Assembly (NCBI GenBank): GCA_023489335.1
Contig: JAMDCP010000007.1
Location: 186,001 to 250,000, forward strand
Source of the DNA: Deltaproteobacteria bacterium
GTDB taxonomy: Bacteria > SZUA-79 > Acidulodesulfobacterales > Acidulodesulfobacteraceae
Reading direction: 5' to 3'
Length of the DNA stretch: 64,000 bases
Below, in pieces: positions 1-64,000 of this stretch. A program made the position numbers and the translations under genes. The notes under the pieces were generated by a model, which worked only from the letters and a program-made list of their open reading frames with translations, searched no databases and was not told the DNA's origin. Within the stretch, counting starts at the first letter, position 1. Each line of letters begins with the position of its first letter.

Positions 1-284
1 GAATGCCCCAAAGAAAAGAAGAGGCCCACGCCAACCTGTTTTTTTCCATCATTGACAAGTTTTCTGGTAACATTATCGATTGCCGTAATATGGTCTGCGT
101 CCATGGCATGTTTCAGACCTAAAAGAAAGGCAAGCGAGCCTAAGGCTAAAAACTGCATATCGCTATAAGAAAGGTAAAAAAGAACGGCCCAACAAACAAT
201 AATAAAAAGAACAAGAAAAGAGTATAAAAAAATAATTTTAAATTTTAAGGGTTTGGAATTAAAAACATCTTTTTTGATAAACAT
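1..284 (-). CDS. NiCoT-family nickel/cobalt permease (3' end beyond window)
   Basis: The N-terminal 94 residues are visible; the rest lies beyond base 1. Residues about 16-38 are a hydrophobic membrane segment. Residues 59-66 read HAMDADHI, the metal-binding signature of the NiCoT (HoxN/NixA) family in its second membrane helix, followed by AIDNVTRK and, near residue 88, GLFFSLGHS, another family signature. The ATG at 284 is preceded by an AGGAGGAT ribosome site that lies inside the last codons of the upstream oxidoreductase gene, so the two are translationally close. The family imports Ni2+ or Co2+ across the inner membrane. Placement behind the gene for nickel-containing CO dehydrogenase suggests nickel supply for its C-cluster (inference). 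Confidence 0.93.
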   Translation of the reverse strand, partial: MFIKKDVFNSKPLKFKIIFLYSFLVLFIIVCWAVLFYLSYSDMQFLALGSLAFLLGLKHAMDADHITAIDNVTRKLVNDGKKQVGVGLFFSLGH

Positions 285-288
285 TTTA

Positions 289-1455
289 TTATCCTCCTGC
301 CAATGAATAAGGGACGCGCTTATTAATAAGAGAGAGATATAATCCGCCTTTGGCGACATCTTTTATTAATTGTACGCCATTTATACATTCATTTTCATCT
401 AAGTATATTTTCTTAATTCCTTTTGAATCTTGATGTTTCAGTGTCTTTGAGCCTCTTTGGATACCGGCGGAAAAAACCGGTAATCCAAAGAGGGTTACCA
501 CATTCATATCGGTAAAAGGGGCTGCGTATCTCTTTTTTAAACCCATCATATTTAATCCTGCAATCCTTCCTCCTTTTGCGGCATAAAACCAGATGGGATT
601 GATTTTTCTCTCTCCCTGAATTTCCATTTCAGCTATATCGCCGGCAGCGTATATATTGGGTATATTAGTTCTCATGCCGTCATCCACAATAATGCCCTTA
701 TCGACTTTAATAGAATTATCCCTTATCATCTCAAGGTTAGGCGCTACTCCTACGGCTATAACCACCAATTCACAGGGGATTATTTCTTCTTTCGTATCAA
801 TCCCTGCAATATTCCCTTTTTTTCTACATATCGCCTTTACTTCTTTTCCCGTCATTATTTTTACGCCGTTTTTTTCCATATGGCTTGTTACTAATTCTGC
901 CGTTTCGTTGTCCAGCATTCTTGGTAAAACCCTGTTATCTCTTTCTATTACAGTGACACCGACCCCTTTTTTTATAAATGCCTCCGCTACCTCTAATCCT
1001 ATAAAACCTGCCCCCACAATTACAGCCGAATTTATCTTTTTAAGATTTGAAATGATACGGTCGGCATCCGACATGGTCTTGAAGGAAAACACCCCGCCGC
1101 CTTCAATATTAGGTAATTTAGGCATAATAGGATTTGAACCGGCGGCTATCAGGAGCGTATCATAAAATAGTTCACGACCGTCGGAGAGTCTTATGCTTCG
1201 TTCTTCAACTTTAATTTCTGCAACGGCATTGCCAAATATAGTTTCCACCCTTTGTTCATCGTAAAAACGTTCATTCTTTAGATAGAGTCTATCCTTTGCA
1301 ATTTCACCGCTTAAATAGTTTGCGAGAAAACAAGGGGTATAAAAGGATTCATTTTCCTTTGATATTATTGTAATCCCGCAATTTTTATCTATTTCGCGTA
1401 TCGCCTCTACGGCGTTTAAGGCGGCGACACCGTTTCCTATAATAACTATCTTCAT
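289..1455 (-). CDS. FAD/NAD(P)-dependent oxidoreductase of the CODH cluster (FNOR)
   Basis: A 388-residue pyridine-nucleotide-disulfide-family flavoprotein. Residues 1-10 contain the FAD-binding beta-alpha-beta motif (VIIGNGVAALNA), a second dinucleotide fold near residue 145 (AVIVGAGFIGLEVAEA) binds NAD(P)H, and the C-terminal FAD motif (IYAAGDIAE) is near 268. It resembles NADH oxidase or rubredoxin/ferredoxin reductases of the NirB/NorW type. It starts 4 bp after cooS ends. The order CooS, CooF, FAD-NAD oxidoreductase is a recurring cluster in CO-metabolising bacteria, where the flavoprotein is thought to pass CODH-derived electrons to NAD(P)+. The direction of electron flow here is inferred, and a peroxide- or oxygen-detoxifying role is possible. 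Confidence 0.88.
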   Translation of the reverse strand: MKIVIIGNGVAALNAVEAIREIDKNCGITIISKENESFYTPCFLANYLSGEIAKDRLYLKNERFYDEQRVETIFGNAVAEIKVEERSIRLSDGRELFYDTLLIAAGSNPIMPKLPNIEGGGVFSFKTMSDADRIISNLKKINSAVIVGAGFIGLEVAEAFIKKGVGVTVIERDNRVLPRMLDNETAELVTSHMEKNGVKIMTGKEVKAICRKKGNIAGIDTKEEIIPCELVVIAVGVAPNLEMIRDNSIKVDKGIIVDDGMRTNIPNIYAAGDIAEMEIQGERKINPIWFYAAKGGRIAGLNMMGLKKRYAAPFTDMNVVTLFGLPVFSAGIQRGSKTLKHQDSKGIKKIYLDENECINGVQLIKDVAKGGLYLSLINKRVPYSLAGG

Positions 1456-1459
1456 TTTT

Positions 1460-3361
1460 TTATATACCTAACTCCGTTCTTTTATGTTTTATGTGCGAGA
1501 TAATTCCTGCCGCCGCCTTTACAGGATCCAATTCCACATACACTTTGCCGCCGGTAATACCTTCCAAATCCTTTGTTAACACGTTTGTAGCAACGGGACT
1601 TCCTAAAATTCTGGGGCTTGGCGCTATGTGCACAAAAAGTCCAAGGGCAAGAAACCATGTCCCTATGGAGACAGCTTTCTCTTGAACAAGTTCTGGCGCA
1701 GATCCCGCAACGGGTAATTGACTAATTTTTACACCCATTCTATCCGCCAATGCGCCAAGCAAAGTTCCAATTCTTGCGTTATCTACACATGAGCCCATGT
1801 GCCAAACCGGAGGCAACGGCACATCAGGCCCTGCGGCCTTTCCAAGCGCATGTAAAACAGTTTTTAGTCCTTCCCCGCAATATTTATCGGTGGCGGATGA
1901 GTCCATTAAGCCGGCCTGAATGCAGATTTGAGCCGTACACCCCGTGGTAACGACCAGCACGTTATTTTTTAAAAGTTCTTTTGTCATCTTTTCCGTCATA
2001 AATGTATCCCTGAGCTTTATACTGGGACAGCCGGCAAATCCGACCACTCCATAAATATTTCCATCGGCAATGTTGTCTATCAAGGGTTTTAGCGGGTCCG
2101 ACGAATTAATTTTTTTGAGTACGCCGACTATTGCTTCCACGGAAAGCCCTGCAAACCCGACGGATTTTTCTTTTGGTATATGTACTTCCTCTCCTTTCCT
2201 TTCTTCAAAGGAATCTATCGCCATCATCACGATATTTTTTGCCTCTTCATCGGCATGTTCGACATCGAAGGGAACATGAATTGCGCCCGGTATTTTTACA
2301 AAAGGCTCGGTGGTAATAAGTTTTGTATGAAAACATTCCGCTATCATAGCTAAAGACGGCCATATGCATTGCATATCTACAACCATGGCATCTACGGCGC
2401 CTGTAATAAGGACAAGCTCCGACTGCAGATTATGGGCAGCCAAAGGAACGCCATGCCTCATTGTGAGTTCATTGCCCGTACAGCAAACACCGACGACATT
2501 TATATCCAGCGCACCTCTTTTTTTAGCCTCTTCCTTCATTTTAAAAGCCCATTCTAATATTTTTTCCGAAAGTACGGGATTATGTCCATGTATAGCTATA
2601 TTAACTTTATCTTTATCAAGAACGCCGATATTTGCTTCTACGGTCGTAATCTGGGGCGTACCGAACAAAATATCATGAAAATCGGTTGCCATGTTAAGTC
2701 CTGCATAGCCGTCGACAAGTCCCATTTTAAGGCAGGCAAGAAGCAGATTAACCGGATCGGCGTCATTGCCCATTGATGTCCTGTGCATTGCCTCTTCAAT
2801 TTCATTATGGGCGTTAGAAACAAGAATACCCTGTTCTTTCCACATCTCAAATTCCCTGCTTGGCGCCCTTAACTTAAGCCAGTTCATGGGTTCCCCATTT
2901 TGATTAGATATATCTTCCAGCGCTTTATCGACCACTTCTTTGCCAATCCCCATATCTGACTTACCCTCCGTTTTAATTCCAAGTCCAGAGGCTATCTCCA
3001 TCAACTTATTTCTGTCCGTTATTTTGTATCCGGGAGCTTTTCCCTCCACCATTTTTTGAAAAGCAAGCACCACATGCCTTGCGTGGCCTACATGAGATGC
3101 CGCGCCGCCAACCTCTTCCCTTAAGAGATTTCTGCACACAATAACATCGGCAGTTGCCCCGCATACGCCTTTTGAAGCGCCTTCCCCAAAAGGGTCTATT
3201 CTGCATGGTCCCATATAACACATGCGGCAACAGGAACCAAGCTGGCCGAATCCGCACTGCGGCAGTTGAGACTCCAGCCTGTTTATACCCGTTTCTATTC
3301 CCATCTCCTCTGCCCTGTTTATCAAGCTTTGCGTAACTGGGTCAAAAGTTTTCATTGACAT
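1460..3361 (-). CDS. cooS: Anaerobic Ni-Fe carbon monoxide dehydrogenase, catalytic subunit
   Basis: 633 residues, the usual length of monofunctional CooS. It catalyses CO + H2O to CO2 + 2H+ + 2e-. The N-terminus carries the D/B-cluster cysteines (CGFGQLGSCCRMCYMGPC, residues about 36-53). C-cluster-type segments follow: CCTGNELTMRHG near 294, GFAGCPS near 445, TTGCTAQICIQAG near 475 and HMGSCVDNARIG near 526. No acetyl-CoA synthase gene is in the window, so a respiratory or redox role fits better than carbon fixation, although acs genes could lie elsewhere. It is the second gene of a minus-strand operon behind cooF (15 bp gap) and ahead of the flavoprotein and nickel permease. Like other CooS it should be cytoplasmic and oxygen sensitive. 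Confidence 0.97.
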   Translation of the reverse strand: MSMKTFDPVTQSLINRAEEMGIETGINRLESQLPQCGFGQLGSCCRMCYMGPCRIDPFGEGASKGVCGATADVIVCRNLLREEVGGAASHVGHARHVVLAFQKMVEGKAPGYKITDRNKLMEIASGLGIKTEGKSDMGIGKEVVDKALEDISNQNGEPMNWLKLRAPSREFEMWKEQGILVSNAHNEIEEAMHRTSMGNDADPVNLLLACLKMGLVDGYAGLNMATDFHDILFGTPQITTVEANIGVLDKDKVNIAIHGHNPVLSEKILEWAFKMKEEAKKRGALDINVVGVCCTGNELTMRHGVPLAAHNLQSELVLITGAVDAMVVDMQCIWPSLAMIAECFHTKLITTEPFVKIPGAIHVPFDVEHADEEAKNIVMMAIDSFEERKGEEVHIPKEKSVGFAGLSVEAIVGVLKKINSSDPLKPLIDNIADGNIYGVVGFAGCPSIKLRDTFMTEKMTKELLKNNVLVVTTGCTAQICIQAGLMDSSATDKYCGEGLKTVLHALGKAAGPDVPLPPVWHMGSCVDNARIGTLLGALADRMGVKISQLPVAGSAPELVQEKAVSIGTWFLALGLFVHIAPSPRILGSPVATNVLTKDLEGITGGKVYVELDPVKAAAGIISHIKHKRTELGI

Positions 3362-3376
3362 TTTTATGCCTCCTTT

Positions 3377-3940
3377 TTAAATATTTCCTATGTTTCTTAA
3401 CATTTCCAGCGGCGTAATTTCCTTATCTTCCCGAACTAAAACAGCTTTTGCAGCTCTTTCTGCCGATAACAATCTTTTTGATTTAAAAAGCTCTTTCACC
3501 TCGCCAAAGGTAACGGCATTAGTGGGGCATGCCTCAACACAGGCAGGCTCATCTCCTTTTCTTAACCTATCGGGGCAGAAATCGCACTTCTGCGCCACTT
3601 TTATTCCATAGTCCGGAATAATTGCGCCAAAAGGACAGACCATCGCGCACATCCAACACCCCATACATTTATCGGTATTAACGTTAACGCTTCCAAATTC
3701 GTGATTCCTGTACATTGCGCCTGTAGGGCAGCCTGCTATACATGCGGCATCCGCACAGTGCATACACTTAACAGGATATGAAAATGAAAAAGCCTTTTCG
3801 ACATGAACCCTTTTCGCCGGCAAAGGAGTTTCAAAAATGGCCGAAAAGAGTTCCTTAGATAAGGAATGCTCGACCGCACAGGCAATTTCACAGGACTTGC
3901 AGGCGGTGCACCTTTCTATATTAATAAAAATTTCTTTCAT
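3377..3940 (-). CDS. cooF: CooF-like ferredoxin with four 4Fe-4S clusters
   Basis: Start chosen at 3940 (MKEIFINIERC) because a strong AGAGGGGGTGA ribosome site lies just upstream; the longest open frame would begin at 3976 but has no such site. The 187-residue product has four cysteine groups: CTACKSCEIAC, CMHCADAACIAGCP, CMGCWMCAMVCP and CDFC...CVEACP. That is the four-cluster layout of CooF/HycB/DmsB electron-transfer subunits. CooF accepts electrons from CooS and hands them to a hydrogenase or oxidoreductase. Being directly upstream of cooS (15 bp) supports CooF rather than another DmsB-like partner. No signal peptide is seen, so it is cytoplasmic. Confidence 0.9.
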   Translation of the reverse strand: MKEIFINIERCTACKSCEIACAVEHSLSKELFSAIFETPLPAKRVHVEKAFSFSYPVKCMHCADAACIAGCPTGAMYRNHEFGSVNVNTDKCMGCWMCAMVCPFGAIIPDYGIKVAQKCDFCPDRLRKGDEPACVEACPTNAVTFGEVKELFKSKRLLSAERAAKAVLVREDKEITPLEMLRNIGNI

Positions 3941-3974
3941 TTTAAAATCACCCCCTCTATTTTTTTGAATTATC

Positions 3975-3980
3975 ATTATA
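3975..3980 (-). promoter_or_regulatory. Candidate -10 element of the coo operon
   Basis: TATAAT on the minus strand, 35 bp upstream of the chosen cooF start. No good -35 is found at the usual spacing, as expected if an activator is needed; the LytTR-type direct repeats lie further upstream. Confidence 0.4.
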
Positions 3981-4036
3981 ACAAACTCACGTTATAAAAT
4001 TATTTCACTATATTAATAATTTTAAGTAAATAATTT

Positions 4037-4071
4037 TTTGATAAACGGTTAATTATATTTGATAAACGGTT
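4037..4071 (-). promoter_or_regulatory. Direct-repeat LytTR-type operator, candidate CO-responsive site
   Basis: Two exact 14-bp copies of TTTGATAAACGGTT (plus strand), at 4037-4050 and 4058-4071, start 21 bp apart. Read toward cooF, each is AACCGTTTATCAAA; the ACCGTTTAT cores are 9 bp with 12 bp between them. That matches the architecture known for LytTR-domain regulators such as AgrA (9-bp repeats, 12-bp spacer, GTT core). The site lies between the PAS-LytTR regulator gene and the cooF start, about 100-130 bp upstream of cooF. Binding by the neighbouring regulator is inferred. Confidence 0.72.
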
Positions 4072-4122
4072 TAAATTGTGTAAGCATTAAGCAGGCAGGT
4101 TACTATAGCTATTTTGATAGCC

Positions 4123-4833
4123 TTATAAGTCTGTAATACCGAGTATATTCTTTAGCGCATGCATTTTCCGGCGGCTTACCGGAATCGAAGGGACTGTGTC
4201 TTTATCGAAAACTATCTTCATGTGTCCCCGAAAGTCTTGGTCTATCCTCTTAATATGGTCGGTATTTACGATAAAACATTTATGTACCAGAAAAAATTTA
4301 TATCCTACATACCGTTTGAGGATATTTTTTAAGGTAAAATGAAGATGAAACCAGCTGGTTTCTGTGAAGATTTTGCAATAATTCCCGTCCGATTGAATGA
4401 AATATATGGACCCTATATCTAAAAACTGCAATGAACCTTTGCTAATAACGGGTAATTTCTTTAATTCCATTAATCCTGTTTGCGGACTTGTCTTTGCCCC
4501 TACCTGATCGGTTACATCCAAAAACGACATAACATATATAGGTTTTAAAGAAGGCTCTTCCTGAATAACCCTGCAAACATTAATCATTAATACCTTGCTT
4601 AATACATCAACGACCATTGCATTGGGAATATCGGATTTATGCGTTTGGGATTCATTTAAGAGACCCTTGATTTTTAGCCGGCTTTTACGAGAATGGTACT
4701 GGAATATATCTTTGCCGAATCCCTGCGTTGCCGGACCTAAAGTATGTATGGCAAAATCATTCATACCGACAACTTTAAAATCCGATGAAAGCAAAACCAG
4801 TCCAATATTTGGAAAACAGTTCAGAGTTTCCAT
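4123..4833 (-). CDS. rcoM: PAS-LytTR single-component regulator, probable CO sensor RcoM
   Basis: 236 residues: an N-terminal PAS domain (about 5-115) and a C-terminal LytTR DNA-binding domain (about 133-232, with QSDGNYCKIFT, HKCFIVN and IPVSRRK). Against my recollection of Burkholderia RcoM the PAS domain follows the same pattern (ILGPA..., QLHPEKSR..., PVAM, ILMIKV). Here the segments are TLGPATQG, QYHSRKSR with His47, PNAM with Met73, and VLMINV. His47 and Met73 would correspond to the heme ligands His74 and Met104 described for RcoM. No receiver domain or partner kinase is present. The gene lies immediately upstream of cooF-cooS on the same strand, with LytTR-type repeats between. The heme and CO roles are inferred from residues and context. 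Confidence 0.8.
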   Translation of the reverse strand: METLNCFPNIGLVLLSSDFKVVGMNDFAIHTLGPATQGFGKDIFQYHSRKSRLKIKGLLNESQTHKSDIPNAMVVDVLSKVLMINVCRVIQEEPSLKPIYVMSFLDVTDQVGAKTSPQTGLMELKKLPVISKGSLQFLDIGSIYFIQSDGNYCKIFTETSWFHLHFTLKNILKRYVGYKFFLVHKCFIVNTDHIKRIDQDFRGHMKIVFDKDTVPSIPVSRRKMHALKNILGITDL

Positions 4834-4849
4834 AAGATGTAAAGAATTC

Positions 4850-5221
4850 TTATTTTATAAAATGGATGCCGATTAATACCCCAAACATTATTGTGAAAAA
4901 ACCCATCATTAAACCCATGCCCCAGGTAAATTTTTTATCGAGTATGGTAAACTTTTCATCTATTTTTCTGTCGAGTTCTGAGAACTTGGTATCGATTTTT
5001 TTGTCTAAGATGTCTATTTTACTGTCAAGTTCGGAAAACCTTATTTCAAATTCGTCAAACCTTGTATTCACATAGTCGGTAAGACCGTCGATTTTGGTGT
5101 CCACATAGTCGGTAAGGCTATCGAACCGTGCATTAAACAATTTTTCCTGTCCGTCAAAACGGGCATCGAAATATTTTTCAGGGGATATAGAAAAATCCAT
5201 AATGCGTTCCTTTGTTTCCAT
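4850..5221 (-). CDS. Small coiled-coil protein with C-terminal membrane anchor
   Basis: 123 residues. Residues about 15-95 are a repetitive amphipathic coiled coil built from units such as FDSLTDYVDTKID, FSELDSKIDILDKKID and FSELDRKIDEKF. Residues about 99-121 (MGLMMGFFTIMFGVLIGIHF) form one membrane helix, followed by K. The gene ends 16 bp before the RcoM-like gene and probably shares its transcript. I recognise no defined family; similar Bdr/DUF1640-like proteins are widespread and mostly uncharacterised. The internal repeats may vary in number between strains. Whether it has anything to do with CO sensing is unknown. Confidence 0.7.
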   Translation of the reverse strand: METKERIMDFSISPEKYFDARFDGQEKLFNARFDSLTDYVDTKIDGLTDYVNTRFDEFEIRFSELDSKIDILDKKIDTKFSELDRKIDEKFTILDKKFTWGMGLMMGFFTIMFGVLIGIHFIK

Positions 5222-5462
5222 TTAATAGCTCTCCTTCCGATTATAACACTATTTTTTTTAATATCCAATTATTGAAAAAATCGGATGAGTTATTATTTTA
5301 ACTTATTATTGTTGCAATATTATGACAGAATTATTACAATTCGATTAAATTTATTATAATTTATATATGCGATATTCGTTTTCTTTATAAGAAGCGCCCG
5401 CGATTTGCATATATGGGCTATTCATGGGTAAATGAGCCGCCCTGTTTTTTATTTTCAGGAAA

Positions 5463-7202
5463 TTAATTTTTTAAAGATTCTTGAATCTCTTTTAAAATAT
5501 TAATTTTATCACGGACACGCTTTTCAAGGGAGGCCGCCTTAACGGCGGTATTTTGTCTGGATGCTATTCCGGATTCTAATGCTTTCAAAACGCTATTTTG
5601 TACCGATTCAACGGCTCCTGCAACATTCAAGCGATAATTTCGCATAAGCCGTTCCATGCGCAGGGAGAAATCGTACCGCGCTTTGCCGCAATGCATATCG
5701 ACAAGCATCTTCGCTTTCTCCTTGGCTTCTTTGAGGATTAACTTATGCGCCAGCGCTTTTGGCAATGTTTTTCTCATCAAATCGATGGTAATGCTTAATG
5801 CGCCCGGTTCGTCCGTAGTCTCGAATCTAAATTCAATTTCCTGCGGCAGCATCTCCTGCATCTGTATTTGATTATAAGGAATTCCAAAAAGTTCGGCGGA
5901 GGATAGAATAATTTGTCCGAGAATTTTATTCATGCGGTCCATAAACCGTTTAAAGATTTCCTCAAGATGTTTTCTTAAGGTTTTTTCTTCATCGGTTCTC
6001 CATATGCCGAATATTTCCCTTATTTGAACATCTATAAATTTGCCGATAAGCTCCGTAAACTTTGCGTTGCCGTCTAATTTATGTCCGGCTGCAAATTCCT
6101 CAACTTGCGCCGCAAGCCATTCGGTCTTTTCTTGCTTTAATTTCTCAATATCTTCTTCGAGTATATCCTTTTGGAGTGCCCTGATTTCCCCGGCAAGAAG
6201 TCTTTCGCTGTCTATTCTTTCCTGATTGCTGTCGCGAATAAAGTTTTTAAAGGTTGCAATATTATTCTCTAATTCTTCAAGGGGAAGATGAAGCGATTTT
6301 TCTTCAAGTTCGGCAAGGAGCATTTCTTCATCGATAAGATTGTTTGCCTTTTCGGCAACCGATTGAATCAGCGCCTTTCCTTTTTCGTTAACAAGAAATT
6401 GTTCAAGCGACTGTTCAAAATTAAACAAGCCGCTTCTTTTTACCTTTTGGGAATCCCCCTCTTTTTTGCCCTCCAATGCCTCTTTGCCCGAAAGAGGATA
6501 AATTATAACATCGCTAAAACCGGCTGCCTCCTCGATTACTTTTTTGCTGAACGCAAGCGACTCTTCCCTATCGGTCTCGCTTACGGTGTCAATCTTGCTT
6601 TGTATAAAGAATGTTTTACCGACCGTATTTTTTATATCGCGCAAAAATTGGAGTTCGGCTTGCGTAAGCGGCGGATCGACTCCTATGATGAACATGGCCG
6701 CATCGGCGCTCGGCAGATATTCATAAGTGGTTTGAGTATTATGCTCATGCACCGAGGCAATGCCCGGAGTATCGATAATTTGAACGCCGTTTTTAAGATA
6801 TAGGGATGGATAAGCAATTTCAACCCGATTTACCCCTTTCTCGTTTTTTGGATTGTGTTTTTCCGTTATATAAAGGGACAGTTCTTCCCGCATAATTTTC
6901 TTTTCGGTTCCGTTTTGAAAAAAAACCGTGATTTGAAGCTTATCCCCGTATCCCAGTATCGTTATAATAGAAGTAAGCGGAATAACCGCAGCAGGTAAAA
7001 TATCTTCGCCAAGCAAAGCATTGATAAAAGTGCTTTTGCCTCTTTTAAATTGCCCGACGACGACTAATGAAAAAATATCGGCTTTTAATTTTGTGCATAA
7101 CAATTGTGCCGCAGCCTTAACGCGTTCGCTCGAGGCCGTGTTTTCTAATCTCGTTAAACTTTTTATCAAGCCGGATTTAATTTTTAAATATGCGTCAAGC
7201 AT
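5463..7202 (-). CDS. Dynamin-like GTPase
   Basis: 579 residues. GTPase motifs: P-loop GQFKRGKS at 50-57, switch Thr near 77, DTPG at 144-147 and SKID at 202-205 (a variant of the N/TKxD base-recognition motif). Long helical, coiled-coil-rich segments follow (about 280-400 and 480-579), as in bacterial dynamin-like proteins. No obvious membrane helix is seen, so membrane association would be through the helical stalk/paddle. The gene starts 9 bp after the last gene of the hydrogenase-like operon and is probably co-transcribed, an odd partner for a respiratory complex. Known relatives remodel or protect membranes; the substrate here is unknown. Confidence 0.85.
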   Translation of the reverse strand: MLDAYLKIKSGLIKSLTRLENTASSERVKAAAQLLCTKLKADIFSLVVVGQFKRGKSTFINALLGEDILPAAVIPLTSIITILGYGDKLQITVFFQNGTEKKIMREELSLYITEKHNPKNEKGVNRVEIAYPSLYLKNGVQIIDTPGIASVHEHNTQTTYEYLPSADAAMFIIGVDPPLTQAELQFLRDIKNTVGKTFFIQSKIDTVSETDREESLAFSKKVIEEAAGFSDVIIYPLSGKEALEGKKEGDSQKVKRSGLFNFEQSLEQFLVNEKGKALIQSVAEKANNLIDEEMLLAELEEKSLHLPLEELENNIATFKNFIRDSNQERIDSERLLAGEIRALQKDILEEDIEKLKQEKTEWLAAQVEEFAAGHKLDGNAKFTELIGKFIDVQIREIFGIWRTDEEKTLRKHLEEIFKRFMDRMNKILGQIILSSAELFGIPYNQIQMQEMLPQEIEFRFETTDEPGALSITIDLMRKTLPKALAHKLILKEAKEKAKMLVDMHCGKARYDFSLRMERLMRNYRLNVAGAVESVQNSVLKALESGIASRQNTAVKAASLEKRVRDKINILKEIQESLKN

Positions 7203-7211
7203 AGTTTTAAT

Positions 7212-9320
7212 TTAAACGGGAATTAGAACGATTATAAAAAACGATGCCGCAAAAACAAAAAATATGTAAAAAATATAAAGATTCAAAGAACCGTTCTGCA
7301 TCACTTCGGTCGTTACGGAACTGATTTTTTCGAAAAACCTTATCAGCGGAAGATATAAATAATACTCGATAAGCGGAAATATGTAAGAGCCGTAGCCGCT
7401 TGAATTGTGGTAGTAAGATGAATAAGGAAAAGGATTTTTAAGCTCGTAAGGATGCTGCGATGTTTTATTTTGAACCTCAGCCCTGCTTCCTTTTTTATAA
7501 ACAAGGTTAAACATTACCCTTAGAGCATTGGAAAAACCAAGCGTAGAAACCTGGGCGTGCGGATTAATTATGTTTTTACCGCCCGTCCATGCGTAATCTA
7601 CAAACCGCTTTTTTGGTTTTATTATAACCTTATACAAGATATAAAGAGCTGACAAAAGCAGTATGGATACAAAAAACAGATATACGGGGCTCGATGCGGA
7701 AAAGGAACTGTAATACGGTATAAAGATGTAATTATGTAAAATGTTTTTGCCGATATTTATGTGGTATATTAATTCCGCCGCCTTAGAAAAAACAGGCGTG
7801 TACAAAAACATAAAACCTGCAAGGGAGATACTTAACAGCGCCGGGATTATCAATGCTATGTTCATGGATGACGGAACCTCTTTTGCCCTTTTTGCCTCCT
7901 CAGACCTTGGCAGGCCAAGAAAGGTTAAACCGTATAATTTTACATAACTCGATATGGCAACGGCTGAACTTAAAGCCAGAATAGAACCGACCCCGAAAAG
8001 AAGTATCCTCGGCAAAACTCCGCTTATGTGAAAACCTAAAAAAACCACTTCGAGGTTAAGCCATTCGGAGACAAACCCGTTAAGCGGCGGAATCCCCGCG
8101 GCCGCAAGAACTCCTATAAATATCAGCGCCCCGGTTACAGGCATCCTCTTTAAAATGCCTCCAAAATCATCCATATTGTGGCTTCCGGTTTCATGCTCGA
8201 TATTACCTGCACCCATAAACAAAAGACTTTTAAAGAATGCATGATTTATGAGCGCATATAAAGATGCGACCAGCGCTAAAGCAGAAAGTCCGTATAATCC
8301 GTAATATTTATAATACAGGGATGCCCCGAGCCCCGTTAATATGAGACCCATGTTATCTACGGTCGAGTAAGAAAGTAAAACCTTAATATCATGGGTTTGA
8401 GACATATACAACACCCCAAAAAACATCGTGAAAGCGGCTACGATTAATATAATAGTCCCTATCAGCAGCGCGCTCCCTGCCGGGTGAAGAACATAAAGCC
8501 CAAACCGCATAATTCCATAAACGCCGCAAGATGTGAGTACGCCGCTTAAAACTCCCGATACTCCGGAAGGGGAAGCGGGGTGGGCTTCAGGAAGCCAGAT
8601 GTGCAAAGGAACAATCCCCATCTTTGCCCCAAACCCAAATAAAAACAGGGTAAAAACTATTTCTTTTATATAACCGGGTATCACTGCATCTTTTAGCGCA
8701 TATAGATTAAAATTGTTTGAGTATAAATACAGAACCATTAATCCAAATATTATTAACATTGCGCCGATTTCGGTAATTACCGCCATTAAAAATGCCGCCT
8801 TTTTTGTCCCTTTTATATAATGTTTGGTCATTACCAAGAAAAATGACGATATGGCCATTATTTCCCAAAAAATCATAAATACGAAACCGTTAAAGGCAAT
8901 GATAACAAAATAAACGCTTACAAGCATTACTCCGTATAAAAAAGCAAATAATGCCGCGTTTATTCCCGACCCTAACTTTTTGACATATCTTATCTGATAT
9001 AAAGAAATATAAAAAAATATTGCAAAAATAAATAATATAAAAAAATTGCTTAGCGCATCAAATTTCAACACTACTCCGCCCGCAGGAAAAAAACTGCCAA
9101 GATAAAGCACACGGCTCAAGAGATTTCCACCTTTAAAAAACGCAATTACGGAAAACGAAACCGCCGTTAAAGAAGCCGCCATATAAAGAATATTTGAAAA
9201 AACAAAGTTGTTTTTAAGTTTTTTTAATATCAAACCTAAAAATGAAACTAATATCCCTGCTGCAGAAAAAATTAAGAATAAATAATAATAATTTAAAGGA
9301 TTCAACAGGCTTAAATTCAT
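7212..9320 (-). CDS. Hydrogenase-4-like antiporter subunit (HyfB/HycC/NuoL type)
   Basis: 702 residues with about 16 membrane helices. The proton_antipo core includes the lysine-bearing helix HAFFKSLLFMGAGNIEH and the segment FGAKMGIVPLHIWLPEAHPASPSGVSGVLSG, both typical of ion-translocating NuoL/M/N and HyfB proteins. A C-terminal extension ends in amphipathic and membrane segments, as in HyfB. Its start overlaps the stop of the ferredoxin-small-subunit fusion by 4 bp (ATGA), indicating translational coupling. It should move H+ or Na+ across the inner membrane, driven by electron transfer in the peripheral arm. Confidence 0.9.
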   Translation of the reverse strand: MNLSLLNPLNYYYLFLIFSAAGILVSFLGLILKKLKNNFVFSNILYMAASLTAVSFSVIAFFKGGNLLSRVLYLGSFFPAGGVVLKFDALSNFFILFIFAIFFYISLYQIRYVKKLGSGINAALFAFLYGVMLVSVYFVIIAFNGFVFMIFWEIMAISSFFLVMTKHYIKGTKKAAFLMAVITEIGAMLIIFGLMVLYLYSNNFNLYALKDAVIPGYIKEIVFTLFLFGFGAKMGIVPLHIWLPEAHPASPSGVSGVLSGVLTSCGVYGIMRFGLYVLHPAGSALLIGTIILIVAAFTMFFGVLYMSQTHDIKVLLSYSTVDNMGLILTGLGASLYYKYYGLYGLSALALVASLYALINHAFFKSLLFMGAGNIEHETGSHNMDDFGGILKRMPVTGALIFIGVLAAAGIPPLNGFVSEWLNLEVVFLGFHISGVLPRILLFGVGSILALSSAVAISSYVKLYGLTFLGLPRSEEAKRAKEVPSSMNIALIIPALLSISLAGFMFLYTPVFSKAAELIYHINIGKNILHNYIFIPYYSSFSASSPVYLFFVSILLLSALYILYKVIIKPKKRFVDYAWTGGKNIINPHAQVSTLGFSNALRVMFNLVYKKGSRAEVQNKTSQHPYELKNPFPYSSYYHNSSGYGSYIFPLIEYYLYLPLIRFFEKISSVTTEVMQNGSLNLYIFYIFFVFAASFFIIVLIPV

Positions 9321-10150
9321 TTAAAATCACCATTTTTGATTAGCAATAAGACATTTAATATTTCGAACGGATTTGGCGGACAGTGGGGCAAGGCAATAAC
9401 ATTGTCTTCCTCGAAAAGTTTTTTGATTTCACTTTCGTTGTTAAATAATAATCCCTTATTACCGCCGCCGTCTTTAAAGCCGTTTTCGAATACGCCGCCG
9501 GTCAGGGGGCAGGAGCCGGTTAGAACAACATATCTCGGTTTTGGAATATTATCCAAAACATTAAAAAATATATCGGACATCTTTTTAGTGAAAGTTCCCG
9601 TAACCAATAACACATCGGCAAATCTTGGACTCGGGGTTATAAAAATACCAAGCCTGTGCATATTGTAATACGGATTGTTCAATGCATTGATTTCAGCCTC
9701 GCATGCCCCGCAAGACCCTGTATCTATATGTTTTACAAATAGCGATTTTTTAAAGGCTTTTCTCTTATCGGCATAAGGTTGCGAGGCTATACCGAAATCA
9801 AAATCCTTGCTATAACTTATTGCGCCCGCAATATTGCTGCAAGCGTCGATACATAATCCGCAAAAAATACATCTGTTTGCATCGAGCGGTTTTAATGCCG
9901 GCGCGCCCTTCCCGTTTTCGCCGCCTGCTAAATTTTTCAGGTTAATCGCTTTAGTCGGACAGGCAAGCTCGCATTTTCTGCATTGAAACTCGCTGCTTTT
10001 CTCTGGCGAACCAGCCGTTTTGTCCTGGCTTAGACACTTTTGCCCGTTGATTTTTACCGATGAGATAAAGCCGTCGTAAAAATCGTTTTCCTTCGGAAAT
10101 TTTACCGATTTTATCCCAAATTTTAATCCGTTATAAGTCCAGAAAGCCAT
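9317..10150 (-). CDS. Fused ferredoxin and hydrogenase small subunit (HyfH-HyfI type)
   Basis: 277 residues. Residues 1-115 are a two-cluster ferredoxin: second cluster CIFCGLCIDAC (94-104), first cluster C57, C60, C64 with its fourth ligand perhaps C39 rather than the usual adjacent Cys. Residues 138-270 are a NuoB/HycG-type small subunit with the proximal-cluster cysteines C147, C150 (GSCGAC), C214 (TGSCP) and C257 (PHCPPNP), the CxxC spacing of hydrogenases rather than the CC pair of NuoB. HycF and HycG are normally separate proteins. The fusion lies between the large subunit and the HyfB-like subunit. It should carry electrons through three FeS clusters to the large subunit. Confidence 0.88.
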   Translation of the reverse strand: MAFWTYNGLKFGIKSVKFPKENDFYDGFISSVKINGQKCLSQDKTAGSPEKSSEFQCRKCELACPTKAINLKNLAGGENGKGAPALKPLDANRCIFCGLCIDACSNIAGAISYSKDFDFGIASQPYADKRKAFKKSLFVKHIDTGSCGACEAEINALNNPYYNMHRLGIFITPSPRFADVLLVTGTFTKKMSDIFFNVLDNIPKPRYVVLTGSCPLTGGVFENGFKDGGGNKGLLFNNESEIKKLFEEDNVIALPHCPPNPFEILNVLLLIKNGDFK

Positions 10151-10172
10151 TTACGCACCTTAATTAGCTGAT

Positions 10173-11303
10173 TCATTTATCGGCGGCGGCAACCGAAAAA
10201 TTATAGCTTGTCTCGTTAATATTAAAATCCATCATCATAGTATTTTTAACTCCGCAGGCAAATAACTTATAATTATTGCCAAACGGATATTTTATATTTA
10301 TTTTTTTAAAAACGCTTCCGTCAAAGTCTGCCGCATAGCAAAAAATTGGACCCTCGGAAGATTCCGCATAACCGAAGCCGTGTTTTTTTGTGCGCTCGTC
10401 TATTTCCTTCATGTTAACGAAATAATCCGAAGTATTATTAAATCTATTTTTTTTAAGCATTTCTAAACAATAATCAAGTATAGATAATGATTGGGTAATC
10501 TCTCCTATCCTGACCATATACCTTGAAAATGCATCGCCGTCATTAAATATAATACTATTTAGTTTTGTATCGCCGTACAAAAGATAAGGCCTTTTAATCC
10601 TTAAATCCGGGTTTATTCCTGCGCTTTTTGCAACAACACCCTTTGCGCAAAACCGCTTTGCCGTTTTCATATCTATTTTTCCCGTGGTTTTTAGCCTGTC
10701 TATATGAGACTTCGTCTCCATATTTTTTTTAATGATTTCTTGAACGCTATTTACGATGGATTTAACGGAATTAAAAATAAATTCCATATCGTTTAAAGAT
10801 AAATTTTTTCTAACTCCTCCTATCATATTAATACCCATTAAATAACGGGAATTTAAAAATTTCACGAATAACTGCTTCAGCATTTCTGCATAATAGGCAT
10901 ACATGGCCGAAGGTACCTGAATATAGGTTGATTCCGCTATTTCGGATAAGTTTTCTATATGATTTCTAATTCTTTCCGCTTCCGCAAAAAACATCCGTAA
11001 AATTTGCAGGTTTTTATGAATTTTATCGGCAAGCCCAAAAAAATTTTCAACGCTAAGGCAATAGCTAAGCGACGCGCTAAAAGCGTGAAGCCCCGATATT
11101 CTTTCTACGACTAAAACCTGTTCGTATAAATTACCCTTTTCAGCCAGAACATTCCTAACATCCCTTTTTTTATATCCGAATGTTATATCTAAATTATGAA
11201 GCTCTTCTCCCGATGACAAAAATTCGTACAAAATAGATTCGTTGACGCCCTTTCTGACCGGACCCCAGATAAACTCGTAATCCCCCAAAAACTTCTTTTG
11301 CAC
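10173..11303 (-). CDS. Hydrogenase-like large subunit lacking the NiFe ligands (Ehr type)
   Basis: 376 residues, homologous to HycE/HyfG/NuoD without the N-terminal NuoC domain. NiFe hydrogenases have an RICGIC motif near the N-terminus; here residues 68-76 are RISGLHAFS, with Ser70 and His73 in the cysteine positions. The C-terminal DPCxxC motif is DFNINE at 359-364, with no cysteine. All four NiFe ligands are therefore absent, so the protein cannot bind the metal site and should not evolve H2. This matches the energy-converting-hydrogenase-related (Ehr) and Mbx/Mbs-like complexes, which keep the architecture with another or unknown electron acceptor. The reaction is unknown. Confidence 0.87.
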   Translation of the reverse strand: MQKKFLGDYEFIWGPVRKGVNESILYEFLSSGEELHNLDITFGYKKRDVRNVLAEKGNLYEQVLVVERISGLHAFSASLSYCLSVENFFGLADKIHKNLQILRMFFAEAERIRNHIENLSEIAESTYIQVPSAMYAYYAEMLKQLFVKFLNSRYLMGINMIGGVRKNLSLNDMEFIFNSVKSIVNSVQEIIKKNMETKSHIDRLKTTGKIDMKTAKRFCAKGVVAKSAGINPDLRIKRPYLLYGDTKLNSIIFNDGDAFSRYMVRIGEITQSLSILDYCLEMLKKNRFNNTSDYFVNMKEIDERTKKHGFGYAESSEGPIFCYAADFDGSVFKKINIKYPFGNNYKLFACGVKNTMMMDFNINETSYNFSVAAADK

Positions 11304-11322
11304 TTTTATCCCCTTATATTAT

Positions 11323-12804
11323 TTACTTTATTATTATAATATGCGTAATCCCCATTAATAAACGATAAAGGTTTCCCGGTATATAAAATCCTAAAATTAT
11401 CAATGCCGCGAGCGGCAAGGCCATCGGCAAAACGGACGCCAATCCAAAATCGCCCTTTTGAATATTTAAACTATTATCGTCTTTTCCGAAAACAATAGAA
11501 CCCACTTTCGACAATAAACTAACAAATGCCGCAATCAAAAGGCTTACAAGTACAATCGCCACCGCATAATAACCGTTTTTTAAACTTTGAAGTATAATCA
11601 AAAATTCGCTTATAAAGGTTACTGAAGGCGGAGACCCGATTAATGCAAGCACGCCGATGGAAAATAAAAAAGCGGTTTTAGGCATAACATAAAAAACGCC
11701 TTTAATTTTTTTAATATCCTTTGTTTTGTACTTATGCAGCAAATTTCCCGAACCAAAAAACATGACAGGTTTTGCAAGGCTGTGGCCGAGCATCTGCAAA
11801 AGGGCGCCAAAAGTCCCGAACGCTCCTCCCAAACCAAAACCTAAACTAATTATGCCCATATGTTCGATACTCGAATATGCAAAAAGCCTTTTTGTCGATT
11901 TTTGGTTAATAATTCCCATTACCCCCGTAAATATTGTAAAAATACCTATAATAACCATTATTGTTTGCGGATAATTAAACCCGATACCTTTCCCCGTAAT
12001 ACTAAAATACCTCATTATGCCATACATTGCCGTATTTAAAAGAGATGCCGAAAGCATGCTTGAAATGGGGGAAGGTGCTTCCGAATGGGCATCTGGAAGC
12101 CAGGTATGCATTGGAGCAAGACCGACCTTAGTGCCTAACCCTATTACGATTAAAACAAATGCAAACCGTATTATATCTTTGTTAAGATAAACGGCGTTTA
12201 AGCGTAAAGTTGTCCAGTCTAAAGATGAAATGGTATTTGCGCTTCCGGGAATATTTCCCGAAAGATAAAATAGTATCGTCCCTAAAAGGGCAAGCGAGAT
12301 TCCCGCCGAAACTATCAATATATATTTCCATGCCGCTTCTATTGACTTTTCCGTAACCTCCGCAATAACTAAAAAAGCGCTTGCTATTGTGGTAAGCTCT
12401 ATGTCTATCAGGTAAATTGCCATATTGTTAATCATTGGAGCCATAAGCATCGTCAGGGCAAACAGATTTAAAAAAAGATAATACCTGTTAAACTCTTCAC
12501 CAGTCAACTGTTCGCCTTCCATTGCGAGCCTCATATATGAAATAGAATACATTGACGATAAAAAATATACGATACTAACCAACAGGATTATATAAGCGCT
12601 AAACTTATCTATTACTATTGCGCTGTTAAAAATAGAAATGGTTTTAAGGCTTATGGAAAAATAAAGAATAATAAATGCGCCGAGCAGGCATAAAGATGAG
12701 GACAAAAGGCTTATATATTCGGCAAATCTCTTATTTTTTATAATAAAAGAGCTTAAGGACGCAAATAATGGAATTATCAAAAATGTAATAATGAAAATCT
12801 TCAT
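11323..12804 (-). CDS. Hydrogenase-4-like antiporter subunit (HyfF/NuoM type)
   Basis: 493 residues and about 14 membrane helices. Diagnostic segments are LGTKVGLAPMHTWLPDAHSEAPSP around 220-245 and LGHSLAKPVMFFGSGNLLHKY near 338-358, holding the lysines and histidine of the ion channel. Length and sequence fit HyfF, the second antiporter-like subunit of hydrogenase-4 complexes. It lies 5 bp after the HyfE-like gene and 19 bp before the large subunit. Together with the HyfB-like protein it gives the complex two ion-translocating modules. Confidence 0.9.
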   Translation of the reverse strand: MKIFIITFLIIPLFASLSSFIIKNKRFAEYISLLSSSLCLLGAFIILYFSISLKTISIFNSAIVIDKFSAYIILLVSIVYFLSSMYSISYMRLAMEGEQLTGEEFNRYYLFLNLFALTMLMAPMINNMAIYLIDIELTTIASAFLVIAEVTEKSIEAAWKYILIVSAGISLALLGTILFYLSGNIPGSANTISSLDWTTLRLNAVYLNKDIIRFAFVLIVIGLGTKVGLAPMHTWLPDAHSEAPSPISSMLSASLLNTAMYGIMRYFSITGKGIGFNYPQTIMVIIGIFTIFTGVMGIINQKSTKRLFAYSSIEHMGIISLGFGLGGAFGTFGALLQMLGHSLAKPVMFFGSGNLLHKYKTKDIKKIKGVFYVMPKTAFLFSIGVLALIGSPPSVTFISEFLIILQSLKNGYYAVAIVLVSLLIAAFVSLLSKVGSIVFGKDDNSLNIQKGDFGLASVLPMALPLAALIILGFYIPGNLYRLLMGITHIIIIK

Positions 12805-12809
12805 GTATT

Positions 12810-13484
12810 TTACCCTACTAACCTATTTAGCATGGTTGTGGAAAAAGAACCTGTCTGCGCCTTCATAAACATCGAAAGAATCAGCATTGCCACAACGGTA
12901 ACCAAAATATCGAATAAAACTACCAATTCCACGATTATCGGGAGCGTTGGAACTATGACGACGGATAAAAGAAATATTCCGTTTTCTATAACAAGTAATC
13001 CTAATATATGGGTTATCGTCGTAAACCTCGATATAATCATAAAAAAACCTATAAATATAAGGCTTAAAGCAATGGACGAAGCATTAATAACGATTTTCGG
13101 CGAAAAAGGGGAAATCAACCTGTATGCCAAAAAATAGGCAAAAACCGTTAATAATAGTCCCAGGATAATTGAAAGCGGTATCTTTACAATAAGTTTTACT
13201 TCTTCTTTAATATTGAATTTTTTAATCATTTTTAAAAGTATGTAAGGCACTATGATTGTCCTGACAAACAATGTTAAAAACGCAACAAAATAAAGGTCTA
13301 TATTTTGCGATTCGATTCCTAAAACCAATGTTAAGACGAATATTAGAAATGATTGGAAACCGTAAGCGTGGATATAAAAAGATATCCATCTCGAACTTAA
13401 CATTACAAAAGACGATAAAAGAATCAATGCAACTAAAAGGTCCTCAAGAACATAGATATAAAGCGGCATTACATATCCTAACAT
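12810..13484 (-). CDS. Hydrogenase-4-like small membrane subunit (HyfE type)
   Basis: 224 residues with about seven membrane helices and no cofactor motif. Its size and its place between the HyfC-like and HyfF-like genes fit HyfE, a NuoK-related subunit. The C-terminal half (IITRFTTITHILGLLVIENGIFLLSV) includes the membrane glutamate expected of NuoK-like proteins. It probably bridges the HyfC-like and antiporter-like subunits. The call rests on gene order and topology more than on sequence identity. Confidence 0.82.
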   Translation of the reverse strand: MLGYVMPLYIYVLEDLLVALILLSSFVMLSSRWISFYIHAYGFQSFLIFVLTLVLGIESQNIDLYFVAFLTLFVRTIIVPYILLKMIKKFNIKEEVKLIVKIPLSIILGLLLTVFAYFLAYRLISPFSPKIVINASSIALSLIFIGFFMIISRFTTITHILGLLVIENGIFLLSVVIVPTLPIIVELVVLFDILVTVVAMLILSMFMKAQTGSFSTTMLNRLVG

Positions 13485-13521
13485 CTTTCTTTACCCTAAA
13501 AATGTTTTAATTTAAAAAAAT

Positions 13522-14481
13522 TTAAAAGCCCTTATATTGAAATGTCATTATCGCAAGAACGCTTAAAACGAATGCGGCGGCAAAATACTCCTGATACCTG
13601 AAAAATCTTAATCTTGAAATAGCCGTATCTATAACCCCTGCTACAAACCCCACGATTAACATTTTTACGATGAGGCTGATGATTGCGATAATAAGGCCGC
13701 TCGGGCTATGATTAACGGATAGTCCCCATGGAAAAACCAATACATTCAAAAAAATCACTAAAAGTAAAAATTGTTTCATATACCCCGACCATTTTAAGAG
13801 AGCTAAATATGGGCCGGAATAATCCAGAATTCTTGCCTCTTCAATCATGCTCATCTCGACATGGGTTGAGGCGTTAATAGGCCTTCTATCCGTATCCGCT
13901 AAAAATAAAAGAAAGAAGGCGACTATAATTAAGAAATGGGGCGGACTAAAATAAAGAGATAAGGACGAGGTTATAGTATGCAGCATTACATAAGGCAGCG
14001 TGGATTGCGCGATCAAAGCTACGCCCACAAAAACGAGAATAAGGGTGGGCTCCGAAAGAATTGCAAGAAGGGTCGCGCGCGACGAACCCAACCCCCCGTA
14101 GCTCGTGCCAAGGTCAAGGGAGGCAATGTTTATAAAAAACGACGAAAGGGAAAAAAGAAACGCCCCTCCAAGCATATCGCCCATAAATCCAAGGGGAAGC
14201 GGATATATGGTTAAAACCGGAATAAGAAGGGTGATAAGCACCATCGAAATAAAAGAAACGAATGGAGCCGACTTAAAAATAAACGAGGCATCGACCGGTA
14301 TTAAGATTTCTTTATGAAAAAGTTTATAAAGATCGTAATAAGGCTGAAAAACCGAAGGGCCTGTTTTCCCCTCGAAAATTTCCTCTATTTTACTAATAAA
14401 TCCGGCAATAAACGGAGAACAAGCAAGAACGGTTAAAACTTGAAAAATTTGAAAGACGGTTGAATTTAAATAGATGTTCAT
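13522..14481 (-). CDS. Hydrogenase-4-like membrane subunit (HyfC/NuoH type)
   Basis: 319 residues, eight membrane helices, first gene of the complex operon. GPSVFQPYYDLYKLFHKE (about 38-55) and THVEMSMIEEARILDYSGPYLALLKW (about 205-230) are the conserved cytoplasmic loops of NuoH/HycD/HyfC that contact the small and large subunits. It couples electron transfer in the peripheral arm to ion movement. The upstream region has a sigma70-like promoter and a leader hairpin. No HyfA-like ferredoxin is encoded at this locus. Confidence 0.9.
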   Translation of the reverse strand: MNIYLNSTVFQIFQVLTVLACSPFIAGFISKIEEIFEGKTGPSVFQPYYDLYKLFHKEILIPVDASFIFKSAPFVSFISMVLITLLIPVLTIYPLPLGFMGDMLGGAFLFSLSSFFINIASLDLGTSYGGLGSSRATLLAILSEPTLILVFVGVALIAQSTLPYVMLHTITSSLSLYFSPPHFLIIVAFFLLFLADTDRRPINASTHVEMSMIEEARILDYSGPYLALLKWSGYMKQFLLLVIFLNVLVFPWGLSVNHSPSGLIIAIISLIVKMLIVGFVAGVIDTAISRLRFFRYQEYFAAAFVLSVLAIMTFQYKGF

Positions 14482-14618
14482 TACAGGCTAATATCCCTCT
14501 CTAACATTACACTTAAAATGCGACCAAATTATTTTAATAAACAATGTAATGTAGGAGTCATTAGCCCTAAACAATGATTTGGCAGTTGATTGATATCTCG
14601 GGTTTACAACTATAAACG

Positions 14619-14644
14619 GCTTAAGCAGACCCCATTGCTTAAGC
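14619..14644 (-). promoter_or_regulatory. Leader hairpin of the hydrogenase-like operon
   Basis: Perfect arms GCTTAAGCA (14619-14627) and TGCTTAAGC (14636-14644) with an 8-base loop. It lies just downstream of the predicted minus-strand transcription start near 14649, so it would sit at the very 5' end of the message. Read on the plus strand it is followed by GATTTTT and could instead be a terminator, although no plus-strand gene precedes it. Confidence 0.5.
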
Positions 14645-14655
14645 GATTTTTACTA

Positions 14656-14684
14656 ATATTGCCATATTAAAGATAAATTGTCAA
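14656..14684 (-). promoter_or_regulatory. Sigma70-like promoter of the hydrogenase-like operon
   Basis: On the minus strand TTGACA (14679-14684), a 17-bp spacer and CAATAT (14656-14661). Predicted start near 14649, giving a leader of about 170 nt before the hyfC-like ATG. Confidence 0.5.
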
Positions 14685-14707
14685 GAAGAAAAATTATTTT
14701 ATTTATT

Positions 14708-14750
14708 TGTGATAAAAATCATATATTAACGGTTAGAACTTTAGGATAAT
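14708..14750 (+). promoter_or_regulatory. FNR/HcpR-like promoter of the DUF2249 gene
   Basis: TGTGAT (14708-14713), four A, ATCATA (14718-14723) form a CRP/FNR-family palindrome; a -10-like GATAAT is at 14745-14750. If transcription starts about 7 bp later the palindrome is centred near -41.5, the class II activator position. A near copy precedes the RIC gene. Confidence 0.72.
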
Positions 14751-14805
14751 AATAATTGAGAATTAAAGATAATAAGTAAAATAAAATTAAAATAAGGGGC
14801 AAAAA

Positions 14806-15072
14806 ATGGAAACAGCCATACATAAAAAAACAGAAAAAGGTAATGATTCTATAATTCTTGATGTAACTACTATAGAACCTAAATACAAGCACTCTACGAT
14901 ATTTAAATTATTAGAGGAACTTGAAGGCGGAAAAAGCCTTATCATAGAAAACGATCATGACCCAAAACCTTTACATTATCAGCTTATGGCTGAAAAGGGC
15001 GAAATGTTCGACTGGAAATATTTAGAAAACGGACCTGTTAAGTGGGTCGTTGAAATAACTAAAAAAAACTAA
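14806..15072 (+). CDS. DUF2249 domain protein
   Basis: 88 residues covering one DUF2249 domain: LDVTTIEPKYKHSTIFKLLEEL at the start, then NDHDPKPLHYQLMAE (about 46-60) and GPVKWVVEI at the end, which are the family's hallmarks. DUF2249 proteins are small soluble proteins often found with hemerythrin-like or NO-related genes in denitrifiers; biochemical function is not established. An AAGGGGCAAAAA-type ribosome site precedes the ATG. The FNR-like promoter and the downstream RIC gene point to a nitrosative-stress or anaerobic role (inference). Confidence 0.87.
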   Translation: METAIHKKTEKGNDSIILDVTTIEPKYKHSTIFKLLEELEGGKSLIIENDHDPKPLHYQLMAEKGEMFDWKYLENGPVKWVVEITKKN

Positions 15073-15086
15073 ATAACGGCGGCCAA

Positions 15087-15638
15087 ATGAAAACGGCAAG
15101 CGGCATAATTTTGGATTACCTATCCTCATTTAACGATTCCATTAAGAACGACGGACCGGTTAAATCTTTTCTTGACGGCTGGCTTTACCTTACTTTGCTT
15201 GCCCAAATTAACTTAAACAAGCATTCCTATAAGAATAAAAACGATAGGGATAAACTTGATTTTTTATTTAAGGACTACGGAAAAAATATTGCCATGATAT
15301 TCAAAGATAAAGGCAACCTGTCAAACCTCGAAAATATACATTCCATTGTGGAGTCGGGCTGCCCGATACTTATAACCAAATTTGACGACATTAAGGAAGC
15401 GATAGGTAATATAGATAAGATTTTAGAAATTGCATCTTCGAATAAAGATGAGCTTGAAACCAAAGAATTGGATTATTTTATGGAGTGCCTTGCCGGTTTA
15501 ATTCACCTCGGTAAAAATAAACTGTTTAAATCGTTTCGCTTGGACCCGTTATCTGGCAACTATGAAGATTATGATATTAAATTCAGCGAAAATGCTGCAA
15601 GGTTAATATTTAGCATAAATAGAGCAGTTATAAATTAA
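15087..15638 (+). CDS. Uncharacterised protein in the nitrosative-stress cluster
   Basis: 183 residues, soluble, mostly helical, without signal peptide, membrane segment or cysteine-based cofactor motif. The only landmark cysteines are in ESGCPIL (about 90) and MECLAG (about 132). I do not recognise the family. It begins 14 bp after the DUF2249 gene and is likely co-transcribed from the FNR-like promoter at 14708-14750. Its context, ahead of a RIC-type repair protein, suggests expression under NO or oxygen limitation. A role cannot be read from the sequence. Confidence 0.7.
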   Translation: MKTASGIILDYLSSFNDSIKNDGPVKSFLDGWLYLTLLAQINLNKHSYKNKNDRDKLDFLFKDYGKNIAMIFKDKGNLSNLENIHSIVESGCPILITKFDDIKEAIGNIDKILEIASSNKDELETKELDYFMECLAGLIHLGKNKLFKSFRLDPLSGNYEDYDIKFSENAARLIFSINRAVIN

Positions 15639-15703
15639 ATGCTATCCAAGTTATTTTAATATAACTTTTAACTAACATTGCCGAGAAAATAACTTTTTAT
15701 TTA

Positions 15704-15747
15704 TGTGATGAAAATCATATATTATTTAGTTAAAGTTTTAGGATAAT
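15704..15747 (+). promoter_or_regulatory. FNR/HcpR-like promoter of the RIC gene
   Basis: TGTGAT (15704-15709), GAAA, ATCATA (15714-15719), then GATAAT at 15742-15747. The palindrome centre lies about 42 bp upstream of the inferred start. Flanks and the TTTTAGGATAATAA region nearly repeat the promoter at 14708-14750. Confidence 0.72.
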
Positions 15748-15798
15748 AACGTTAAAGATAAAATAAATTTATAAATTTAATAGAGGGAAATAAAAAAA

Positions 15799-16509
15799 AT
15801 GGAAAAGAACATGCAGGGCAAAGGTGACCTTTTGCTTTTAAAGAGCGTCGGCGAAATCGCATCCGAAGGAGAGGGAAAGATAGAGGTATTCAAAAAATAC
15901 GGTATAGATTTTTGTTGCGGCGGCAATAAAACATTAAAAATGGCATGCGAAGAATCCAATATAAATGAAAAGTTTATCGTCAACGAATTGAACGCCGTTC
16001 AGGAGCAGGGGCAGGAAAAGGAAAAGGGTAAAAATTATATTTCAAATCAAGGAGCGAATGATTGGGATATAGATTTTTTAATAGATTATATAGTTAATAT
16101 CCATCATACATTTTTAAGAATTCATCTTCCCGAGGGAGCGGAATATATGGAAAAGATTGCCCGGGTTCATGGAAGCCGTCATCTCGAACTTATCAAAATA
16201 AGGGAACTTTTTACTAAAATGACCGAGGCGCTTATCTTTCATTTAGATAAAGAAGAAACCGGGCTTTTTCAACATATAAAAGACAAAAAAACAGGGGACG
16301 GGCTTCTTAAAGAGATAAACGATGCGGAATATGACCACGAATATGTCGGGCATATTCTTAAGGAGATGAATTTTTTAAGTTCCAGCTATTCTGTTCCTGA
16401 AGACGCATGCGCTTCTTACAAGCACGCCTACGAACTGCTAAAAAATATTTCGGACGATATAATGATTCATGTGCATTTGGAAAACAATATTCTTTTTAAA
16501 AAAATCTAA
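15799..16509 (+). CDS. ric: Iron-sulfur cluster repair di-iron protein (RIC/ScdA/YtfE)
   Basis: 236 residues. The N-terminal ScdA_N domain contains KYGIDFCCGGNKTL with Cys39-Cys40, the family signature. The C-terminal hemerythrin-like four-helix bundle supplies iron ligands: HHTFLRIH near 97, HGSRHLE, FHLDKEETGLFQHI, DHEYVGH near 177 and a final HVHLENN. RIC proteins repair FeS clusters damaged by NO or peroxide, probably by donating iron, and some reduce NO. It has its own FNR-like promoter. Proximity to NO and N2O reductase genes in the same window supports the NO-defence role. Confidence 0.95.
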   Translation: MEKNMQGKGDLLLLKSVGEIASEGEGKIEVFKKYGIDFCCGGNKTLKMACEESNINEKFIVNELNAVQEQGQEKEKGKNYISNQGANDWDIDFLIDYIVNIHHTFLRIHLPEGAEYMEKIARVHGSRHLELIKIRELFTKMTEALIFHLDKEETGLFQHIKDKKTGDGLLKEINDAEYDHEYVGHILKEMNFLSSSYSVPEDACASYKHAYELLKNISDDIMIHVHLENNILFKKI

Positions 16510-16644
16510 TGCAAAAGGTGTCTGCAAAAAGGTGCAAAAGTAGTTAAATAATATAGTTGACTTTTTGTCGATGCCTTTTTGTCAAAACGATACTGTCAAA
16601 ACTTTCTTTCGTGTACCTATCTACCCCTGAATCGGGATTTGAAC

Positions 16645-16673
16645 TTGACACTCTACTTTCTTTTTGAGATACT
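16645..16673 (+). promoter_or_regulatory. Promoter of higBA
   Basis: TTGACA (16645-16650), 17-bp spacer, GATACT (16668-16673). The expected start falls within a few bases of the higB ATG at 16682, so the message may be nearly leaderless. GACACT (16647-16652) and AGTGTC (16687-16692) are inverted half sites that could bind HigA. Confidence 0.5.
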
Positions 16674-16681
16674 ATTGTTAT

Positions 16682-16969
16682 ATGATAGTGTCGTTCATAA
16701 ATGAAGAGACCAAGCTTATATGGGATGGACAATTTTCTAAGAAAACAAAATTACCCTTTAATCTCCATAACATAGCCAGGCGCAAGTTGAGAATGATTGC
16801 CGCCGCAACGACGCTTGAAACATTGACAATTCCGCCTAATAATAGACTTGAGCCGTTAAAAGGCGATAGAAGCGGACAATGGAGCATAAGAATAAACAAT
16901 AAATGGCGCATTTGTTTCAAATGGCAGAATGATAATGCTTACGAAGTCGAAATAACAGACTACCATTAA
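16682..16969 (+). CDS. higB: HigB-type RelE-superfamily toxin
   Basis: 95 residues. Start taken at 16682 (MIVSFINEE), where HigB proteins usually begin, rather than 16664. The fold signature is clear: ARRKLRMIAAATTLETL, PPNNRLEPLKGDRSGQWSIRINNKWRICFKW and EVEITDYH at the C-terminus. HigB is a ribosome-dependent mRNA endonuclease. The antitoxin gene follows after 14 bp with a good AAAGGAGG ribosome site. In the toxin-first order typical of higBA, the antitoxin usually represses the promoter. The module lies beside the H+-ATPase gene. Confidence 0.93.
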   Translation: MIVSFINEETKLIWDGQFSKKTKLPFNLHNIARRKLRMIAAATTLETLTIPPNNRLEPLKGDRSGQWSIRINNKWRICFKWQNDNAYEVEITDYH

Positions 16970-16983
16970 AGGAGGATAAAATT

Positions 16984-17292
16984 ATGAAAAACTTAAAAAA
17001 TATTCATCCCGGCGATATACTTAAGGAGGAGTTTTTAGTACCCATGGGTATATCCGTTTATTTACTATCTAAACAAACAGGCCTCTCGCAGACAAGGCTT
17101 AGCCAGATAATCGGAGGTAAAAGAAGCATTACCGCAGAAACGGCGTTAAAGCTTGGGAAATTTTTTGATATTCCCGCCGAATTTTGGATGAATTTGCAGA
17201 CGCTTTACGATATCGAAGAAACGCGGAGGCTGAGGAATAAAGAATTAGAATTAATAATCCCCTACCAAAAGCTCAAACAAAAGACAGCTTAA
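16984..17292 (+). CDS. higA: HigA-type antitoxin, XRE helix-turn-helix
   Basis: 102 residues. HPGDILKEEFLVPMGIS near the N-terminus and the helix-turn-helix LLSKQTGLSQTRLSQIIGGKRSIT (about 28-51), followed by ETALKLGKFFDIPAEFWMNLQ, are the full HigA/VapI signature. It neutralises HigB and probably represses the operon. The ribosome site AAAGGAGGATAAAATT is strong, favouring antitoxin synthesis over the leaderless-looking toxin message. Confidence 0.95.
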   Translation: MKNLKNIHPGDILKEEFLVPMGISVYLLSKQTGLSQTRLSQIIGGKRSITAETALKLGKFFDIPAEFWMNLQTLYDIEETRRLRNKELELIIPYQKLKQKTA

Positions 17293-17754
17293 AAACGGCC
17301 AATAGGCAGAATGTTTTATGTAGAGACGGTAGAAACAATATGCCGAAAAAGAACTTAAGAGATGGGGCGATTGATTAATACCGTTCAACAGTCATCCAGA
17401 GAAAAACCTTTATATTCGAAACTGTACCCTTTAAATTTTTCAATTAATTTTTCGGATTTTTCAAAATTGCGCTTTAAACTATCCTTAATCCGTTAATACA
17501 TTATAGTAATATTTATTATTGTAATATACATTACTATAAAAATAAATAGAAAAAACTATTAAATTATGGCAAGATAAAATTGTATTGGCGTACCTCCTAT
17601 AAAATAATAAAAGTGGTCTAATAAAATGACGTAGGAGGTGAAAATAAATACAGTCCGTTTGTATGAACAAAATTAATTTCAGATCTGATTAATAAACTCA
17701 ACATGGAAGATTCAATAAATAACACATTTGGTCTTCCTTTATCCAGGTGTATAA
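17293..17754. other. Intergenic region, no convincing gene
   Basis: About 460 bp, very AT-rich. An 8-bp inverted repeat, ACCTCCTA (17592-17599) and TAGGAGGT (17632-17639), places a Shine-Dalgarno-like sequence in its right arm; only a 9-codon frame (ATG at about 17663) follows. It probably holds the promoter of the P-type ATPase gene, but no clear -35/-10 pair was found. Confidence 0.5.
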
Positions 17755-20145
17755 ATGGCTGATGCTGATAAAGATAAAGAAATTGCCGACTCTGCTATAA
17801 AAATATCCCCTCATCTTTTAAATGACGATATAAAAGGACTATCTACCGAGGAAGCTGAAAAATTAGTAAGACAATATGGATTAAATGCAATTAAAGAACA
17901 AAAAAAAAGTTCTTTAATTATTTTTCTTTCAAAGTTTTGGGGTCCTGTTTCCTGGATGCTGGAATTCACATTTATTATTGAATTAATTCTTGGGAAATAT
18001 GCTGAAGCTTATATTATTATCGGTTTAATTTTATTTAACGCAATTATTGCTTTTACTCAGGAACATAAAGCAAATGAAGCTCTCGAATTATTAAAACAGC
18101 AGCTTAAAATCATTACCCGAGTTTTAAGAGACGGAAAATGGATAAAATTATCTGCCGAAGAATTAGTCCCTGGAGATATTATTCATATAAGAATGGGTGA
18201 TTTAGCGCCTGCAGACGCTGAAATTATATCGGGCAATGTAATGGTTGACCAATCGTCTTTAACAGGCGAATCTCAGCCTGTTGACCGAAACCCCGGCTGG
18301 ACTATTTATGCAGGTTCGATAATTAAAAGAGGGGAAGCTACTTGTAAAGTTGTAGCAACTGGCGCTGCAAGCTATTTCGGCAAAACTGCCGAGTTAATAA
18401 AATCCGCTAAAATCAAAGGTTATTTAGAAGAACTTATAATGAAAATCGTAAAATATTTTATTATGATTGACGGTATTTTAGTTGGCGCAATTTTAATTTA
18501 TGCCTTTATATACAAATTAAATTTTGGCGAAATTTTGCCTTTTGCTTTAATTTTGCTTGTAGCGTCTATTCCCGTTACCCTTCCTGTTACATTTACTTTA
18601 GCCACAGCTCTTGCATCGTTAGAACTATCAAAAAAAGGCGTTCTTGTAACTCATCTTTCCGCTGTTGAAAATATAGCCTCGATGGAAGAATTATGCTGCG
18701 ATAAAACCGGCACATTGACAATGAACGGACTCATGCTTTCCACGATTCGGCCTCACGGTAATTTTACGGAACAGGATTTATTAAAAATGGCTTCCGTTGC
18801 TTCCTCGGAAGCAACTATGGACGCGATGGACAAAGTTATTCTCGATAAAGCTAAGGAGCTAAATATCAGTGTTCCTCAAAAAATTAAATTTATCCCTTTT
18901 GACCCTGTCAATAAGCGCTCGGAAGCCCGTTATGAAGAAGACGGGAAGCATTATATAGCTATAAAGGGCTCCCCATTAATTATAAAAGAATTTGATTCAA
19001 GTATCGATTGGGAAAAAGAATCCGCAGAATTTTCAAAGAGGGGCGAAAGAACTATAGCCGTTTTGGGAGGGGAAGAGGGGAGTACTCCTAAATTTTATGG
19101 ATTATTGGCATTATCGGATCCTGTTCGTCCGGATTCCAAATATGTCATATCCCTGCTGAAAAAGGATTTAAATATCAGCGTTAGGATGTTAACTGGCGAT
19201 AACTCGGCAACGGCAATTCACATAGCCGAAAAATTAGGTATAAATGGAGAAGTTTGCGATTACAACAGTTTAAAAAAAGAAGGTAAAGTCGAATTAAAAC
19301 CGGAAGTATTGAACTGCGATGTATATGCCGATATTTTTCCCGAAGATAAATATAATCTTGTTCGGGCATTGCAAAAGGAGGGGAAAGTCATAGGTATGAC
19401 GGGGGATGGCGTCAATGATGCTCTCGCTATTAAACAGGCTCAAGTCGGCATTGCGGTAGCAGGCGCAACGGATGTGGCAAAAGCATCGGCTGGTTTAATT
19501 TTAACAAAACCTGGATTAGAAAATATTGTAGATGCCGTTAAAGACGGAAGAATGGTTTACCAGAGAATGCTAACGTATACATTAAACAAAATTTCTAAAA
19601 CATTTCAGGTTGCTTTTTTTCTTAGTCTTGGATTATTAATTTTTGGAGTGTTTGTAACGACCCCCACTCTTATTTTGATTTTAATCTTTGTAAACAATTT
19701 TGTTAGTATGTCTATAGCTGAAGATAATGTTATTTATTCAAATAAACCTGACAAATGGAATATTAAACTTATTGTATCTGCATCTTTATTGATAGCAGTG
19801 GCATGGCTTATTTATTCTTTTCTTGTTTATATTATCGGCGCATATTTTTTAAGTTTATCTTTAGCAAAGGTTCAAACGCTTGTGTTTCTTGCCTTAGTAT
19901 TCAGCAGCCAAGCAACAATTTATCTTGTCAGAGAAAGAAGGCATTTCTATGAATCTCGTCCCGGAACTTATTTATTACTTGCTACAATAGGCGATCTTAT
20001 TGTCGTAAACTTAATGGCATACTTTGGCATCTTGATGTCGCCTATTCCTTTAATCGATATAATAACGCTATTAATCGGAACATTTATTTATATGATTATT
20101 CTGGATTTTATAAAATTTCCTTTAATAAAAAAATTAATAGGTTAA
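17755..20145 (+). CDS. Plasma-membrane proton-efflux P-type ATPase (P3A)
   Basis: 796 residues. P-type motifs: TGES at 170-173, phosphorylation site DKTGT at 316-320, MLTGDN near 482 and MTGDGVND near 545. The SIPVTLPVTF helix (271-280) and the N-terminal LSTEEAEKLVRQYGLNAI and SWMLEFTFIIELILG segments mark the P3A H+-ATPase branch, close to archaeal MJ1226-like pumps. It exports H+ with ATP hydrolysis. Such pumps are common in acidophiles, where they help hold cytoplasmic pH. The gene is isolated, behind higBA, and its codon use looks more A/T-ending than neighbouring respiratory genes, which may indicate acquisition by transfer. Ribosome site AGGTG is 7 bp before the ATG. Confidence 0.93.
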   Translation: MADADKDKEIADSAIKISPHLLNDDIKGLSTEEAEKLVRQYGLNAIKEQKKSSLIIFLSKFWGPVSWMLEFTFIIELILGKYAEAYIIIGLILFNAIIAFTQEHKANEALELLKQQLKIITRVLRDGKWIKLSAEELVPGDIIHIRMGDLAPADAEIISGNVMVDQSSLTGESQPVDRNPGWTIYAGSIIKRGEATCKVVATGAASYFGKTAELIKSAKIKGYLEELIMKIVKYFIMIDGILVGAILIYAFIYKLNFGEILPFALILLVASIPVTLPVTFTLATALASLELSKKGVLVTHLSAVENIASMEELCCDKTGTLTMNGLMLSTIRPHGNFTEQDLLKMASVASSEATMDAMDKVILDKAKELNISVPQKIKFIPFDPVNKRSEARYEEDGKHYIAIKGSPLIIKEFDSSIDWEKESAEFSKRGERTIAVLGGEEGSTPKFYGLLALSDPVRPDSKYVISLLKKDLNISVRMLTGDNSATAIHIAEKLGINGEVCDYNSLKKEGKVELKPEVLNCDVYADIFPEDKYNLVRALQKEGKVIGMTGDGVNDALAIKQAQVGIAVAGATDVAKASAGLILTKPGLENIVDAVKDGRMVYQRMLTYTLNKISKTFQVAFFLSLGLLIFGVFVTTPTLILILIFVNNFVSMSIAEDNVIYSNKPDKWNIKLIVSASLLIAVAWLIYSFLVYIIGAYFLSLSLAKVQTLVFLALVFSSQATIYLVRERRHFYESRPGTYLLLATIGDLIVVNLMAYFGILMSPIPLIDIITLLIGTFIYMIILDFIKFPLIKKLIG

Positions 20146-20233
20146 TTTAACATTAAGTAAATCTGCATCACACTGCTACCTTAATCCTGCGATAGAAACT
20201 ATTTAGATGCTCTAATGTTAAATATGCAAAAAG

Positions 20234-20272
20234 GGGTCTGATTTATTTTTCCGTAAAAAATAAATCAGACCC
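20234..20272. repeat. Long perfect inverted repeat
   Basis: GGGTCTGATTTATTTTT (20234-20250) and its exact complement AAAAATAAATCAGACCC (20256-20272) around a 5-base loop. It lies between convergent genes (P-type ATPase and cydB), so it could end transcription in both directions. The GGGGTCTGATTTATTTTT wording resembles dispersed palindromes often seen near REP-type Y1 transposases; no transposase is present here. Confidence 0.75.
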
Positions 20273-20316
20273 ATTTTTGATTCTTTTTGATTTCTCGAAA
20301 TAGGTTTTGTTAATAG

Positions 20317-21333
20317 CTAATAACTGCTTTCGTCCATCTTTACCTTAAATCCGAACTTTTTGTATGCATAAAACGCATATATCAAAACAAGCGGAAGTCC
20401 GATAATAGTCGCTATGAGCATTACAAAAAGCGTAAGGTGATTCGATGCGGAATTATAAATATTAAGGCTGTATTCCGGATTTATGGACGACGGAACAATA
20501 TCGGGAAATACCCCGACGGCTAAGCTCGCAACCGCTCCAACTATCCCAAGCACGGAATAAGCAAACGGTTTAATATCGCTTGATGATTTAGCCGATACGA
20601 TAACGCCGATTGCGCCGATTATCATAATAACCGGAACAATATCCCCTATAATGCCGAAGCTGTTATCTAAAAGCCTTTGCGCAAATACCAAAGAGAGCGA
20701 TAAAAATAATATTGTGAAGATAATATATGCGATAGCAAATCCTGATGCAAAATCCCTTGCCCTCTTTTGGACCTCCCCCTCGGTTTTCATAATAAGATAA
20801 GTAGAGCCGTGCATCAAAAACATCGATAGCGACAAAAGCCCTCCTGCCAAACCAAAAATATTTAATAAGCTAAAAAGCGATTGGTAATCTATATGGTCTT
20901 TATTTAAAGGAACGCCCATTAAGATGTTAGCTATTGCGACGCCTAACAACAAAGAGATGCCGAGGCCCGTAACGGTGATGTCGGTGTCCCAAAAATTTCT
21001 CCAGCCTTTACTTTCCACCCTGCTTCTAAATTCGAAAGAAACCGCCCTGAATATTATTAGCCATACAACAAGCATAAATGCAAGATAAAACCCGCTAAAG
21101 ACGGAAGCATAAACCTTTGGAAAAGCCGCAAAAACCGCTCCGCCGCCTAATATCAACCAAACCTGATTCCCTTCCCAAACTGGGCCTATCGCGTTCATTA
21201 CATATCTTCTTTCATTATCGTTTTTGGATATAAATCTTAAAAGCCCGCCGACGCCGTAATCAAAACCGTCCATAACGGACCATCCTAAAATTAAAACCGC
21301 AACCAAAATAAACCACAATATGTTTAAGTTCAT
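20317..21333 (-). CDS. cydB: Cytochrome bd ubiquinol oxidase subunit II
   Basis: 338 residues, about eight to nine membrane helices. The N-terminus LNILWFILVAVLILGWSVMDGFDYGVG and the loop RRYVMNAIGPVWEGNQVWLILGGGAVFAAFPKVYA are diagnostic of CydB. It pairs with CydA (4-bp overlap) in the cytoplasmic membrane as a high-affinity quinol oxidase. No small CydX was identified between cydB and 20316. Bd oxidases resist NO, sulfide and cyanide, which fits the NO-reducing gene set. Confidence 0.96.
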   Translation of the reverse strand: MNLNILWFILVAVLILGWSVMDGFDYGVGGLLRFISKNDNERRYVMNAIGPVWEGNQVWLILGGGAVFAAFPKVYASVFSGFYLAFMLVVWLIIFRAVSFEFRSRVESKGWRNFWDTDITVTGLGISLLLGVAIANILMGVPLNKDHIDYQSLFSLLNIFGLAGGLLSLSMFLMHGSTYLIMKTEGEVQKRARDFASGFAIAYIIFTILFLSLSLVFAQRLLDNSFGIIGDIVPVIMIIGAIGVIVSAKSSSDIKPFAYSVLGIVGAVASLAVGVFPDIVPSSINPEYSLNIYNSASNHLTLFVMLIATIIGLPLVLIYAFYAYKKFGFKVKMDESSY

Positions 21334-22745
21334 GATAGCGCCTCCTTGGCTTTTGCGCCGATTCCGCCGCCTGCCTCGCCGGCAAGTTCGTCTTTGCCTT
21401 CGAGCCTTTCCTTTAATTCCTTTTTAAACAGGAACAGGGCAAACGCGGCAAGGGTTATATATATAATTACAAACATAAATAAGGATAATCCCACTTCCAA
21501 TGCGCTAACATTAGGCGATACTGATTTTACGGTCGTAAGCAGTCCATAAACGGTAAAGGGCTGTCTTCCTATCTCTGTCGTAAACCATCCAAGTTCTAAT
21601 GCTATAATAGGTAAAAATGTCGAAAACCAAAAAACTTTTAACATTTTTTGGCTATCGTATAGTTTATTTTTTAGCAAAAGGATAAGTGCTATGATCATTA
21701 TTAATGCAAAATAAAACCCAAAATACATCATAATATGAAACGACCAGAATACTAACCATACGGGTGGGAACATAGCAGGCGTCAACTTTAAATGGTCTTT
21801 TTGATTGATATACTTTATCGATTCGTTAAAACCCATAACTTTGGCCGCCGGATTCATGTAAGCCAACATGCTTAACAACCCGGGAATCCCGATTTGCGGT
21901 CCGTTAGACTCGGTTTTATTGTTCGGCAGGGCAAAAAGCGTCTCGGGAGCATATCTTTGGGTATGCCATTGCGCCTCCATCATTGCTAACTTTGTCGGCT
22001 GATACCTGACTACTTCCCTTGCGCTGATATCTCCAAGCACAATTTGAAGGCATGCAACTATCACGCCTACTATAACAGCCACTTTTAATGCTTTCCTCAT
22101 TACCATGTCTTTGCTGTTTTTAATTAAAAACCATGAAGCTATTCCCGCCATAAAAAATGCTCCATATTCCCATGCGCCTGTAATTACATGGAAAAATTCC
22201 GACGGAAAATAGGGATTAAAAACGACATGCCAGAAGTTTGTCATCCTGGGTATTCCGTTGGAACCTATTTTATAACCCCTTGGACTTTGCATCCATGAAT
22301 TTGCCACAAGAATCCAAACGCCGGATAATGTCGAACCAAAGGCTACAAATATTGTCGATACCCAGTGCGCCTTGGCCGAAAGCCTGTTCCACCCCAATAA
22401 CATAACGCCGATAAAAATCGATTCCATAAAAAAGGCAAATAAGCCCTCGATGGCAAGGGGCGCTCCGAATATCGCACCGACAAAGGAAGAATACTGGGAC
22501 CAGTTCGTTCCAAACTGAAATTCCATAACTATGCCCGTTGCAACGCCGACAACAAAGTTAATTGCGAATAATTTTGCAAAAAAGCGCGTAATTTTTAAAT
22601 ACTCCTGATTTTTCGAATAAACATAAATTCCCTCGGTGATAACAAGCAGCACGCCAAGCCCGATGGTTAAAGGCGGATAAAGAAAATGGAAAAAGGCCGT
22701 CATTCCAAACTGGAACCGTGCCAGAATTAAAGCTAAACTATCCAT
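21330..22745 (-). CDS. cydA: Cytochrome bd ubiquinol oxidase subunit I
   Basis: 471 residues. Heme-binding and catalytic segments are present: LARFQFGMTAFFHFLYPPLTIGLG with the N-terminal His, EFQFGTNWSQYSSFVGAIFGAPLAIEGLFAFFMES, and the GRQPFTVYGLLTT helix. The Q-loop between helices 6 and 7 (about 245-320) is the short type. It binds hemes b558, b595 and d and oxidises quinol while reducing O2 to water. A good GGGGGTG ribosome site precedes the ATG and a strong sigma70-like promoter lies at 22855-22883. Confidence 0.97.
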   Translation of the reverse strand: MDSLALILARFQFGMTAFFHFLYPPLTIGLGVLLVITEGIYVYSKNQEYLKITRFFAKLFAINFVVGVATGIVMEFQFGTNWSQYSSFVGAIFGAPLAIEGLFAFFMESIFIGVMLLGWNRLSAKAHWVSTIFVAFGSTLSGVWILVANSWMQSPRGYKIGSNGIPRMTNFWHVVFNPYFPSEFFHVITGAWEYGAFFMAGIASWFLIKNSKDMVMRKALKVAVIVGVIVACLQIVLGDISAREVVRYQPTKLAMMEAQWHTQRYAPETLFALPNNKTESNGPQIGIPGLLSMLAYMNPAAKVMGFNESIKYINQKDHLKLTPAMFPPVWLVFWSFHIMMYFGFYFALIMIIALILLLKNKLYDSQKMLKVFWFSTFLPIIALELGWFTTEIGRQPFTVYGLLTTVKSVSPNVSALEVGLSLFMFVIIYITLAAFALFLFKKELKERLEGKDELAGEAGGGIGAKAKEALS

Positions 22746-22854
22746 AAAACACCCCCGTGTAAAATTAGATAGAAATTAAATTAACGGCAAATTATATATT
22801 AAATAATTATTATTTAAGAGTAATTATATCTTAATAGTAATAATTACATATACG

Positions 22855-22883
22855 ATTATATATATACATACATTACAAGTCAA
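22855..22883 (-). promoter_or_regulatory. Sigma70-like promoter of cydAB
   Basis: TTGACT (22878-22883), 17-bp spacer, TATAAT (22855-22860) on the minus strand. Predicted start near 22848 gives a leader of about 100 nt that is almost entirely A/T, with repeated AATAATTA-like stretches. Confidence 0.65.
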
Positions 22884-22976
22884 GAAAAATAAAATACGCC
22901 AAAGTTCGCATTATAAGCCGTTTTTCATGCCTGTGTCCAAATTCTATGCCTTATTTTGATTCTACCTCTATTTTAA

Positions 22977-23129
22977 AAAATATCAAATACGATACCCCAT
23001 GAAATAAGAAAGGAGCTTGGCATTATACCGGGAACTAACGTGAACATAGCCAAAGACGACGATAAATATGTGTTAATCGTTAATCCGATTATAGAATTGA
23101 AAAGAAGGTGGTGCAGGAGATTAAAATAG
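22977..23129 (+). pseudogene. Remnant of AbrB/MazE-type antitoxin
   Basis: A 50-codon open segment after an in-frame TAA at 22974 reads NTIPHEIRKELGIIPGTNVNIAKDDDKY in two blocks, the core of a SpoVT-AbrB swapped-hairpin domain (normally TIPKEIRKELGIKPGT). No ATG start and the first beta strand are present, and it runs out early into the following VapC remnant. The gene is therefore 5'-truncated. Confidence 0.7.
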
Positions 23130-23368
23130 AACCTCTTGATGTAGAATCTGTGACTATGGCGGGTAAAAAATGGATGAAATACCTGAAATCGAAATCAAAG
23201 GCCAGATGCCCCGAATGTGGTTGTATATTGGACAATAAAGAACATTTCCTGTCGGATTTTTATATCGGAGGATTTGCATTATCAAAGTGTGAAGCAATTA
23301 TAACAAGGGATAGGGGAATATATAAGAAATACTTCCCTGAGCTTCGGGATTATGGTTTCTATCCCTAA
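23108..23368 (+). pseudogene. C-terminal remnant of a VapC-type PIN toxin
   Basis: 86 codons from a GTG. The C-terminal half reads LSDFYIGGFALSKCEAIITRDRG and YKKYFPEL, matching the second half of PIN-domain VapC proteins (DFLIGAHAL, TRDRGFYRKYFP). The N-terminal acidic LDTNVL part is missing, and the frame follows directly on the AbrB remnant with overlap. A deletion within an AbrB-VapC pair explains both pieces. A Cys pair (CPECG, about 34-38) is retained; that zinc-ribbon-like loop occurs in some VapC-family proteins. Confidence 0.68.
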
Positions 23369-23441
23369 TGCAGGCCATTATTTTCCTTGTTCGTCCAGCG
23401 GACTTGCTGGATTTAACTGGAGATATGGGGTATGTTTGGTT

Positions 23442-23909
23442 TTAAAGAGCCTGAAGCTCGCCTGCCATATCCGAAGCGCCCTCAATCTTTTTACCTTTAC
23501 GGGGTAATTTTTTATTTGCGAAATCGGCGATGGAGTTAGAGCTTAAGGCATCGGAAAGCATTCTTTGAATGTCTATCCACATAAAATGCACTTCGCAATG
23601 CGAAGCTTGCTGGCAAAAAGCCTTATTTATAACGCATCTGTTTAAGGCTATAGGCCCTTCTATCGCCTCTATCACCATTTTTATCGTAATTTTTTTAGGA
23701 GGAAAGTTAAACGAAAACCCGCCTTTTGTTCCGATAAACGAGTTAACTAACCCCGCCTTTGAAAGCGTCTGAAATATTTTTGACATAAAAGAAGCCGGCG
23801 TATTGGTGTTCTTTGCGATATCCTTTATGTAGCTCACCGCGCCTTCAGGTTTTTTTGCCATATATATAAGCCCCCTGATTGCATAATCGCTTGCTTTTGA
23901 AATCTTCAC
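23442..23909 (-). CDS. Rrf2-family regulator with FeS-type cysteines
   Basis: 155 residues. The winged-helix N-terminus (MKISKASDYAIRGLIYMAKKPEG...YIKDIAKNTNTPASFMSKIFQTLSKAGLVNS) is typical Rrf2. Residues 92-106 carry three cysteines, C-x6-C-x5-C, the region where NsrR and IscR bind an iron-sulfur cluster. It could sense NO, FeS status or redox state. It stands alone, between cydAB and the cytochrome-porin gene, close to NO/N2O respiration genes. Its upstream region carries tandem TCCT-core repeats. I cannot assign NsrR or IscR from sequence alone. Confidence 0.88.
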   Translation of the reverse strand: MKISKASDYAIRGLIYMAKKPEGAVSYIKDIAKNTNTPASFMSKIFQTLSKAGLVNSFIGTKGGFSFNFPPKKITIKMVIEAIEGPIALNRCVINKAFCQQASHCEVHFMWIDIQRMLSDALSSNSIADFANKKLPRKGKKIEGASDMAGELQAL

Positions 23910-24010
23910 CGTCTTTTCCCCTTTTTTTTTATTTATTTTATTTTTGTCCTGCCTTAGTTAAAAATAAACTTTTATTATTATAACAAATAATTATAAAACA
24001 TTCAAAAAAT

Positions 24011-24050
24011 TCATCCTAATTTTATCCTTTTTGTCCTAATTTATCCTAAT
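24011..24050. promoter_or_regulatory. Four tandem 10-bp repeats upstream of the Rrf2 gene
   Basis: Consecutive decamers TCATCCTAAT, TTTATCCTTT, TTGTCCTAAT and TTATCCTAAT place TCCT cores at spacings of 11, 9 and 10 bp, one helical turn. Another TTTGTCCTG lies near 23942. Read on the minus strand the unit is TTAGGATAA, which also appears in the two FNR-like promoters. An operator array for the Rrf2 protein is plausible but unproven. Confidence 0.5.
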
Positions 24051-24199
24051 CCATACATTTTACACCTTTAGCACATCTTAATAATTAATGGCAATTCAAA
24101 AAAAACTCTTGACAATAAATATTTTATATATTAAATATTAAATTAACAGTTAAAGTATCATTTATATTAACAATTAAACTGTAAAAACTCTTCCTCTTC

Positions 24200-24219
24200 C
24201 CCCTTTCGCAAGAAAGGGG
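24200..24219 (+). promoter_or_regulatory. Leader hairpin before the cytochrome-porin gene
   Basis: CCCCTTTC (24200-24207), GCAA tetraloop, GAAAGGGG (24212-24219), then A/T. It lies about 50 nt before the ATG at 24269, so it is either a stabilising leader hairpin or a weak terminator of upstream readthrough. Confidence 0.45.
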
Positions 24220-24268
24220 AATTTATTATTTAATATTTAACTTTTTATCTAAAAAACTGGAGTTTATT

Positions 24269-25894
24269 ATGGGATTAAAATGCCTGCGGAATCAAAAACC
24301 GTCCTTTTATTTTTATTTTTTATTAATTTCCTCCATGTTAATTTTAACAATCGTTTCTTTTCCCCAAAAAAGCAGGGCAATACCGCCCTTCGCCGAAAAA
24401 TACCACTTTGCTTGCGCCGTCTGCCATACCGTTTTTCCGAATCTCAATCCGTTCGGCAGGGCATTTTGGCGAAACGGATTCAGGCTGCCGAATACAAACG
24501 GCACTCCTGCCGACGCAACAGAGATTACGCAGGGACTGTCCCTTCCAAATCCCTGGCCTGTCCCGCTTTCCGTCGCAACATGGGTACAATACACCCATAT
24601 TACGAATGAAAATACGATACCGAACATCGGCACGCTGCCCATGGTTATGCTTATGCAAAACAATACGGATAATTTCAGCGCATCATCCATGATTGATTCG
24701 GGAGGCTCATTCAAGTTATATAATCCCTTCTTTAACTCAATTTCATATTTTGTAATGAATAATATCGGAAGTACTACGGGAAGCAATGTTCCTCTTACAA
24801 ATGCTCAGACATGGGCATCTTTAAATGGACTGGGTTACGGCTTCGGGGTGCCGCCGCACCTGATAAATTTAAAAATGGGGATGCCCGATACCCCCGCCCC
24901 TTACTTTTACCGGCAAATGCCAATGTTCATTCAAAGTTATTCCAATATGAGGGCTCAAGGCCTTGATGTCGGATTCGACGCGGAATCGGGTAAATTAATA
25001 AATGCCGCAAATCCAGGAATAGCCGTTTACGGAACCCCGGGATATAACCTGTGGTATAAAATTGTTTTTTCCAACGATCAGGGTTCGTCAGGCACGACCT
25101 CAAATGCCTTTGAATATAGTTATCAGTTGAAGGAATATTTACAGTTGAAAAATGGCGGACAGCTTGAGTTCGGTTACTATGGGGCGCATATTTCTGAACC
25201 GGTATCCGGCAGTCCGAACTGGGTGCTTCAGGACAGCGGCAGTTCAACGCAATCTTCTCCAACTACATGGATAAACCCAATACTTGTAAACGGATTCGAT
25301 ATAGACTATTCTTTCCCCGGTTATATGAGCGAGATAGGCATAACCTATATGCATCAGACGGATTTTCATCCATACGGCAATCCGTCGCTGCCCGCTCAAA
25401 ACTTTTGCCTCCCTTCAGAAAATACATCGGTTGTGAACGGGTTCCAGGGGGATAATGCGGGAGGGGCATGCCCCTCTGGTTACTCTTCCCACGGCAGCAC
25501 AAATTCTTCCAATGGTTACAGCGCTATAGATATATACGGAATGGCTTCATTTATGCAGAATATGCACGAAGGACTGATGCTAATGGCGGAGTTTTCATTC
25601 TACCGATGGGATAATAAAAAACTTCAGGAAGCATATAATTTTGACTACAACTCTAAGAACACGACAACATATTTATATATCAACAACAATCTCATGAACC
25701 CTCAAGCTAATATTTTTCAAGACGGCGCGTATCAAAAAACCTCAGGGGGGTTAAATTCCGGCGTTGGCGAAACACTTCAACTTTCGGCGACTTATAATAT
25801 AGCATACAATTCATATCTATATGCGGTATATACGCTGGCAATAAATAAACCCGAAGACAATGTTTTTGGAACTGGTCTTGCTTTTGCATTTTAA
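24269..25894 (+). CDS. Monoheme cytochrome-porin-like outer membrane protein
   Basis: 541 residues. A signal peptide (about 12-37, cleaved near SRA-IPP) is followed by one heme site CAVCH at 49-53 within HFACAVCHTVFPNLNPFGRAFWRNGFRLP, a signature of a deltaproteobacterial-type family. The rest is rich in aromatic and Gly/Ser/Asn residues with alternating polarity and ends in GTGLAFAF, a C-terminal aromatic residue, as in outer membrane beta-barrels. It could pass electrons or solutes across the outer membrane. Function of this family is not established. The next two genes follow on the same strand. Confidence 0.72.
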   Translation: MGLKCLRNQKPSFYFYFLLISSMLILTIVSFPQKSRAIPPFAEKYHFACAVCHTVFPNLNPFGRAFWRNGFRLPNTNGTPADATEITQGLSLPNPWPVPLSVATWVQYTHITNENTIPNIGTLPMVMLMQNNTDNFSASSMIDSGGSFKLYNPFFNSISYFVMNNIGSTTGSNVPLTNAQTWASLNGLGYGFGVPPHLINLKMGMPDTPAPYFYRQMPMFIQSYSNMRAQGLDVGFDAESGKLINAANPGIAVYGTPGYNLWYKIVFSNDQGSSGTTSNAFEYSYQLKEYLQLKNGGQLEFGYYGAHISEPVSGSPNWVLQDSGSSTQSSPTTWINPILVNGFDIDYSFPGYMSEIGITYMHQTDFHPYGNPSLPAQNFCLPSENTSVVNGFQGDNAGGACPSGYSSHGSTNSSNGYSAIDIYGMASFMQNMHEGLMLMAEFSFYRWDNKKLQEAYNFDYNSKNTTTYLYINNNLMNPQANIFQDGAYQKTSGGLNSGVGETLQLSATYNIAYNSYLYAVYTLAINKPEDNVFGTGLAFAF

Positions 25895-25947
25895 TTGAAT
25901 TAATTTTATAAAATAATAAAATAGTAGGGGATCAAATAAAAAAATAA

Positions 25948-26718
25948 ATGGCTATAATAATACTGAGCATGTTCATCACCGGGTTAATCGGCGGAGTTGC
26001 CCACTGCTATTTTATGTGCGGCCCCATGGTTTTCAGCTATTCCTCCAAGGATGCCGCCTTCATAGGTAAAAACAGGTTTACGAAGACAGAAAAAAGGACC
26101 TTTCTTTTCCTGTCAAACTCTCTGTTCACATTCGGAAGAATCTCTGGATACGGTATAACCGGGCTGATTGCGGGAGCAAGCGGATCTTTTGTATTGTTGA
26201 TGGCCAGAACCTCTCTAATCAGGGGTATTTTTGAGGCTTTAATCGGGGTTGTCCTTATTTTTATGGGACTTAGCATTGCCCCTTTTATAAGTTTAAACTT
26301 TCATCCGGAAAAATGTTTAAGTTTTTTAAATCCGCTGTACCTAAAACTTTTAAATTCCCAGATCAAAAAGAATGTCCTGCTATCCCGTCTAATATTCGGC
26401 CTTGTTATTGGTTTTTTACCGTGCATGCTGTCTTTAACGGTGGCGATAACCGCTGCCGGCACCATGTCCGCAATTTACGGGATGGCGGTTATGGCAGCCT
26501 TCGGGCTGGGAACGGCCATTCCCCTTAATGTTTTTGCCATGCTATCGGGGAAGGCTTACAAAAAACTTAAAGACTCGTCCGCAAGAACATGGCTTGCGTC
26601 TTTAGCATCGATAATTATCTTGATAGTCGGAATATTGTTTATTTTAAGAGCGCTGTCTTTCGAAAACATAATTAATTTAGGGCATTCTTACCTAATTAAC
26701 AATATACTTATGATTTAA
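25948..26718 (+). CDS. SafE/TauE-like (DsbD_2/UreH-type) membrane protein
   Basis: 256 residues, about six to seven membrane helices. The N-terminal ITGLIGGVAHCYFMCGPMVFSY carries the HCxxMCGP motif of the sulfite exporter TauE/SafE-like, cytochrome-biogenesis-associated family, and GFLPCMLSLTVAITAAGTMSAIYGMAVMAAFGLGTAIPL is the matching second half. Members next to cytochrome genes are implicated in copper handling or cbb3 maturation. Here it is followed by a YtkA/FixH-like protein, a combination that suggests metal delivery to a periplasmic enzyme such as NosZ or the cbb3 oxidase (inference). Confidence 0.8.
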   Translation: MAIIILSMFITGLIGGVAHCYFMCGPMVFSYSSKDAAFIGKNRFTKTEKRTFLFLSNSLFTFGRISGYGITGLIAGASGSFVLLMARTSLIRGIFEALIGVVLIFMGLSIAPFISLNFHPEKCLSFLNPLYLKLLNSQIKKNVLLSRLIFGLVIGFLPCMLSLTVAITAAGTMSAIYGMAVMAAFGLGTAIPLNVFAMLSGKAYKKLKDSSARTWLASLASIIILIVGILFILRALSFENIINLGHSYLINNILMI

Positions 26719-26751
26719 ATTAATTTATTAATAAATTTACAGGAGGTTTTT

Positions 26752-27195
26752 ATGAATTCAAAATCGGGTCAGAGGTCTTCAAAGACCGTATTTATATTTT
26801 TAACTCTCTTTTTAACAAGCCTGTCTTTTCTTCTAATCCCGCAGACAAAAAGTTCCTTCGGAATGAAGCCGTTCAGCAGGGTAGTTTATTCGGGTGGTTA
26901 CAGATTTAAAACCGTCATGCCTGTCCAGCCGGTAAAATTTACCAAACTTAGGCTTACCCTCGTTATTTCTAAAAATGGGGCCCCTGCCAATGGTTTCCGT
27001 GGGACAGTGTCTCTTTCCATGCCGGCAATGTATATGGGAAAAAACATCGCAAAATTCGTTCCTGAAAGCGAAAAATCAGGCGCATATAAAACTTATATTT
27101 ATTTTACGATGGGAGGGTTGTGGAAACTGAATTACGCATTGCGCAACAAGAACGGGAAGCTAATAAGGTTTTCGCAAGAATTTAATGTAAATTAA
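26752..27195 (+). CDS. YtkA/FixH-like periplasmic protein
   Basis: 147 residues with an N-terminal signal or anchor (about 12-35). An immunoglobulin-like domain follows, with SLSMPAMYMGKNIAKF and GAYKTYIYFTMGGLWKLNY, matching the MPaM...GxY...mxGxW pattern of YtkA-like and FixH/CcoH domains. The MPAMYM methionines could bind copper. A strong AGGAGG ribosome site lies upstream. It sits behind the SafE-like gene, and its stop codon overlaps the stop of the convergent HTH-NosL gene. A copper-chaperone role is inferred. Confidence 0.72.
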   Translation: MNSKSGQRSSKTVFIFLTLFLTSLSFLLIPQTKSSFGMKPFSRVVYSGGYRFKTVMPVQPVKFTKLRLTLVISKNGAPANGFRGTVSLSMPAMYMGKNIAKFVPESEKSGAYKTYIYFTMGGLWKLNYALRNKNGKLIRFSQEFNVN

Positions 27196-27881
27196 AACTT
27201 CATATGCGATATAATATCGTCAAACGATATTATATCGCCGCCGAATCCGGCTTGAAACCTTTCGGCGTTGCTTTGCCTCGCAAAAACGAGTATAGGCGGA
27301 GAACAGCACGGAATCACGTCCGTTTTAAACAGAAGGAAGCCGTTCCTGATGTCAAGCGGATTACCGTATATAAAATCCATCCCCATTATGGAGCTTATGG
27401 AATTCAAATCATCTACGGAGTGGACGGCGGCTATTATAGCGCAATGGGCGCAGCAAAATTGAAGCTTTCTACCGTCTTTAAAATTAATCACGACCTTGAG
27501 CCGTTCGTCCGTAATTTGCTTTGAACAAATCTCGCATTTTCCGGTAACCGGACTTTTTTCGCCGGCAATTTCAGCTTCGGAATACGGATACAACTTGTTA
27601 AAGGTTTTAGAAATCTTTCCTTCATGCGCAAGAGCCCGGACATACCGGTAAACGCTCATTTTAGAAAGATTAAGTATCCCGCTTATTTCGGAAACGGTAT
27701 CCGCCTTTCCGCTTCTAACAAGTTCAAACACCCTTTCTTTCTGGGTTTGCGCGGGCTTGTCCAATTTTTTCCGCCTTTTTAAATCATGGGAAACTTCGTC
27801 TCTTGCGGCGGCATTAGAAACATGCTTTGTTTTTACATTTCCTTCCCCTGTCCGTTTCGCTTTCATAATACAATTATACAT
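27192..27881 (-). CDS. Helix-turn-helix protein fused to a NosL-like metal-binding domain
   Basis: 229 residues. Residues about 46-92 form a helix-turn-helix (KERVFELVRSG...TVSEISGILNLSKMSVYRYVRALAHEGKI). Residues 114-228 resemble NosL: CEICSKQI (116-119), DGRKLQFCCAHCA (C143, C144, C147), then VIPCCSPPILVFARQSNAERFQAGFGGDIISFDDI. NosL is normally a periplasmic copper lipoprotein; here there is no signal peptide, so the protein is cytoplasmic. It may be a copper-sensing regulator of the nos or nor genes. The longest frame starts at 27881; Met6 at 27866 is an alternative and lies just downstream of a TATAAT, raising the chance of a leaderless start. The fusion looks unusual. Confidence 0.72.
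   Translation of the reverse strand: MYNCIMKAKRTGEGNVKTKHVSNAAARDEVSHDLKRRKKLDKPAQTQKERVFELVRSGKADTVSEISGILNLSKMSVYRYVRALAHEGKISKTFNKLYPYSEAEIAGEKSPVTGKCEICSKQITDERLKVVINFKDGRKLQFCCAHCAIIAAVHSVDDLNSISSIMGMDFIYGNPLDIRNGFLLFKTDVIPCCSPPILVFARQSNAERFQAGFGGDIISFDDIISHMKF
27206..27238. repeat. Perfect palindrome inside the HTH-NosL 3' end
   Basis: GCGATATAATATCG (27206-27219), loop TCAAA, CGATATTATATCGC (27225-27238). It lies inside codons for DIISFDDII and just beyond the convergent YtkA-like stop. It may act as a terminator hairpin for the plus-strand operon although no long T tract follows. Confidence 0.7.
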
Positions 27882-27990
27882 AATGAAAGCCTTTTGCGCA
27901 ATAAAGCAATAAAAATAAACGAAGATAAGGAATTATTTATTTAAAATTTAATTATTTCAAGCTATATGCTTAATTCGCGATAGAAAAATC

Positions 27991-28060
27991 TAAAGGCCGC
28001 CCCATTCAAACACCTGCCTAAATAGGGGGATGAAAGCGGTGTTCGAATAAGCGGCCTTTA
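27991..28060 (-). terminator. Two-tier hairpin after the NO reductase gene
   Basis: Outer arms TAAAGGCCGC (27991-28000) and GCGGCCTTTA (28051-28060) are perfect. Inner arms ATTCAAACACC (28004-28014) and GGTGTTCGAAT (28038-28048) pair with one mismatch. On the minus strand GATTTTTCT follows. It lies 21 bp beyond the qNOR stop and probably ends that transcript. Confidence 0.62.
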
Positions 28061-28081
28061 AGATTAACAGAATATTATCCG

Positions 28082-30361
28082 TTAATTTTGCCCATTGGAA
28101 GACTTCTTAATTTGAAACAATTTTTTCGTTATATCTATGAAAAGCACCAGAACGCCGATCGTGAAGACCAGATCTCCAGGTGACCGCATCCAGAGCCAAA
28201 AATCGGTTTTATCATAGAAGTAAATACTCCTTGAATACCAGTAGCCGTGTTTTACGGAAGCGGCAAACTGCATGAATCCTTCGGGCAAAAAGTTTAATAT
28301 AACCCAGAGAATCATTCCGATGTTGAAGCACCATAGGGCAATTCTGCCCGCCCCGTCAGTCCACTTCGACGGCTCCACAATCATTCTTAAAACATAGTAG
28401 CTCAAAGCTATTCCAAGAAGCCCGAAAACTCCGAAAAGAGCCGTATGCCCATGGTTTATGGTTAAATACTGCCCGTGCTCATAATAGTTCATAAGCGGGG
28501 TGTTAATTAAAGAGCCGAATACCCCCGCCCCTATAAAGTTCCAGAATGTCGATGCTTCAAGATACTTGAAAGATAAACCCTGCGGAAATTCCTTTCCGGC
28601 TTTTATGAGCACATTTTTTTCGTAAACCGCCTGCATTGTTAAAAGCAAAAGCGGTATAACCTCGAGAAACGAAAACATCGAACCCAGCGCAATCCAGATA
28701 GAGGCATCGCCTATGAAATAAAAATGATGCCCTGTTCCCACGATACCGCCGATAAATATCAATAATATTTCGAGAATAAGGGTGTTTTCAATAACTTCCC
28801 TTTTGACAAGCCCCTGTGAAAGGAAGAAATAGCCTATCACGGCAACCGCGAAGAACTCGAATGTTCCCTCTACCCACAGATGAACGACCCACCATCTCCA
28901 GAAGTCGGTGATGGTCCAGTTTTTAAGAATCCACGCAAGCGGAAACATTCCAAATACATACATTATTCCAATAGTTGCGGCACTGATTAATAAAAGCCTT
29001 TCGATGCTCCACTTGTCCGTGTTCTTAATGAAATGCGGCCTTAACGCCCTGTAAAGTATAACAACCCACAACAAGAGGCCCACGAAAACTATAATCTGGT
29101 TTATGCGGCCTAACTGCAAATACTCGAGTCCCTGGTTTCCCAGAAAGAACCATAACCCGTTGTGAAAATACCCCTTCGCGCCGAGATACATTCCCACAAG
29201 CGCCGCAACGCCGTCAACCAGCAAAGCCCACCAGAGAAAATCTATCATAAACGATTGCCATTTCGGGTCTTTTCCTCCCCCGATATATTTCGAAACGAAT
29301 ATCCCCGCGCCGAGCCATGTAGAAGCTATAAACAATATGGCAAGCTGTATATGCCATGCCTTGACTATGTTAAACGGAAGAGCGGTAAGTGTGTGTATTC
29401 CAAAAAATGAGGTTCTTTCCGCATAGTAGTGGGCAAGAAGCATACCGGCGATTATTTGCAAGCCGAGCAAAAATACGCCAAGAAAAAAGAATTTTGCCGA
29501 CTTTTTCATGGCATGCGATATTTTAAAATTCAAATCCGCAGGTTTCCAGTCCTCCAAAAGCGCGGGGGCTTCCTGCCATCCAGGCGCTATATAACTGAGG
29601 AAAAACCATATTACAAGCCCCGCCAACGCAATGAATACGCTTATAGAGGCAAATGTCCATGTATAAAGATAGGTCGGAGGAGTATTTCCCGCTCCCCTGT
29701 TGAAAGGCCAGTTATTGGTGTAGGTATGATCTACTCCAGGCCTCAGGGTCGAGGCGCTCCACGATGCCCACGAATAAAAATACGCTATTTTAACCACATC
29801 GGGTGCGGATGCAACAAGGTTCCTTCCTATCCCAAGCTGCGGATTGCCCTTTATATAAAGGCTTTCTAATCTCTTTTTTATCTTTTTAAAGGCGTAGGCC
29901 TCTCCAGCCGTATAAGTCAACACGCCTGTTGCGGCGTCAAACCTGTTTTTCTTGATTTTAGACACGACAAGGTTATCGATATAGTCCTTGTCCCTTGGGG
30001 AAAGTGCGGCATATTTCTTCTTATATAGTTTTTTTGCCTCAAATTGCCGGTAATATTTGACTTCCCTGTGCAGGTACTGGTCTGTAAAATCCGGACCGAA
30101 ATACGCCCCGTTTCCATAAATACTGCCGTAATCCATAAGGTCAAATTCCTGAAATCTTGCTTTGCCGGCAACGATGTCTTTCCCTGTAAACAGGATTTTG
30201 CCGCTTTTATCCACCACCGTTTTTGGTATAGGCGGCGCGCCGTAATACACCTTAAACGTCCCATAAACCAGTATACCGACAAGGACGATAATAGAAATCG
30301 AAAGAGTAATTTTGAGAAATTTATTTACCGCTTTCGAATTAAGATTAATAAAATCGTTCAT
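28082..30361 (-). CDS. norZ: Quinol-dependent nitric oxide reductase (qNOR)
   Basis: 759 residues, the single-subunit qNOR layout: N-terminal helix, periplasmic domain (about 40-215) with the heme-less cytochrome c fold, then twelve membrane helices. Active-site motifs are intact: VVHLWVEGTFEFFAV with FeB His and Glu, GTGHHFYFIG with the two further His, FSFLEVIPL with the second Glu, and NHGHTALFGVFG with the heme ligands. The intact HH pair argues against NO dismutase, in which I recall a His being replaced. It reduces 2 NO to N2O at the membrane using quinol. The c-type cytochrome gene lies 121 bp upstream. Confidence 0.95.
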   Translation of the reverse strand: MNDFINLNSKAVNKFLKITLSISIIVLVGILVYGTFKVYYGAPPIPKTVVDKSGKILFTGKDIVAGKARFQEFDLMDYGSIYGNGAYFGPDFTDQYLHREVKYYRQFEAKKLYKKKYAALSPRDKDYIDNLVVSKIKKNRFDAATGVLTYTAGEAYAFKKIKKRLESLYIKGNPQLGIGRNLVASAPDVVKIAYFYSWASWSASTLRPGVDHTYTNNWPFNRGAGNTPPTYLYTWTFASISVFIALAGLVIWFFLSYIAPGWQEAPALLEDWKPADLNFKISHAMKKSAKFFFLGVFLLGLQIIAGMLLAHYYAERTSFFGIHTLTALPFNIVKAWHIQLAILFIASTWLGAGIFVSKYIGGGKDPKWQSFMIDFLWWALLVDGVAALVGMYLGAKGYFHNGLWFFLGNQGLEYLQLGRINQIIVFVGLLLWVVILYRALRPHFIKNTDKWSIERLLLISAATIGIMYVFGMFPLAWILKNWTITDFWRWWVVHLWVEGTFEFFAVAVIGYFFLSQGLVKREVIENTLILEILLIFIGGIVGTGHHFYFIGDASIWIALGSMFSFLEVIPLLLLTMQAVYEKNVLIKAGKEFPQGLSFKYLEASTFWNFIGAGVFGSLINTPLMNYYEHGQYLTINHGHTALFGVFGLLGIALSYYVLRMIVEPSKWTDGAGRIALWCFNIGMILWVILNFLPEGFMQFAASVKHGYWYSRSIYFYDKTDFWLWMRSPGDLVFTIGVLVLFIDITKKLFQIKKSSNGQN

Positions 30362-30482
30362 AGCTCACTCCTTCTTACTTACTTAATTGGTTTTGTTAAT
30401 CAACTTTAAATTAAATTTAATGAACCGCTTTCAAACCATTTCACAATAATCACCACCCCCTCCCGCTCTCTTTGTGAAATTT

Positions 30483-30902
30483 TTACTTTAATTTCTTGCT
30501 TTTAATTTTCTTTTCGGTTAGATAAGCCTTTTTCAACTCATGATTTATAATTTCGATTTCTTGACCTGTGAGGTGGTTAAACATCAGCACGAATGACATT
30601 GTTCCCGCAGGATTTTTTAAAAATTCTTTTAGGTTTTCCCTGTAAATCTTTTTGACATTTTTGTATGCGCCGGATAAATCGGGCCCCACATGTCCGCCCT
30701 TAATATTTAACGCGTTTATGCTGTGGCATTTAACACACCCTAAATCAATGAATATATGGCGGTTTTTCTTATACTTAACCGATTTTAAATCGGTGCCTGT
30801 GGAAAACTTTGCAAGGTAAAAATAAGCTACCAGGGCGGCAACCAGGATGACGGGCAAAATTATATATAACGCAATTTTGAATTTAAATATTTTAAAAGGC
30901 AT
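30483..30902 (-). CDS. Membrane-anchored monoheme cytochrome c
   Basis: 139 residues. One membrane helix (about 8-28) anchors a periplasmic class I cytochrome c with CVKCH (about 56-60) and a distal methionine candidate in AGTMSFVLMF (about 103-110). The spacing and length resemble NorC-like or CcoO-like small cytochromes. It lies just upstream of qNOR on the same strand and may share its promoter. qNOR does not need a cytochrome donor, so this could be an accessory or a relic of a cNOR-like arrangement. Confidence 0.82.
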   Translation of the reverse strand: MPFKIFKFKIALYIILPVILVAALVAYFYLAKFSTGTDLKSVKYKKNRHIFIDLGCVKCHSINALNIKGGHVGPDLSGAYKNVKKIYRENLKEFLKNPAGTMSFVLMFNHLTGQEIEIINHELKKAYLTEKKIKSKKLK

Positions 30903-31058
30903 ATAGTTTCAACGGCAATCGTTAAAGTTAATAAAATTAATAGGAACCCTTTAGAATTAAATATAAATAACAAAAATGCTAATTTACTTGGGATTCCTTA
31001 TATAATTATGTTTTATAATTAAAGATAATTATATAATATAGAAATTAAAGAACATGGG

Positions 31059-31076
31059 TTATGACTTTTGTCACAA
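31059..31076 (-). promoter_or_regulatory. FNR/HcpR-like site for the cytochrome-qNOR operon
   Basis: TTATGAC (31059-31065), TTTT, GTCACAA (31070-31076): an imperfect CRP/FNR-family palindrome. A-10-like TATAAT (31028-31033) or TATATT (31035-31040) on the minus strand puts it near -40 to -47 of the promoter for the 30902 gene. Confidence 0.62.
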
Positions 31077-31084
31077 ATCTATTT

Positions 31085-31231
31085 TTAATTTCCGTGCCTC
31101 CAAAAACTCCTGTTGTTCGAATCCCTTATAAAAGCAATCAAGGCTTCAAGCTCCCGCCCGTTTAATTTAAACTTCGGCATAACATTTGTTTTATATCCGA
31201 GCAGTCTTGAAGTTTTGCCGGGTTTTAGCTT
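31085..31231 (-). pseudogene. C-terminal fragment of a cytochrome c
   Basis: Between an upstream in-frame TAA (31232-31234) and the stop at 31085, 48 codons read SRLLGYKTNVMPKFKLNG and RELEALIAFIRDSNN: the Met-ligand and last helix of a class I cytochrome c. The CxxCH part is absent. It is a decayed gene or a piece left by rearrangement between the nor and nos loci. Confidence 0.65.
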
Positions 31232-31249
31232 TTATCTATTTTTTTAATA

Positions 31250-31265
31250 TGTGATAAAAATCGCA
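31250..31265. promoter_or_regulatory. FNR-like palindrome
   Basis: TGTGAT (31250-31255), AAAA, ATCGCA (31260-31265), the same layout as the sites at 14708 and 15704 with one or two changes. Its target promoter is uncertain. Confidence 0.45.
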
Positions 31266-31451
31266 TTCGTAAAAAAAATTCTTGACAAATTCGGGGGGGG
31301 TAAAATTATGAAAATATGGAAAATTTCGATGGACAAATCGGAAAAATAGGATAATATCTAATTATAAATATAATGTTTTAGATTAATATAATAAATTATA
31401 ATAAACAATAATAATTATTAATTAATAAATTAAAACATTGGTTTAATATAG

Positions 31452-31494
31452 TGTGATTTTTGTCACATTTTAAATTTTATATAAATTATATAAC
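31452..31494 (+). promoter_or_regulatory. CRP/HcpR-like promoter of nosZ
   Basis: TGTGA (31452-31456), six bases, TCACA (31463-31467): a perfect 16-bp palindrome of CRP/HcpR type. A -10-like TATAAC (31489-31494) would place the palindrome near -41.5 from a start at about 31501. Confidence 0.65.
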
Positions 31495-31658
31495 ATCATT
31501 ATAACGCTATAATTAGAATTTAAACTTATATTTCTTATATTTATGGGGGAGGTGATTTAAAAACAGTTTTATTTTATGTAGGGCAATTATTTATTCAATG
31601 TTTTTTTATTTTTATTTAACTTTTTTCTTTTATTAATACCCTATGAGGAGGGGTTTTT

Positions 31659-33668
31659 ATGGAAAAAAATGAAAACGATTTGACTCAAGAAGAAGATTCA
31701 CAGGTTGTAAAGGGAACCACAAGGCGGGGATTTTTATCCACGATGGGCAAGATTGCGGCGGCGGCCGGACTCTTAGGAAGCGGGGCAGGAATGGAGGCGC
31801 TATCCGGTTGCGCAAAAGCGCCGACGAGCACTGCCAGCGTGCCGGCTTCGGTGGCAAAGGCTTTAGTCGCCCCCGGAAAGTGGGATAAGTATATGGGATT
31901 CTGGAGCGGCGGACCGTCCGGCGAAGTAAGAGTCAAAGGTATCCCGTCAATGAAAACGCTCTTAAGAATACCTGTTTTCAACAATGACACGGGAAGAGGT
32001 TATGGATTAACGGGAGATGACCAGAGCGAGAAAATGCTTCAGGATGCCGGAGGGTATTACGAAGGCGACACCCATCACCCCCATCTTTCTTATACCGACG
32101 GAGATTTTAACGGCAAATATCTTTACATCAACGATAAATCTGCCGGAAGAATTGCCAGAATAAGGCTTGACTATTTTCAAACCGATGCAATTACCGCTCT
32201 TCCAAATGTCTCCGCCGTTCACGGTTTAGCTACACAGAGATATCCAAAAACAGGTTATGTTTTTGCAGCATCCGAATTTGAAGTCCCAATGCCCAATGAT
32301 GGCAGAGATATCGTCCCTACGGGTAATAATGCGGCACAGACAAAAAATTACTGGACATTACTTAGCGCTGTCGACGGAGAGACTATGGCAGTTAAATGGC
32401 AGGTCATGGTTGACGGCAACCAGGATAACATGACCACCGACTATAAGGGGCTTTATGTTGCAGCCACATGTTACAATGCGGATAAGGGGTGGAATGTTCC
32501 TACAATGACAAAACCCCCAGTCGCATGGGCCGTTTTTGTCAACATCCCCAGAGTCGAAGCCGCCGTTAAAGCCGGAAAATATAAAACTATCGGAAAATCT
32601 TCGGTCCCCGTCCTCGACGGCAGGCATGGTTCCGACCTTACTTACTATGTTCCAGTCGAAAAAGACCCTCACGGAATATCGCCTACGCCGGACGGAAAAT
32701 ATTTCGTCGCCAACGGCAAACTTGCCCCGAAAGTTACCGTTATAGACCTTGAAAAAGTGTTTAAAGAAAAGAACCCAAAAGACGCCGTTGCAGCAGTTCT
32801 TACCGTAGGCGTCGGACCTTTGCATACCGTATATGACGGCAGGGGAAATGCCTACACTACGCTTTTCGTAGATTCGCAGATGGTCAAGTGGAATATCGAA
32901 GACGCAATCAAGGCCTATAACGGGGATAAAAAGGTTAAGCCTATCATACAAAAACTCGATGTTCAATATCAGCCGGGGCATAATGCCGCAACCCAGAGCG
33001 ATACGAATAAGCCCACGGGAGAATGGCTGGTAAGCTTAAATAAATTTTCTAAGGACAGATTCCTGCCGGTCGGACCGAGGTTCCCTGAAAACGACCAGTT
33101 GATAGATATATCGGGTCATAAAATGGTTCTCGTTTCCGACAACCCTGTTTACATAGAACCTCATCAGGCTACGATAGCTCTTGCCGACAGGATAAAATAT
33201 GTGAAAAAGGTTTACGACCCGAAGTATTTTGCCAACCATGTCGCAGGAGGCACGGAAGGCGTAAAACGAATCGGGCCTCACAGGGTTATCGTAAAATTGA
33301 CAGGCGTAGCGCCGATTTTAACCCCCGTTTATTTCCATGTTAAAGAGGGAGACATTGTAACCGTTATTTATTCGAATAATGACTCGGTCGAAAATCTTGC
33401 CCACGGATTTAATATGACGATGCACGGCAAAAATATAAATATCGACCCGGGTGAAACCAAAGAGGTTACATTTACCGCCGACAGGGCAGGCGTTTACTGG
33501 TATTTCTGCACCATATTCTGCCATGCGCTTCATCTTGAAATGCGCGGCAGGATGATAGTCGAAAAAGTTCCGGGGTATCGTTCAAGACCCATTAAGCCGA
33601 ACAGGCTTAGCGGAAAACCGTCCTTCGACGAAAGATTTAAAGATTTTCCAGAAGTCGGGAAGGCATAA
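31659..33668 (+). CDS. nosZ: Nitrous oxide reductase with Tat signal
   Basis: 669 residues. TRRGFLSTMGK (about 21-31) is a twin-arginine signal, so the enzyme is exported folded. CuZ histidines are visible in DTHHPHLS, SAVHGLAT, DPHGISP, GPLHTVYDG, QPGHNAA and EPHQATI. The C-terminal CuA domain has HGFNMTMHGK then C617, C621, H625 and M628 (CTIFCHALHLEM). It reduces N2O to N2 in the periplasm. A sequence of nosL, R, D, F, Y and apbE follows. A Shine-Dalgarno GAGGAGGGG precedes the ATG, and a strong terminator at 33732-33772 separates it partly from nosL. I lean to clade II by operon content but have not placed it in a tree. Confidence 0.96.
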   Translation: MEKNENDLTQEEDSQVVKGTTRRGFLSTMGKIAAAAGLLGSGAGMEALSGCAKAPTSTASVPASVAKALVAPGKWDKYMGFWSGGPSGEVRVKGIPSMKTLLRIPVFNNDTGRGYGLTGDDQSEKMLQDAGGYYEGDTHHPHLSYTDGDFNGKYLYINDKSAGRIARIRLDYFQTDAITALPNVSAVHGLATQRYPKTGYVFAASEFEVPMPNDGRDIVPTGNNAAQTKNYWTLLSAVDGETMAVKWQVMVDGNQDNMTTDYKGLYVAATCYNADKGWNVPTMTKPPVAWAVFVNIPRVEAAVKAGKYKTIGKSSVPVLDGRHGSDLTYYVPVEKDPHGISPTPDGKYFVANGKLAPKVTVIDLEKVFKEKNPKDAVAAVLTVGVGPLHTVYDGRGNAYTTLFVDSQMVKWNIEDAIKAYNGDKKVKPIIQKLDVQYQPGHNAATQSDTNKPTGEWLVSLNKFSKDRFLPVGPRFPENDQLIDISGHKMVLVSDNPVYIEPHQATIALADRIKYVKKVYDPKYFANHVAGGTEGVKRIGPHRVIVKLTGVAPILTPVYFHVKEGDIVTVIYSNNDSVENLAHGFNMTMHGKNINIDPGETKEVTFTADRAGVYWYFCTIFCHALHLEMRGRMIVEKVPGYRSRPIKPNRLSGKPSFDERFKDFPEVGKA

Positions 33669-33731
33669 TATTCTATTCAGGGGCTGGATAGAATTAATAC
33701 TGTAAGCATTTCATATTTATTCTTTCCCTTC

Positions 33732-33772
33732 AAACCCCTCTTTAAATAAATTACATTATTAAAGAGGGGTTT
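33732..33772 (+). terminator. Intrinsic terminator after nosZ
   Basis: Perfect 14-bp arms AAACCCCTCTTTAA (33732-33745) and TTAAAGAGGGGTTT (33759-33772), then a T-rich tract. It would raise nosZ message relative to the downstream accessory genes. Confidence 0.85.
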
Positions 33773-33824
33773 TTTCTATCTTTTTTTAAAAAATTTTAAT
33801 TTAAAGCATTAAAGGTGATTAAAG

Positions 33825-34376
33825 ATGTCCGGCAAAAAAAGTTTTATTATTTTATTTCTTATATCTTTTATTATTTTTTTATCTTCTTTTGCAATTTTGA
33901 CCGCATGCTCTCCCGGCAAACCCAAATTGCCCCCGCCGAGAAAGATTACCTCTACTACGACGTCAAAGCTCTGCGGAATGTTTCTAAAGCAATATCCAGG
34001 ACCGGAATCCCAGATAATTTATAGAAACGGGAAAACTTATTTTTTTTGCGATACGGTGGAATTATTAGAATGGATTCATTTAAAAAGCGTTGCGGCAAGA
34101 GTTCCGTTAGTTATGTATGTTCAGGATATGACTAATAATTCATGGAAACATCCTGAAGACCGGTTTATTAACGCAAAGAAAGCCTATTACGTCATAGGCT
34201 CTAAAAGAATGGGATGCATGGGTCCGACATTCGTTTCGTTTTCGAACGAAAAAGCCGCGAATAAATTCATTAAAAAATATGGCGGTAAAATATATAAATT
34301 CAATGAAATTACTATAAAAATGATAAATAAGGCAGCAAATCCCGCTAATATGAAAATTACAATAAATATGGGATAG
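33825..34376 (+). CDS. nosL: NosL-like copper lipoprotein
   Basis: 183 residues. Lipoprotein signal with lipobox LTAC (Cys28). The NosL core has KLCGMFLKQYPGP (C50, M52), DGK-like NGKTYFFCDTVELLEW and MGCMGPTFVSFSNEKAANKFIKKYGGKIYKFNEI. NosL binds Cu(I) and delivers it to apo-NosZ. It is separated from nosZ by a terminator, so a second promoter in 33773-33824 is likely. It shares the C-terminal domain type with the cytoplasmic HTH-NosL protein at 27192-27881. Confidence 0.88.
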   Translation: MSGKKSFIILFLISFIIFLSSFAILTACSPGKPKLPPPRKITSTTTSKLCGMFLKQYPGPESQIIYRNGKTYFFCDTVELLEWIHLKSVAARVPLVMYVQDMTNNSWKHPEDRFINAKKAYYVIGSKRMGCMGPTFVSFSNEKAANKFIKKYGGKIYKFNEITIKMINKAANPANMKITINMG

Positions 34377-34424
34377 GAAAAAAGTGATTAATATCATTTG
34401 TAAAACATAATTAAAATGCTAAGA

Positions 34425-34454
34425 TTGATGTATATAAAAATATGCATACATCAA
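34425..34454. promoter_or_regulatory. Inverted repeat upstream of nosR
   Basis: TTGATGTAT (34425-34433) and ATACATCAA (34446-34454), perfect 9-bp arms, 44 bp before the nosR ATG. TTGAT...ATCAA ends recall FNR half sites but the spacing (20 bp inner) is too wide, so another regulator or an RNA hairpin is possible. Confidence 0.45.
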
Positions 34455-34497
34455 TAAATGCATATTCTAAGTTAAAAGGGGATAAATTATATAAACT

Positions 34498-36570
34498 ATG
34501 AGAAAATCTAAAATTATTCATACATTCTGTATTTTTATCATATCTTTTATTGCATCTTTTGTACTAAATTCCTCTTTCGCATTCGGAAATGCGAAAGTTA
34601 CCCTAAAAAATTCTTCCAAATATTACCGGTATGCGTTAAAAGGCGCAACTACATATAAATACGGTACAATAAAGGGAACGCCGGTTATATACGGCTATAA
34701 CGGAAAAGGAAAGTTTCTGGGCTATATATTCCTTTCAACCAATCTGGTAAATATCAAAAGTTATTCGGGAAAACCTTTGGTATCGCTAATATCCATTAAT
34801 AAAAAAGGCATAATAAAAGGGGTAAGGGTAATCCATATAGACGACCCGATATTTCTAATAGGAATTCCGGTTACGAAATTATATTCGTTTACCGACCAGT
34901 ATATAGGAAGAAATATAAAAAGCCATATTTATATCGGCGGAAAAGGCAAAAACCATGTATCGGCGATAGCAAGCGCAAGCGTTACGACTGTGGCGATGGA
35001 CCAGACGATTATGATGGCCGCAAGAAGATTTGCCGCCAAAGCGGGAATTATTAAATCAATCCCCAGCGTAAAATATAAATTAAAAAATATTTACAAACCG
35101 GCAGACTGGAAAGAACTCAGAGAAAACGGAAGCATTAAAAAATTTGTCATATCATGTTCGCAGATGGGCGTAAAAGGCTGCACCGGACCGTATGAAACCA
35201 TATATTACGGTATTTTAAGCGTTCCTATGATAGGAAGAAATATCCTTGGCGATTTTCAATACAATTATCTGTCAAACAGATGGAAAAATAGAAATGAAGC
35301 CGCCATTTTCGTGATTGCAAACGGCATATCCTCTTTTTTAGGTTCCGGCTTTGTAAGAGGCGGGGTGTTCGAAAAATTTCATCTGGAACAGGGGTATAGT
35401 TCTATAATATTCAGGGATTTTAATTTTAGTTATATTTCCGCCCTTAATATAAAAGGCGTTCCAAATTTTAAAGAAGGCGGAATATTTACTATTCCTCTTT
35501 CCAAGTTTAATCCTATTCTTCCGTTTCATATAGTTTTTACTTTCCATAAGCATGTATCGCATGGCTCTATGTTAAAAAAGGAAAGGTTTCAAACCTTTTA
35601 CACAAGCTACCTATTGCCTCATGAATACTATATTTCAAGCTATCATTACGAGAAAAAACTTAAGCCGTATGAGGCGGCATGGATAAATGATTTTTATTAT
35701 ATTATCGCGCTTGGTTTACTTCTGATTATTTTAACCGTCGTCTTTTTAATTAAAGATAGGATTATAACAAAAAAAACATCGGCAAATGGGCGTAAAAAGA
35801 TAAAATGGCTCTATTATTCCGTATTATTTTTATTTCTTGCGCTGCTCGGCTTTATTAAACCCTCACAGCCTTCGATTACCCATCTTTACACAATTTATGA
35901 CAGCCTGTTCGTGAATTACAATCCAACCCTTTTCTTGCTCGACCCGTTAATTTTTATACTTTTTGTATTTATTTTTATTACTTCTATCGTATGGGGAAGG
36001 GGCATGTTTTGCGGCTGGATTTGTCCGTTTGGCATATTACAGGAATATATTTATAAAATAAAGAGAAGAATATTGCCTGAAAAACTTGCTAAAAAAATCT
36101 CGCTCGAGTTTAACGATAAATTTCATTTTAAGTTAGTTTATTTAAAATATGCTATATTCATAATATTAATGGCAACGGCAATTGTATCTATTGCGTGGGG
36201 TGAAAGGCTTGCAGAGGCGGAACCGTTCAAAACCGTTTTTTATCTTCACTTTGAAAGACAGTGGTATTTTGCGTCTTATGCTGTTCTTTTAATCGGCATA
36301 TCGGCTTTGTCTTACAGGTTTTTTTGCAAGTATATATGCCCGCTTGGGGCGTCTTTCGGTTTGCTGTCGAAATTAAAAATATTCAGCATAAAAAGATACG
36401 AGGAATGTAAAAGCTGTAAAATTTGCACAAGGTCGTGCACTATCAGGGCGATAGACGACAGGGGAAAAATTAACAGAGCCGAATGCTTTTACTGTTTGGA
36501 ATGTCAGATAAATTATAATGACGATAAACTTTGCCCGCATTTACTGAAACTTAAAAAGAATATACAATAA
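34498..36570 (+). CDS. nosR: NosR, FMN and FeS membrane protein for N2O reduction
   Basis: 690 residues. A signal peptide precedes a periplasmic FMN-binding domain (about 60-190) with SASVTT near 160-165, the flavin-attachment-like motif. Membrane helices from about 395 onward carry CGWICPFGILQEY and CKYICPLGAS, the two CX3CP sites. The C-terminal ferredoxin part has CKSCKICTRSC and CFYCLECQ. NosR delivers electrons to NosZ and supports CuZ maturation. ApbE, which attaches FMN, is encoded at the end of the operon. The gene abuts nosD directly (stop and start adjacent). Confidence 0.93.
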   Translation: MRKSKIIHTFCIFIISFIASFVLNSSFAFGNAKVTLKNSSKYYRYALKGATTYKYGTIKGTPVIYGYNGKGKFLGYIFLSTNLVNIKSYSGKPLVSLISINKKGIIKGVRVIHIDDPIFLIGIPVTKLYSFTDQYIGRNIKSHIYIGGKGKNHVSAIASASVTTVAMDQTIMMAARRFAAKAGIIKSIPSVKYKLKNIYKPADWKELRENGSIKKFVISCSQMGVKGCTGPYETIYYGILSVPMIGRNILGDFQYNYLSNRWKNRNEAAIFVIANGISSFLGSGFVRGGVFEKFHLEQGYSSIIFRDFNFSYISALNIKGVPNFKEGGIFTIPLSKFNPILPFHIVFTFHKHVSHGSMLKKERFQTFYTSYLLPHEYYISSYHYEKKLKPYEAAWINDFYYIIALGLLLIILTVVFLIKDRIITKKTSANGRKKIKWLYYSVLFLFLALLGFIKPSQPSITHLYTIYDSLFVNYNPTLFLLDPLIFILFVFIFITSIVWGRGMFCGWICPFGILQEYIYKIKRRILPEKLAKKISLEFNDKFHFKLVYLKYAIFIILMATAIVSIAWGERLAEAEPFKTVFYLHFERQWYFASYAVLLIGISALSYRFFCKYICPLGASFGLLSKLKIFSIKRYEECKSCKICTRSCTIRAIDDRGKINRAECFYCLECQINYNDDKLCPHLLKLKKNIQ

Positions 36571-37920
36571 ATGTTTAAAAACCATAAAATTTTTATAAAT
36601 ATATTTATAGATTTTTTATTTTTATTGTTCTTTCTAATATTGCAAGGGACGGCTAACTCTAAAACAATTTATGTCGGAAAAGATAAGCCGTTTCATTCAA
36701 TACAAAACGCCGTAAATTCGGCAAATAACGGCAACACGATTATCGTATCGAATGGAGAATATTCGGGCAATATTTATATCAATAAACCTTTAACTTTAAT
36801 AGGAAAAAATAGTCCGGTAATAAACGCACTTTTAAAAGGCAGCGGCATCACGGTAGATGCAAAAAATGTTACGGTTAAAGGATTTAAAATAATAAATACG
36901 GGAAATAACCTTGCAAAAATGGATGCCGGCATTCTCCTCAGGCAAAAAGCCCGTTTTGCGGTTATCGAAAATAATTATGTAATAAATTCCAACTCAAATG
37001 GAATTTATGTGGACGGCGCATTTTTTACGACGGTTAAAAATAATTTCATAACATCTTCCAGAAAAATCCAATACGGGAACCGGGGTTACGGTATTTATTT
37101 ATGGAACGCCCAATACGGGGTATTCGAAGAAAATTTAATCAAATATTTTGTCGGAGGATTTTATGTCGTATCTTCTCCAAATTCATACCTTTTAAAAAAT
37201 GCTATAATTCATAATTATTACGGCACCCATTATATGTTTTCAAATCATGACATTGTTGCCGGAAACTTCGTAAAAGACACTGTAGATGGGTTGGCCCTTA
37301 TGTATTCAAGGCATATCCTCGCGGTTCTGAATACCGTAGTTAATGCAAAACACAAGGGCTTTTTGTTTAACCAATCGTATTACGACACCATAGTAAGCAA
37401 TGTAGTGATAAAATCGGGCAAGGGAATGGACTTATATAACACCGTGCATTGCAAAATAATTCATAATCTTGTCATAAATAATAAAATAGGAATGCATATA
37501 TGGGGAGGTTCCTTTCCGAATATTGTTTACAATAACTCCTTTATCAACAATATTTTTCAAATAAAATTCCTTGCCCATAGCGATGTTTACTGGGATTATA
37601 AGGGAAAAGGCAATTATTGGTCCGATTATAACGGCTTCAGTATGAAAAAAAATAATACAGGTTCTTTGCCTTACAGGTCTAATTCTATCTCCAGTTATAT
37701 TTACTGGAAATATCCTATTGCAAAACTTTTATTAAGCGGTTCTCCCGTAATTCAAACCCTGCAGTTTATCGAAAACAGTTTCCCTATTTTTACTATTCCG
37801 GGCATCGTTGACAGATACCCTTATTTAAACCCGACTTTTCCAAAAAAAATAATGATAAATTCAACAAAGGAAGGATTTTTTTATGTTAAAACAGGAATTA
37901 AGCAAAGAATGGGCAAATAA
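36571..37920 (+). CDS. nosD: NosD, periplasmic copper-insertion beta-helix protein
   Basis: 449 residues with a signal peptide (about 8-30) and a right-handed beta-helix of repeated units (VIENNYVINSNSNGIYVDGAF, NFITSSRKIQYG, GTHYMFSNHDIVAGNFV, HCKIIHNLVINN). This CASH-type repeat is diagnostic of NosD, which works with the NosFY transporter in CuZ assembly. The last 38 bp overlap the start of nosF, indicating coupled translation. Confidence 0.92.
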   Translation: MFKNHKIFINIFIDFLFLLFFLILQGTANSKTIYVGKDKPFHSIQNAVNSANNGNTIIVSNGEYSGNIYINKPLTLIGKNSPVINALLKGSGITVDAKNVTVKGFKIINTGNNLAKMDAGILLRQKARFAVIENNYVINSNSNGIYVDGAFFTTVKNNFITSSRKIQYGNRGYGIYLWNAQYGVFEENLIKYFVGGFYVVSSPNSYLLKNAIIHNYYGTHYMFSNHDIVAGNFVKDTVDGLALMYSRHILAVLNTVVNAKHKGFLFNQSYYDTIVSNVVIKSGKGMDLYNTVHCKIIHNLVINNKIGMHIWGGSFPNIVYNNSFINNIFQIKFLAHSDVYWDYKGKGNYWSDYNGFSMKKNNTGSLPYRSNSISSYIYWKYPIAKLLLSGSPVIQTLQFIENSFPIFTIPGIVDRYPYLNPTFPKKIMINSTKEGFFYVKTGIKQRMGK

Positions 37921-38887
37921 CGGAAAGCCGCCGGTAATAGAGTTTAAAGGCATAAATAAAGACTACAAAATTAAGGGCGGCTATATATTTAAAGCGCTGA
38001 TAGATATTAATTTTTCGGTAAAAGAAGGAGAGGTTTTAACAATAGTGGGTCATAACGGCGCCGGCAAATCGACGCTTATAAAAATCATTATGGGCATCAC
38101 CAAACCTACGGCGGGCGGAATTGAAATCTTCGGCACGGACACCGCTCAAGCCATTCCTAAAAATATAAAGGCTAAAATAGGCTATATTCCAGAGATTGTC
38201 AACTTTTACGGTAATCTGTCCGGATTTGAAATTATGCAGTTTTTCGGAAATTTAAATAATGTTTATAATGAAAAACTGTTTAAAGAGCTATTGGACAGGG
38301 TCGGCATACTTAAAGCCGCTAATAAAAAAGTTATTGCTTATTCGAAAGGAATGCGGCAGAGATTGGCATTTGCGGTATCGCGCATTAAAAATCCGGATAT
38401 TTACCTATTCGACGAACCGACAAGCGGAATGGACCCATCCGGCATCAACGAATTTATTTCCCTTATTAAACTTATAAACGACGCAGGGAAAACCGTAATA
38501 ATGACTTCGCACATTCTTCCGGAGGTCGAAGATATTTCAAGCAGGGTTTGCATCATGTTGAACGGAAAAATCGCCGCTCTGGGAAAAATCCCCGAATTGT
38601 TAGAAAAGCTCGGTCTGGCTGCGGCGGCAAATTTAAAGTTTAAAGACGGCTTCAGGCTTGAAGAAAGCTGGTTCGAGCAGATAAAAAATTCCAGACTGAT
38701 TTTGGATTACAATGTGAACAATAAGAATTTATCCGTAGATATTAAATTTCTCGAAGAAAACAGGATGAAATTAATAAATGAAATTATCGGCAGATATACC
38801 GATAATCTTGCGGATATGAACATAAAAAAGCCGGGTCTTTTTGAAATTTATAACTATTTTTCAATTAAAAAGGTGTCAAATGATTAA
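37883..38887 (+). CDS. nosF: NosF, ABC transporter ATPase
   Basis: 334 residues. Walker A GHNGAGKSTL near 57, signature YSKGMRQRLAFAV, Walker B IYLFDEPTSGMDP, and switch TSHI. The ATG at 37883 is preceded by GGAAGG 9 nt upstream, which supports this overlapping start. NosF powers the NosDFY complex that supplies sulfur or handles copper for CuZ. It is longer than the minimal ABC ATPase because of an extension after residue 225. Confidence 0.93.
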   Translation: MLKQELSKEWANNGKPPVIEFKGINKDYKIKGGYIFKALIDINFSVKEGEVLTIVGHNGAGKSTLIKIIMGITKPTAGGIEIFGTDTAQAIPKNIKAKIGYIPEIVNFYGNLSGFEIMQFFGNLNNVYNEKLFKELLDRVGILKAANKKVIAYSKGMRQRLAFAVSRIKNPDIYLFDEPTSGMDPSGINEFISLIKLINDAGKTVIMTSHILPEVEDISSRVCIMLNGKIAALGKIPELLEKLGLAAAANLKFKDGFRLEESWFEQIKNSRLILDYNVNNKNLSVDIKFLEENRMKLINEIIGRYTDNLADMNIKKPGLFEIYNYFSIKKVSND

Positions 38888-39719
38888 TCTAAGAGTAATT
38901 TTAACGATATCGAAAAAAGAATTCATTAACAGGATTAAGAATATCTCCCTTTTTATCTTAATTTTTATATTAACTTTATTATCCCTTGCGATATCGTATT
39001 TCGGGACCAGCCCGTTCGGACTGACGGGCTTTAGCGGGATAGACGTCACCATCGCATCCCTTATGAGTCTGTCTATTTATTTAATTCCGTTAATAGCATT
39101 TATTCTCGGTTATGATTCTATTACGGGAGAGGAGGAGGACGGCACGATGCCTTTACTTTTATCGTCGTCCGCCTCCAGAAGCGAGATATATCTTGGAAAA
39201 TTTATCGGACTTGCGGTTGTCATTTCTATTGCGGTATTTGCAGGTTACGGAATTTCCGGCATCATAATTTTATTAAAAGAAAATGCCGGCCATATAATCG
39301 GCTATTTCTCTTTTATTTTTTCTTCTATTTTACTCGGCATATCTTTCCTATCTATTGCCTTGTTGATTTCCAGTTTTACCAGGTCAAGAACGGCTTCGAT
39401 AACTATTTCCGTTTTTTTATGGTTTTTTTATATTTTTATTTACGACCTGCTATTGATAGGAATTCTTGTCGCGACTAAGGGTAAAGCGGCGTTTATTAAT
39501 AATGCCGTGATAGGCGGCTTTCTGCTTGTTAATCCGGCCGATGTTTACAGGCTTTTTACTATCTCTTTTATTCACGGACTTAAAGGCTATTACGGCTTAA
39601 CGAGTATTTTAACGGGAAAATTTATACTTAACCGCGTTCTTTTAATTTTTGTCTATATTATGTGGATTTTTCTGCCTATGTTTTCCGGTATGTTTATATT
39701 TTATAAAAAAAGATATTAA
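38880..39719 (+). CDS. nosY: NosY, ABC transporter permease
   Basis: 279 residues and six membrane helices. Start at 38880 (MINLRVILTISKKEFINRIKN), preceded by AAAAAGGTG and overlapping nosF by 8 bp; an earlier in-frame ATG has no ribosome site. The cytoplasmic motif ISKKEF...R and SITGEEEDGTMPLLLSSSASRSEIYLGKFIG is typical of NosY/ABC-2 permeases. It forms the membrane channel of NosDFY. Confidence 0.9.
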   Translation: MINLRVILTISKKEFINRIKNISLFILIFILTLLSLAISYFGTSPFGLTGFSGIDVTIASLMSLSIYLIPLIAFILGYDSITGEEEDGTMPLLLSSSASRSEIYLGKFIGLAVVISIAVFAGYGISGIIILLKENAGHIIGYFSFIFSSILLGISFLSIALLISSFTRSRTASITISVFLWFFYIFIYDLLLIGILVATKGKAAFINNAVIGGFLLVNPADVYRLFTISFIHGLKGYYGLTSILTGKFILNRVLLIFVYIMWIFLPMFSGMFIFYKKRY

Positions 39720-39740
39720 TTATTCAAGGGGGGTAACTAT

Positions 39741-40007
39741 ATGGCCGATTTTTTTAAAAATATCGAGGATGTTTCAAAGAAAAAAGAGCTTGCGGATATG
39801 GTTCAGGAAATAACCGAGATGAAGGTTGCCATAGACGATATTAAAGAAGCTTATGAAGTAAAAGATGAAAAACAGCTATTGAATAAAATTAAAAAAGGGC
39901 TTGTCCCCGAACATCCCGCTTACGAGGGCTACCTTTCCATACTTCACATCAGGGATTATATCGCGCATTACAGGCTTAAAATACAAAATTTAATGGATGA
40001 ATTATAA
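39741..40007 (+). CDS. Small helical protein in the nos operon, possible antitoxin
   Basis: 88 residues, all helix-forming, without signal or cysteine. KKKELADMVQEITEMKVAIDDIKEAYEV is an amphipathic helix; PEHPAYEGYLSILHIRDYIAHYRLKI follows. I do not recognise a family. It lies 21 bp after nosY and 9 bp before the DUF6516-like gene, with a GGGGGG-rich ribosome site. Position suggests an antitoxin paired with the next product, but it may instead be a nos-specific accessory. Confidence 0.55.
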   Translation: MADFFKNIEDVSKKKELADMVQEITEMKVAIDDIKEAYEVKDEKQLLNKIKKGLVPEHPAYEGYLSILHIRDYIAHYRLKIQNLMDEL

Positions 40008-40016
40008 GGAGAAATT

Positions 40017-40406
40017 ATGGCGGATAAATTTGATTTTTTGGAAAAGAAAAGAATTCCGGAAGAATTTGCAATAAAATTAGCCGATGATATAAACGCCGGA
40101 TTTAAAAATATATTTAAAACTCCCGCAGAGGTAAAAAGCGACGGAATACTCCTTGAGTTTAAAGACGGTTCGCAGCTTGAATTGCGCTACCCCTCAAAAA
40201 GGGAATACTCTTTTAATTTCTTAAAGGAAGAAAAACTATTTATAATCGATACTGCCCCGATTCATAATGAACTTGAAACCTATCCCAACCATATTCATGA
40301 TTTTGAGGGGAAATTACTAAAAGACGAAATTACGAATACCAATAATGAGCCTGTTAAAAATATCGAAAATTTTTTGAGATTTTTCGGATATTTGGAGAAA
40401 AAATGA
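40017..40406 (+). CDS. TumE/DUF6516-like protein in the nos operon
   Basis: 129 residues. The C-terminal half, IIDTAPIHNELETYPNHIHDFEGKLL then EPVKNIENFLRF, resembles the DNAPHHxExxTxPxHxH signature of the DUF6516 (TumE-type) toxin family. The N-terminal half (VKSDGILLEFKDGSQLELRY) fits its first beta strands. The stop overlaps the apbE start by 4 bp, so it is embedded in the nos operon. Assignment is tentative; a metal-binding histidine cluster (H..H..H, about 90-101) would also suit a copper role. Confidence 0.5.
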   Translation: MADKFDFLEKKRIPEEFAIKLADDINAGFKNIFKTPAEVKSDGILLEFKDGSQLELRYPSKREYSFNFLKEEKLFIIDTAPIHNELETYPNHIHDFEGKLLKDEITNTNNEPVKNIENFLRFFGYLEKK

Positions 40407-41458
40407 ACAAACCTGCCAATTTAAAATTTATCATTTTAATATTATTTTTATTCGCATCGCCTTTTATTTTAAATTCCTGCGCTAAACCAAAAAAGCAAAC
40501 CGCCGATAAAAAAATAGAAATAAAAAAGTCCTTTTATTCCATGGGAACTTTCTGGGAAATAAAGGTCGTTTCCGCAGATAAAAATAAAGCAAAAGACATG
40601 GAAGCAGTTAACCTTGCAATAAAAAGGGTAAAAGAATTGGACGGCATATTAAGCAATTTTAAGCCTTCAAGCAATGTGTCGTTAATTAATGAATATTCAG
40701 GAATAAAACCCGTCAAAGCAAACCCCGACCTGTTAAAGCTATTAAAGCTAAGCCTCAAATTTTATAGATTAACTGATAATTCCTTCGACGTCGCAATAGG
40801 CCCAATAATGAAAATTTGGGGATTTTACGATAAAAAATACACGGTGCCTTCCGGAATAAAAATTAAAAAGGCGGTTTTTCTCAGTAATCCTTCATTTATC
40901 GAAATAAATAAAAATACGGTTTTTCTCAAAAAAAGGGGTATGATGCTCGACTTTGGCGGGGATGGCGAGGGCTATGGAATAGACGAGGCTCTTTTTGTTT
41001 TGGAAAAACATGGCATAAAAAACGCCCTTATAAACGGGGGAGGGCAAATTACCGCAATAGGAAAAAATATAAACGGAAAAAACTGGAAGATAGGGCTTTT
41101 AAATCCGCTGTATAAAAATGGGGTAATTAAAGTAATTAAGGTAAAGAATGCTTCGGTTGAAACCTCGGCAAATTATGAAAATCATTTTTTTTATAAGGGA
41201 AAATACTACGGGCATATTATGAATCCTAAAACAGCAACTCCCGCAAACACAAGTTTTTTGAGCGATACGGTTATCGTCAGAAATACCGATTTCAAACTGC
41301 CTTCAACCGTTGCCGATGCGCTTTCGTGCGCTTTTTTCATATTGCACAGGAAAGAAATTGCCGCCGTTATGAAAAAATTAGGCGGGCATATTAAGGTTAT
41401 TCTCGTAAAAAGGCTCGGCAAGTCGCGCCTGAAAATATACACGCTTAAAAATTATTGA
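40403..41458 (+). CDS. apbE: ApbE-type FAD:protein FMN transferase (NosX)
   Basis: 351 residues, a lipoprotein (lipobox ILNSC). YSMGTFWEIKV near the N-terminus, FGGDGEGYGIDEA (Mg/FAD site; the usual sequence is DxGGxAKGxAxD), NALINGGGQ and GHIMNPKTATPA mark ApbE. The protein attaches FMN covalently to periplasmic flavoproteins, here most likely NosR. The variant GDGEGYGID is close to normal. It ends the nos operon by translational overlap with the upstream gene. Confidence 0.92.
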   Translation: MNKPANLKFIILILFLFASPFILNSCAKPKKQTADKKIEIKKSFYSMGTFWEIKVVSADKNKAKDMEAVNLAIKRVKELDGILSNFKPSSNVSLINEYSGIKPVKANPDLLKLLKLSLKFYRLTDNSFDVAIGPIMKIWGFYDKKYTVPSGIKIKKAVFLSNPSFIEINKNTVFLKKRGMMLDFGGDGEGYGIDEALFVLEKHGIKNALINGGGQITAIGKNINGKNWKIGLLNPLYKNGVIKVIKVKNASVETSANYENHFFYKGKYYGHIMNPKTATPANTSFLSDTVIVRNTDFKLPSTVADALSCAFFILHRKEIAAVMKKLGGHIKVILVKRLGKSRLKIYTLKNY

Positions 41459-41472
41459 GTTATAAAACCGCC

Positions 41473-42792
41473 TCATAAGGCCTTATGGTTGCGGGGGATA
41501 TAAACCGATACGGCATCGGTTTCGTAAGGCTTCCCGTTTTTTGCCGACACCAGCGACATCTTAAAGTCGTGAACCCCGGGTTTTAGCGCGCCTTTTTTTA
41601 CGGCTGCGTAAAAAATTATTCTTTTTTTCGCATGCGGGTTTAATATTTCAAATTCTTTTTCGTTATTTAAAAACTGGTATTTAAAAAGCGGACCGTTGTT
41701 TATTACTGGTTTTACGGCAATCTTTTTACCGGTAAAATTAGTTGCGTTTATTACGAATTTATTGACATAATATCCGCTAAACCCGGGCAATTTATAATTC
41801 CAGTAATGATAAAGGTTGTAATTTGCCGCCGTAAACCTGATTTTTCCGACTCTGTGCGGCGCAAGAAGCATTAAAATTCCGATGGAGATTAAAACCGTTC
41901 CTATAAAAGCAGTTTTATAATTTATTACCGAAAGCCCCCTCTTTTCGCCCTTAAAGCCGAATTTGATAAATCCTTCTCCGCAGGCATCGACGCATTTTGC
42001 GCAGTTAAAGCATGTTCTGAAATGTGTATTTCTCGGATCGAAGCCTTGGGGACAGACGTCTTTGCAATCCGTGCAGGTTTTGCAAACGATTCCGGAAGGC
42101 TTATAGCTTATGCCTATAGAATTTTCGTCGGACAACGAAGACTGCGTATAGCCGTACAGGCAATAATCGCACATCTTCGGCCTCAGTACCGTGAGGTCGG
42201 CTATGAATAAAGGGAATACTACGAGCAGCGGATATAAAAGATTTTCAAAGTTAAATGCGCCCAAAGAGTTAAAATTAATAAAATATGAGGAAACGGAATA
42301 AGTCAGGACAGCCGATAAAATCGCTATAAATAATCCGATGGCTATTTTTTCAAAAAAACTGGTTGTTTTTTCATGCGATTTGTCATTCCTGCGCAGGCAG
42401 GAATCCGGAATAGCTATTTTTTCCACACTTTGCCGGCTATTAATTGCTTTATGATCAAAGACCCTCTTTATTTTATTTATAACATAATCCCTGAACTCGT
42501 AAACGGTAAGCTGGGGGCAGAAAAAACCGCACCAGACCCTTCCGAACAATAGATATATAAGATACCCCGATATAACCAAAAACGATAGAAACAATGTAAC
42601 TTCATATACCGAAACGGAATTTAAAAATATTTCATGATGCAAAAACAATATCGAATCGTTTTTCTTATCAAACCTTATAAATCCCAAAACCGGGGTTAAA
42701 AATAATAAAAATATTATTAAAACTTGGGTAAATCTCCTTAAAATCAAAAGTCCCGTAATTTTAGAATCCTTTTTTATTTCCATTTTTCCCAC
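41473..42792 (-). CDS. ccoG: CcoG/FixG-type FeS membrane protein with an in-frame palindromic insertion
   Basis: 439 residues. Membrane helices, the motif FCPQLTVYEF (about 91-100), CTDCKDVCPQGFDPRN and CFNCAKCVDAC (two 4Fe-4S), and a C-terminal immunoglobulin-like domain fit CcoG (RdxA), a Cu(II) reductase for cbb3 assembly. Residues about 119-144 (IPDSCLRRNDKSHEKTT) are an insertion, encoded by a palindromic DNA element flanked by an 11-bp direct repeat. A canonical RdxA has no such segment between its membrane and ferredoxin parts. It is the last gene of the cbb3 operon, convergent to apbE. Confidence 0.85.
   Translation of the reverse strand: MGKMEIKKDSKITGLLILRRFTQVLIIFLLFLTPVLGFIRFDKKNDSILFLHHEIFLNSVSVYEVTLFLSFLVISGYLIYLLFGRVWCGFFCPQLTVYEFRDYVINKIKRVFDHKAINSRQSVEKIAIPDSCLRRNDKSHEKTTSFFEKIAIGLFIAILSAVLTYSVSSYFINFNSLGAFNFENLLYPLLVVFPLFIADLTVLRPKMCDYCLYGYTQSSLSDENSIGISYKPSGIVCKTCTDCKDVCPQGFDPRNTHFRTCFNCAKCVDACGEGFIKFGFKGEKRGLSVINYKTAFIGTVLISIGILMLLAPHRVGKIRFTAANYNLYHYWNYKLPGFSGYYVNKFVINATNFTGKKIAVKPVINNGPLFKYQFLNNEKEFEILNPHAKKRIIFYAAVKKGALKPGVHDFKMSLVSAKNGKPYETDAVSVYIPRNHKAL
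42341..42423. repeat. Palindromic insertion within ccoG, flanked by direct repeats
   Basis: GCTATTTTTTC occurs at 42341-42351 and 42413-42423, exactly 72 bp apart. Between them ATTCCTGC (42385-42392), GCAG, GCAGGAAT (42397-42404) form a hairpin. The 72 bp equal 24 codons, so the frame is kept; the protein repeats EKIAI at both ends. Confidence 0.78.
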
Positions 42793-42801
42793 CTTTTCTT
42801 T

Positions 42802-44064
42802 TTATTTCTTATTATTAAATTTTTTCGTTATAAAGAAAATTGTATTTTTAGCCGAAACAACAGCGTTTTTAGAATTTACAATCTGAAATACCACAGGATA
42901 AGGTCCCTTTTTAAAATTCTTCGAGTTTTTTTTGTTGACAATATAAAGAACCGGATATAAGGTTAAACTGTTATGCGGTTTAATTTCAAAATGATCGCTC
43001 GAAAAAAAATGTAAATTCAGCTCTGAATTTACAAGTTTTATTTTTAATTTTTTAGATTTATCCGAAGCATTTTCCACGATAAGCTTATATTTGTTTGCGA
43101 TCATTTTATTGTTAACGATAAAAGCCTGATTCATATTAAATATGGATTGGTTTAAATAATGATAATTAGAAAATTTAGCTAAAAATATTATAAATGAGCC
43201 TATTAATAGAAATAAAGCAATAGACGCTTTATAAAAAAAAGGCCTATTTTTCGATTTATTTTTTTTATCCTCATCTAATCCGAAGGAGTAAAAAAGGTTT
43301 TTACCTGTTTCCCTTTTAGAATCAAATCTTTCTCTGCAAGCATCTATGCAGTATCCACAGTTTACGCATTGAACCTGAAGGGCTTTTTTTCTCGGGTCTA
43401 TTTTCATAAAACAGGAATCCGCGCAGTCGGTACAATCTTTACATAAATTATTATCGGCAGGCCTGTATAAAATTCTTAAGGTTCTGGAATCGTTAAATAA
43501 AAACTGTATAAATCCGTATGGACAGGCATATATGCAGTATTTATGCCTGAGGAGCGCCATATCGAATATAATTAATAATGTAACGAATCCTGCAATAACC
43601 CACAGGTACGGGGTTAGATAATCAGGCTCGAAAAATGCATGCTTTATAACTAAAGAAGGGGGGATAAAATAAGCGATTAAATTAAATCCGATAAACAAAG
43701 ATAATATCGCCATAAAAATTAAAACGGCTGCATATATAACAGGTTTGGAAAGCGCACTCGTTCTTTTTTTAATAAAATCGAATAATCCTTCGAAGATTTG
43801 CGATAATATTGTTTGCGGACAGATAAAGCCGCAATACACCCTGCCAAAAACAATCGAGACGAAAATAAATGCAAATAGAATAAAAAGAAGAAAAAGCCAC
43901 AATACATAAAATTCGTTTATAAAATAATATCTGCCGAATAAGACGATAGTTCCTTTTAAAACATTCATCCTTAATATATTTAACAATGGGGCAACTATTA
44001 TAAATATCGTGGAAAATACCAACAATATTTTGCTTATCAGTTTAATGCTTATATTATATTTCAT
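42802..44064 (-). CDS. Second CcoG/FixG-like FeS membrane protein
   Basis: 420 residues with the same plan as the neighbouring CcoG: membrane helices, GFICPQTILSQIFEG, CTDCADSCFMKIDPR and CVNCGYCIDACRERF, then a C-terminal beta domain. It is a diverged paralogue, likely from duplication, because both lie in the same operon 9 bp apart. One may serve the cbb3 oxidase and the other the nos/nor copper route, but this is inference. Confidence 0.82.
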   Translation of the reverse strand: MKYNISIKLISKILLVFSTIFIIVAPLLNILRMNVLKGTIVLFGRYYFINEFYVLWLFLLFILFAFIFVSIVFGRVYCGFICPQTILSQIFEGLFDFIKKRTSALSKPVIYAAVLIFMAILSLFIGFNLIAYFIPPSLVIKHAFFEPDYLTPYLWVIAGFVTLLIIFDMALLRHKYCIYACPYGFIQFLFNDSRTLRILYRPADNNLCKDCTDCADSCFMKIDPRKKALQVQCVNCGYCIDACRERFDSKRETGKNLFYSFGLDEDKKNKSKNRPFFYKASIALFLLIGSFIIFLAKFSNYHYLNQSIFNMNQAFIVNNKMIANKYKLIVENASDKSKKLKIKLVNSELNLHFFSSDHFEIKPHNSLTLYPVLYIVNKKNSKNFKKGPYPVVFQIVNSKNAVVSAKNTIFFITKKFNNKK

Positions 44065-44131
44065 ATATTCATATACTCCTATATATAAAAGACCACCCTC
44101 CCCTTCTTAAATTAGACTTCAACATTATTTA

Positions 44132-44185
44132 AACTTTTACCGCCCATCCCCTGCCTTTCTAAAAGGGGATGTCAGCGGAAAAGTT
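44132..44185. repeat. Nested hairpin between ccoG2 and the small peptide gene
   Basis: Three stacked arm pairs: AACTTTT (44132-44138) with AAAAGTT (44179-44185), CCGC with GCGG, and ATCCCCT (44046-44052 offset: 44146-44152) with AGGGGAT (44164-44170). It resembles other C4-G4 hairpins in the window and may shape operon transcription. Confidence 0.65.
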
Positions 44186-44232
44186 AAAGGAAGAAAAAAT
44201 AATAAATAATACGAATACGGCAAATATAAAAC

Positions 44233-44367
44233 TTACCAGTAAAGATATAAATAAATTACCCCCCATATAATAAGTCCGACTATTACCAATGTAAGCCATA
44301 CTGGCATCGCTCCGTGACCGGCGGTAACCTCGATATTCGATGATTCTTCGGTATGCTCGTTACTCAT
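44233..44367 (-). CDS. 44-residue single-span membrane peptide of the cbb3 operon
   Basis: MSNEHTEESS then one membrane helix (about 23-43, VWLTLVIVGLIIWGVIYLYLYW) in a 44-residue peptide. A GGAGG ribosome site precedes the ATG. It lies between ccoS and the CcoG-like genes. It may be a small cbb3 subunit or assembly peptide analogous to CcoQ, CcoM or CcoH, but no motif proves it. Confidence 0.62.
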   Translation of the reverse strand: MSNEHTEESSNIEVTAGHGAMPVWLTLVIVGLIIWGVIYLYLYW

Positions 44368-44424
44368 AATAAAACCTCCGCATTTTGAATTAAAATTTAA
44401 ATTATAAAAAAATAAAGCCAGGGT

Positions 44425-44586
44425 TTACTGCCTTAGTTTTGCGCTATCTTCTTCGTTCTTAAGCATTCTTTTTGCTATTTCTTCCGGATTTCTAAACTGT
44501 CCGGTTTTTATGCCCCAGTATAAAAGAAAGAAAAAACCAAGTCCCATAAATAAGCTCGTGAGAATAAGTATAAGATAAAAAAACAT
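44425..44586 (-). CDS. ccoS: CcoS-type cbb3 assembly protein
   Basis: 53 residues: one membrane helix (about 1-24) followed by YWGIKTGQFRNPEEIAKRML, the CcoS pattern (W-x-x-x-S/T-GQF-x-D-x5-R-x-L). CcoS is required for cofactor insertion into cbb3 oxidase. It is 6 bp downstream of the copper ATPase gene and has an AGGGGGTGA ribosome site. Confidence 0.82.
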   Translation of the reverse strand: MFFYLILILTSLFMGLGFFFLLYWGIKTGQFRNPEEIAKRMLKNEEDSAKLRQ

Positions 44587-44592
44587 TTTGAT

Positions 44593-47169
44593 TCACCCCC
44601 TTAAGGTATTTAATATTTTTTTTTGTAAAAATTTTTTATTAGCAGATTTAATGATGCGCTCGTTTTTATGCATATGTATTTTTAATGAATTCAGGGTTAT
44701 AAAAATACTTGAAACCATCATCGAAACGGCCGCGCTCAAAGGATTTAAAATTCCGATAACCGCTAAAGGTATAGCAATAAAATTATATATAAAAGAAAAT
44801 AACAGATTCTCTTTTATAATCTTTTTTACATTTATAGAAATATCGAATAATTTAATAATATTTTTTAAATTTCCGTCTAATAAAACTATATTTGCATGAT
44901 TTGACGGGATTTCATATCGAGAAAGCGATAAAATGGAAATATCTGCCTCTTCCATAGCAGGTATATCGTTTAATCCGTCACCGACAAATGCCGTTAAACC
45001 GTTATTTTTATCTTTTTTTAAATTTTCGACGAATTCAAGCTTATCGTCGGGCTTCATTCTGAAATAAGCATTTTCCACTGGTATTCCTGCTTTTGAGGCC
45101 GTATAATTAACCGCCTCCTCATTGTCTCCGCTTAGCATAACGACTTTCTTTCCGAGGCCTGAAATACTTTTTACCGCTTCTTTAGCGCCGTCTTTTATTT
45201 TATCCATTATAACAAAAAGGCATACCGGCTTATCTTCAATGCTCAAATAAACGGCAGTTGCTCCGTCTTTTTCATATTCCAACGCCTTTTTTTCGGCATC
45301 TTCATTTAATATTATATTATGCATCTTTAAAAGTTCATTATTGCCTATAAGCACCTTTTTATCTAAATATTTAGCGCTTACGCCGTACCCTATTTTAAAA
45401 ATAATATCCGTAACTTCATCTTCTTTAATTGTTTTAGAGTTTGAAATTTTAAAATCGGTATCCTTTTTTCTTTTAAAAGCCTCGGCAATTCTATCGCTTA
45501 TGTTTTTTTCGATTAATCCGGCAATTTGAATCAATTCATCCTTTGAATACGCAATTCCGTTCTTAACGGCATTAAATAAGACAACCTCTTTTATTTCAGG
45601 CAGTCCCTCGGTTAAGGTTCCTGTTTTATCGAAAATAACCGTACCCACATTATTTAACATTTCAAGAGTTTCCGACCCGTTAATCAAAATTTTGTCCTTC
45701 TGCGCCTTTGAGATGCCGTTCGTAATAACAAGCGGGGCGGCAAGGCCGAAAGCGCATGGACAGGCCACTACCAGAACCGATATAAATCTTACTAACGAGA
45801 GGTCGAGATTATTCGTAAAAAAATAGTAAAAAACAAATGTTAAAAAAGCAACGGAAATTATCAGCGGAATAAAAATCTTAGATATCTCGTCAATATACCT
45901 TAGCGGCTCAATTTTCATATTATATGCCCTTTCCGCAAACCTTATCATTTTAAATAAATAGCTTGAATAAGCCCGGGTGGAAGCTCTCATCGTTATATCT
46001 TCACCCCTGTTGATAGAACCGCCGATTAAGCTATCGCCCGATTTTTTGTTGGCGGGCAGCGGCTCCCCGTTATACATCGATTCATCGACTATCGCATATT
46101 CCGAAAGAAGTTCGCCGTCCGTGGGTATCAGCTCCCCTGCTTTAATAGCCAAAGTATCCCCGGCTTCGATATCTTTAACATCTATTTTTTTTTCTTCGCC
46201 GTTTGAAACTAAGGCGGCGGAATCGGGCCTTAAAAGCGTTAAATTGTGAAGGCCTGATAAGGAAGCTCTTTTTGCCGAGGCATCGAGAAACTTGCCGAAG
46301 GTGATTAAAATCAATATCATAGCGGCGGTATCAAAGAAAACTCCCGAACTTTTTTTATAAAGTCCGAAAGTAATAAACGAACTGTAAATATATGCGGAAA
46401 GAACTCCGATAGAAATTAGCGTATCGGAATTATAAGTTAATGCAGCAAATTTTTTAAAAGCGCTTTTAAATATCGGATAACCTACGACAATTACAATTGC
46501 CGTGGTAAATGCCCATAAAATAAAGTGGCTGTAATTTACGATTTCATTTCTTAATTTTAAAAAATATTTGGAATATAGCAGCAGCGAAAATACCATTATG
46601 TTCATCGACATAAAAATACCGAAACCGAATCTGGCAAGCAATGAATATGATTCTTCTTTAAGATTGTCGTAACTGTCATCATATTCCGAAATGGAATAGC
46701 CTAATTTTTTTAATACATTTTTTATAGCTTTTATGCTGGATTCATTTTTTTCCAAATCAAGCGTAACGATATGACTGACAGGATTTACTTTTGCGCTTAC
46801 GACATTTTCCTGAAGTTCCAGCGCCTTTTCTATCACGGGGATGCACGAAGTGCATGTGACGCCTTTAATTCCAAAACTTATCCGATTGCCGCCCTCTCCA
46901 TCGGAAGCAAAAGATAAGGATCCCTTTGCTTTTTTAAAAATAGGTATCCGACCCGATAATTCAAGGTCATTAATTATAAGATTGGATATAGAACTTTCAC
47001 TCTTTCCAAGGGCCAGATAGCCTATTTTACAACCGTAACAGCAAAAGTTTAACATGTAGGGGGGTGTTTTGACCTCTGCCGTTACGGACTGTTTAACAAC
47101 TTTAGCCCCGCAAAAATCACAATTTAAGGGCTTTTGTTTCTCTTTTATTTTCTTTATAAAATCAAACAT
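44593..47169 (-). CDS. ccoI: CcoI/CopA-type copper-transporting P1B ATPase
   Basis: 858 residues. An N-terminal CDFCG...CCYGC zinc-finger-like region (YHS/DUF2318-type) precedes an HMA domain with GVTCTSC (about 98-104). The membrane motif CPCAFGLAAPL, phosphorylation site DKTGTLTEG, and GDGLNDIPAMEEAD complete the P1B copper pump. CcoI exports Cu(I) for insertion into cbb3 oxidase. It precedes ccoS in the operon. The N-terminal zinc-type extension is longer than in simple CopA. Confidence 0.93.
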   Translation of the reverse strand: MFDFIKKIKEKQKPLNCDFCGAKVVKQSVTAEVKTPPYMLNFCCYGCKIGYLALGKSESSISNLIINDLELSGRIPIFKKAKGSLSFASDGEGGNRISFGIKGVTCTSCIPVIEKALELQENVVSAKVNPVSHIVTLDLEKNESSIKAIKNVLKKLGYSISEYDDSYDNLKEESYSLLARFGFGIFMSMNIMVFSLLLYSKYFLKLRNEIVNYSHFILWAFTTAIVIVVGYPIFKSAFKKFAALTYNSDTLISIGVLSAYIYSSFITFGLYKKSSGVFFDTAAMILILITFGKFLDASAKRASLSGLHNLTLLRPDSAALVSNGEEKKIDVKDIEAGDTLAIKAGELIPTDGELLSEYAIVDESMYNGEPLPANKKSGDSLIGGSINRGEDITMRASTRAYSSYLFKMIRFAERAYNMKIEPLRYIDEISKIFIPLIISVAFLTFVFYYFFTNNLDLSLVRFISVLVVACPCAFGLAAPLVITNGISKAQKDKILINGSETLEMLNNVGTVIFDKTGTLTEGLPEIKEVVLFNAVKNGIAYSKDELIQIAGLIEKNISDRIAEAFKRKKDTDFKISNSKTIKEDEVTDIIFKIGYGVSAKYLDKKVLIGNNELLKMHNIILNEDAEKKALEYEKDGATAVYLSIEDKPVCLFVIMDKIKDGAKEAVKSISGLGKKVVMLSGDNEEAVNYTASKAGIPVENAYFRMKPDDKLEFVENLKKDKNNGLTAFVGDGLNDIPAMEEADISILSLSRYEIPSNHANIVLLDGNLKNIIKLFDISINVKKIIKENLLFSFIYNFIAIPLAVIGILNPLSAAVSMMVSSIFITLNSLKIHMHKNERIIKSANKKFLQKKILNTLRG

Positions 47170-47232
47170 AATTTTTAAATAATTCCCTTTTAGGGTCGGT
47201 ATTAAACCTTAATCTGCAATATAAATTGCATC

Positions 47233-47262
47233 TCTGGATTCCCGCTTTAGCGGGAATCCAGA
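47233..47262. repeat. Palindromic intergenic repeat, TGGATTCC type
   Basis: TCTGGATTCCCGCT (47233-47246) and AGCGGGAATCCAGA (47249-47262), a perfect hairpin with a 2-base loop, between ccoI and ccoO. GGATTCC wording links it to the palindrome inside ccoG, suggesting one dispersed family. Confidence 0.7.
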
Positions 47263-47276
47263 AGTATTAGCTTGCT

Positions 47277-48164
47277 TTACGCAGTTTTTTTCTGCGAAAA
47301 AGTTTTAATGTAATATAACACTTCCCATATCTGATTCGGCTTTAATGTTGTAGCCCATTCCGGCATAGAAGTATGCGGAACACCCTGGGCTATTCTGTTA
47401 TATATATCCTTATCCGTCGTACCGTATTTGCTCATCCATTTTCCAGATGTAAAATTCCACGGCGCCGGTTTTAAACTTGCCGCAGCAGGACCGTTGCCGC
47501 CGCCTTTTATCCCGTGGCAACCCTGACAATTTGCATTATAAATCTTCATACCCTCCCGTACAGCCTGAGGCGTGTTAGAAACAACGGTGGAAACGGCGCT
47601 AACTTGAGCGGCTTTATATTGCCAGTAGCTCTTATAGCCGGTTCCTTCCGCTACATCCGTTCCTAAAGTTTGAAGATATGCGACAAGTTCGACCGCCCTT
47701 TTCGTAGGCTTGGCGGAACTGCCGTGGAACAACCATGGATAAGGCTGCATGATGGTTCCGGGAGAAATCGAGTTAGGGTCGTATAAATGGGCAAATTGCC
47801 AGTCGTTTGTGTGTTTTCCGCCCTCATCCGATAAATCAGGCCCTATTCTTCTTTTGCCCATAAGCATCGGCAGTTGATAATTATAAGTTCCGGCCTGAGC
47901 AACGGGACCGTAATACTGTTTTTCACCGGAAACCGGACGGACGAATTGCGAATGGCAGACCCAGCACCCTTCGTGTATATAAACCAGCCTGCCCTTTGCA
48001 GCCGCTCCTGTAATTTCATTGACCGGCTCAGGCTTCCCTTTTAAGTTTACTATCGTATGAGTGCTTTGTTTCGGCTGGAGCCACGGAATAAGTCCGACCA
48101 CGACAAACCCTAAAAGGAAAAACCCGAAGCCGGCTATTAATATGACGTTACCACTCCTTTTCAT
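47277..48164 (-). CDS. ccoO: Fused CcoO-CcoP-like cytochrome c subunit of cbb3 oxidase
   Basis: 295 residues. One membrane helix (about 8-30), a CcoO domain with CWVCHSQFVRPV (heme at 67-71), and a second class I cytochrome domain CQGCHG (heme at 213-217) at the C-terminus. Normally CcoO and CcoP are separate and CcoP has two hemes; here CcoO is joined to a single cytochrome domain. It lies 46 bp after ccoN. The subunit would deliver electrons from a periplasmic donor to CcoN. Confidence 0.87.
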   Translation of the reverse strand: MKRSGNVILIAGFGFFLLGFVVVGLIPWLQPKQSTHTIVNLKGKPEPVNEITGAAAKGRLVYIHEGCWVCHSQFVRPVSGEKQYYGPVAQAGTYNYQLPMLMGKRRIGPDLSDEGGKHTNDWQFAHLYDPNSISPGTIMQPYPWLFHGSSAKPTKRAVELVAYLQTLGTDVAEGTGYKSYWQYKAAQVSAVSTVVSNTPQAVREGMKIYNANCQGCHGIKGGGNGPAAASLKPAPWNFTSGKWMSKYGTTDKDIYNRIAQGVPHTSMPEWATTLKPNQIWEVLYYIKTFSQKKTA

Positions 48165-48210
48165 AAATTTATCTCCTTGCTTAAATTTTTAAATTTTCTT
48201 AAAACCTGAA

Positions 48211-49563
48211 TTAATCCATTGATGCGGCTTCTTTATTAGTTTTCCACATATTATAGAGCAAAACAAAAAAGCTCAGCACCATCATCGCTCCCGCAACCGT
48301 CCTTATGACCCAGTAAGGCTGAATATCCCAAACAGTGTTAAGAAACGGCACCTGCGCAATCCACAATATACCCTGAATTAAACCGGCTGCCCACAAAACC
48401 ATAGCCATAATGGAAAACCCGACAAAACCCAGCCAGAAATGCCAGTTTCCGAGTTTTTTGTCCATCTCTTTTCCCGAAATAATAGGCCACATCAGGTATA
48501 TTGCCGCAAATATAAATAACGAAAATGCGCCGTAAAGAGCCATATGGGCATGTCCGACGACCCAGTCGGTAAAATGGATGATTTTTTGCATTGACCGGAG
48601 CGACTGCATCGGTCCCTGAAAACAAGTAAGAAGATAAAATACCGAACCTAAAATTACAAATTTAACGGGGATGCTTTCCGTAAGTTTGGTCCATTTTCCC
48701 TTCATGGTTCCGAAGAAATTAGTTATTACAACCCAAACGGGTATGATAAGTAAAACGCTTGTAACAATAGCTATCGTTTGAACCCACACTGGAATCGGGC
48801 TATAAATATAATGATGAGCGCCTGTAAACGGGTATATAAATGCTAATGCAAAGAAACCGATTAGAGAAAGTTTATGCGAATAAATCGGTCTATCCGTTCC
48901 TATCGGAAGAACATAATAAGCGATTGCCAGTCCCAAAGGCGTAACCATCATTCCGACGACGTTATGAAAATAAAAACCGTTCAGCATCGCCCCTTCGTTT
49001 CCGGTAGCCCAGTAATAAGGAATCCAGTTGCCGATTATATAATTTAATGCCGACCAGACTATTGCCGCCATTAAATACCATAAACTAACATAAAGCTGAT
49101 TTTCCTGCCGAGTGAATATAGTGCCGAAAATATTTATGGCATATATAACCACCGCAACAACGACGATATAATTTATCCATATCGGAATTTCGGCATACGG
49201 CAATCCTTTATTGTTACCTAATAAAAACTCTATTACTGCCGCTACGACTATAAAATTCCACAAAAAGTAAAGAAGCCATGCGCCCTTTACCCAAAATAAT
49301 TTCTGCCTTGTCAGCCTCGGCACATAATAATAAGAGACGCCGAAAAAAGCCGTAAAAAGCCAGGCAAAAGCAACTCCGTTAACATGAACCATCTGCAATC
49401 TCGGGAATGCAAGATATGGAATATTACTTAAAAATGCCGGCCACCAAAATTTAACGGAAAGCAAAAAACCGACGGTCGTGGCAATGCACAACCAGATTAC
49501 CGCCGTAAATAAATAAGTCTTTACAAGACCCTTGTCAACATAACTGTCCAACGACTCTTCCAT
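48211..49563 (-). CDS. ccoN: cbb3-type cytochrome c oxidase, catalytic subunit
   Basis: 450 residues and twelve membrane helices. The active-site motifs include FHNVVG (CuB His), FIYPFTGAHHYIY with the His pair and the Tyr expected for the cross-link, and DWVVGHAHMALYG with the heme ligands. It is shorter than many CcoN. It reduces O2 with high affinity in the cytoplasmic membrane. The gene has its own promoter (49712-49740) and a palindrome at 49681-49702. Confidence 0.93.
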   Translation of the reverse strand: MEESLDSYVDKGLVKTYLFTAVIWLCIATTVGFLLSVKFWWPAFLSNIPYLAFPRLQMVHVNGVAFAWLFTAFFGVSYYYVPRLTRQKLFWVKGAWLLYFLWNFIVVAAVIEFLLGNNKGLPYAEIPIWINYIVVVAVVIYAINIFGTIFTRQENQLYVSLWYLMAAIVWSALNYIIGNWIPYYWATGNEGAMLNGFYFHNVVGMMVTPLGLAIAYYVLPIGTDRPIYSHKLSLIGFFALAFIYPFTGAHHYIYSPIPVWVQTIAIVTSVLLIIPVWVVITNFFGTMKGKWTKLTESIPVKFVILGSVFYLLTCFQGPMQSLRSMQKIIHFTDWVVGHAHMALYGAFSLFIFAAIYLMWPIISGKEMDKKLGNWHFWLGFVGFSIMAMVLWAAGLIQGILWIAQVPFLNTVWDIQPYWVIRTVAGAMMVLSFFVLLYNMWKTNKEAASMD

Positions 49564-49680
49564 AAAAACTCCTTAAACTTAAATAAAAAGTTAAACTAAA
49601 CTAAAATAATACAAATAAACCAAATTAAAAACTCGTTTTCACCCCCCTCTTTTTCCATAAATATCTTAAATTTAATTTAA

Positions 49681-49702
49681 GACAAATATAATCCTATTTG
49701 TC
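49681..49702 (-). promoter_or_regulatory. Palindromic operator of the cbb3 operon
   Basis: GACAAATA (49681-49688), TAATCC, TATTTGTC (49695-49702): perfect 8-bp arms, extended by TTA and TAA. Relative to the predicted start near 49705 it covers about +3 to +24, the usual place of a repressor. The core includes the AGGAT sequence seen before the Rrf2 gene. Confidence 0.65.
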
Positions 49703-49711
49703 ATAATTTTG

Positions 49712-49740
49712 GTTATATTAATTTATAAAAAATTTGTCAA
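49712..49740 (-). promoter_or_regulatory. Sigma70 promoter of the cbb3 operon
   Basis: TTGACA (49735-49740), exactly 17 bp, TATAAC (49712-49717) on the minus strand. One of the best promoter matches in the window. Confidence 0.75.
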
Positions 49741-49880
49741 GTAAAAAATTAAAATACCGTTTTATGATAAGGGATTAAAGGAGGTGGTAGAACTTGATTG
49801 TCGTTTAAGAAGGTTAAATCTTTTAAATAAAATAATAATAAAACAGGATATTATCAATAAAAAAACAACTGTATTGTTTG

Positions 49881-49985
49881 TCAAGGTGTCCGATTTATTT
49901 TATAAATACCCCGTCAGTCCCGCCTAAAGGCGGACTGACACCCCTTTTAAAAAAGGGGAATTAAAAGAAACAAGGTATCCGATTT
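49881..49985. repeat. Two-hairpin element flanked by a direct repeat
   Basis: CAAGGTGTCCGATTT (49881-49895) and CAAGGTATCCGATTT (49970-49984) flank two hairpins: GTCAGTCCcGCCT with AGGCGGACTGAC (49912-49938) and CCCCTTTT with AAAAGGGG (49940-49957). The layout suggests a small non-autonomous mobile element with target duplication. Confidence 0.6.
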
Positions 49986-49997
49986 GTATTAAGGGCG

Positions 49998-52811
49998 TTA
50001 ATGCGCTTCTGCCCAATTTCTGCCGACCCCGATATTGATAACTAACGGAACATTTGCCAGAAGATTCTTATCCGTCATCAAAACGGTTACTATATCTTTG
50101 AGTTCGTTTACTAAAGATTCTTTTACCTCGAATATAAGTTCATCATGGACTTGAAGTATCATTTTTGCATCTTTTTTTAGTTCGGGGCTGTCTTGAAGTC
50201 TTTTATGAATATTCACCATCGCGATTTTTATTATATCGGCGGCCGTTCCCTGAATAGGGGCATTTATTGCGGCTCTTTCGGAAAAAGAAGCCAGATTTTT
50301 TATTTGGGAGTTAATATTTTCTACATAACACTTTCTTCCAAAAGCAGTTCTGACAAATCCGTTCGATTTAGCCTCTTTAACGGTCAGGTCCATATAATCT
50401 TTAATGGCAGGGTGGTTTTTAAAATATAAATCTATATAAAGTTTTGCCTCTTCGGCAGAGATATTAAGTTCTTTTGACAGCCCATAAGAGCTCATGCCGT
50501 AAATTATTCCAAAATTAATTACCTTTGCTTTCCTTCTCATAGCGGAGTCGATGGCGTCCGGGGCAACCTTAAATATTTCGGACGCCGTTTTTGCGTGAAT
50601 ATCCTCGTTGTTTCGGAAACTTTCGATTAATGCTTTGTCCCCCGAAATAGATGCCATAACCCTTAAATCTATCTGGGAGTAATCCGCCGATAATAAAAGA
50701 CAGCCGCTTTTTGCAATAAATGACTGCCTTATTTTAGTTCCTTCGACGCCGGAGGCGGGGATATTTTGAAGGTTCGGACTCTGGCTCGCGAGCCTGCCGG
50801 TAGAGGTCGTAATCTGAGACAAAGATGTGTGAACCCTGTTATCTTTGTCAATTTCCTTTAAAAGAACATCCGTAAAAGATGTTTTGAGCTTAACTTTGTT
50901 TCTGTAGGACATAAGGCTGTCTATAAATTCTGAATATTGCCTTATTGTCTTATCCTCGCTCTGACGCAATAACAACTCGAGTTCAGACTTTAATGTTGAA
51001 AGAACCTCTATATCGGTGCTGTTTTTCTTTACCCTGTTAAATTTCATTTCATTAAACATAATTTCGCTAAGCTGTTTTGGCGAATTGACATTGAATTCTT
51101 TTCCCGCTATTTTATATAGGGCGCTTGCAAGCCTCTTTGATTCCGTGTCTAATTCGACCGACAAAGACATAAGTTTATCTTTGTCAACCATAAACCCGAC
51201 ATCCTCCATATCGCTCAAAACCATGGAAAGCGGCATATCGAGATTGTAAAACAAATATTTTAAATCTACATCTTTTTCGATCTCGGCTTCAAAAATTTTA
51301 TACAGGATATAAACCGAAAAGGCTTTATTGAGGGTATCTATTTGAACATTTGAATCCTCTGGCAACCCTGAGTCTTTGCTGCTTAACCCCTTTAACTCAT
51401 TTTCGAATTCTTTTTTTATATCGGTGAAACTATGGGAATGCCTTATCGGATTTAAAAGGTAGGATGCTATTTTTATATCAAAAAACAGATTGGTCAGCCT
51501 AATGCCGCCTTTTTCTAAAAATCTTTTAATGCTTGTAAGGTCATAACCGGTTTTATAAACAGAATCGTCCTTTAATAAATTTAATATCCGCGGATTGCCT
51601 GCAAGGTCTTTTAGATTGATAATTTCGGTTCCCGTTTCTTTTGAAAATATGTATATTAAATCCCCGCCGTTATCGCCTTCAAAATTAAAGTCGGGCAAAT
51701 CTATATTTTTACCTTCAAAATCGATATAAATCGAAAGAATTTTGCTGTCTTTATTGTCCTTATTATTATTGTTATAATAATTGCCGGAAGGGCTGTCTTT
51801 GCCGCTCATGCCTGTTTCCAACTCCTTTAATAGGGAGTTAAATTCCAATTTTTTAAAAATATTATAAAGCCCGCCGCCGTCTTTTTGCCTCATTGCAAAA
51901 TCGTCTAATGTGTGAAAACTTTTGCCGTTTTCACCAGCAAATTCTTTTGACTCGGGCGTGAAATATGCCCCGTTAATATCGATGTCTTTGTAAAATGAGG
52001 CAAGTTCCAAACTCTTATATGCTTCTTCTTTATGATTTATAAGCAAATCCTTAAGTTTTTGCTGTTTAATCCCGTTTATATTTTCGTAAACGCCGTCCAA
52101 GCTCTTATATGTCCTTATTAAACTAAACGCCGTCTTGTCGCCTATGCCTTTAATCCCGGGAATATTATCGGAGGCGTCTCCCATTAATGCAAGAACATAA
52201 AGGTATTCGTCCGGCTTTATTCCATATTCTTCCTCAAAACCCTGGGCTGTAATAATTTTATTTTTAAGGGCGTCGTATATGAAAACCCTGTCAGATAATA
52301 GCTGCTTCAAATCTTTATCGCTGCTTACGATACAGGTGGAAATAGATAATTTTTCCGAAAAATTAGTTACGATATAAGCAATTAAATCATCGGCTTCGTA
52401 TCCTTTAAGCCTGAATGTATTAAATCCCAATAGATAAGAAATGTCCGTTAAATAATCGACCTGCGACAACAGGTCTTCGGGCATCCCCTTTCTATGGGCT
52501 TTATATTCCTCATAAGACTGTTTTCTCAAGCTCTCGTGGGAGTCAAAAAGGCATGCCCCATACCTTATATTTGCCTCTTTAATCAGCTTCATAAGCATCC
52601 GCGTGTATCCTAATGTGGCGCCGGTGGGAATACCTTTGGAATTTGTAAGGGGGGGTAGGGCATAATAAGCCCTATAAAAGTAGGAGCTTGAATCTATTAA
52701 AAAAAGGTCTGCCTTAATATCAAGAATCTCTTTGGCTTTAGGGCGGCTTTTCTTTCCTATCTTTTTTTGAGGCAGGTCCTGTTCTGTCATTTGTTTAAAA
52801 TTTCTTAACAT
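49998..52811 (-). CDS. polA: DNA polymerase I
   Basis: 937 residues. An N-terminal 5'-3' exonuclease domain (LIDSSSYFYRAYYALPPLTNSKG, GYEADDLIAY), a 3'-5' exonuclease-like middle domain and a C-terminal polymerase domain (SADYSQIDLRVMA, RRKAKVINFGIIYGMS, QVHDELIFEV). The proofreading domain keeps IDFEG near its first motif but the third exo motif (usually YxxxD) looks lost, so editing may be absent (inference). The longest frame overlaps the RDD gene by 17 bp; Met8 at 52790 lies just after its stop and is an equally likely start. It repairs and fills gaps in DNA. Confidence 0.93.
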   Translation of the reverse strand: MLRNFKQMTEQDLPQKKIGKKSRPKAKEILDIKADLFLIDSSSYFYRAYYALPPLTNSKGIPTGATLGYTRMLMKLIKEANIRYGACLFDSHESLRKQSYEEYKAHRKGMPEDLLSQVDYLTDISYLLGFNTFRLKGYEADDLIAYIVTNFSEKLSISTCIVSSDKDLKQLLSDRVFIYDALKNKIITAQGFEEEYGIKPDEYLYVLALMGDASDNIPGIKGIGDKTAFSLIRTYKSLDGVYENINGIKQQKLKDLLINHKEEAYKSLELASFYKDIDINGAYFTPESKEFAGENGKSFHTLDDFAMRQKDGGGLYNIFKKLEFNSLLKELETGMSGKDSPSGNYYNNNNKDNKDSKILSIYIDFEGKNIDLPDFNFEGDNGGDLIYIFSKETGTEIINLKDLAGNPRILNLLKDDSVYKTGYDLTSIKRFLEKGGIRLTNLFFDIKIASYLLNPIRHSHSFTDIKKEFENELKGLSSKDSGLPEDSNVQIDTLNKAFSVYILYKIFEAEIEKDVDLKYLFYNLDMPLSMVLSDMEDVGFMVDKDKLMSLSVELDTESKRLASALYKIAGKEFNVNSPKQLSEIMFNEMKFNRVKKNSTDIEVLSTLKSELELLLRQSEDKTIRQYSEFIDSLMSYRNKVKLKTSFTDVLLKEIDKDNRVHTSLSQITTSTGRLASQSPNLQNIPASGVEGTKIRQSFIAKSGCLLLSADYSQIDLRVMASISGDKALIESFRNNEDIHAKTASEIFKVAPDAIDSAMRRKAKVINFGIIYGMSSYGLSKELNISAEEAKLYIDLYFKNHPAIKDYMDLTVKEAKSNGFVRTAFGRKCYVENINSQIKNLASFSERAAINAPIQGTAADIIKIAMVNIHKRLQDSPELKKDAKMILQVHDELIFEVKESLVNELKDIVTVLMTDKNLLANVPLVINIGVGRNWAEAH

Positions 52812-53211
52812 CTATAACGCGGGTAAAGGCAAATCTATCCCCCAGCCTTTCACCTTCGGGGCTTTTTATGACAAAATAAATCTCGACGCCGAATATGAAA
52901 AGGCCCACCGTGAAAAGTAAAAAATATCCGACAAACGGTATGAGGGAAAATAAAAGGGCTAAAGCAAAAAAAGAATTTCTTATAATCGATTCCTTAAATT
53001 CGATTCGTTTTTCATCGGGAATCGTTATAACCTTTAAACCTATAATCTTTTTCCCAAGGCTTTGCCCGTCGAAAAATCCGTCCGCAATTAAAATATACAA
53101 AATACCCGCTAAAAAACCAAAGGGATAAAACACTTCGCTTAAGAAGCCAAAGATTAATAAGTCGATAGCCTTAGCTATAAATCTGTGAAGGGTATTTGCT
53201 TTCTTATCCAT
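52795..53211 (-). CDS. RDD-family membrane protein
   Basis: 138 residues with about three membrane helices. HRFIAKAIDLLIFGFL and GQSLGKKIIGLKVI are typical RDD segments (R...D...D and the GKxxxGL loop). RDD proteins are small inner-membrane proteins of uncertain function. It lies between the radical SAM operon and polA, overlapping the longest polA frame. Confidence 0.8.
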   Translation of the reverse strand: MDKKANTLHRFIAKAIDLLIFGFLSEVFYPFGFLAGILYILIADGFFDGQSLGKKIIGLKVITIPDEKRIEFKESIIRNSFFALALLFSLIPFVGYFLLFTVGLFIFGVEIYFVIKSPEGERLGDRFAFTRVIDVKKF

Positions 53212-53241
53212 AAATTAATTTATCATAAATATTATTCAAGC

Positions 53242-53311
53242 AGATTGCTTCGTCGTCTTCGACTCCTCGCAATGACAGGCAGTTGTCATTGCGAGCGCAG
53301 CGAAGCAATCT
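53242..53311. repeat. Palindromic intergenic repeat of the CGAAGCAATCT family
   Basis: Outer arms AGATTGCTTCG (53242-53252) and CGAAGCAATCT (53301-53311), inner arms TCGCAATGACA (53267-53277) and TGTCATTGCGA (53284-53294), all perfect. Similar GTCATTGCGAG...GAAGCAATCT repeats occur in many bacterial genomes. Confidence 0.8.
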
Positions 53312-53326
53312 AAAGTTAGTTTAAAT

Positions 53327-54469
53327 TTATTTACCGGCGGCCCTTCCTCTTATCGGCTCATAAATACAATACGGCTCTTCCTCCATATAATCACCTTTTT
53401 CATAATAAGCCCTTGCCCTGCATCCTTCGCATACCTTTTTATATTCGCAAATGCCGCATTTACCCTTTAAAAGGCCGGTATCCCTTAAGTTTAAAAAGAC
53501 TTCGGAACCGTTCCACACTTCACTGACGGTTTGCTTCGTAACATCCCCTGCCTGAACAGGCAGATAACCGCATGGCTGGACAATGCCTTTTCTCGATATG
53601 AACATAACGCCGCTTCCGGCCAAGCAACCCTTGGTAACAGCGGCCATGCCGTGAGTTTGAGGGGAAATAGTTATGCCTTCGTCCTTTGCTCTTTTATGCA
53701 TAATCCTAAAAAAATGCGGGGCGCAAGTTGCTTTAAGCTCGATCCTGCCTCTTAACTCCATAGTCTTATCGTAAAACCATGATAATATGTCTTCGTATTT
53801 TTGTTTATCGAGCATTTGTGAATCCGCTATCTGAACGCCGCAGCCGACGGGTACGAGCATAAATATATGAAGAGCCTTTATGTTATTGTTTAAGGCTAAA
53901 TCCAATATGTCTTTAACCTCGTCTTCGTTATGCCTTGCAATAGTGGTATTTATTTGAACTTCGACGCCTTTTTTTTGCAGATTTTTAATGCCGTTAAATG
54001 CGCTTTCGAAAGAACCGGGTATCATTCTGAATGTATCATGGGTTTGCGGGTTTGCCCCGTCTAAACTTATGGAAACCCTTTTAATGCCGCTTTCTTTAAT
54101 CCGTTCCGCAACCTTTTCGTCCACTAATGTGCCATTGGTAGCAAGAGCGACCCGAAGGCCCTTGCCTGCGGCATAACCGGCAATATTAAAAATATCATCC
54201 CTGTATAACGGCTCACCGCCGGTTAAAATAAGGATGGGGGAGCTAAATTTGCATAACTCGTCTATAACGGTAAAGCACTTTTCCGTCGAAAGCTCGTCTT
54301 CCTGCCTTTCCGTCTGAGCCTCGGCGCGGCAATGAATACATTTTAAATTGCATCTTGCGGTAAGCTCCCAAAAGACTAATCTCAACTCGTTTTTTTTCGG
54401 CAGCGGCAACCCGCCGCCGTGCATTTGACCCGGGTGGCCGGCAGGCATAGAGATATTTTTATTTTCCAT
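53327..54469 (-). CDS. ahbD: AhbD-like radical SAM heme synthase (Fe-coproporphyrin decarboxylase)
   Basis: 380 residues with start at 54469, where GAGGAGATATACA precedes the ATG; the longer frame from 54484 has no ribosome site. Radical SAM CNLKCIHC, GGEPL and, at the C-terminus, SPASM-type cysteines (CGYLP, CGICEYKKVCEGCRA). AhbD converts Fe-coproporphyrin III to heme in the siroheme-dependent pathway. It partners AhbC, whose 3' end it overlaps. The siroheme decarboxylase AhbA/B genes are not in the window. Confidence 0.85.
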   Translation of the reverse strand: MENKNISMPAGHPGQMHGGGLPLPKKNELRLVFWELTARCNLKCIHCRAEAQTERQEDELSTEKCFTVIDELCKFSSPILILTGGEPLYRDDIFNIAGYAAGKGLRVALATNGTLVDEKVAERIKESGIKRVSISLDGANPQTHDTFRMIPGSFESAFNGIKNLQKKGVEVQINTTIARHNEDEVKDILDLALNNNIKALHIFMLVPVGCGVQIADSQMLDKQKYEDILSWFYDKTMELRGRIELKATCAPHFFRIMHKRAKDEGITISPQTHGMAAVTKGCLAGSGVMFISRKGIVQPCGYLPVQAGDVTKQTVSEVWNGSEVFLNLRDTGLLKGKCGICEYKKVCEGCRARAYYEKGDYMEEEPYCIYEPIRGRAAGK

Positions 54470-55649
54470 TGTATATCTCCTCATCGGTTAAATAGCAAGC
54501 GGGGTCCGGCGCCCAAAGGTCTCCTTCTTTCGCCTCCGACCTGACCCTGAAGTTGCCGTTACAAATGTCGAGCCATTTACAGTTTTCGCATCTTCCTTTT
54601 ACATAAGCCTTTTTATTTTTAAGCTGTTTCATAAGCTGATTCGAGGTATCCGTCCATATCTCGCTAAACTTTCTTTCCTTAATATTGCCAAATGAATAGT
54701 GCCTCCAAAATTGGTCGGCATAAACCTCGCCGTCCCAGCTGACGCAGCCGATTCCAACCCCGGAACTGTTGCCCCCGTTCATTTTAAGGAGATTCATGAC
54801 ATTTTCCGCTTCTTCCCGTTTGCCCTCTTTTAAAAGCTTTAAATAAATATACGGGCCGTCGGCATGATTATCGACGGTAAGAACTTCTTTTGAATTATCC
54901 CTTGAATAAATCTCTTTTGTGAGTTCTAATATCGTATCGACCGTCTGCCTCGTTTCTTCTAAAGATAAATCCTCATCTATTAGCTTTGTTCCCCTGCCCG
55001 CGTAAACAAGATGATAAAAACAAACCCGCGGGATATTTTCTTCTTCTAAAAGTTTGAAAATACCGGGAATTTCCTGAGCGTTTCTTTTATTCACGGTAAA
55101 GCGAAGCCCGACCTTAATTCCCGCCTCCTTAGCATAGTTAATTCCTTCCAGAGCCTCCCTGAATGCGCCCTTTTTGCCCCTGAATCTGTCATGAACCGCC
55201 TCGAGCCCGTCTAAACTAATACCCACATAAGACAGTCCCACCTTTTTTAATTCGGAGGCTAATTCCTTGGTAATAAGGGTTCCGTTAGTAGAGATAACCG
55301 CCCTCATGCCTTTAGACTTTGCATAAAAACACAAATCAAGAAAATGCGGATGCATTAGCGGTTCGCCGCCAGAAAAAAGCATAACGGGGGAACCGAATGC
55401 CGAGATATCGTCTATAAATGCCTTGCCCTCTTCAAGCGTAAGCTCATTGTTATACTGAAGGTTTTTAGATTGGGAATAGCAGTGAATACAATTTAAATTG
55501 CAAGTTCTTGTCATATTCCATACTATTACCGGCTTTTTATCTTCGGAAAATTGTAAAAGGTGGGAGGGCAGTTTGCTCGACATGCGCCCGTAACGAAGGG
55601 CATCGGAGGCATGGACCCCGCCGCAATAAAGTTTCGATATTCCTATCAT
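54459..55649 (-). CDS. ahbC: AhbC-like radical SAM protein (12,18-didecarboxysiroheme deacetylase)
   Basis: 396 residues. The MIGISKLYCGGVHASDALRYGR start is characteristic of AhbC. Radical SAM CNLNCIHC (about 51-58), GGEPLMHP, and SPASM cysteines in CVSWDGEVYAD and CENCKWLDICNGN. It removes acetate side chains of didecarboxysiroheme to give Fe-coproporphyrin III. Together with AhbD it shows that heme is made through siroheme. Confidence 0.88.
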   Translation of the reverse strand: MIGISKLYCGGVHASDALRYGRMSSKLPSHLLQFSEDKKPVIVWNMTRTCNLNCIHCYSQSKNLQYNNELTLEEGKAFIDDISAFGSPVMLFSGGEPLMHPHFLDLCFYAKSKGMRAVISTNGTLITKELASELKKVGLSYVGISLDGLEAVHDRFRGKKGAFREALEGINYAKEAGIKVGLRFTVNKRNAQEIPGIFKLLEEENIPRVCFYHLVYAGRGTKLIDEDLSLEETRQTVDTILELTKEIYSRDNSKEVLTVDNHADGPYIYLKLLKEGKREEAENVMNLLKMNGGNSSGVGIGCVSWDGEVYADQFWRHYSFGNIKERKFSEIWTDTSNQLMKQLKNKKAYVKGRCENCKWLDICNGNFRVRSEAKEGDLWAPDPACYLTDEEIYNGK

Positions 55650-55712
55650 TATATAATTACTCCTTAATTTAATTTTTAGCCGTAATTCTAATGCTAAACT
55701 TCAAAATTTATT

Positions 55713-57362
55713 TTAAATCGTATTTTTTTGATAAAATTCGACAATTCCATCTATTAACGAATCTATATCGACATCTTTAGATATTATATCAGATTTAATG
55801 CCAAACCCCAACGCATATTTAGCCGTCTTTTCCCCAATGCTTGCAAATTTAACTCCCGAGTCCATAATCCTCTTCAAAAGCCCTTTCTGAATGCCTTCGA
55901 CTAAATTGGCAAAGTTAAGGACAGTTGAGTAACTTGTAAAGCTCACAACTAAAGAATTTAATGCGAGGTCATCCGGAAGGCCTATATTTTTATGGAGCCT
56001 TTTTGCATCGGCACCTTTCGTCGCTATAAGGGAACTAAAAATTTCGCATAGCTCTTCTTTTGATTTTTCAGGCGCAACGGTTTCATAAACGGGCAAATTC
56101 TCTAAAATTGCCCCTTTCGATATGAGAAATTCCGGAAGCTCGGCGTTTATTTTCAAGGCCTGGGGAAAAAGAATTCTTTTACCTTTAAGTTCAATATCTT
56201 TAATAGTGTCTATTATACCTGTCTGGGAAAATTCGGCAGGGATAATATCCGGAACTATGCCGTATTTTTTTAACTCCGATGATGTGATTTTGCCCACGGA
56301 AATTATTTTTTTGCCGAAAAGCGACCTTGCGTCTAACCCCTTCAAAAAAAACTCGTCAAAAAATCCCGAAACACCGTTAACGCTTGTAAAAATGATATAA
56401 TCGTAATCCTTGATATTTTTTATTGCCTCATAAATCTTGGATTTATCTATATTACTTCCGCCTTTAACCACCTTTATAAGCGGCAGGTTGATTACGAAAG
56501 CCCCCAGCCTTTTAAGCCTGTGCGAAAGAGTGCCGGCCTGACCCTCCGCCCTTGTAACCATCACTTTTAAACCGCTTAGCGGTCTTCTTTCAAACCAGTT
56601 CAGTATTCCTCTGAGTTTAACGACATTCCCGACAATAAGTATAAGCGGACTTTTTAAGCCCTGCCTTTCAGCCTCGCCTTTAATCGTAGCCAGTGTCCCC
56701 GTTGCCGCCTTTTGATTTAAAGTAGTCCCTTCCTGAATCACGGCACACGGGGTATCTTTACCTTTTCCCGAAGAAATTATATTTTTAGCAATAGAATCCA
56801 GATTTTTATGCCCCATTAAAATTACTATCGTGTCCGCGCCGACTAATTTATCCCAATTTATCGTGCTTTTTTCCTTGTGTTCCCCTTCATGTCCCGTTAC
56901 AATTGCAACCGTAGAGGCATAATCCCTGTGGGTCAAGGGGATGCCGGCATAAGCCGGAACGGCAAAAGATGAAGAAATGCCGGGTATTATTTCAAACGGG
57001 ATTGCATCTTTAAAAAGCCTTTCGGCCTCTTCCCCGCCCCTTCCGAATAAATAAGGGTCTCCCCCCTTAAGCCTGACAACAACCTTATTTTCTTTGGCTT
57101 TTTCTGCCAAAAGTTCATTAATCGAATATTGCGGAAGACTGTGATTTGACGACCTTTTACCCGCATAGATTATCTCGCACCCTTCTTTTGCGTAGGATAA
57201 AATCTCTTCCGAAATTAAACTGTCATATACGATGACATCCGCCTCCTGCAAAACCGTTTTAGCTTTAAGGGTCAAAAGCTCCGGGTCTCCGGGTCCCGCA
57301 CCCGTAAGGTAAACCATTCCTGTTTTTGAATTGCCGCGGCCTTTATTGCAGTTTTTAACCAT
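55713..57362 (-). CDS. cobA-hemD: CobA-HemD fusion: uroporphyrinogen-III methyltransferase and synthase
   Basis: 549 residues. Residues about 17-255 are a SAM-dependent uroporphyrinogen-III C-methyltransferase (VYLTGAGPGDPELLTLKA, LKGGDPYLFGRGGEE, GISSSFAVPAYAGIPLTHR). Residues about 265-549 are uroporphyrinogen-III synthase HemD. The product of the fusion is precorrin-2, the precursor of siroheme. It is adjacent to hemC. An AAGGAGATT ribosome site precedes the ATG. Confidence 0.92.
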   Translation of the reverse strand: MVKNCNKGRGNSKTGMVYLTGAGPGDPELLTLKAKTVLQEADVIVYDSLISEEILSYAKEGCEIIYAGKRSSNHSLPQYSINELLAEKAKENKVVVRLKGGDPYLFGRGGEEAERLFKDAIPFEIIPGISSSFAVPAYAGIPLTHRDYASTVAIVTGHEGEHKEKSTINWDKLVGADTIVILMGHKNLDSIAKNIISSGKGKDTPCAVIQEGTTLNQKAATGTLATIKGEAERQGLKSPLILIVGNVVKLRGILNWFERRPLSGLKVMVTRAEGQAGTLSHRLKRLGAFVINLPLIKVVKGGSNIDKSKIYEAIKNIKDYDYIIFTSVNGVSGFFDEFFLKGLDARSLFGKKIISVGKITSSELKKYGIVPDIIPAEFSQTGIIDTIKDIELKGKRILFPQALKINAELPEFLISKGAILENLPVYETVAPEKSKEELCEIFSSLIATKGADAKRLHKNIGLPDDLALNSLVVSFTSYSTVLNFANLVEGIQKGLLKRIMDSGVKFASIGEKTAKYALGFGIKSDIISKDVDIDSLIDGIVEFYQKNTI

Positions 57363-57368
57363 TTATTT

Positions 57369-58349
57369 TTAAATCTCCTTTTTATTATCACAAAAATCGT
57401 TGTTTTTATTCAGTATCTCGAGACCGCCTTTATTTATTAAATTTAAAGACAGGCTTTTGCCGATATTTTCATAATCCGTTTTTTTACCGGCAGCCTCATC
57501 TTCTAAGTATTCTCCGTGCAGGTTAGAGACAAAACCTTTGATATGCAGGTTATCACCCTCGATATGCGAATAAGCCCCGACGGGAGATGCGCATCCGCAG
57601 CCTAACCCTTTAATGCATGCCCTTTCGGCAAAAACCGAAAACTTCGTGTCTTCGTCGTTCAATGGTTTAATTATTTCGCCGATGTCCGCTCTGGAGCCTT
57701 TATATTCTAAAGCTATCGCACCCTGTCCGCACTGGGGAATAAATTTAAAAGGGTCCAGATAAACATCTATACAGGATGAAAGATTAAGCCTTATAAGGCC
57801 GCTCGACGACAGGACGATAGCATCGAAAAATCCGTCTCTTAATTTCTTAAGCCTTGTATCGATATTGCCCCTTAACGGTTCAAATATTATGTCATCCCTC
57901 AAGCGGGCAAGCAAAGCTCTTCTCCTGAGGCTCGAGGTTCCGACTATCGCGCGGCTTTTCAATAAAGATGCAAAATTTACGGAATCAAATCCGCCGGAAG
58001 ATTCAGGTTTATCCTTTAAAATAATGCAATCCCTCGGGTCATCCCTTTTTAACACCGCACCCAGCGTCAACTCTTCGGGTATTGCCTGCGGTACATCCTT
58101 CAAACTGTGCACGGCGATATCTATATCTTCATTAAAAAGGGCTTCTTCTATTTCTTTTACAAATAGTCCTTTGCCGCCAAAACTGCTAAGCGATGCGGTT
58201 AAAATCTTATCGCCCGAGGTCTTAATAGTTTTTATTTCGATATCTATTTTTTTATTTTTACCACCGAAAAGCTGTTTTATTTTATCCTTTACAAGATTAG
58301 CCTGATATAACGCAAGCTTGCTTCCGCGCGTTCCTATTTTTAGTTTCAA
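57369..58349 (-). CDS. hemC: Porphobilinogen deaminase
   Basis: 326 residues. KLKIGTRGSKLALYQA, AVHSLKDVPQ and GTSSLRRRALL are substrate and catalytic motifs, and GLGCGCASPVG holds the dipyrromethane-binding cysteine. It polymerises four porphobilinogens into hydroxymethylbilane. It lies between hemA and cobA-hemD on the same strand. Confidence 0.96.
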   Translation of the reverse strand: MKLKIGTRGSKLALYQANLVKDKIKQLFGGKNKKIDIEIKTIKTSGDKILTASLSSFGGKGLFVKEIEEALFNEDIDIAVHSLKDVPQAIPEELTLGAVLKRDDPRDCIILKDKPESSGGFDSVNFASLLKSRAIVGTSSLRRRALLARLRDDIIFEPLRGNIDTRLKKLRDGFFDAIVLSSSGLIRLNLSSCIDVYLDPFKFIPQCGQGAIALEYKGSRADIGEIIKPLNDEDTKFSVFAERACIKGLGCGCASPVGAYSHIEGDNLHIKGFVSNLHGEYLEDEAAGKKTDYENIGKSLSLNLINKGGLEILNKNNDFCDNKKEI

Positions 58350-58393
58350 AACTTACCTTTTATTTTTATTAAGTTATTTAATTTATTTTAGAA

Positions 58394-59770
58394 TTATTTT
58401 ACTAACTTTATTTTTCCTTTTTCGCATTCCTTATTTATTGCATTATCATTGCCTTTCTTATGCAGGGTTTCTTTGCTTAAATCAAGATTAAAAAGGGTTT
58501 TTAATGTCTCTAACATATTCGCCTCGTTTGAATCTACGGCGGCTTTTTTAATAAGGGTTATCGGCTCATGAAGGATTTTATTCGTGAGCGAATTGATAAT
58601 TAAGTCCTTTTCTTTTTTTTCGCCGATATATTTCGATAACTCGACTTCCAATATATCTTTTACCTTGTTTCTAAGTAAAACTATGACCGGCACGGCATTT
58701 AACGAATTCTTCCACTCCATAAACTCCTTTGCGTTTATTTCTACAAGTTCGCCCGCGGTCTCAGCCTCTTTTTTTCTTATTTCTAAGTTATCCTCGATCA
58801 TTTTTCCGATATCGTCGATGTCATAGAGATATACATTGGAAATCTTGTTAATTTCGGGGTCGATATTCCTTGGAACGGAAATATCGATTAAAAATAGCGG
58901 CCTTTGTTTGCGAAGTTTTATAACGGGCATAATATCGTCGTATCTTAACACATACCCTTCCGAACCAGTCGAGCATAAAATAATATCGGTGTGGGGCAGT
59001 AATTTATAATACTCCGAAAAATCAATCACATCAACACAGTTTTTTTCATTCATCCCAAATGACTCTTCCACAAAATGGCAGGCCTTTTCTTTTGTCCTGT
59101 TCGCTATATAAATATTATGAACGCCGCTTTTTATAAAGTGCTTGGCAGTAAGCTTGCCCATTTCGCCTGTTCCCAAAAGCAATATCTTCTTATCGCTAAG
59201 GCTGTTAAAAATCTTTTTTGAAAGCTCTACCGCCGCATAACTTACGGATACGGGAGAGGATGCTATTTTTGTTTCGGTTCGAACCCGTTTCGCGCAATAA
59301 AAAGCCTTATGAAACAGCTTATTTAAAACCTGGCCGTTTGTTTTAAATTCGCACGATTCGTTATATGCATCTTTAATCTGTCCCAGTATTTGCGGTTCCC
59401 CTATTACCATGGAATCTAAACTTGAGGCTACGCTAAAAAGGTGCTTAACCGCTTCAAGGTTAAGAAGCATATAAAAAAGGTCGTCATCCACGCTTTTTTT
59501 CGCAAAAAAATACTCTGATATATAATCTTTTATAAAATGTGCTTCTTTTCCGACTGCCCACGGGGATAAATCCATTATAAATTCAGACCTGTTACAGGTG
59601 GTAAGTATTGCTATCTCTTTAATTAACGGCCTATCGCCCGCATCTTTCAAATTAAGCAGTTTTTTTGCAAATTCCTGCCTTAATTCAGGGGTTAGAAGTT
59701 TCTTGGAAACTACCTCCCTATCGCCGATTTCAGCAGATTTATGACTTAAGCCTATAATTAAAATATCCAT
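58394..59770 (-). CDS. hemA: Glutamyl-tRNA reductase
   Basis: 458 residues. GLSHKSAEI and TTCNRSEF with catalytic Cys59, the NADPH-binding LLGTGEMGKLTAKH and the C-terminal dimerisation helix are all present. It makes glutamate-1-semialdehyde, the first committed step of tetrapyrrole synthesis by the C5 pathway. It follows the ccsA/hemX-like gene by 18 bp in the same operon. Confidence 0.96.
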   Translation of the reverse strand: MDILIIGLSHKSAEIGDREVVSKKLLTPELRQEFAKKLLNLKDAGDRPLIKEIAILTTCNRSEFIMDLSPWAVGKEAHFIKDYISEYFFAKKSVDDDLFYMLLNLEAVKHLFSVASSLDSMVIGEPQILGQIKDAYNESCEFKTNGQVLNKLFHKAFYCAKRVRTETKIASSPVSVSYAAVELSKKIFNSLSDKKILLLGTGEMGKLTAKHFIKSGVHNIYIANRTKEKACHFVEESFGMNEKNCVDVIDFSEYYKLLPHTDIILCSTGSEGYVLRYDDIMPVIKLRKQRPLFLIDISVPRNIDPEINKISNVYLYDIDDIGKMIEDNLEIRKKEAETAGELVEINAKEFMEWKNSLNAVPVIVLLRNKVKDILEVELSKYIGEKKEKDLIINSLTNKILHEPITLIKKAAVDSNEANMLETLKTLFNLDLSKETLHKKGNDNAINKECEKGKIKLVK

Positions 59771-59788
59771 ATATATAATGTATAGATC

Positions 59789-60643
59789 CTATTTAAAACC
59801 ATGAAATTCGGGAAATAAATAAAAAGAAAAACTTAAACTGGAAATAATCAATAAAAATCCGATTATACTAAAAACCGCAGCCTTTTTCCCCCTGAGTCCT
59901 TTTGCAACCCTTTCATGCAGCAGCACGGCATAAATAAGCCATGTCGCCAAAGATATAATTTCGATTGGTTTTACAATCATGAAAGATTTAAATAAAGAAC
60001 TCGACAAATATATTCCCATGGCAATGCCAACGGTAATTAAAGGGAAACCTATTTTTAAGCACTGGTAATTCATGCTGTCCAATAACTCTAAATTATAACC
60101 CTTGCCCTGGTAAAACACCTCATCGAACGGATGATTTTTTTTATCGAATAGTTTTAAGTTTTTTTTAATCTTAATCCTTCTTTCTTGAAAAATATATATT
60201 AAAGAGATTATAAAAGCAAGGGCAAATAGCGAATCCCCGATTAATATAAGAATTATATGAGTTAAAAGGACAGCCTGGTCGAAGTTCGAAAAAAAGGGTT
60301 TAAGGTTGATATAAGTATGGGGGGTAAAAAAGCCGATTAATAAATTTATTGCAACAATAGGGGTTATATATATCAGGATATATTTTGTCTTATAAAAGAG
60401 ATTAAACAAAACAACCACAATCATAATAACCCATGCATTAAAGAAAACAATCCAATCTACCGACATCAGGTCTTTAAGCCCGTGAAGATTTAGCCATATA
60501 AAAAAAATTAAACTTTGAATGATAAATCCCGCATAAATTAACGATACAAAAGCCTGATAAAACTTTTTTTTCCTTAATAAAAGAAATATATAAGAAAAAA
60601 CATAAATAAAAAACGGGATTAGATATAGTTCTCCGGTGGTCAT
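59789..60643 (-). CDS. CcsA/HemX-family cytochrome c assembly membrane protein
   Basis: 284 residues and eight membrane helices. The CcsA/ResC-like family has a WW-type heme-handling loop; here WLNLHGLKD and the helix HIILILIGDSLFALAFI fit HemX, the hemA-linked member. It may regulate glutamyl-tRNA reductase or handle heme for cytochrome c assembly. The gene overlaps the precorrin-2 dehydrogenase gene by 4 bp. Confidence 0.78.
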   Translation of the reverse strand: MTTGELYLIPFFIYVFSYIFLLLRKKKFYQAFVSLIYAGFIIQSLIFFIWLNLHGLKDLMSVDWIVFFNAWVIMIVVVLFNLFYKTKYILIYITPIVAINLLIGFFTPHTYINLKPFFSNFDQAVLLTHIILILIGDSLFALAFIISLIYIFQERRIKIKKNLKLFDKKNHPFDEVFYQGKGYNLELLDSMNYQCLKIGFPLITVGIAMGIYLSSSLFKSFMIVKPIEIISLATWLIYAVLLHERVAKGLRGKKAAVFSIIGFLLIISSLSFSFYLFPEFHGFK

Positions 60644-61290
60644 ACCTGCGCCCTCTGCATAAAATTACTTATAAAAAGGCTAATTTCGGAATATTTTTTA
60701 TCTTTGACAAGCTCAAAAAGGTCGGAATCGACTAACTCTTCAAAAAGCTTTTGATTTCTGCTTTGGGGCCATTTTTTCATCTTGATTTCATGCCTTATTA
60801 AACCGAGAATTTTAACATAAGTATCGTATTCGTTGCCGTAAACCTTTTCCAAATCTTCTTTTATTTTTTTAGCAAGCCTCGGGCTTAATCCGCCCGTAAA
60901 AATAGCTATATCGAATTCTCCCCTTGAAACAAGGGCGGGCAGGGTAAATGTGCAAAATTCAGGCTTATCGGCAATATTTATCAAAATATTTTTTTTTACG
61001 CATCTTTTGAATAGCCCTTCTTCTATTTTTATACTTTTTTTGCCGGGAGAAATTGCGCAAAATACGGCAAACGCTCCTTTTTCGTCCCCGGCTTTATAAG
61101 TTCTATTAACCCATTGAACCCTGGATTGCCTGGCAAATCCGGCGATTTCGGAGGAAATTTCCGGTGAAACCACGGTTATATCGGCGCCCCTTGCCGCAAG
61201 CCTTTCCACCTTTCTTGTCGCAACCGCGCCGCCGCCGACTACAAGAATTTTTTTATTATAAATATTAAGATTTACAGGGTAATATCTCAT
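60640..61290 (-). CDS. Precorrin-2 dehydrogenase / sirohydrochlorin ferrochelatase (CysG N-terminal type)
   Basis: 216 residues when started at Met17 (61290, MRYYPVNLNIYNKKILVVGGGAVATRKVERL); the longest frame would start at 61338 and overlap AMMECR1 by 40 bp. The NAD-binding GGGAVATRKV and NIADKPEFCTFTLPALVSRGEFDIAIFTGGLSPRLAKKIK are diagnostic. It converts precorrin-2 to siroheme, the branch point to AhbC/D heme synthesis. Confidence 0.9.
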   Translation of the reverse strand: MRYYPVNLNIYNKKILVVGGGAVATRKVERLAARGADITVVSPEISSEIAGFARQSRVQWVNRTYKAGDEKGAFAVFCAISPGKKSIKIEEGLFKRCVKKNILINIADKPEFCTFTLPALVSRGEFDIAIFTGGLSPRLAKKIKEDLEKVYGNEYDTYVKILGLIRHEIKMKKWPQSRNQKLFEELVDSDLFELVKDKKYSEISLFISNFMQRAQV

Positions 61291-61298
61291 AAAATTAG

Positions 61299-61883
61299 TT
61301 AAATTATTTCCCCAAAAACAAGGGCTGAAAATGTGCATATATCGGCGCCATTTTTATAAGCATCGGGCGAAAGTCCCGCTTTCATCGAAACGGCTTCCAA
61401 AAAACCTTCTTTATCCATATTGCATTCGGTAGCAACCTGGGGCAGCAAAACCCCGTGGCACGGCCCCTTTATAAGATATAAGCCGTGTTTGCCTATTTCG
61501 ATGCTATCAAGATTATCTATCTTTTCAAGCGGGGATAAAACCGATATTTCTATCTTTATTTTTTGAAGTTCCGAGTTGTTTAACGGCATAAATCTTGGGT
61601 CGCCGAAGGCCGCCTCTTTTGCCATTTTATAAACATTTTTATAAATCGGGATGTTGGAAACAAAGTTGCCGATACATCCCCTTAACTGCTCTCCTCCCGT
61701 CTTTAGTGTGACAAAAACGCCGGCATTCATTTTAAGGTTATCCGTAAGTTCGGACAATAATTCCCGTGAGTTAAGAAATTCATCTTTATTTTTATTAAGG
61801 GTATCCTCGATGGATTTTCTGGCTACTTTTACCAAAAGGGCCTTTTCCTTTTCCGTTAAATCAAAATTTTTCATATTATACAC
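61299..61883 (-). CDS. AMMECR1-domain protein (AmmeMemoRadiSam system A)
   Basis: 194 residues matching AMMECR1: GVFVTLKTGGEQLRGCIGNF, FGDPRFMPLNNSEL and PQVATECNMDKEGFLEAVSMKAGL. It belongs to the AmmeMemoRadiSam set, whose function is unknown. It ends 8 bp before the precorrin-2 dehydrogenase ATG and may share its transcript. Confidence 0.87.
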   Translation of the reverse strand: MYNMKNFDLTEKEKALLVKVARKSIEDTLNKNKDEFLNSRELLSELTDNLKMNAGVFVTLKTGGEQLRGCIGNFVSNIPIYKNVYKMAKEAAFGDPRFMPLNNSELQKIKIEISVLSPLEKIDNLDSIEIGKHGLYLIKGPCHGVLLPQVATECNMDKEGFLEAVSMKAGLSPDAYKNGADICTFSALVFGEII

Positions 61884-61895
61884 ACCCTCCCCTAA

Positions 61896-61916
61896 CCCCT
61901 CCCTTGACGGGAGGGG
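61896..61916. repeat. Short hairpin between osmC and AMMECR1 genes
   Basis: CCCCTCCC (61896-61903), TTGAC, GGGAGGGG (61909-61916). Similar short G/C hairpins recur in this window. It may be a terminator after osmC. Confidence 0.5.
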
Positions 61917-61934
61917 GAATAACGATTTCTAATT

Positions 61935-62357
61935 TTAAATATTTTCAATTTTATACGACCACTCGATATCGACTACATTTTTTAACATAGCCCAAACGCT
62001 GCAATACTTGTCTTTCGATAATTCGATTGCTCTTTTTACCGCCTGCTCGTCGATATTTTTACCCTTAATTTCATAAGTTATAACCATTTTTGTAAATACT
62101 CTTGGATGCGTTTCCGCTCTTTCGCCCCTGACATCAGCGCTATAAGAAGTTATATCCTGCCTTTTTTTCTTTAATATAGAAACTATATCCATCGAACTAC
62201 ACCCGGCAAGTCCAATTAGAATTAAATCGGTAGGTTTTATACCCTCATCGTTTCCTCCAGCCTCTTTTGAAGTATCGAGCAAAACAGAATAGCCGCTGCC
62301 GTTATCCGAATATGCTTTAAACTGTAAACCTTTAAGGTATTCTAATTTAATCCCCAT
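61935..62357 (-). CDS. OsmC-family protein
   Basis: 140 residues with the two redox cysteines in GCSSMD (Cys53) and KYCSVWA (Cys118), and the family segment GIKPTDLILIGLAGC. OsmC/Ohr proteins reduce organic hydroperoxides. The segment is a small general-type OsmC rather than Ohr. Encoded between gpsA and AMMECR1. Confidence 0.88.
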   Translation of the reverse strand: MGIKLEYLKGLQFKAYSDNGSGYSVLLDTSKEAGGNDEGIKPTDLILIGLAGCSSMDIVSILKKKRQDITSYSADVRGERAETHPRVFTKMVITYEIKGKNIDEQAVKRAIELSKDKYCSVWAMLKNVVDIEWSYKIENI

Positions 62358-62395
62358 AGCCAGGCTCCGTTTATTATTTATTATAAATTATACAT

Positions 62396-63424
62396 TTAAA
62401 TAAACTCATTTTTTATATCCCTTTCCAAAAGTTTAACTATCGCATCTGCAGGTTTAAGCCCTTCGTAAAGCACTGAATAAACAACATCCGTTATCGGCAT
62501 ATAAATATTTTTTTCCTTAGCTATTATATGGACGGATTTTGTCGTAGCAACGCCTTCCGCAACCATTTTCATATCTTTTAAAATAGAGTCTAAGCTTTCA
62601 CCCTTTCCTATCCTTATGCCGACAGACCTGTTCCTGCTTAAATCCGATGTCGATGTGAGTATTAAATCGCCTAAGCCGGACAAACCGGTAAAGGTAATCT
62701 TATCTGCGCCCATCGCCTCGCCGAATCTTGTCATTTCGACTATCCCTCTCGTTAAAAGCGCCGCCCTGGCATTATTGCCCAAACCAAGTCCATCGGAAAT
62801 ACCGGCTGCCAGCGCAATAATGTTTTTAAGGCTCCCGCCCAGTTCAACCCCTATAACATCGTCTAATGTATATATTCTAAAGTTTACTATATTTTTAAAG
62901 AAATTTTTTAGTTCGTCCAAAATTTTTTTATTAAAAGATGCAACACACACGGCTGTGGGAAGATGCCTGGATACCTCGACCGCAAAACTTGGGCCGCTTA
63001 AAACTGCGTATCTTTCGAGCATTAAATCCCCGAGCGTTCTCGAAAAAACTTTGTGCGGCAAATCCATGGATTTATCGCCTAAGCCTTTTGCCGTATTTAT
63101 GAAAATATAACCCTGAAGGTTGAACTTGCCGCTATATGCCTTTATGTCCAATAAAGTCTCCTGTAACGCATTCGAAGGCACGGCAAGAAAAATTATGCGG
63201 CAGTTTTTAAAAATAGTTTCATAATCGTCTGTTATTATTATATTCCCGCTAAGCGGCACCCCTTTAAGATAACAATCGTTTTGCCTTTCCTTATTTAATT
63301 TTTCGGCAAATTCTTTGCTTCTGGCTTTTAAATAGACATGCGGGGTAAATTTTGAAAAATTGACGGCGAGGGCTGTTCCAAAACTTCCTGCACCTATTAT
63401 GCCTATGGGTTTAGCTTTTTGCAT
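62396..63424 (-). CDS. gpsA: Glycerol-3-phosphate dehydrogenase (NAD(P)+)
   Basis: 342 residues. N-terminal GIIGAGSFGTALAVNFS, SGPSFAVEV, and the C-terminal NNARAALLTRGIVEMTR and FTGLSGLGDLILT are diagnostic of GpsA. It makes sn-glycerol-3-phosphate for phospholipids. It follows gyrA by 38 bp. Confidence 0.95.
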   Translation of the reverse strand: MQKAKPIGIIGAGSFGTALAVNFSKFTPHVYLKARSKEFAEKLNKERQNDCYLKGVPLSGNIIITDDYETIFKNCRIIFLAVPSNALQETLLDIKAYSGKFNLQGYIFINTAKGLGDKSMDLPHKVFSRTLGDLMLERYAVLSGPSFAVEVSRHLPTAVCVASFNKKILDELKNFFKNIVNFRIYTLDDVIGVELGGSLKNIIALAAGISDGLGLGNNARAALLTRGIVEMTRFGEAMGADKITFTGLSGLGDLILTSTSDLSRNRSVGIRIGKGESLDSILKDMKMVAEGVATTKSVHIIAKEKNIYMPITDVVYSVLYEGLKPADAIVKLLERDIKNEFI

Positions 63425-63462
63425 ATTTAATTTGTTTATACCTGCGTTGTTTTATTTTTGTT

Positions 63463-64000
63463 CTATTCTTTTAAATCGCCGGAAGCGATTAAGGCGCTCA
63501 CGACTCTTTCGTTTTCGTCGAGATTGATCAGCTTAACGCCCATAGTGTTTCTTCCGATGCTTCTTAAATCGGACGCATTTATCCTTATAATCTTGCCGTT
63601 GGAGGTTATTATTATTATGTCGTTATCTCCCGATGCTTTTAGAACCGAGACGACAAAGCCGTTTCTTTGCCCCGTCTTTATGGCTATTATTCCCTTTCCG
63701 CCTTTATTTTGCTTTCTAAATTCCGTCATCTTGGTTTTTTTTCCATAACCCTTTTCCGTAAAGGCTATAAGGTAATCCTCCGCCGAAGAAAGCAGATCCA
63801 TGGAAACAACTGAATCATTCTTGGAAAGCCTGATTCCCCTGACGCCCATCGCTCCCCTGCCCAAAGTTCTAAAACCCTCTATACCCACGCAAATGGACTT
63901 CCCCATTTTTGTGGCTATCACGACAAGCTGATTTTTCAAGGTGTTGTTGGCAATTTGAGTGCTTATAACCTCGTCATTATCTTTAAGCCTTATTGCTATA
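63463..64000 (-). CDS. gyrA: DNA gyrase subunit A, C-terminal part (5' end outside)
   Basis: Open to the window end. The visible 178 residues form the last blades of the beta-pinwheel: DNDEVISTQIANNTLKNQ, GVRGIRLSKNDSVVSM, GYGKKTKMTEFRKQ, GNTMGVKLINLDENERVVS. The full enzyme introduces negative supercoils; the catalytic part lies beyond 64000. GyrA rather than ParC is favoured by the GxxxxGVRGIxL repeats. The stop is at 63463. Confidence 0.85.
   Translation of the reverse strand, partial: IAIRLKDNDEVISTQIANNTLKNQLVVIATKMGKSICVGIEGFRTLGRGAMGVRGIRLSKNDSVVSMDLLSSAEDYLIAFTEKGYGKKTKMTEFRKQNKGGKGIIAIKTGQRNGFVVSVLKASGDNDIIIITSNGKIIRINASDLRSIGRNTMGVKLINLDENERVVSALIASGDLKE

Follow-up and report, generated by a model that had tools for sequence, protein, structure and literature searches.

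The closest described relatives of the regulator considered here are RcoM-1 and RcoM-2 of Paraburkholderia xenovorans, which control aerobic cox genes. Their heme ligands include His74 and Cys94, with the Cys94 thiolate bound to the Fe(III) heme. Met104 is a further published ligand. Beyond the aerobic systems, rcoM (GSU2099) precedes cooS in Geobacter sulfurreducens, and similar clusters occur in its relatives and in Pelobacter (PMC4703632). An rcoM gene ahead of cooS has also been published for Rubrivivax gelatinosus (PMC4257681) and Deferribacter autotrophicus (PMC6896113). RcoM has been proposed as the regulator of the Geobacter, Pelobacter and Deferribacter clusters (PMC4703632, PMC6896113), and a survey of Ni-CODH/ECH loci places a putative RcoM among their regulators (PMC13077300). 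The original prediction for the locus described below held that an RcoM in front of a nickel CO dehydrogenase (CODH) would extend the known targets of the family. That extension was already in print (PMC4703632, PMC4257681, PMC6896113); nickel CODH is a known class of RcoM target, and no new class is added here.

The window, a stretch of 64,000 nucleotides from a deltaproteobacterial contig of the Acidulodesulfobacterales, carries such a gene next to a coo operon (Table 1). With a probability of roughly 0.8, its product is read here as an RcoM-family one-component sensor that detects CO through a heme-PAS domain and turns on transcription of cooF-cooS-FNOR(-NiCoT), the operon downstream. The identification is sound, and both the regulator and its setting are of types already described. 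Homology, residue alignment, synteny, operator conservation and the presence of siroheme-route heme genes were computed here. Neither CODH nor RcoM comes up in the publication that describes Ca. Acidulodesulfobacterales; the presence of this pairing in the lineage may be new, as may the operator and the differences in heme ligands.

Table 1. Coordinates of the regulator, its predicted control region, the coo operon and the heme genes within the window
Feature	Position	Strand	Basis
rcoM-like gene, PAS-LytTR one-component regulator, 236 aa	4123..4833	-	ORF, LytTR Pfam, cox-linked RcoM homology, tree
PAS sensor domain, residues ~8-112	4498..4812	-	predicted structure, PAS fold matches, PAS-only BLASTP to cox-linked RcoM
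LytTR DNA-binding domain, residues 137-231	4141..4425	-	Pfam PF04397 E 8e-20; VIA-align
His47 codon, predicted proximal heme ligand (RcoM His74 equivalent)	4693..4695	-	invariant in 37/37 aligned PAS-LytTR proteins
Met73 codon, predicted CO-replaceable heme ligand (RcoM Met104 equivalent)	4615..4617	-	alignments
Operator box 1, ACCGTTTATCA	4060..4070	-	direct repeat, period 21, all 19 window-clade loci; unique in genome
Operator box 2, ACCGTTTATCA	4039..4049	-	same basis as box 1
Candidate -35 hexamer TTTACT	4025..4030	-	10 bp after 9-bp core of box 2; position conserved in relatives
Candidate -10 hexamer TGAAAT, 17-bp spacer	4002..4007	-	weak, 4/6; AT-rich region, placement unsure
cooF-type ferredoxin-like 4Fe-4S protein	3377..3940	-	start MKEIF behind GGGGGTGA Shine-Dalgarno, conserved in relatives
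cooS, nickel CODH catalytic subunit, 633 aa	1460..3361	-	TIGR01702 696.8 bits vs cut-off 478
FAD/NAD(P) oxidoreductase (FNOR)	289..1455	-	Pyr_redox_2; same gene after cooS in relatives
NiCoT nickel transporter gene, 5' part	1..287	-	continues beyond window, G000:C8:185256-186287
Siroheme-route heme genes: AhbD-like, AhbC, CobA/HemD fusion, HemC-like	53327-58349	-	model matches

The regulator and its relatives

The open reading frame of 236 amino acids is real, starts with ATG on the minus strand, and has His47 (in QYHSRKSR) and Met73 (in PNAM) where the original prediction had placed them. LytTR is its sole Pfam hit up to E 1, and neither the Pfam PAS model nor a heme-specific model matched its N-terminus. 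By the same search an identity as CooA was rejected, the effector and helix-turn-helix domains of a CRP/FNR-type protein being absent. An AlphaFold2 structure, predicted from a 32-row alignment with the plasmid-derived rows left out, has two domains and is confident (mean pLDDT 83.1). Its strands and helices follow the order of a PAS domain over residues 10-106. In this model His47 lies between a short helix (43-46) and the helix spanning residues 49-62, while Met73 lies on strand 72-77. Foldseek and VIA-align assign the N-terminal half to PAS domains and the C-terminal half to LytTR domains, the latter with VIA-align Z scores of 15.6 to 3d6w and 13.1 to AgrA 3bs1. A sequence search of the solved structures found LytTR domains only and no RcoM. 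The heme PAS domains of E. coli DOS, FixL and Aer2 are among the fold matches, and because many non-heme PAS domains match as well, the PAS fold alone does not show heme.

Relatives encoded beside coxMSL in Paraburkholderia and Caballeronia served as the RcoM reference, standing in for the P. xenovorans proteins. The LytTR protein of P. aromaticivorans plasmid pBN2, whose gene adjoins OmpW and coxMSL, aligns with the window protein from end to end in BLASTP (30% identity, 246 columns, E 7e-27), and the PAS part on its own reaches 36% identity over 114 columns (E 9e-17). The proposed RcoM homology over the whole protein is supported. At the protein level, 19 records out of 72,556 plasmids had a hit, and the PAS part was matched in only three of them, all from Burkholderiaceae (P. 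aromaticivorans pBN2 and two Caballeronia strains) and all beside coxMSL. The rcoM gene on the plasmids of Caballeronia sp. SBC1 and SBC2 (L016) is frameshifted near its C-terminus in both strains. Receiver-LytTR proteins match the window protein over the LytTR domain only. Among 84,980 species genomes scanned, nine full-length relatives were found, every one upstream of cooS, and they come from the host's own phylum, Nitrospirota and Thermodesulfobacteriota. Further relatives were added from two profile searches of 395 genomes each.

A tree of 37 PAS-LytTR proteins, drawn unrooted with only a midpoint root and with two long-branch joins flagged, separates a window clade of 19 rows (100/100), the cox-linked RcoMs with three rows (98/94) and a clade C of 15 rows (100/98). 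The window clade and the cox-linked RcoMs together form a 22-row group on one side of the 100/98 branch, against clade C. The original prediction had allowed for a protein that grouped with non-heme PAS-LytTR regulators; the window clade instead falls in with the cox-linked RcoMs (100/98). In one Nitrospirota-group genome (L067, L073) coxMSL is immediately preceded by a cox-linked RcoM in which the Cys and the Met are both present. On this sequence evidence the window protein is a divergent member of the RcoM family, and its identification as an RcoM stands. A separate observation concerns the gene at 4850-5221 on the same strand, whose product is a small protein with a coiled coil and a membrane segment at its C-terminus; the gene ends 16 bp upstream of rcoM. 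It is not found upstream of rcoM in the relatives, and homologues lie elsewhere in the sister genomes.

Predicted heme ligands and heme supply

As the original prediction had anticipated, His47 and Met73 fall at the RcoM ligand positions, aligning with His75 and Met105 of the P. aromaticivorans pBN2 protein. Counted on the sequence, His75, Cys95 and Met105 of that protein have the published ligand spacing of P. xenovorans RcoM with the numbering one residue off. The Met73 segment is free of gaps in the pairwise alignment; in the large alignment the cox-linked Met is one column off. Both residues are invariant in a 12-protein alignment, and in the 37-protein alignment L066 is the one window-clade row out of 19 that lacks Met73. 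Cys94 has no counterpart, as no Cys occurs between His47 and Met73 of the window protein; the cox-linked RcoMs all carry a Cys 10 residues before the Met. In clade C (L025-L041) the invariant His is retained and the position of Met73 is filled by Ile, Leu or Phe, which hints that an RcoM-like sensor may ligate heme in another way.

The question of whether heme is bound at all bears on a reading in which the protein merely resembles RcoM, being a PAS-LytTR regulator free of heme whose signal is a metabolite or another protein. PAS domains sense many ligands, and a protein of this kind would agree with an N-terminus that meets no heme-specific model and in which a fold match cannot show heme. 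It would be harder to reconcile with the pattern of conservation, in which the rest of the PAS domain diverges while His47 stays in all 37 proteins and Met73 stays in the window and cox-linked clades, or with the heme b route encoded in the genome. This reading is considered very improbable. With respect to that route, AhbC scores over its cut-off and the AhbD-like protein, at 484.6 bits, just under its cut-off of 500; together with the CobA-type methyltransferase fusion they span 53327-57362. No ferrochelatase was found in the host genome. Judged by its heme b route genes, the organism can supply heme.

If heme is bound, the signal could still be something other than CO. A heme-PAS regulator descended from RcoM might sense O2, NO or the redox state, with coo induced by anoxia rather than by CO. 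E. coli DOS, which with FixL and Aer2 represents the O2-sensing heme PAS domains matched by the predicted fold, also ligates its heme through His and Met, and the absence of the Cys redox ligand from the window protein may be counted on the same side. In G. sulfurreducens, CODH proteins go up with formate or hydrogen, and a rise of RcoM is unreported (PMC7894505). Such a sensor is nevertheless quite unlikely here, since the nearest characterised family is a CO sensor whose Fe(II) ligands are both kept in the window protein, and a CO-oxidising enzyme is the genetic neighbor at 16 of the 19 window-clade loci, where rcoM lies beside cooS across three phyla.

The preferred reading of a CO-sensing RcoM may be taken one step further, although at somewhat less than even odds. 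The window clade would be an RcoM clade dedicated to Ni-CODH in three phyla, sensing CO with a His/Met heme that does without the founder's Cys redox switch and acting through a two-repeat operator of its own. With the Met lost as well from the sister clade found beside other cooS genes, RcoM-like sensors would employ no fewer than three sets of heme ligands, matched to lifestyle. The absence of the Cys here and of the Met in the sister clade provides natural variation with which to ask what ligands the CO switch needs on its heme.

Predicted operator, candidate promoter and the coo cassette

The 182 bp gap between rcoM and cooF contains ACCGTTTATCA twice in identical form, at a spacing of 21 bp. 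The degenerate pattern occurs at a single place in the 1.8 Mb host genome (reversed control 0). At all 19 window-clade loci a two-box operator, ACCGTTYATCA with a period of exactly 21, lies between rcoM and the next gene. Its score exceeds all 500 dinucleotide shuffles at 18 of these loci (L065, P 0.006), in a test that is partly circular as the consensus was read from some of the same 19 loci. A chance match of two boxes is unlikely because of the exact period, the same site downstream of rcoM, and the fact that the window-type operator scores only at background level at L067, a cox-linked locus (P 0.62), and at most loci of clade C. When 395 Nitrospirota-group genomes were searched with up to two mismatches, five of the six matching places lay beside a window-clade rcoM. 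No third box was found by eye, nor was the three-repeat TTCNNGCA operator of P. xenovorans-type RcoM, two ACCGTTTATCA repeats being present instead.

In LytTR-regulated operons, 9-bp repeats stand 12 bp apart and most often 10 bp before the -35 element (PMC6193735). The window-clade operator shows this activator geometry, with the period of 21 at 19/19 loci and the best -35 hexamer, mostly TTGA.., exactly 10 bp past the 9-bp core of box 2 at 17 of the 18 loci checked. The window's own -35 and -10 hexamers are weak. A consensus promoter scan did not call the proposed promoter and counted no more sites than in shuffles; the proposed promoter rests instead on its conserved position. Taken together, the sequence comparisons make the window-clade operator a well-supported new element, in all likelihood a conserved DNA switch site in the promoter.

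The placement of the gene upstream of a nickel CODH operon is borne out, as the genes for CooF, CooS and an FAD/NAD oxidoreductase come after it, likewise on the minus strand. The cooF reading frame is open from 3976, and its start is taken at MKEIF. For CooS, the closest solved structure is 6elq, and its C-cluster His and Cys positions are conserved in the alignment. FNOR is the probable electron outlet of CODH. The NiCoT gene scores 317 bits with NicT (below the cut-off of 450) and 314 bits with TIGR00802 (just below the cut-off of 333); it also lies downstream of FNOR at L002 and L003, and a nickel transporter in this place fits a nickel enzyme. The usual order is rcoM-cooF-cooS-FNOR, with rcoM-cooS-cooF-FNOR at L007, L008, L010 and L065. 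By ORF reading, the neighbors of rcoM at L023, L024 and L066 are a ferritin-like, a rhodanese-like and a beta-helix-like gene. Since these three clade members lie away from cooS and keep the two-box operator, with L066 lacking the Met, the target need not always be CODH. Among 30 genomes of the host phylum, RcoM occurs in three, and CooS over the curated cut-off in exactly those three. In one genome (G001:C26, L085:5989-6427) a second rcoM, truncated to about 83 codons, runs into the last 61 codons of NiCoT across the junction GTATTA, and an intact rcoM lies elsewhere in the genome. As far as the sequence of this junction tells, it is the scar of a deleted rcoM-coo-NiCoT cassette.

By analogy with the RcoM family, the steps of heme binding, CO binding, ligand exchange, DNA binding and activation may be envisaged as follows. 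The PAS domain would hold heme b between His47 and Met73, and CO would displace Met73 from the Fe(II). This change would free the LytTR domains of a dimer to bind both ACCGTTYATCA repeats, which lie on the same DNA face at a distance of 21 bp, and the bound dimer, just upstream of the -35 element, would recruit RNA polymerase. CooS would then oxidise CO and pass the electrons to CooF and on to FNOR. Because the operator sits downstream of rcoM, the gene is not obviously autoregulated; its expression is probably constitutive rather than autoactivated, perhaps together with the gene at 4850-5221.

What the cassette is mainly for may be considered separately. Left of the window (G000:C8:176065-184248) lie nifHDK, a further nitrogenase-type gene and a nifV-like gene, next to the coo/NiCoT operon. 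Because CO inhibits nitrogenase, removal of CO may protect it, and it could be that the cassette serves here chiefly to keep CO from poisoning the nearby nitrogenase rather than to gain energy; nifHDK and nifV are on the same contig, 1.4 to 10 kb beyond FNOR and NiCoT. The product of cowN is known to protect nitrogenase from CO. In Rhodospirillum rubrum, rcoM adjoins cowN (PMC4257681). Such a main role is unlikely, given that in the two sister genomes no nif genes adjoin the cassette within the contig stretch read, and that FNOR points to a use of the electrons. A membrane complex resembling Hyf/Ech is encoded elsewhere in the window (7212-14481, minus strand; large subunit 10173-11303) and is likely, by its sequence, to be hydrogenase-related but without a nickel site. 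Production of H2 from CO by this Hyf-like complex was considered and rejected; the large subunit matches NuoD and not a hydrogenase model, and no NiFe-type CxxC is seen by eye.

Comparison with known systems

The useful additions made here are the new operator and the natural variation in heme ligands. For an acidophilic lineage that has not been cultivated, the locus offers a concrete unit of control over anaerobic CO oxidation that can be put to the test, made up of a sensor, two candidate ligands and a 32-bp operator. Being conserved across phyla, the operator lends itself to a direct test of CO-dependent activation with a reporter in a laboratory host.

Among regulators of CO oxidation genes, CooA is likewise a one-component heme CO sensor of coo operons; however, it is a CRP/FNR-type protein of another fold (PMC11347149), whereas the window protein combines LytTR with PAS. 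CoxC of Afipia, an MHYT-LytTR protein, is also a LytTR regulator of CO oxidation genes that binds direct repeats, but it is a repressor with a copper-bearing membrane MHYT sensor (PMC11347149), so that the LytTR part alone is held in common. The clade C proteins of the Thermodesulfobacteriota group share the architecture, the invariant His and the cooS neighbor; they differ in the residue at Met73, in forming a separate clade (100/98) and, for the most part, in having no window-type operator above background.

The clusters of G. sulfurreducens, Pelobacter and Deferribacter, with the order rcoM-cooS-cooC-cooF-FNOR, resemble the window in having an RcoM-type gene before an operon for nickel CODH, CooF and FNOR, a likeness judged on gene content. 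The window has the order rcoM-cooF-cooS-FNOR-NiCoT and no cooC in the operon. Compared with P. xenovorans RcoM, the window protein is about 30% identical, has a loop before the Met that is four residues shorter and without Cys94, and faces a nickel CODH in place of coxMSL. Its operator has two ACCGTTYATCA repeats as opposed to three TTCNNGCA repeats (PMC11347149). Shared with the P. xenovorans proteins are the PAS-LytTR architecture, with a divergence-free full-length alignment, LytTR direct repeats with a period of about 20-21, and, as judged on the P. aromaticivorans and Caballeronia relatives, a His and a Met at the CO-switch positions.
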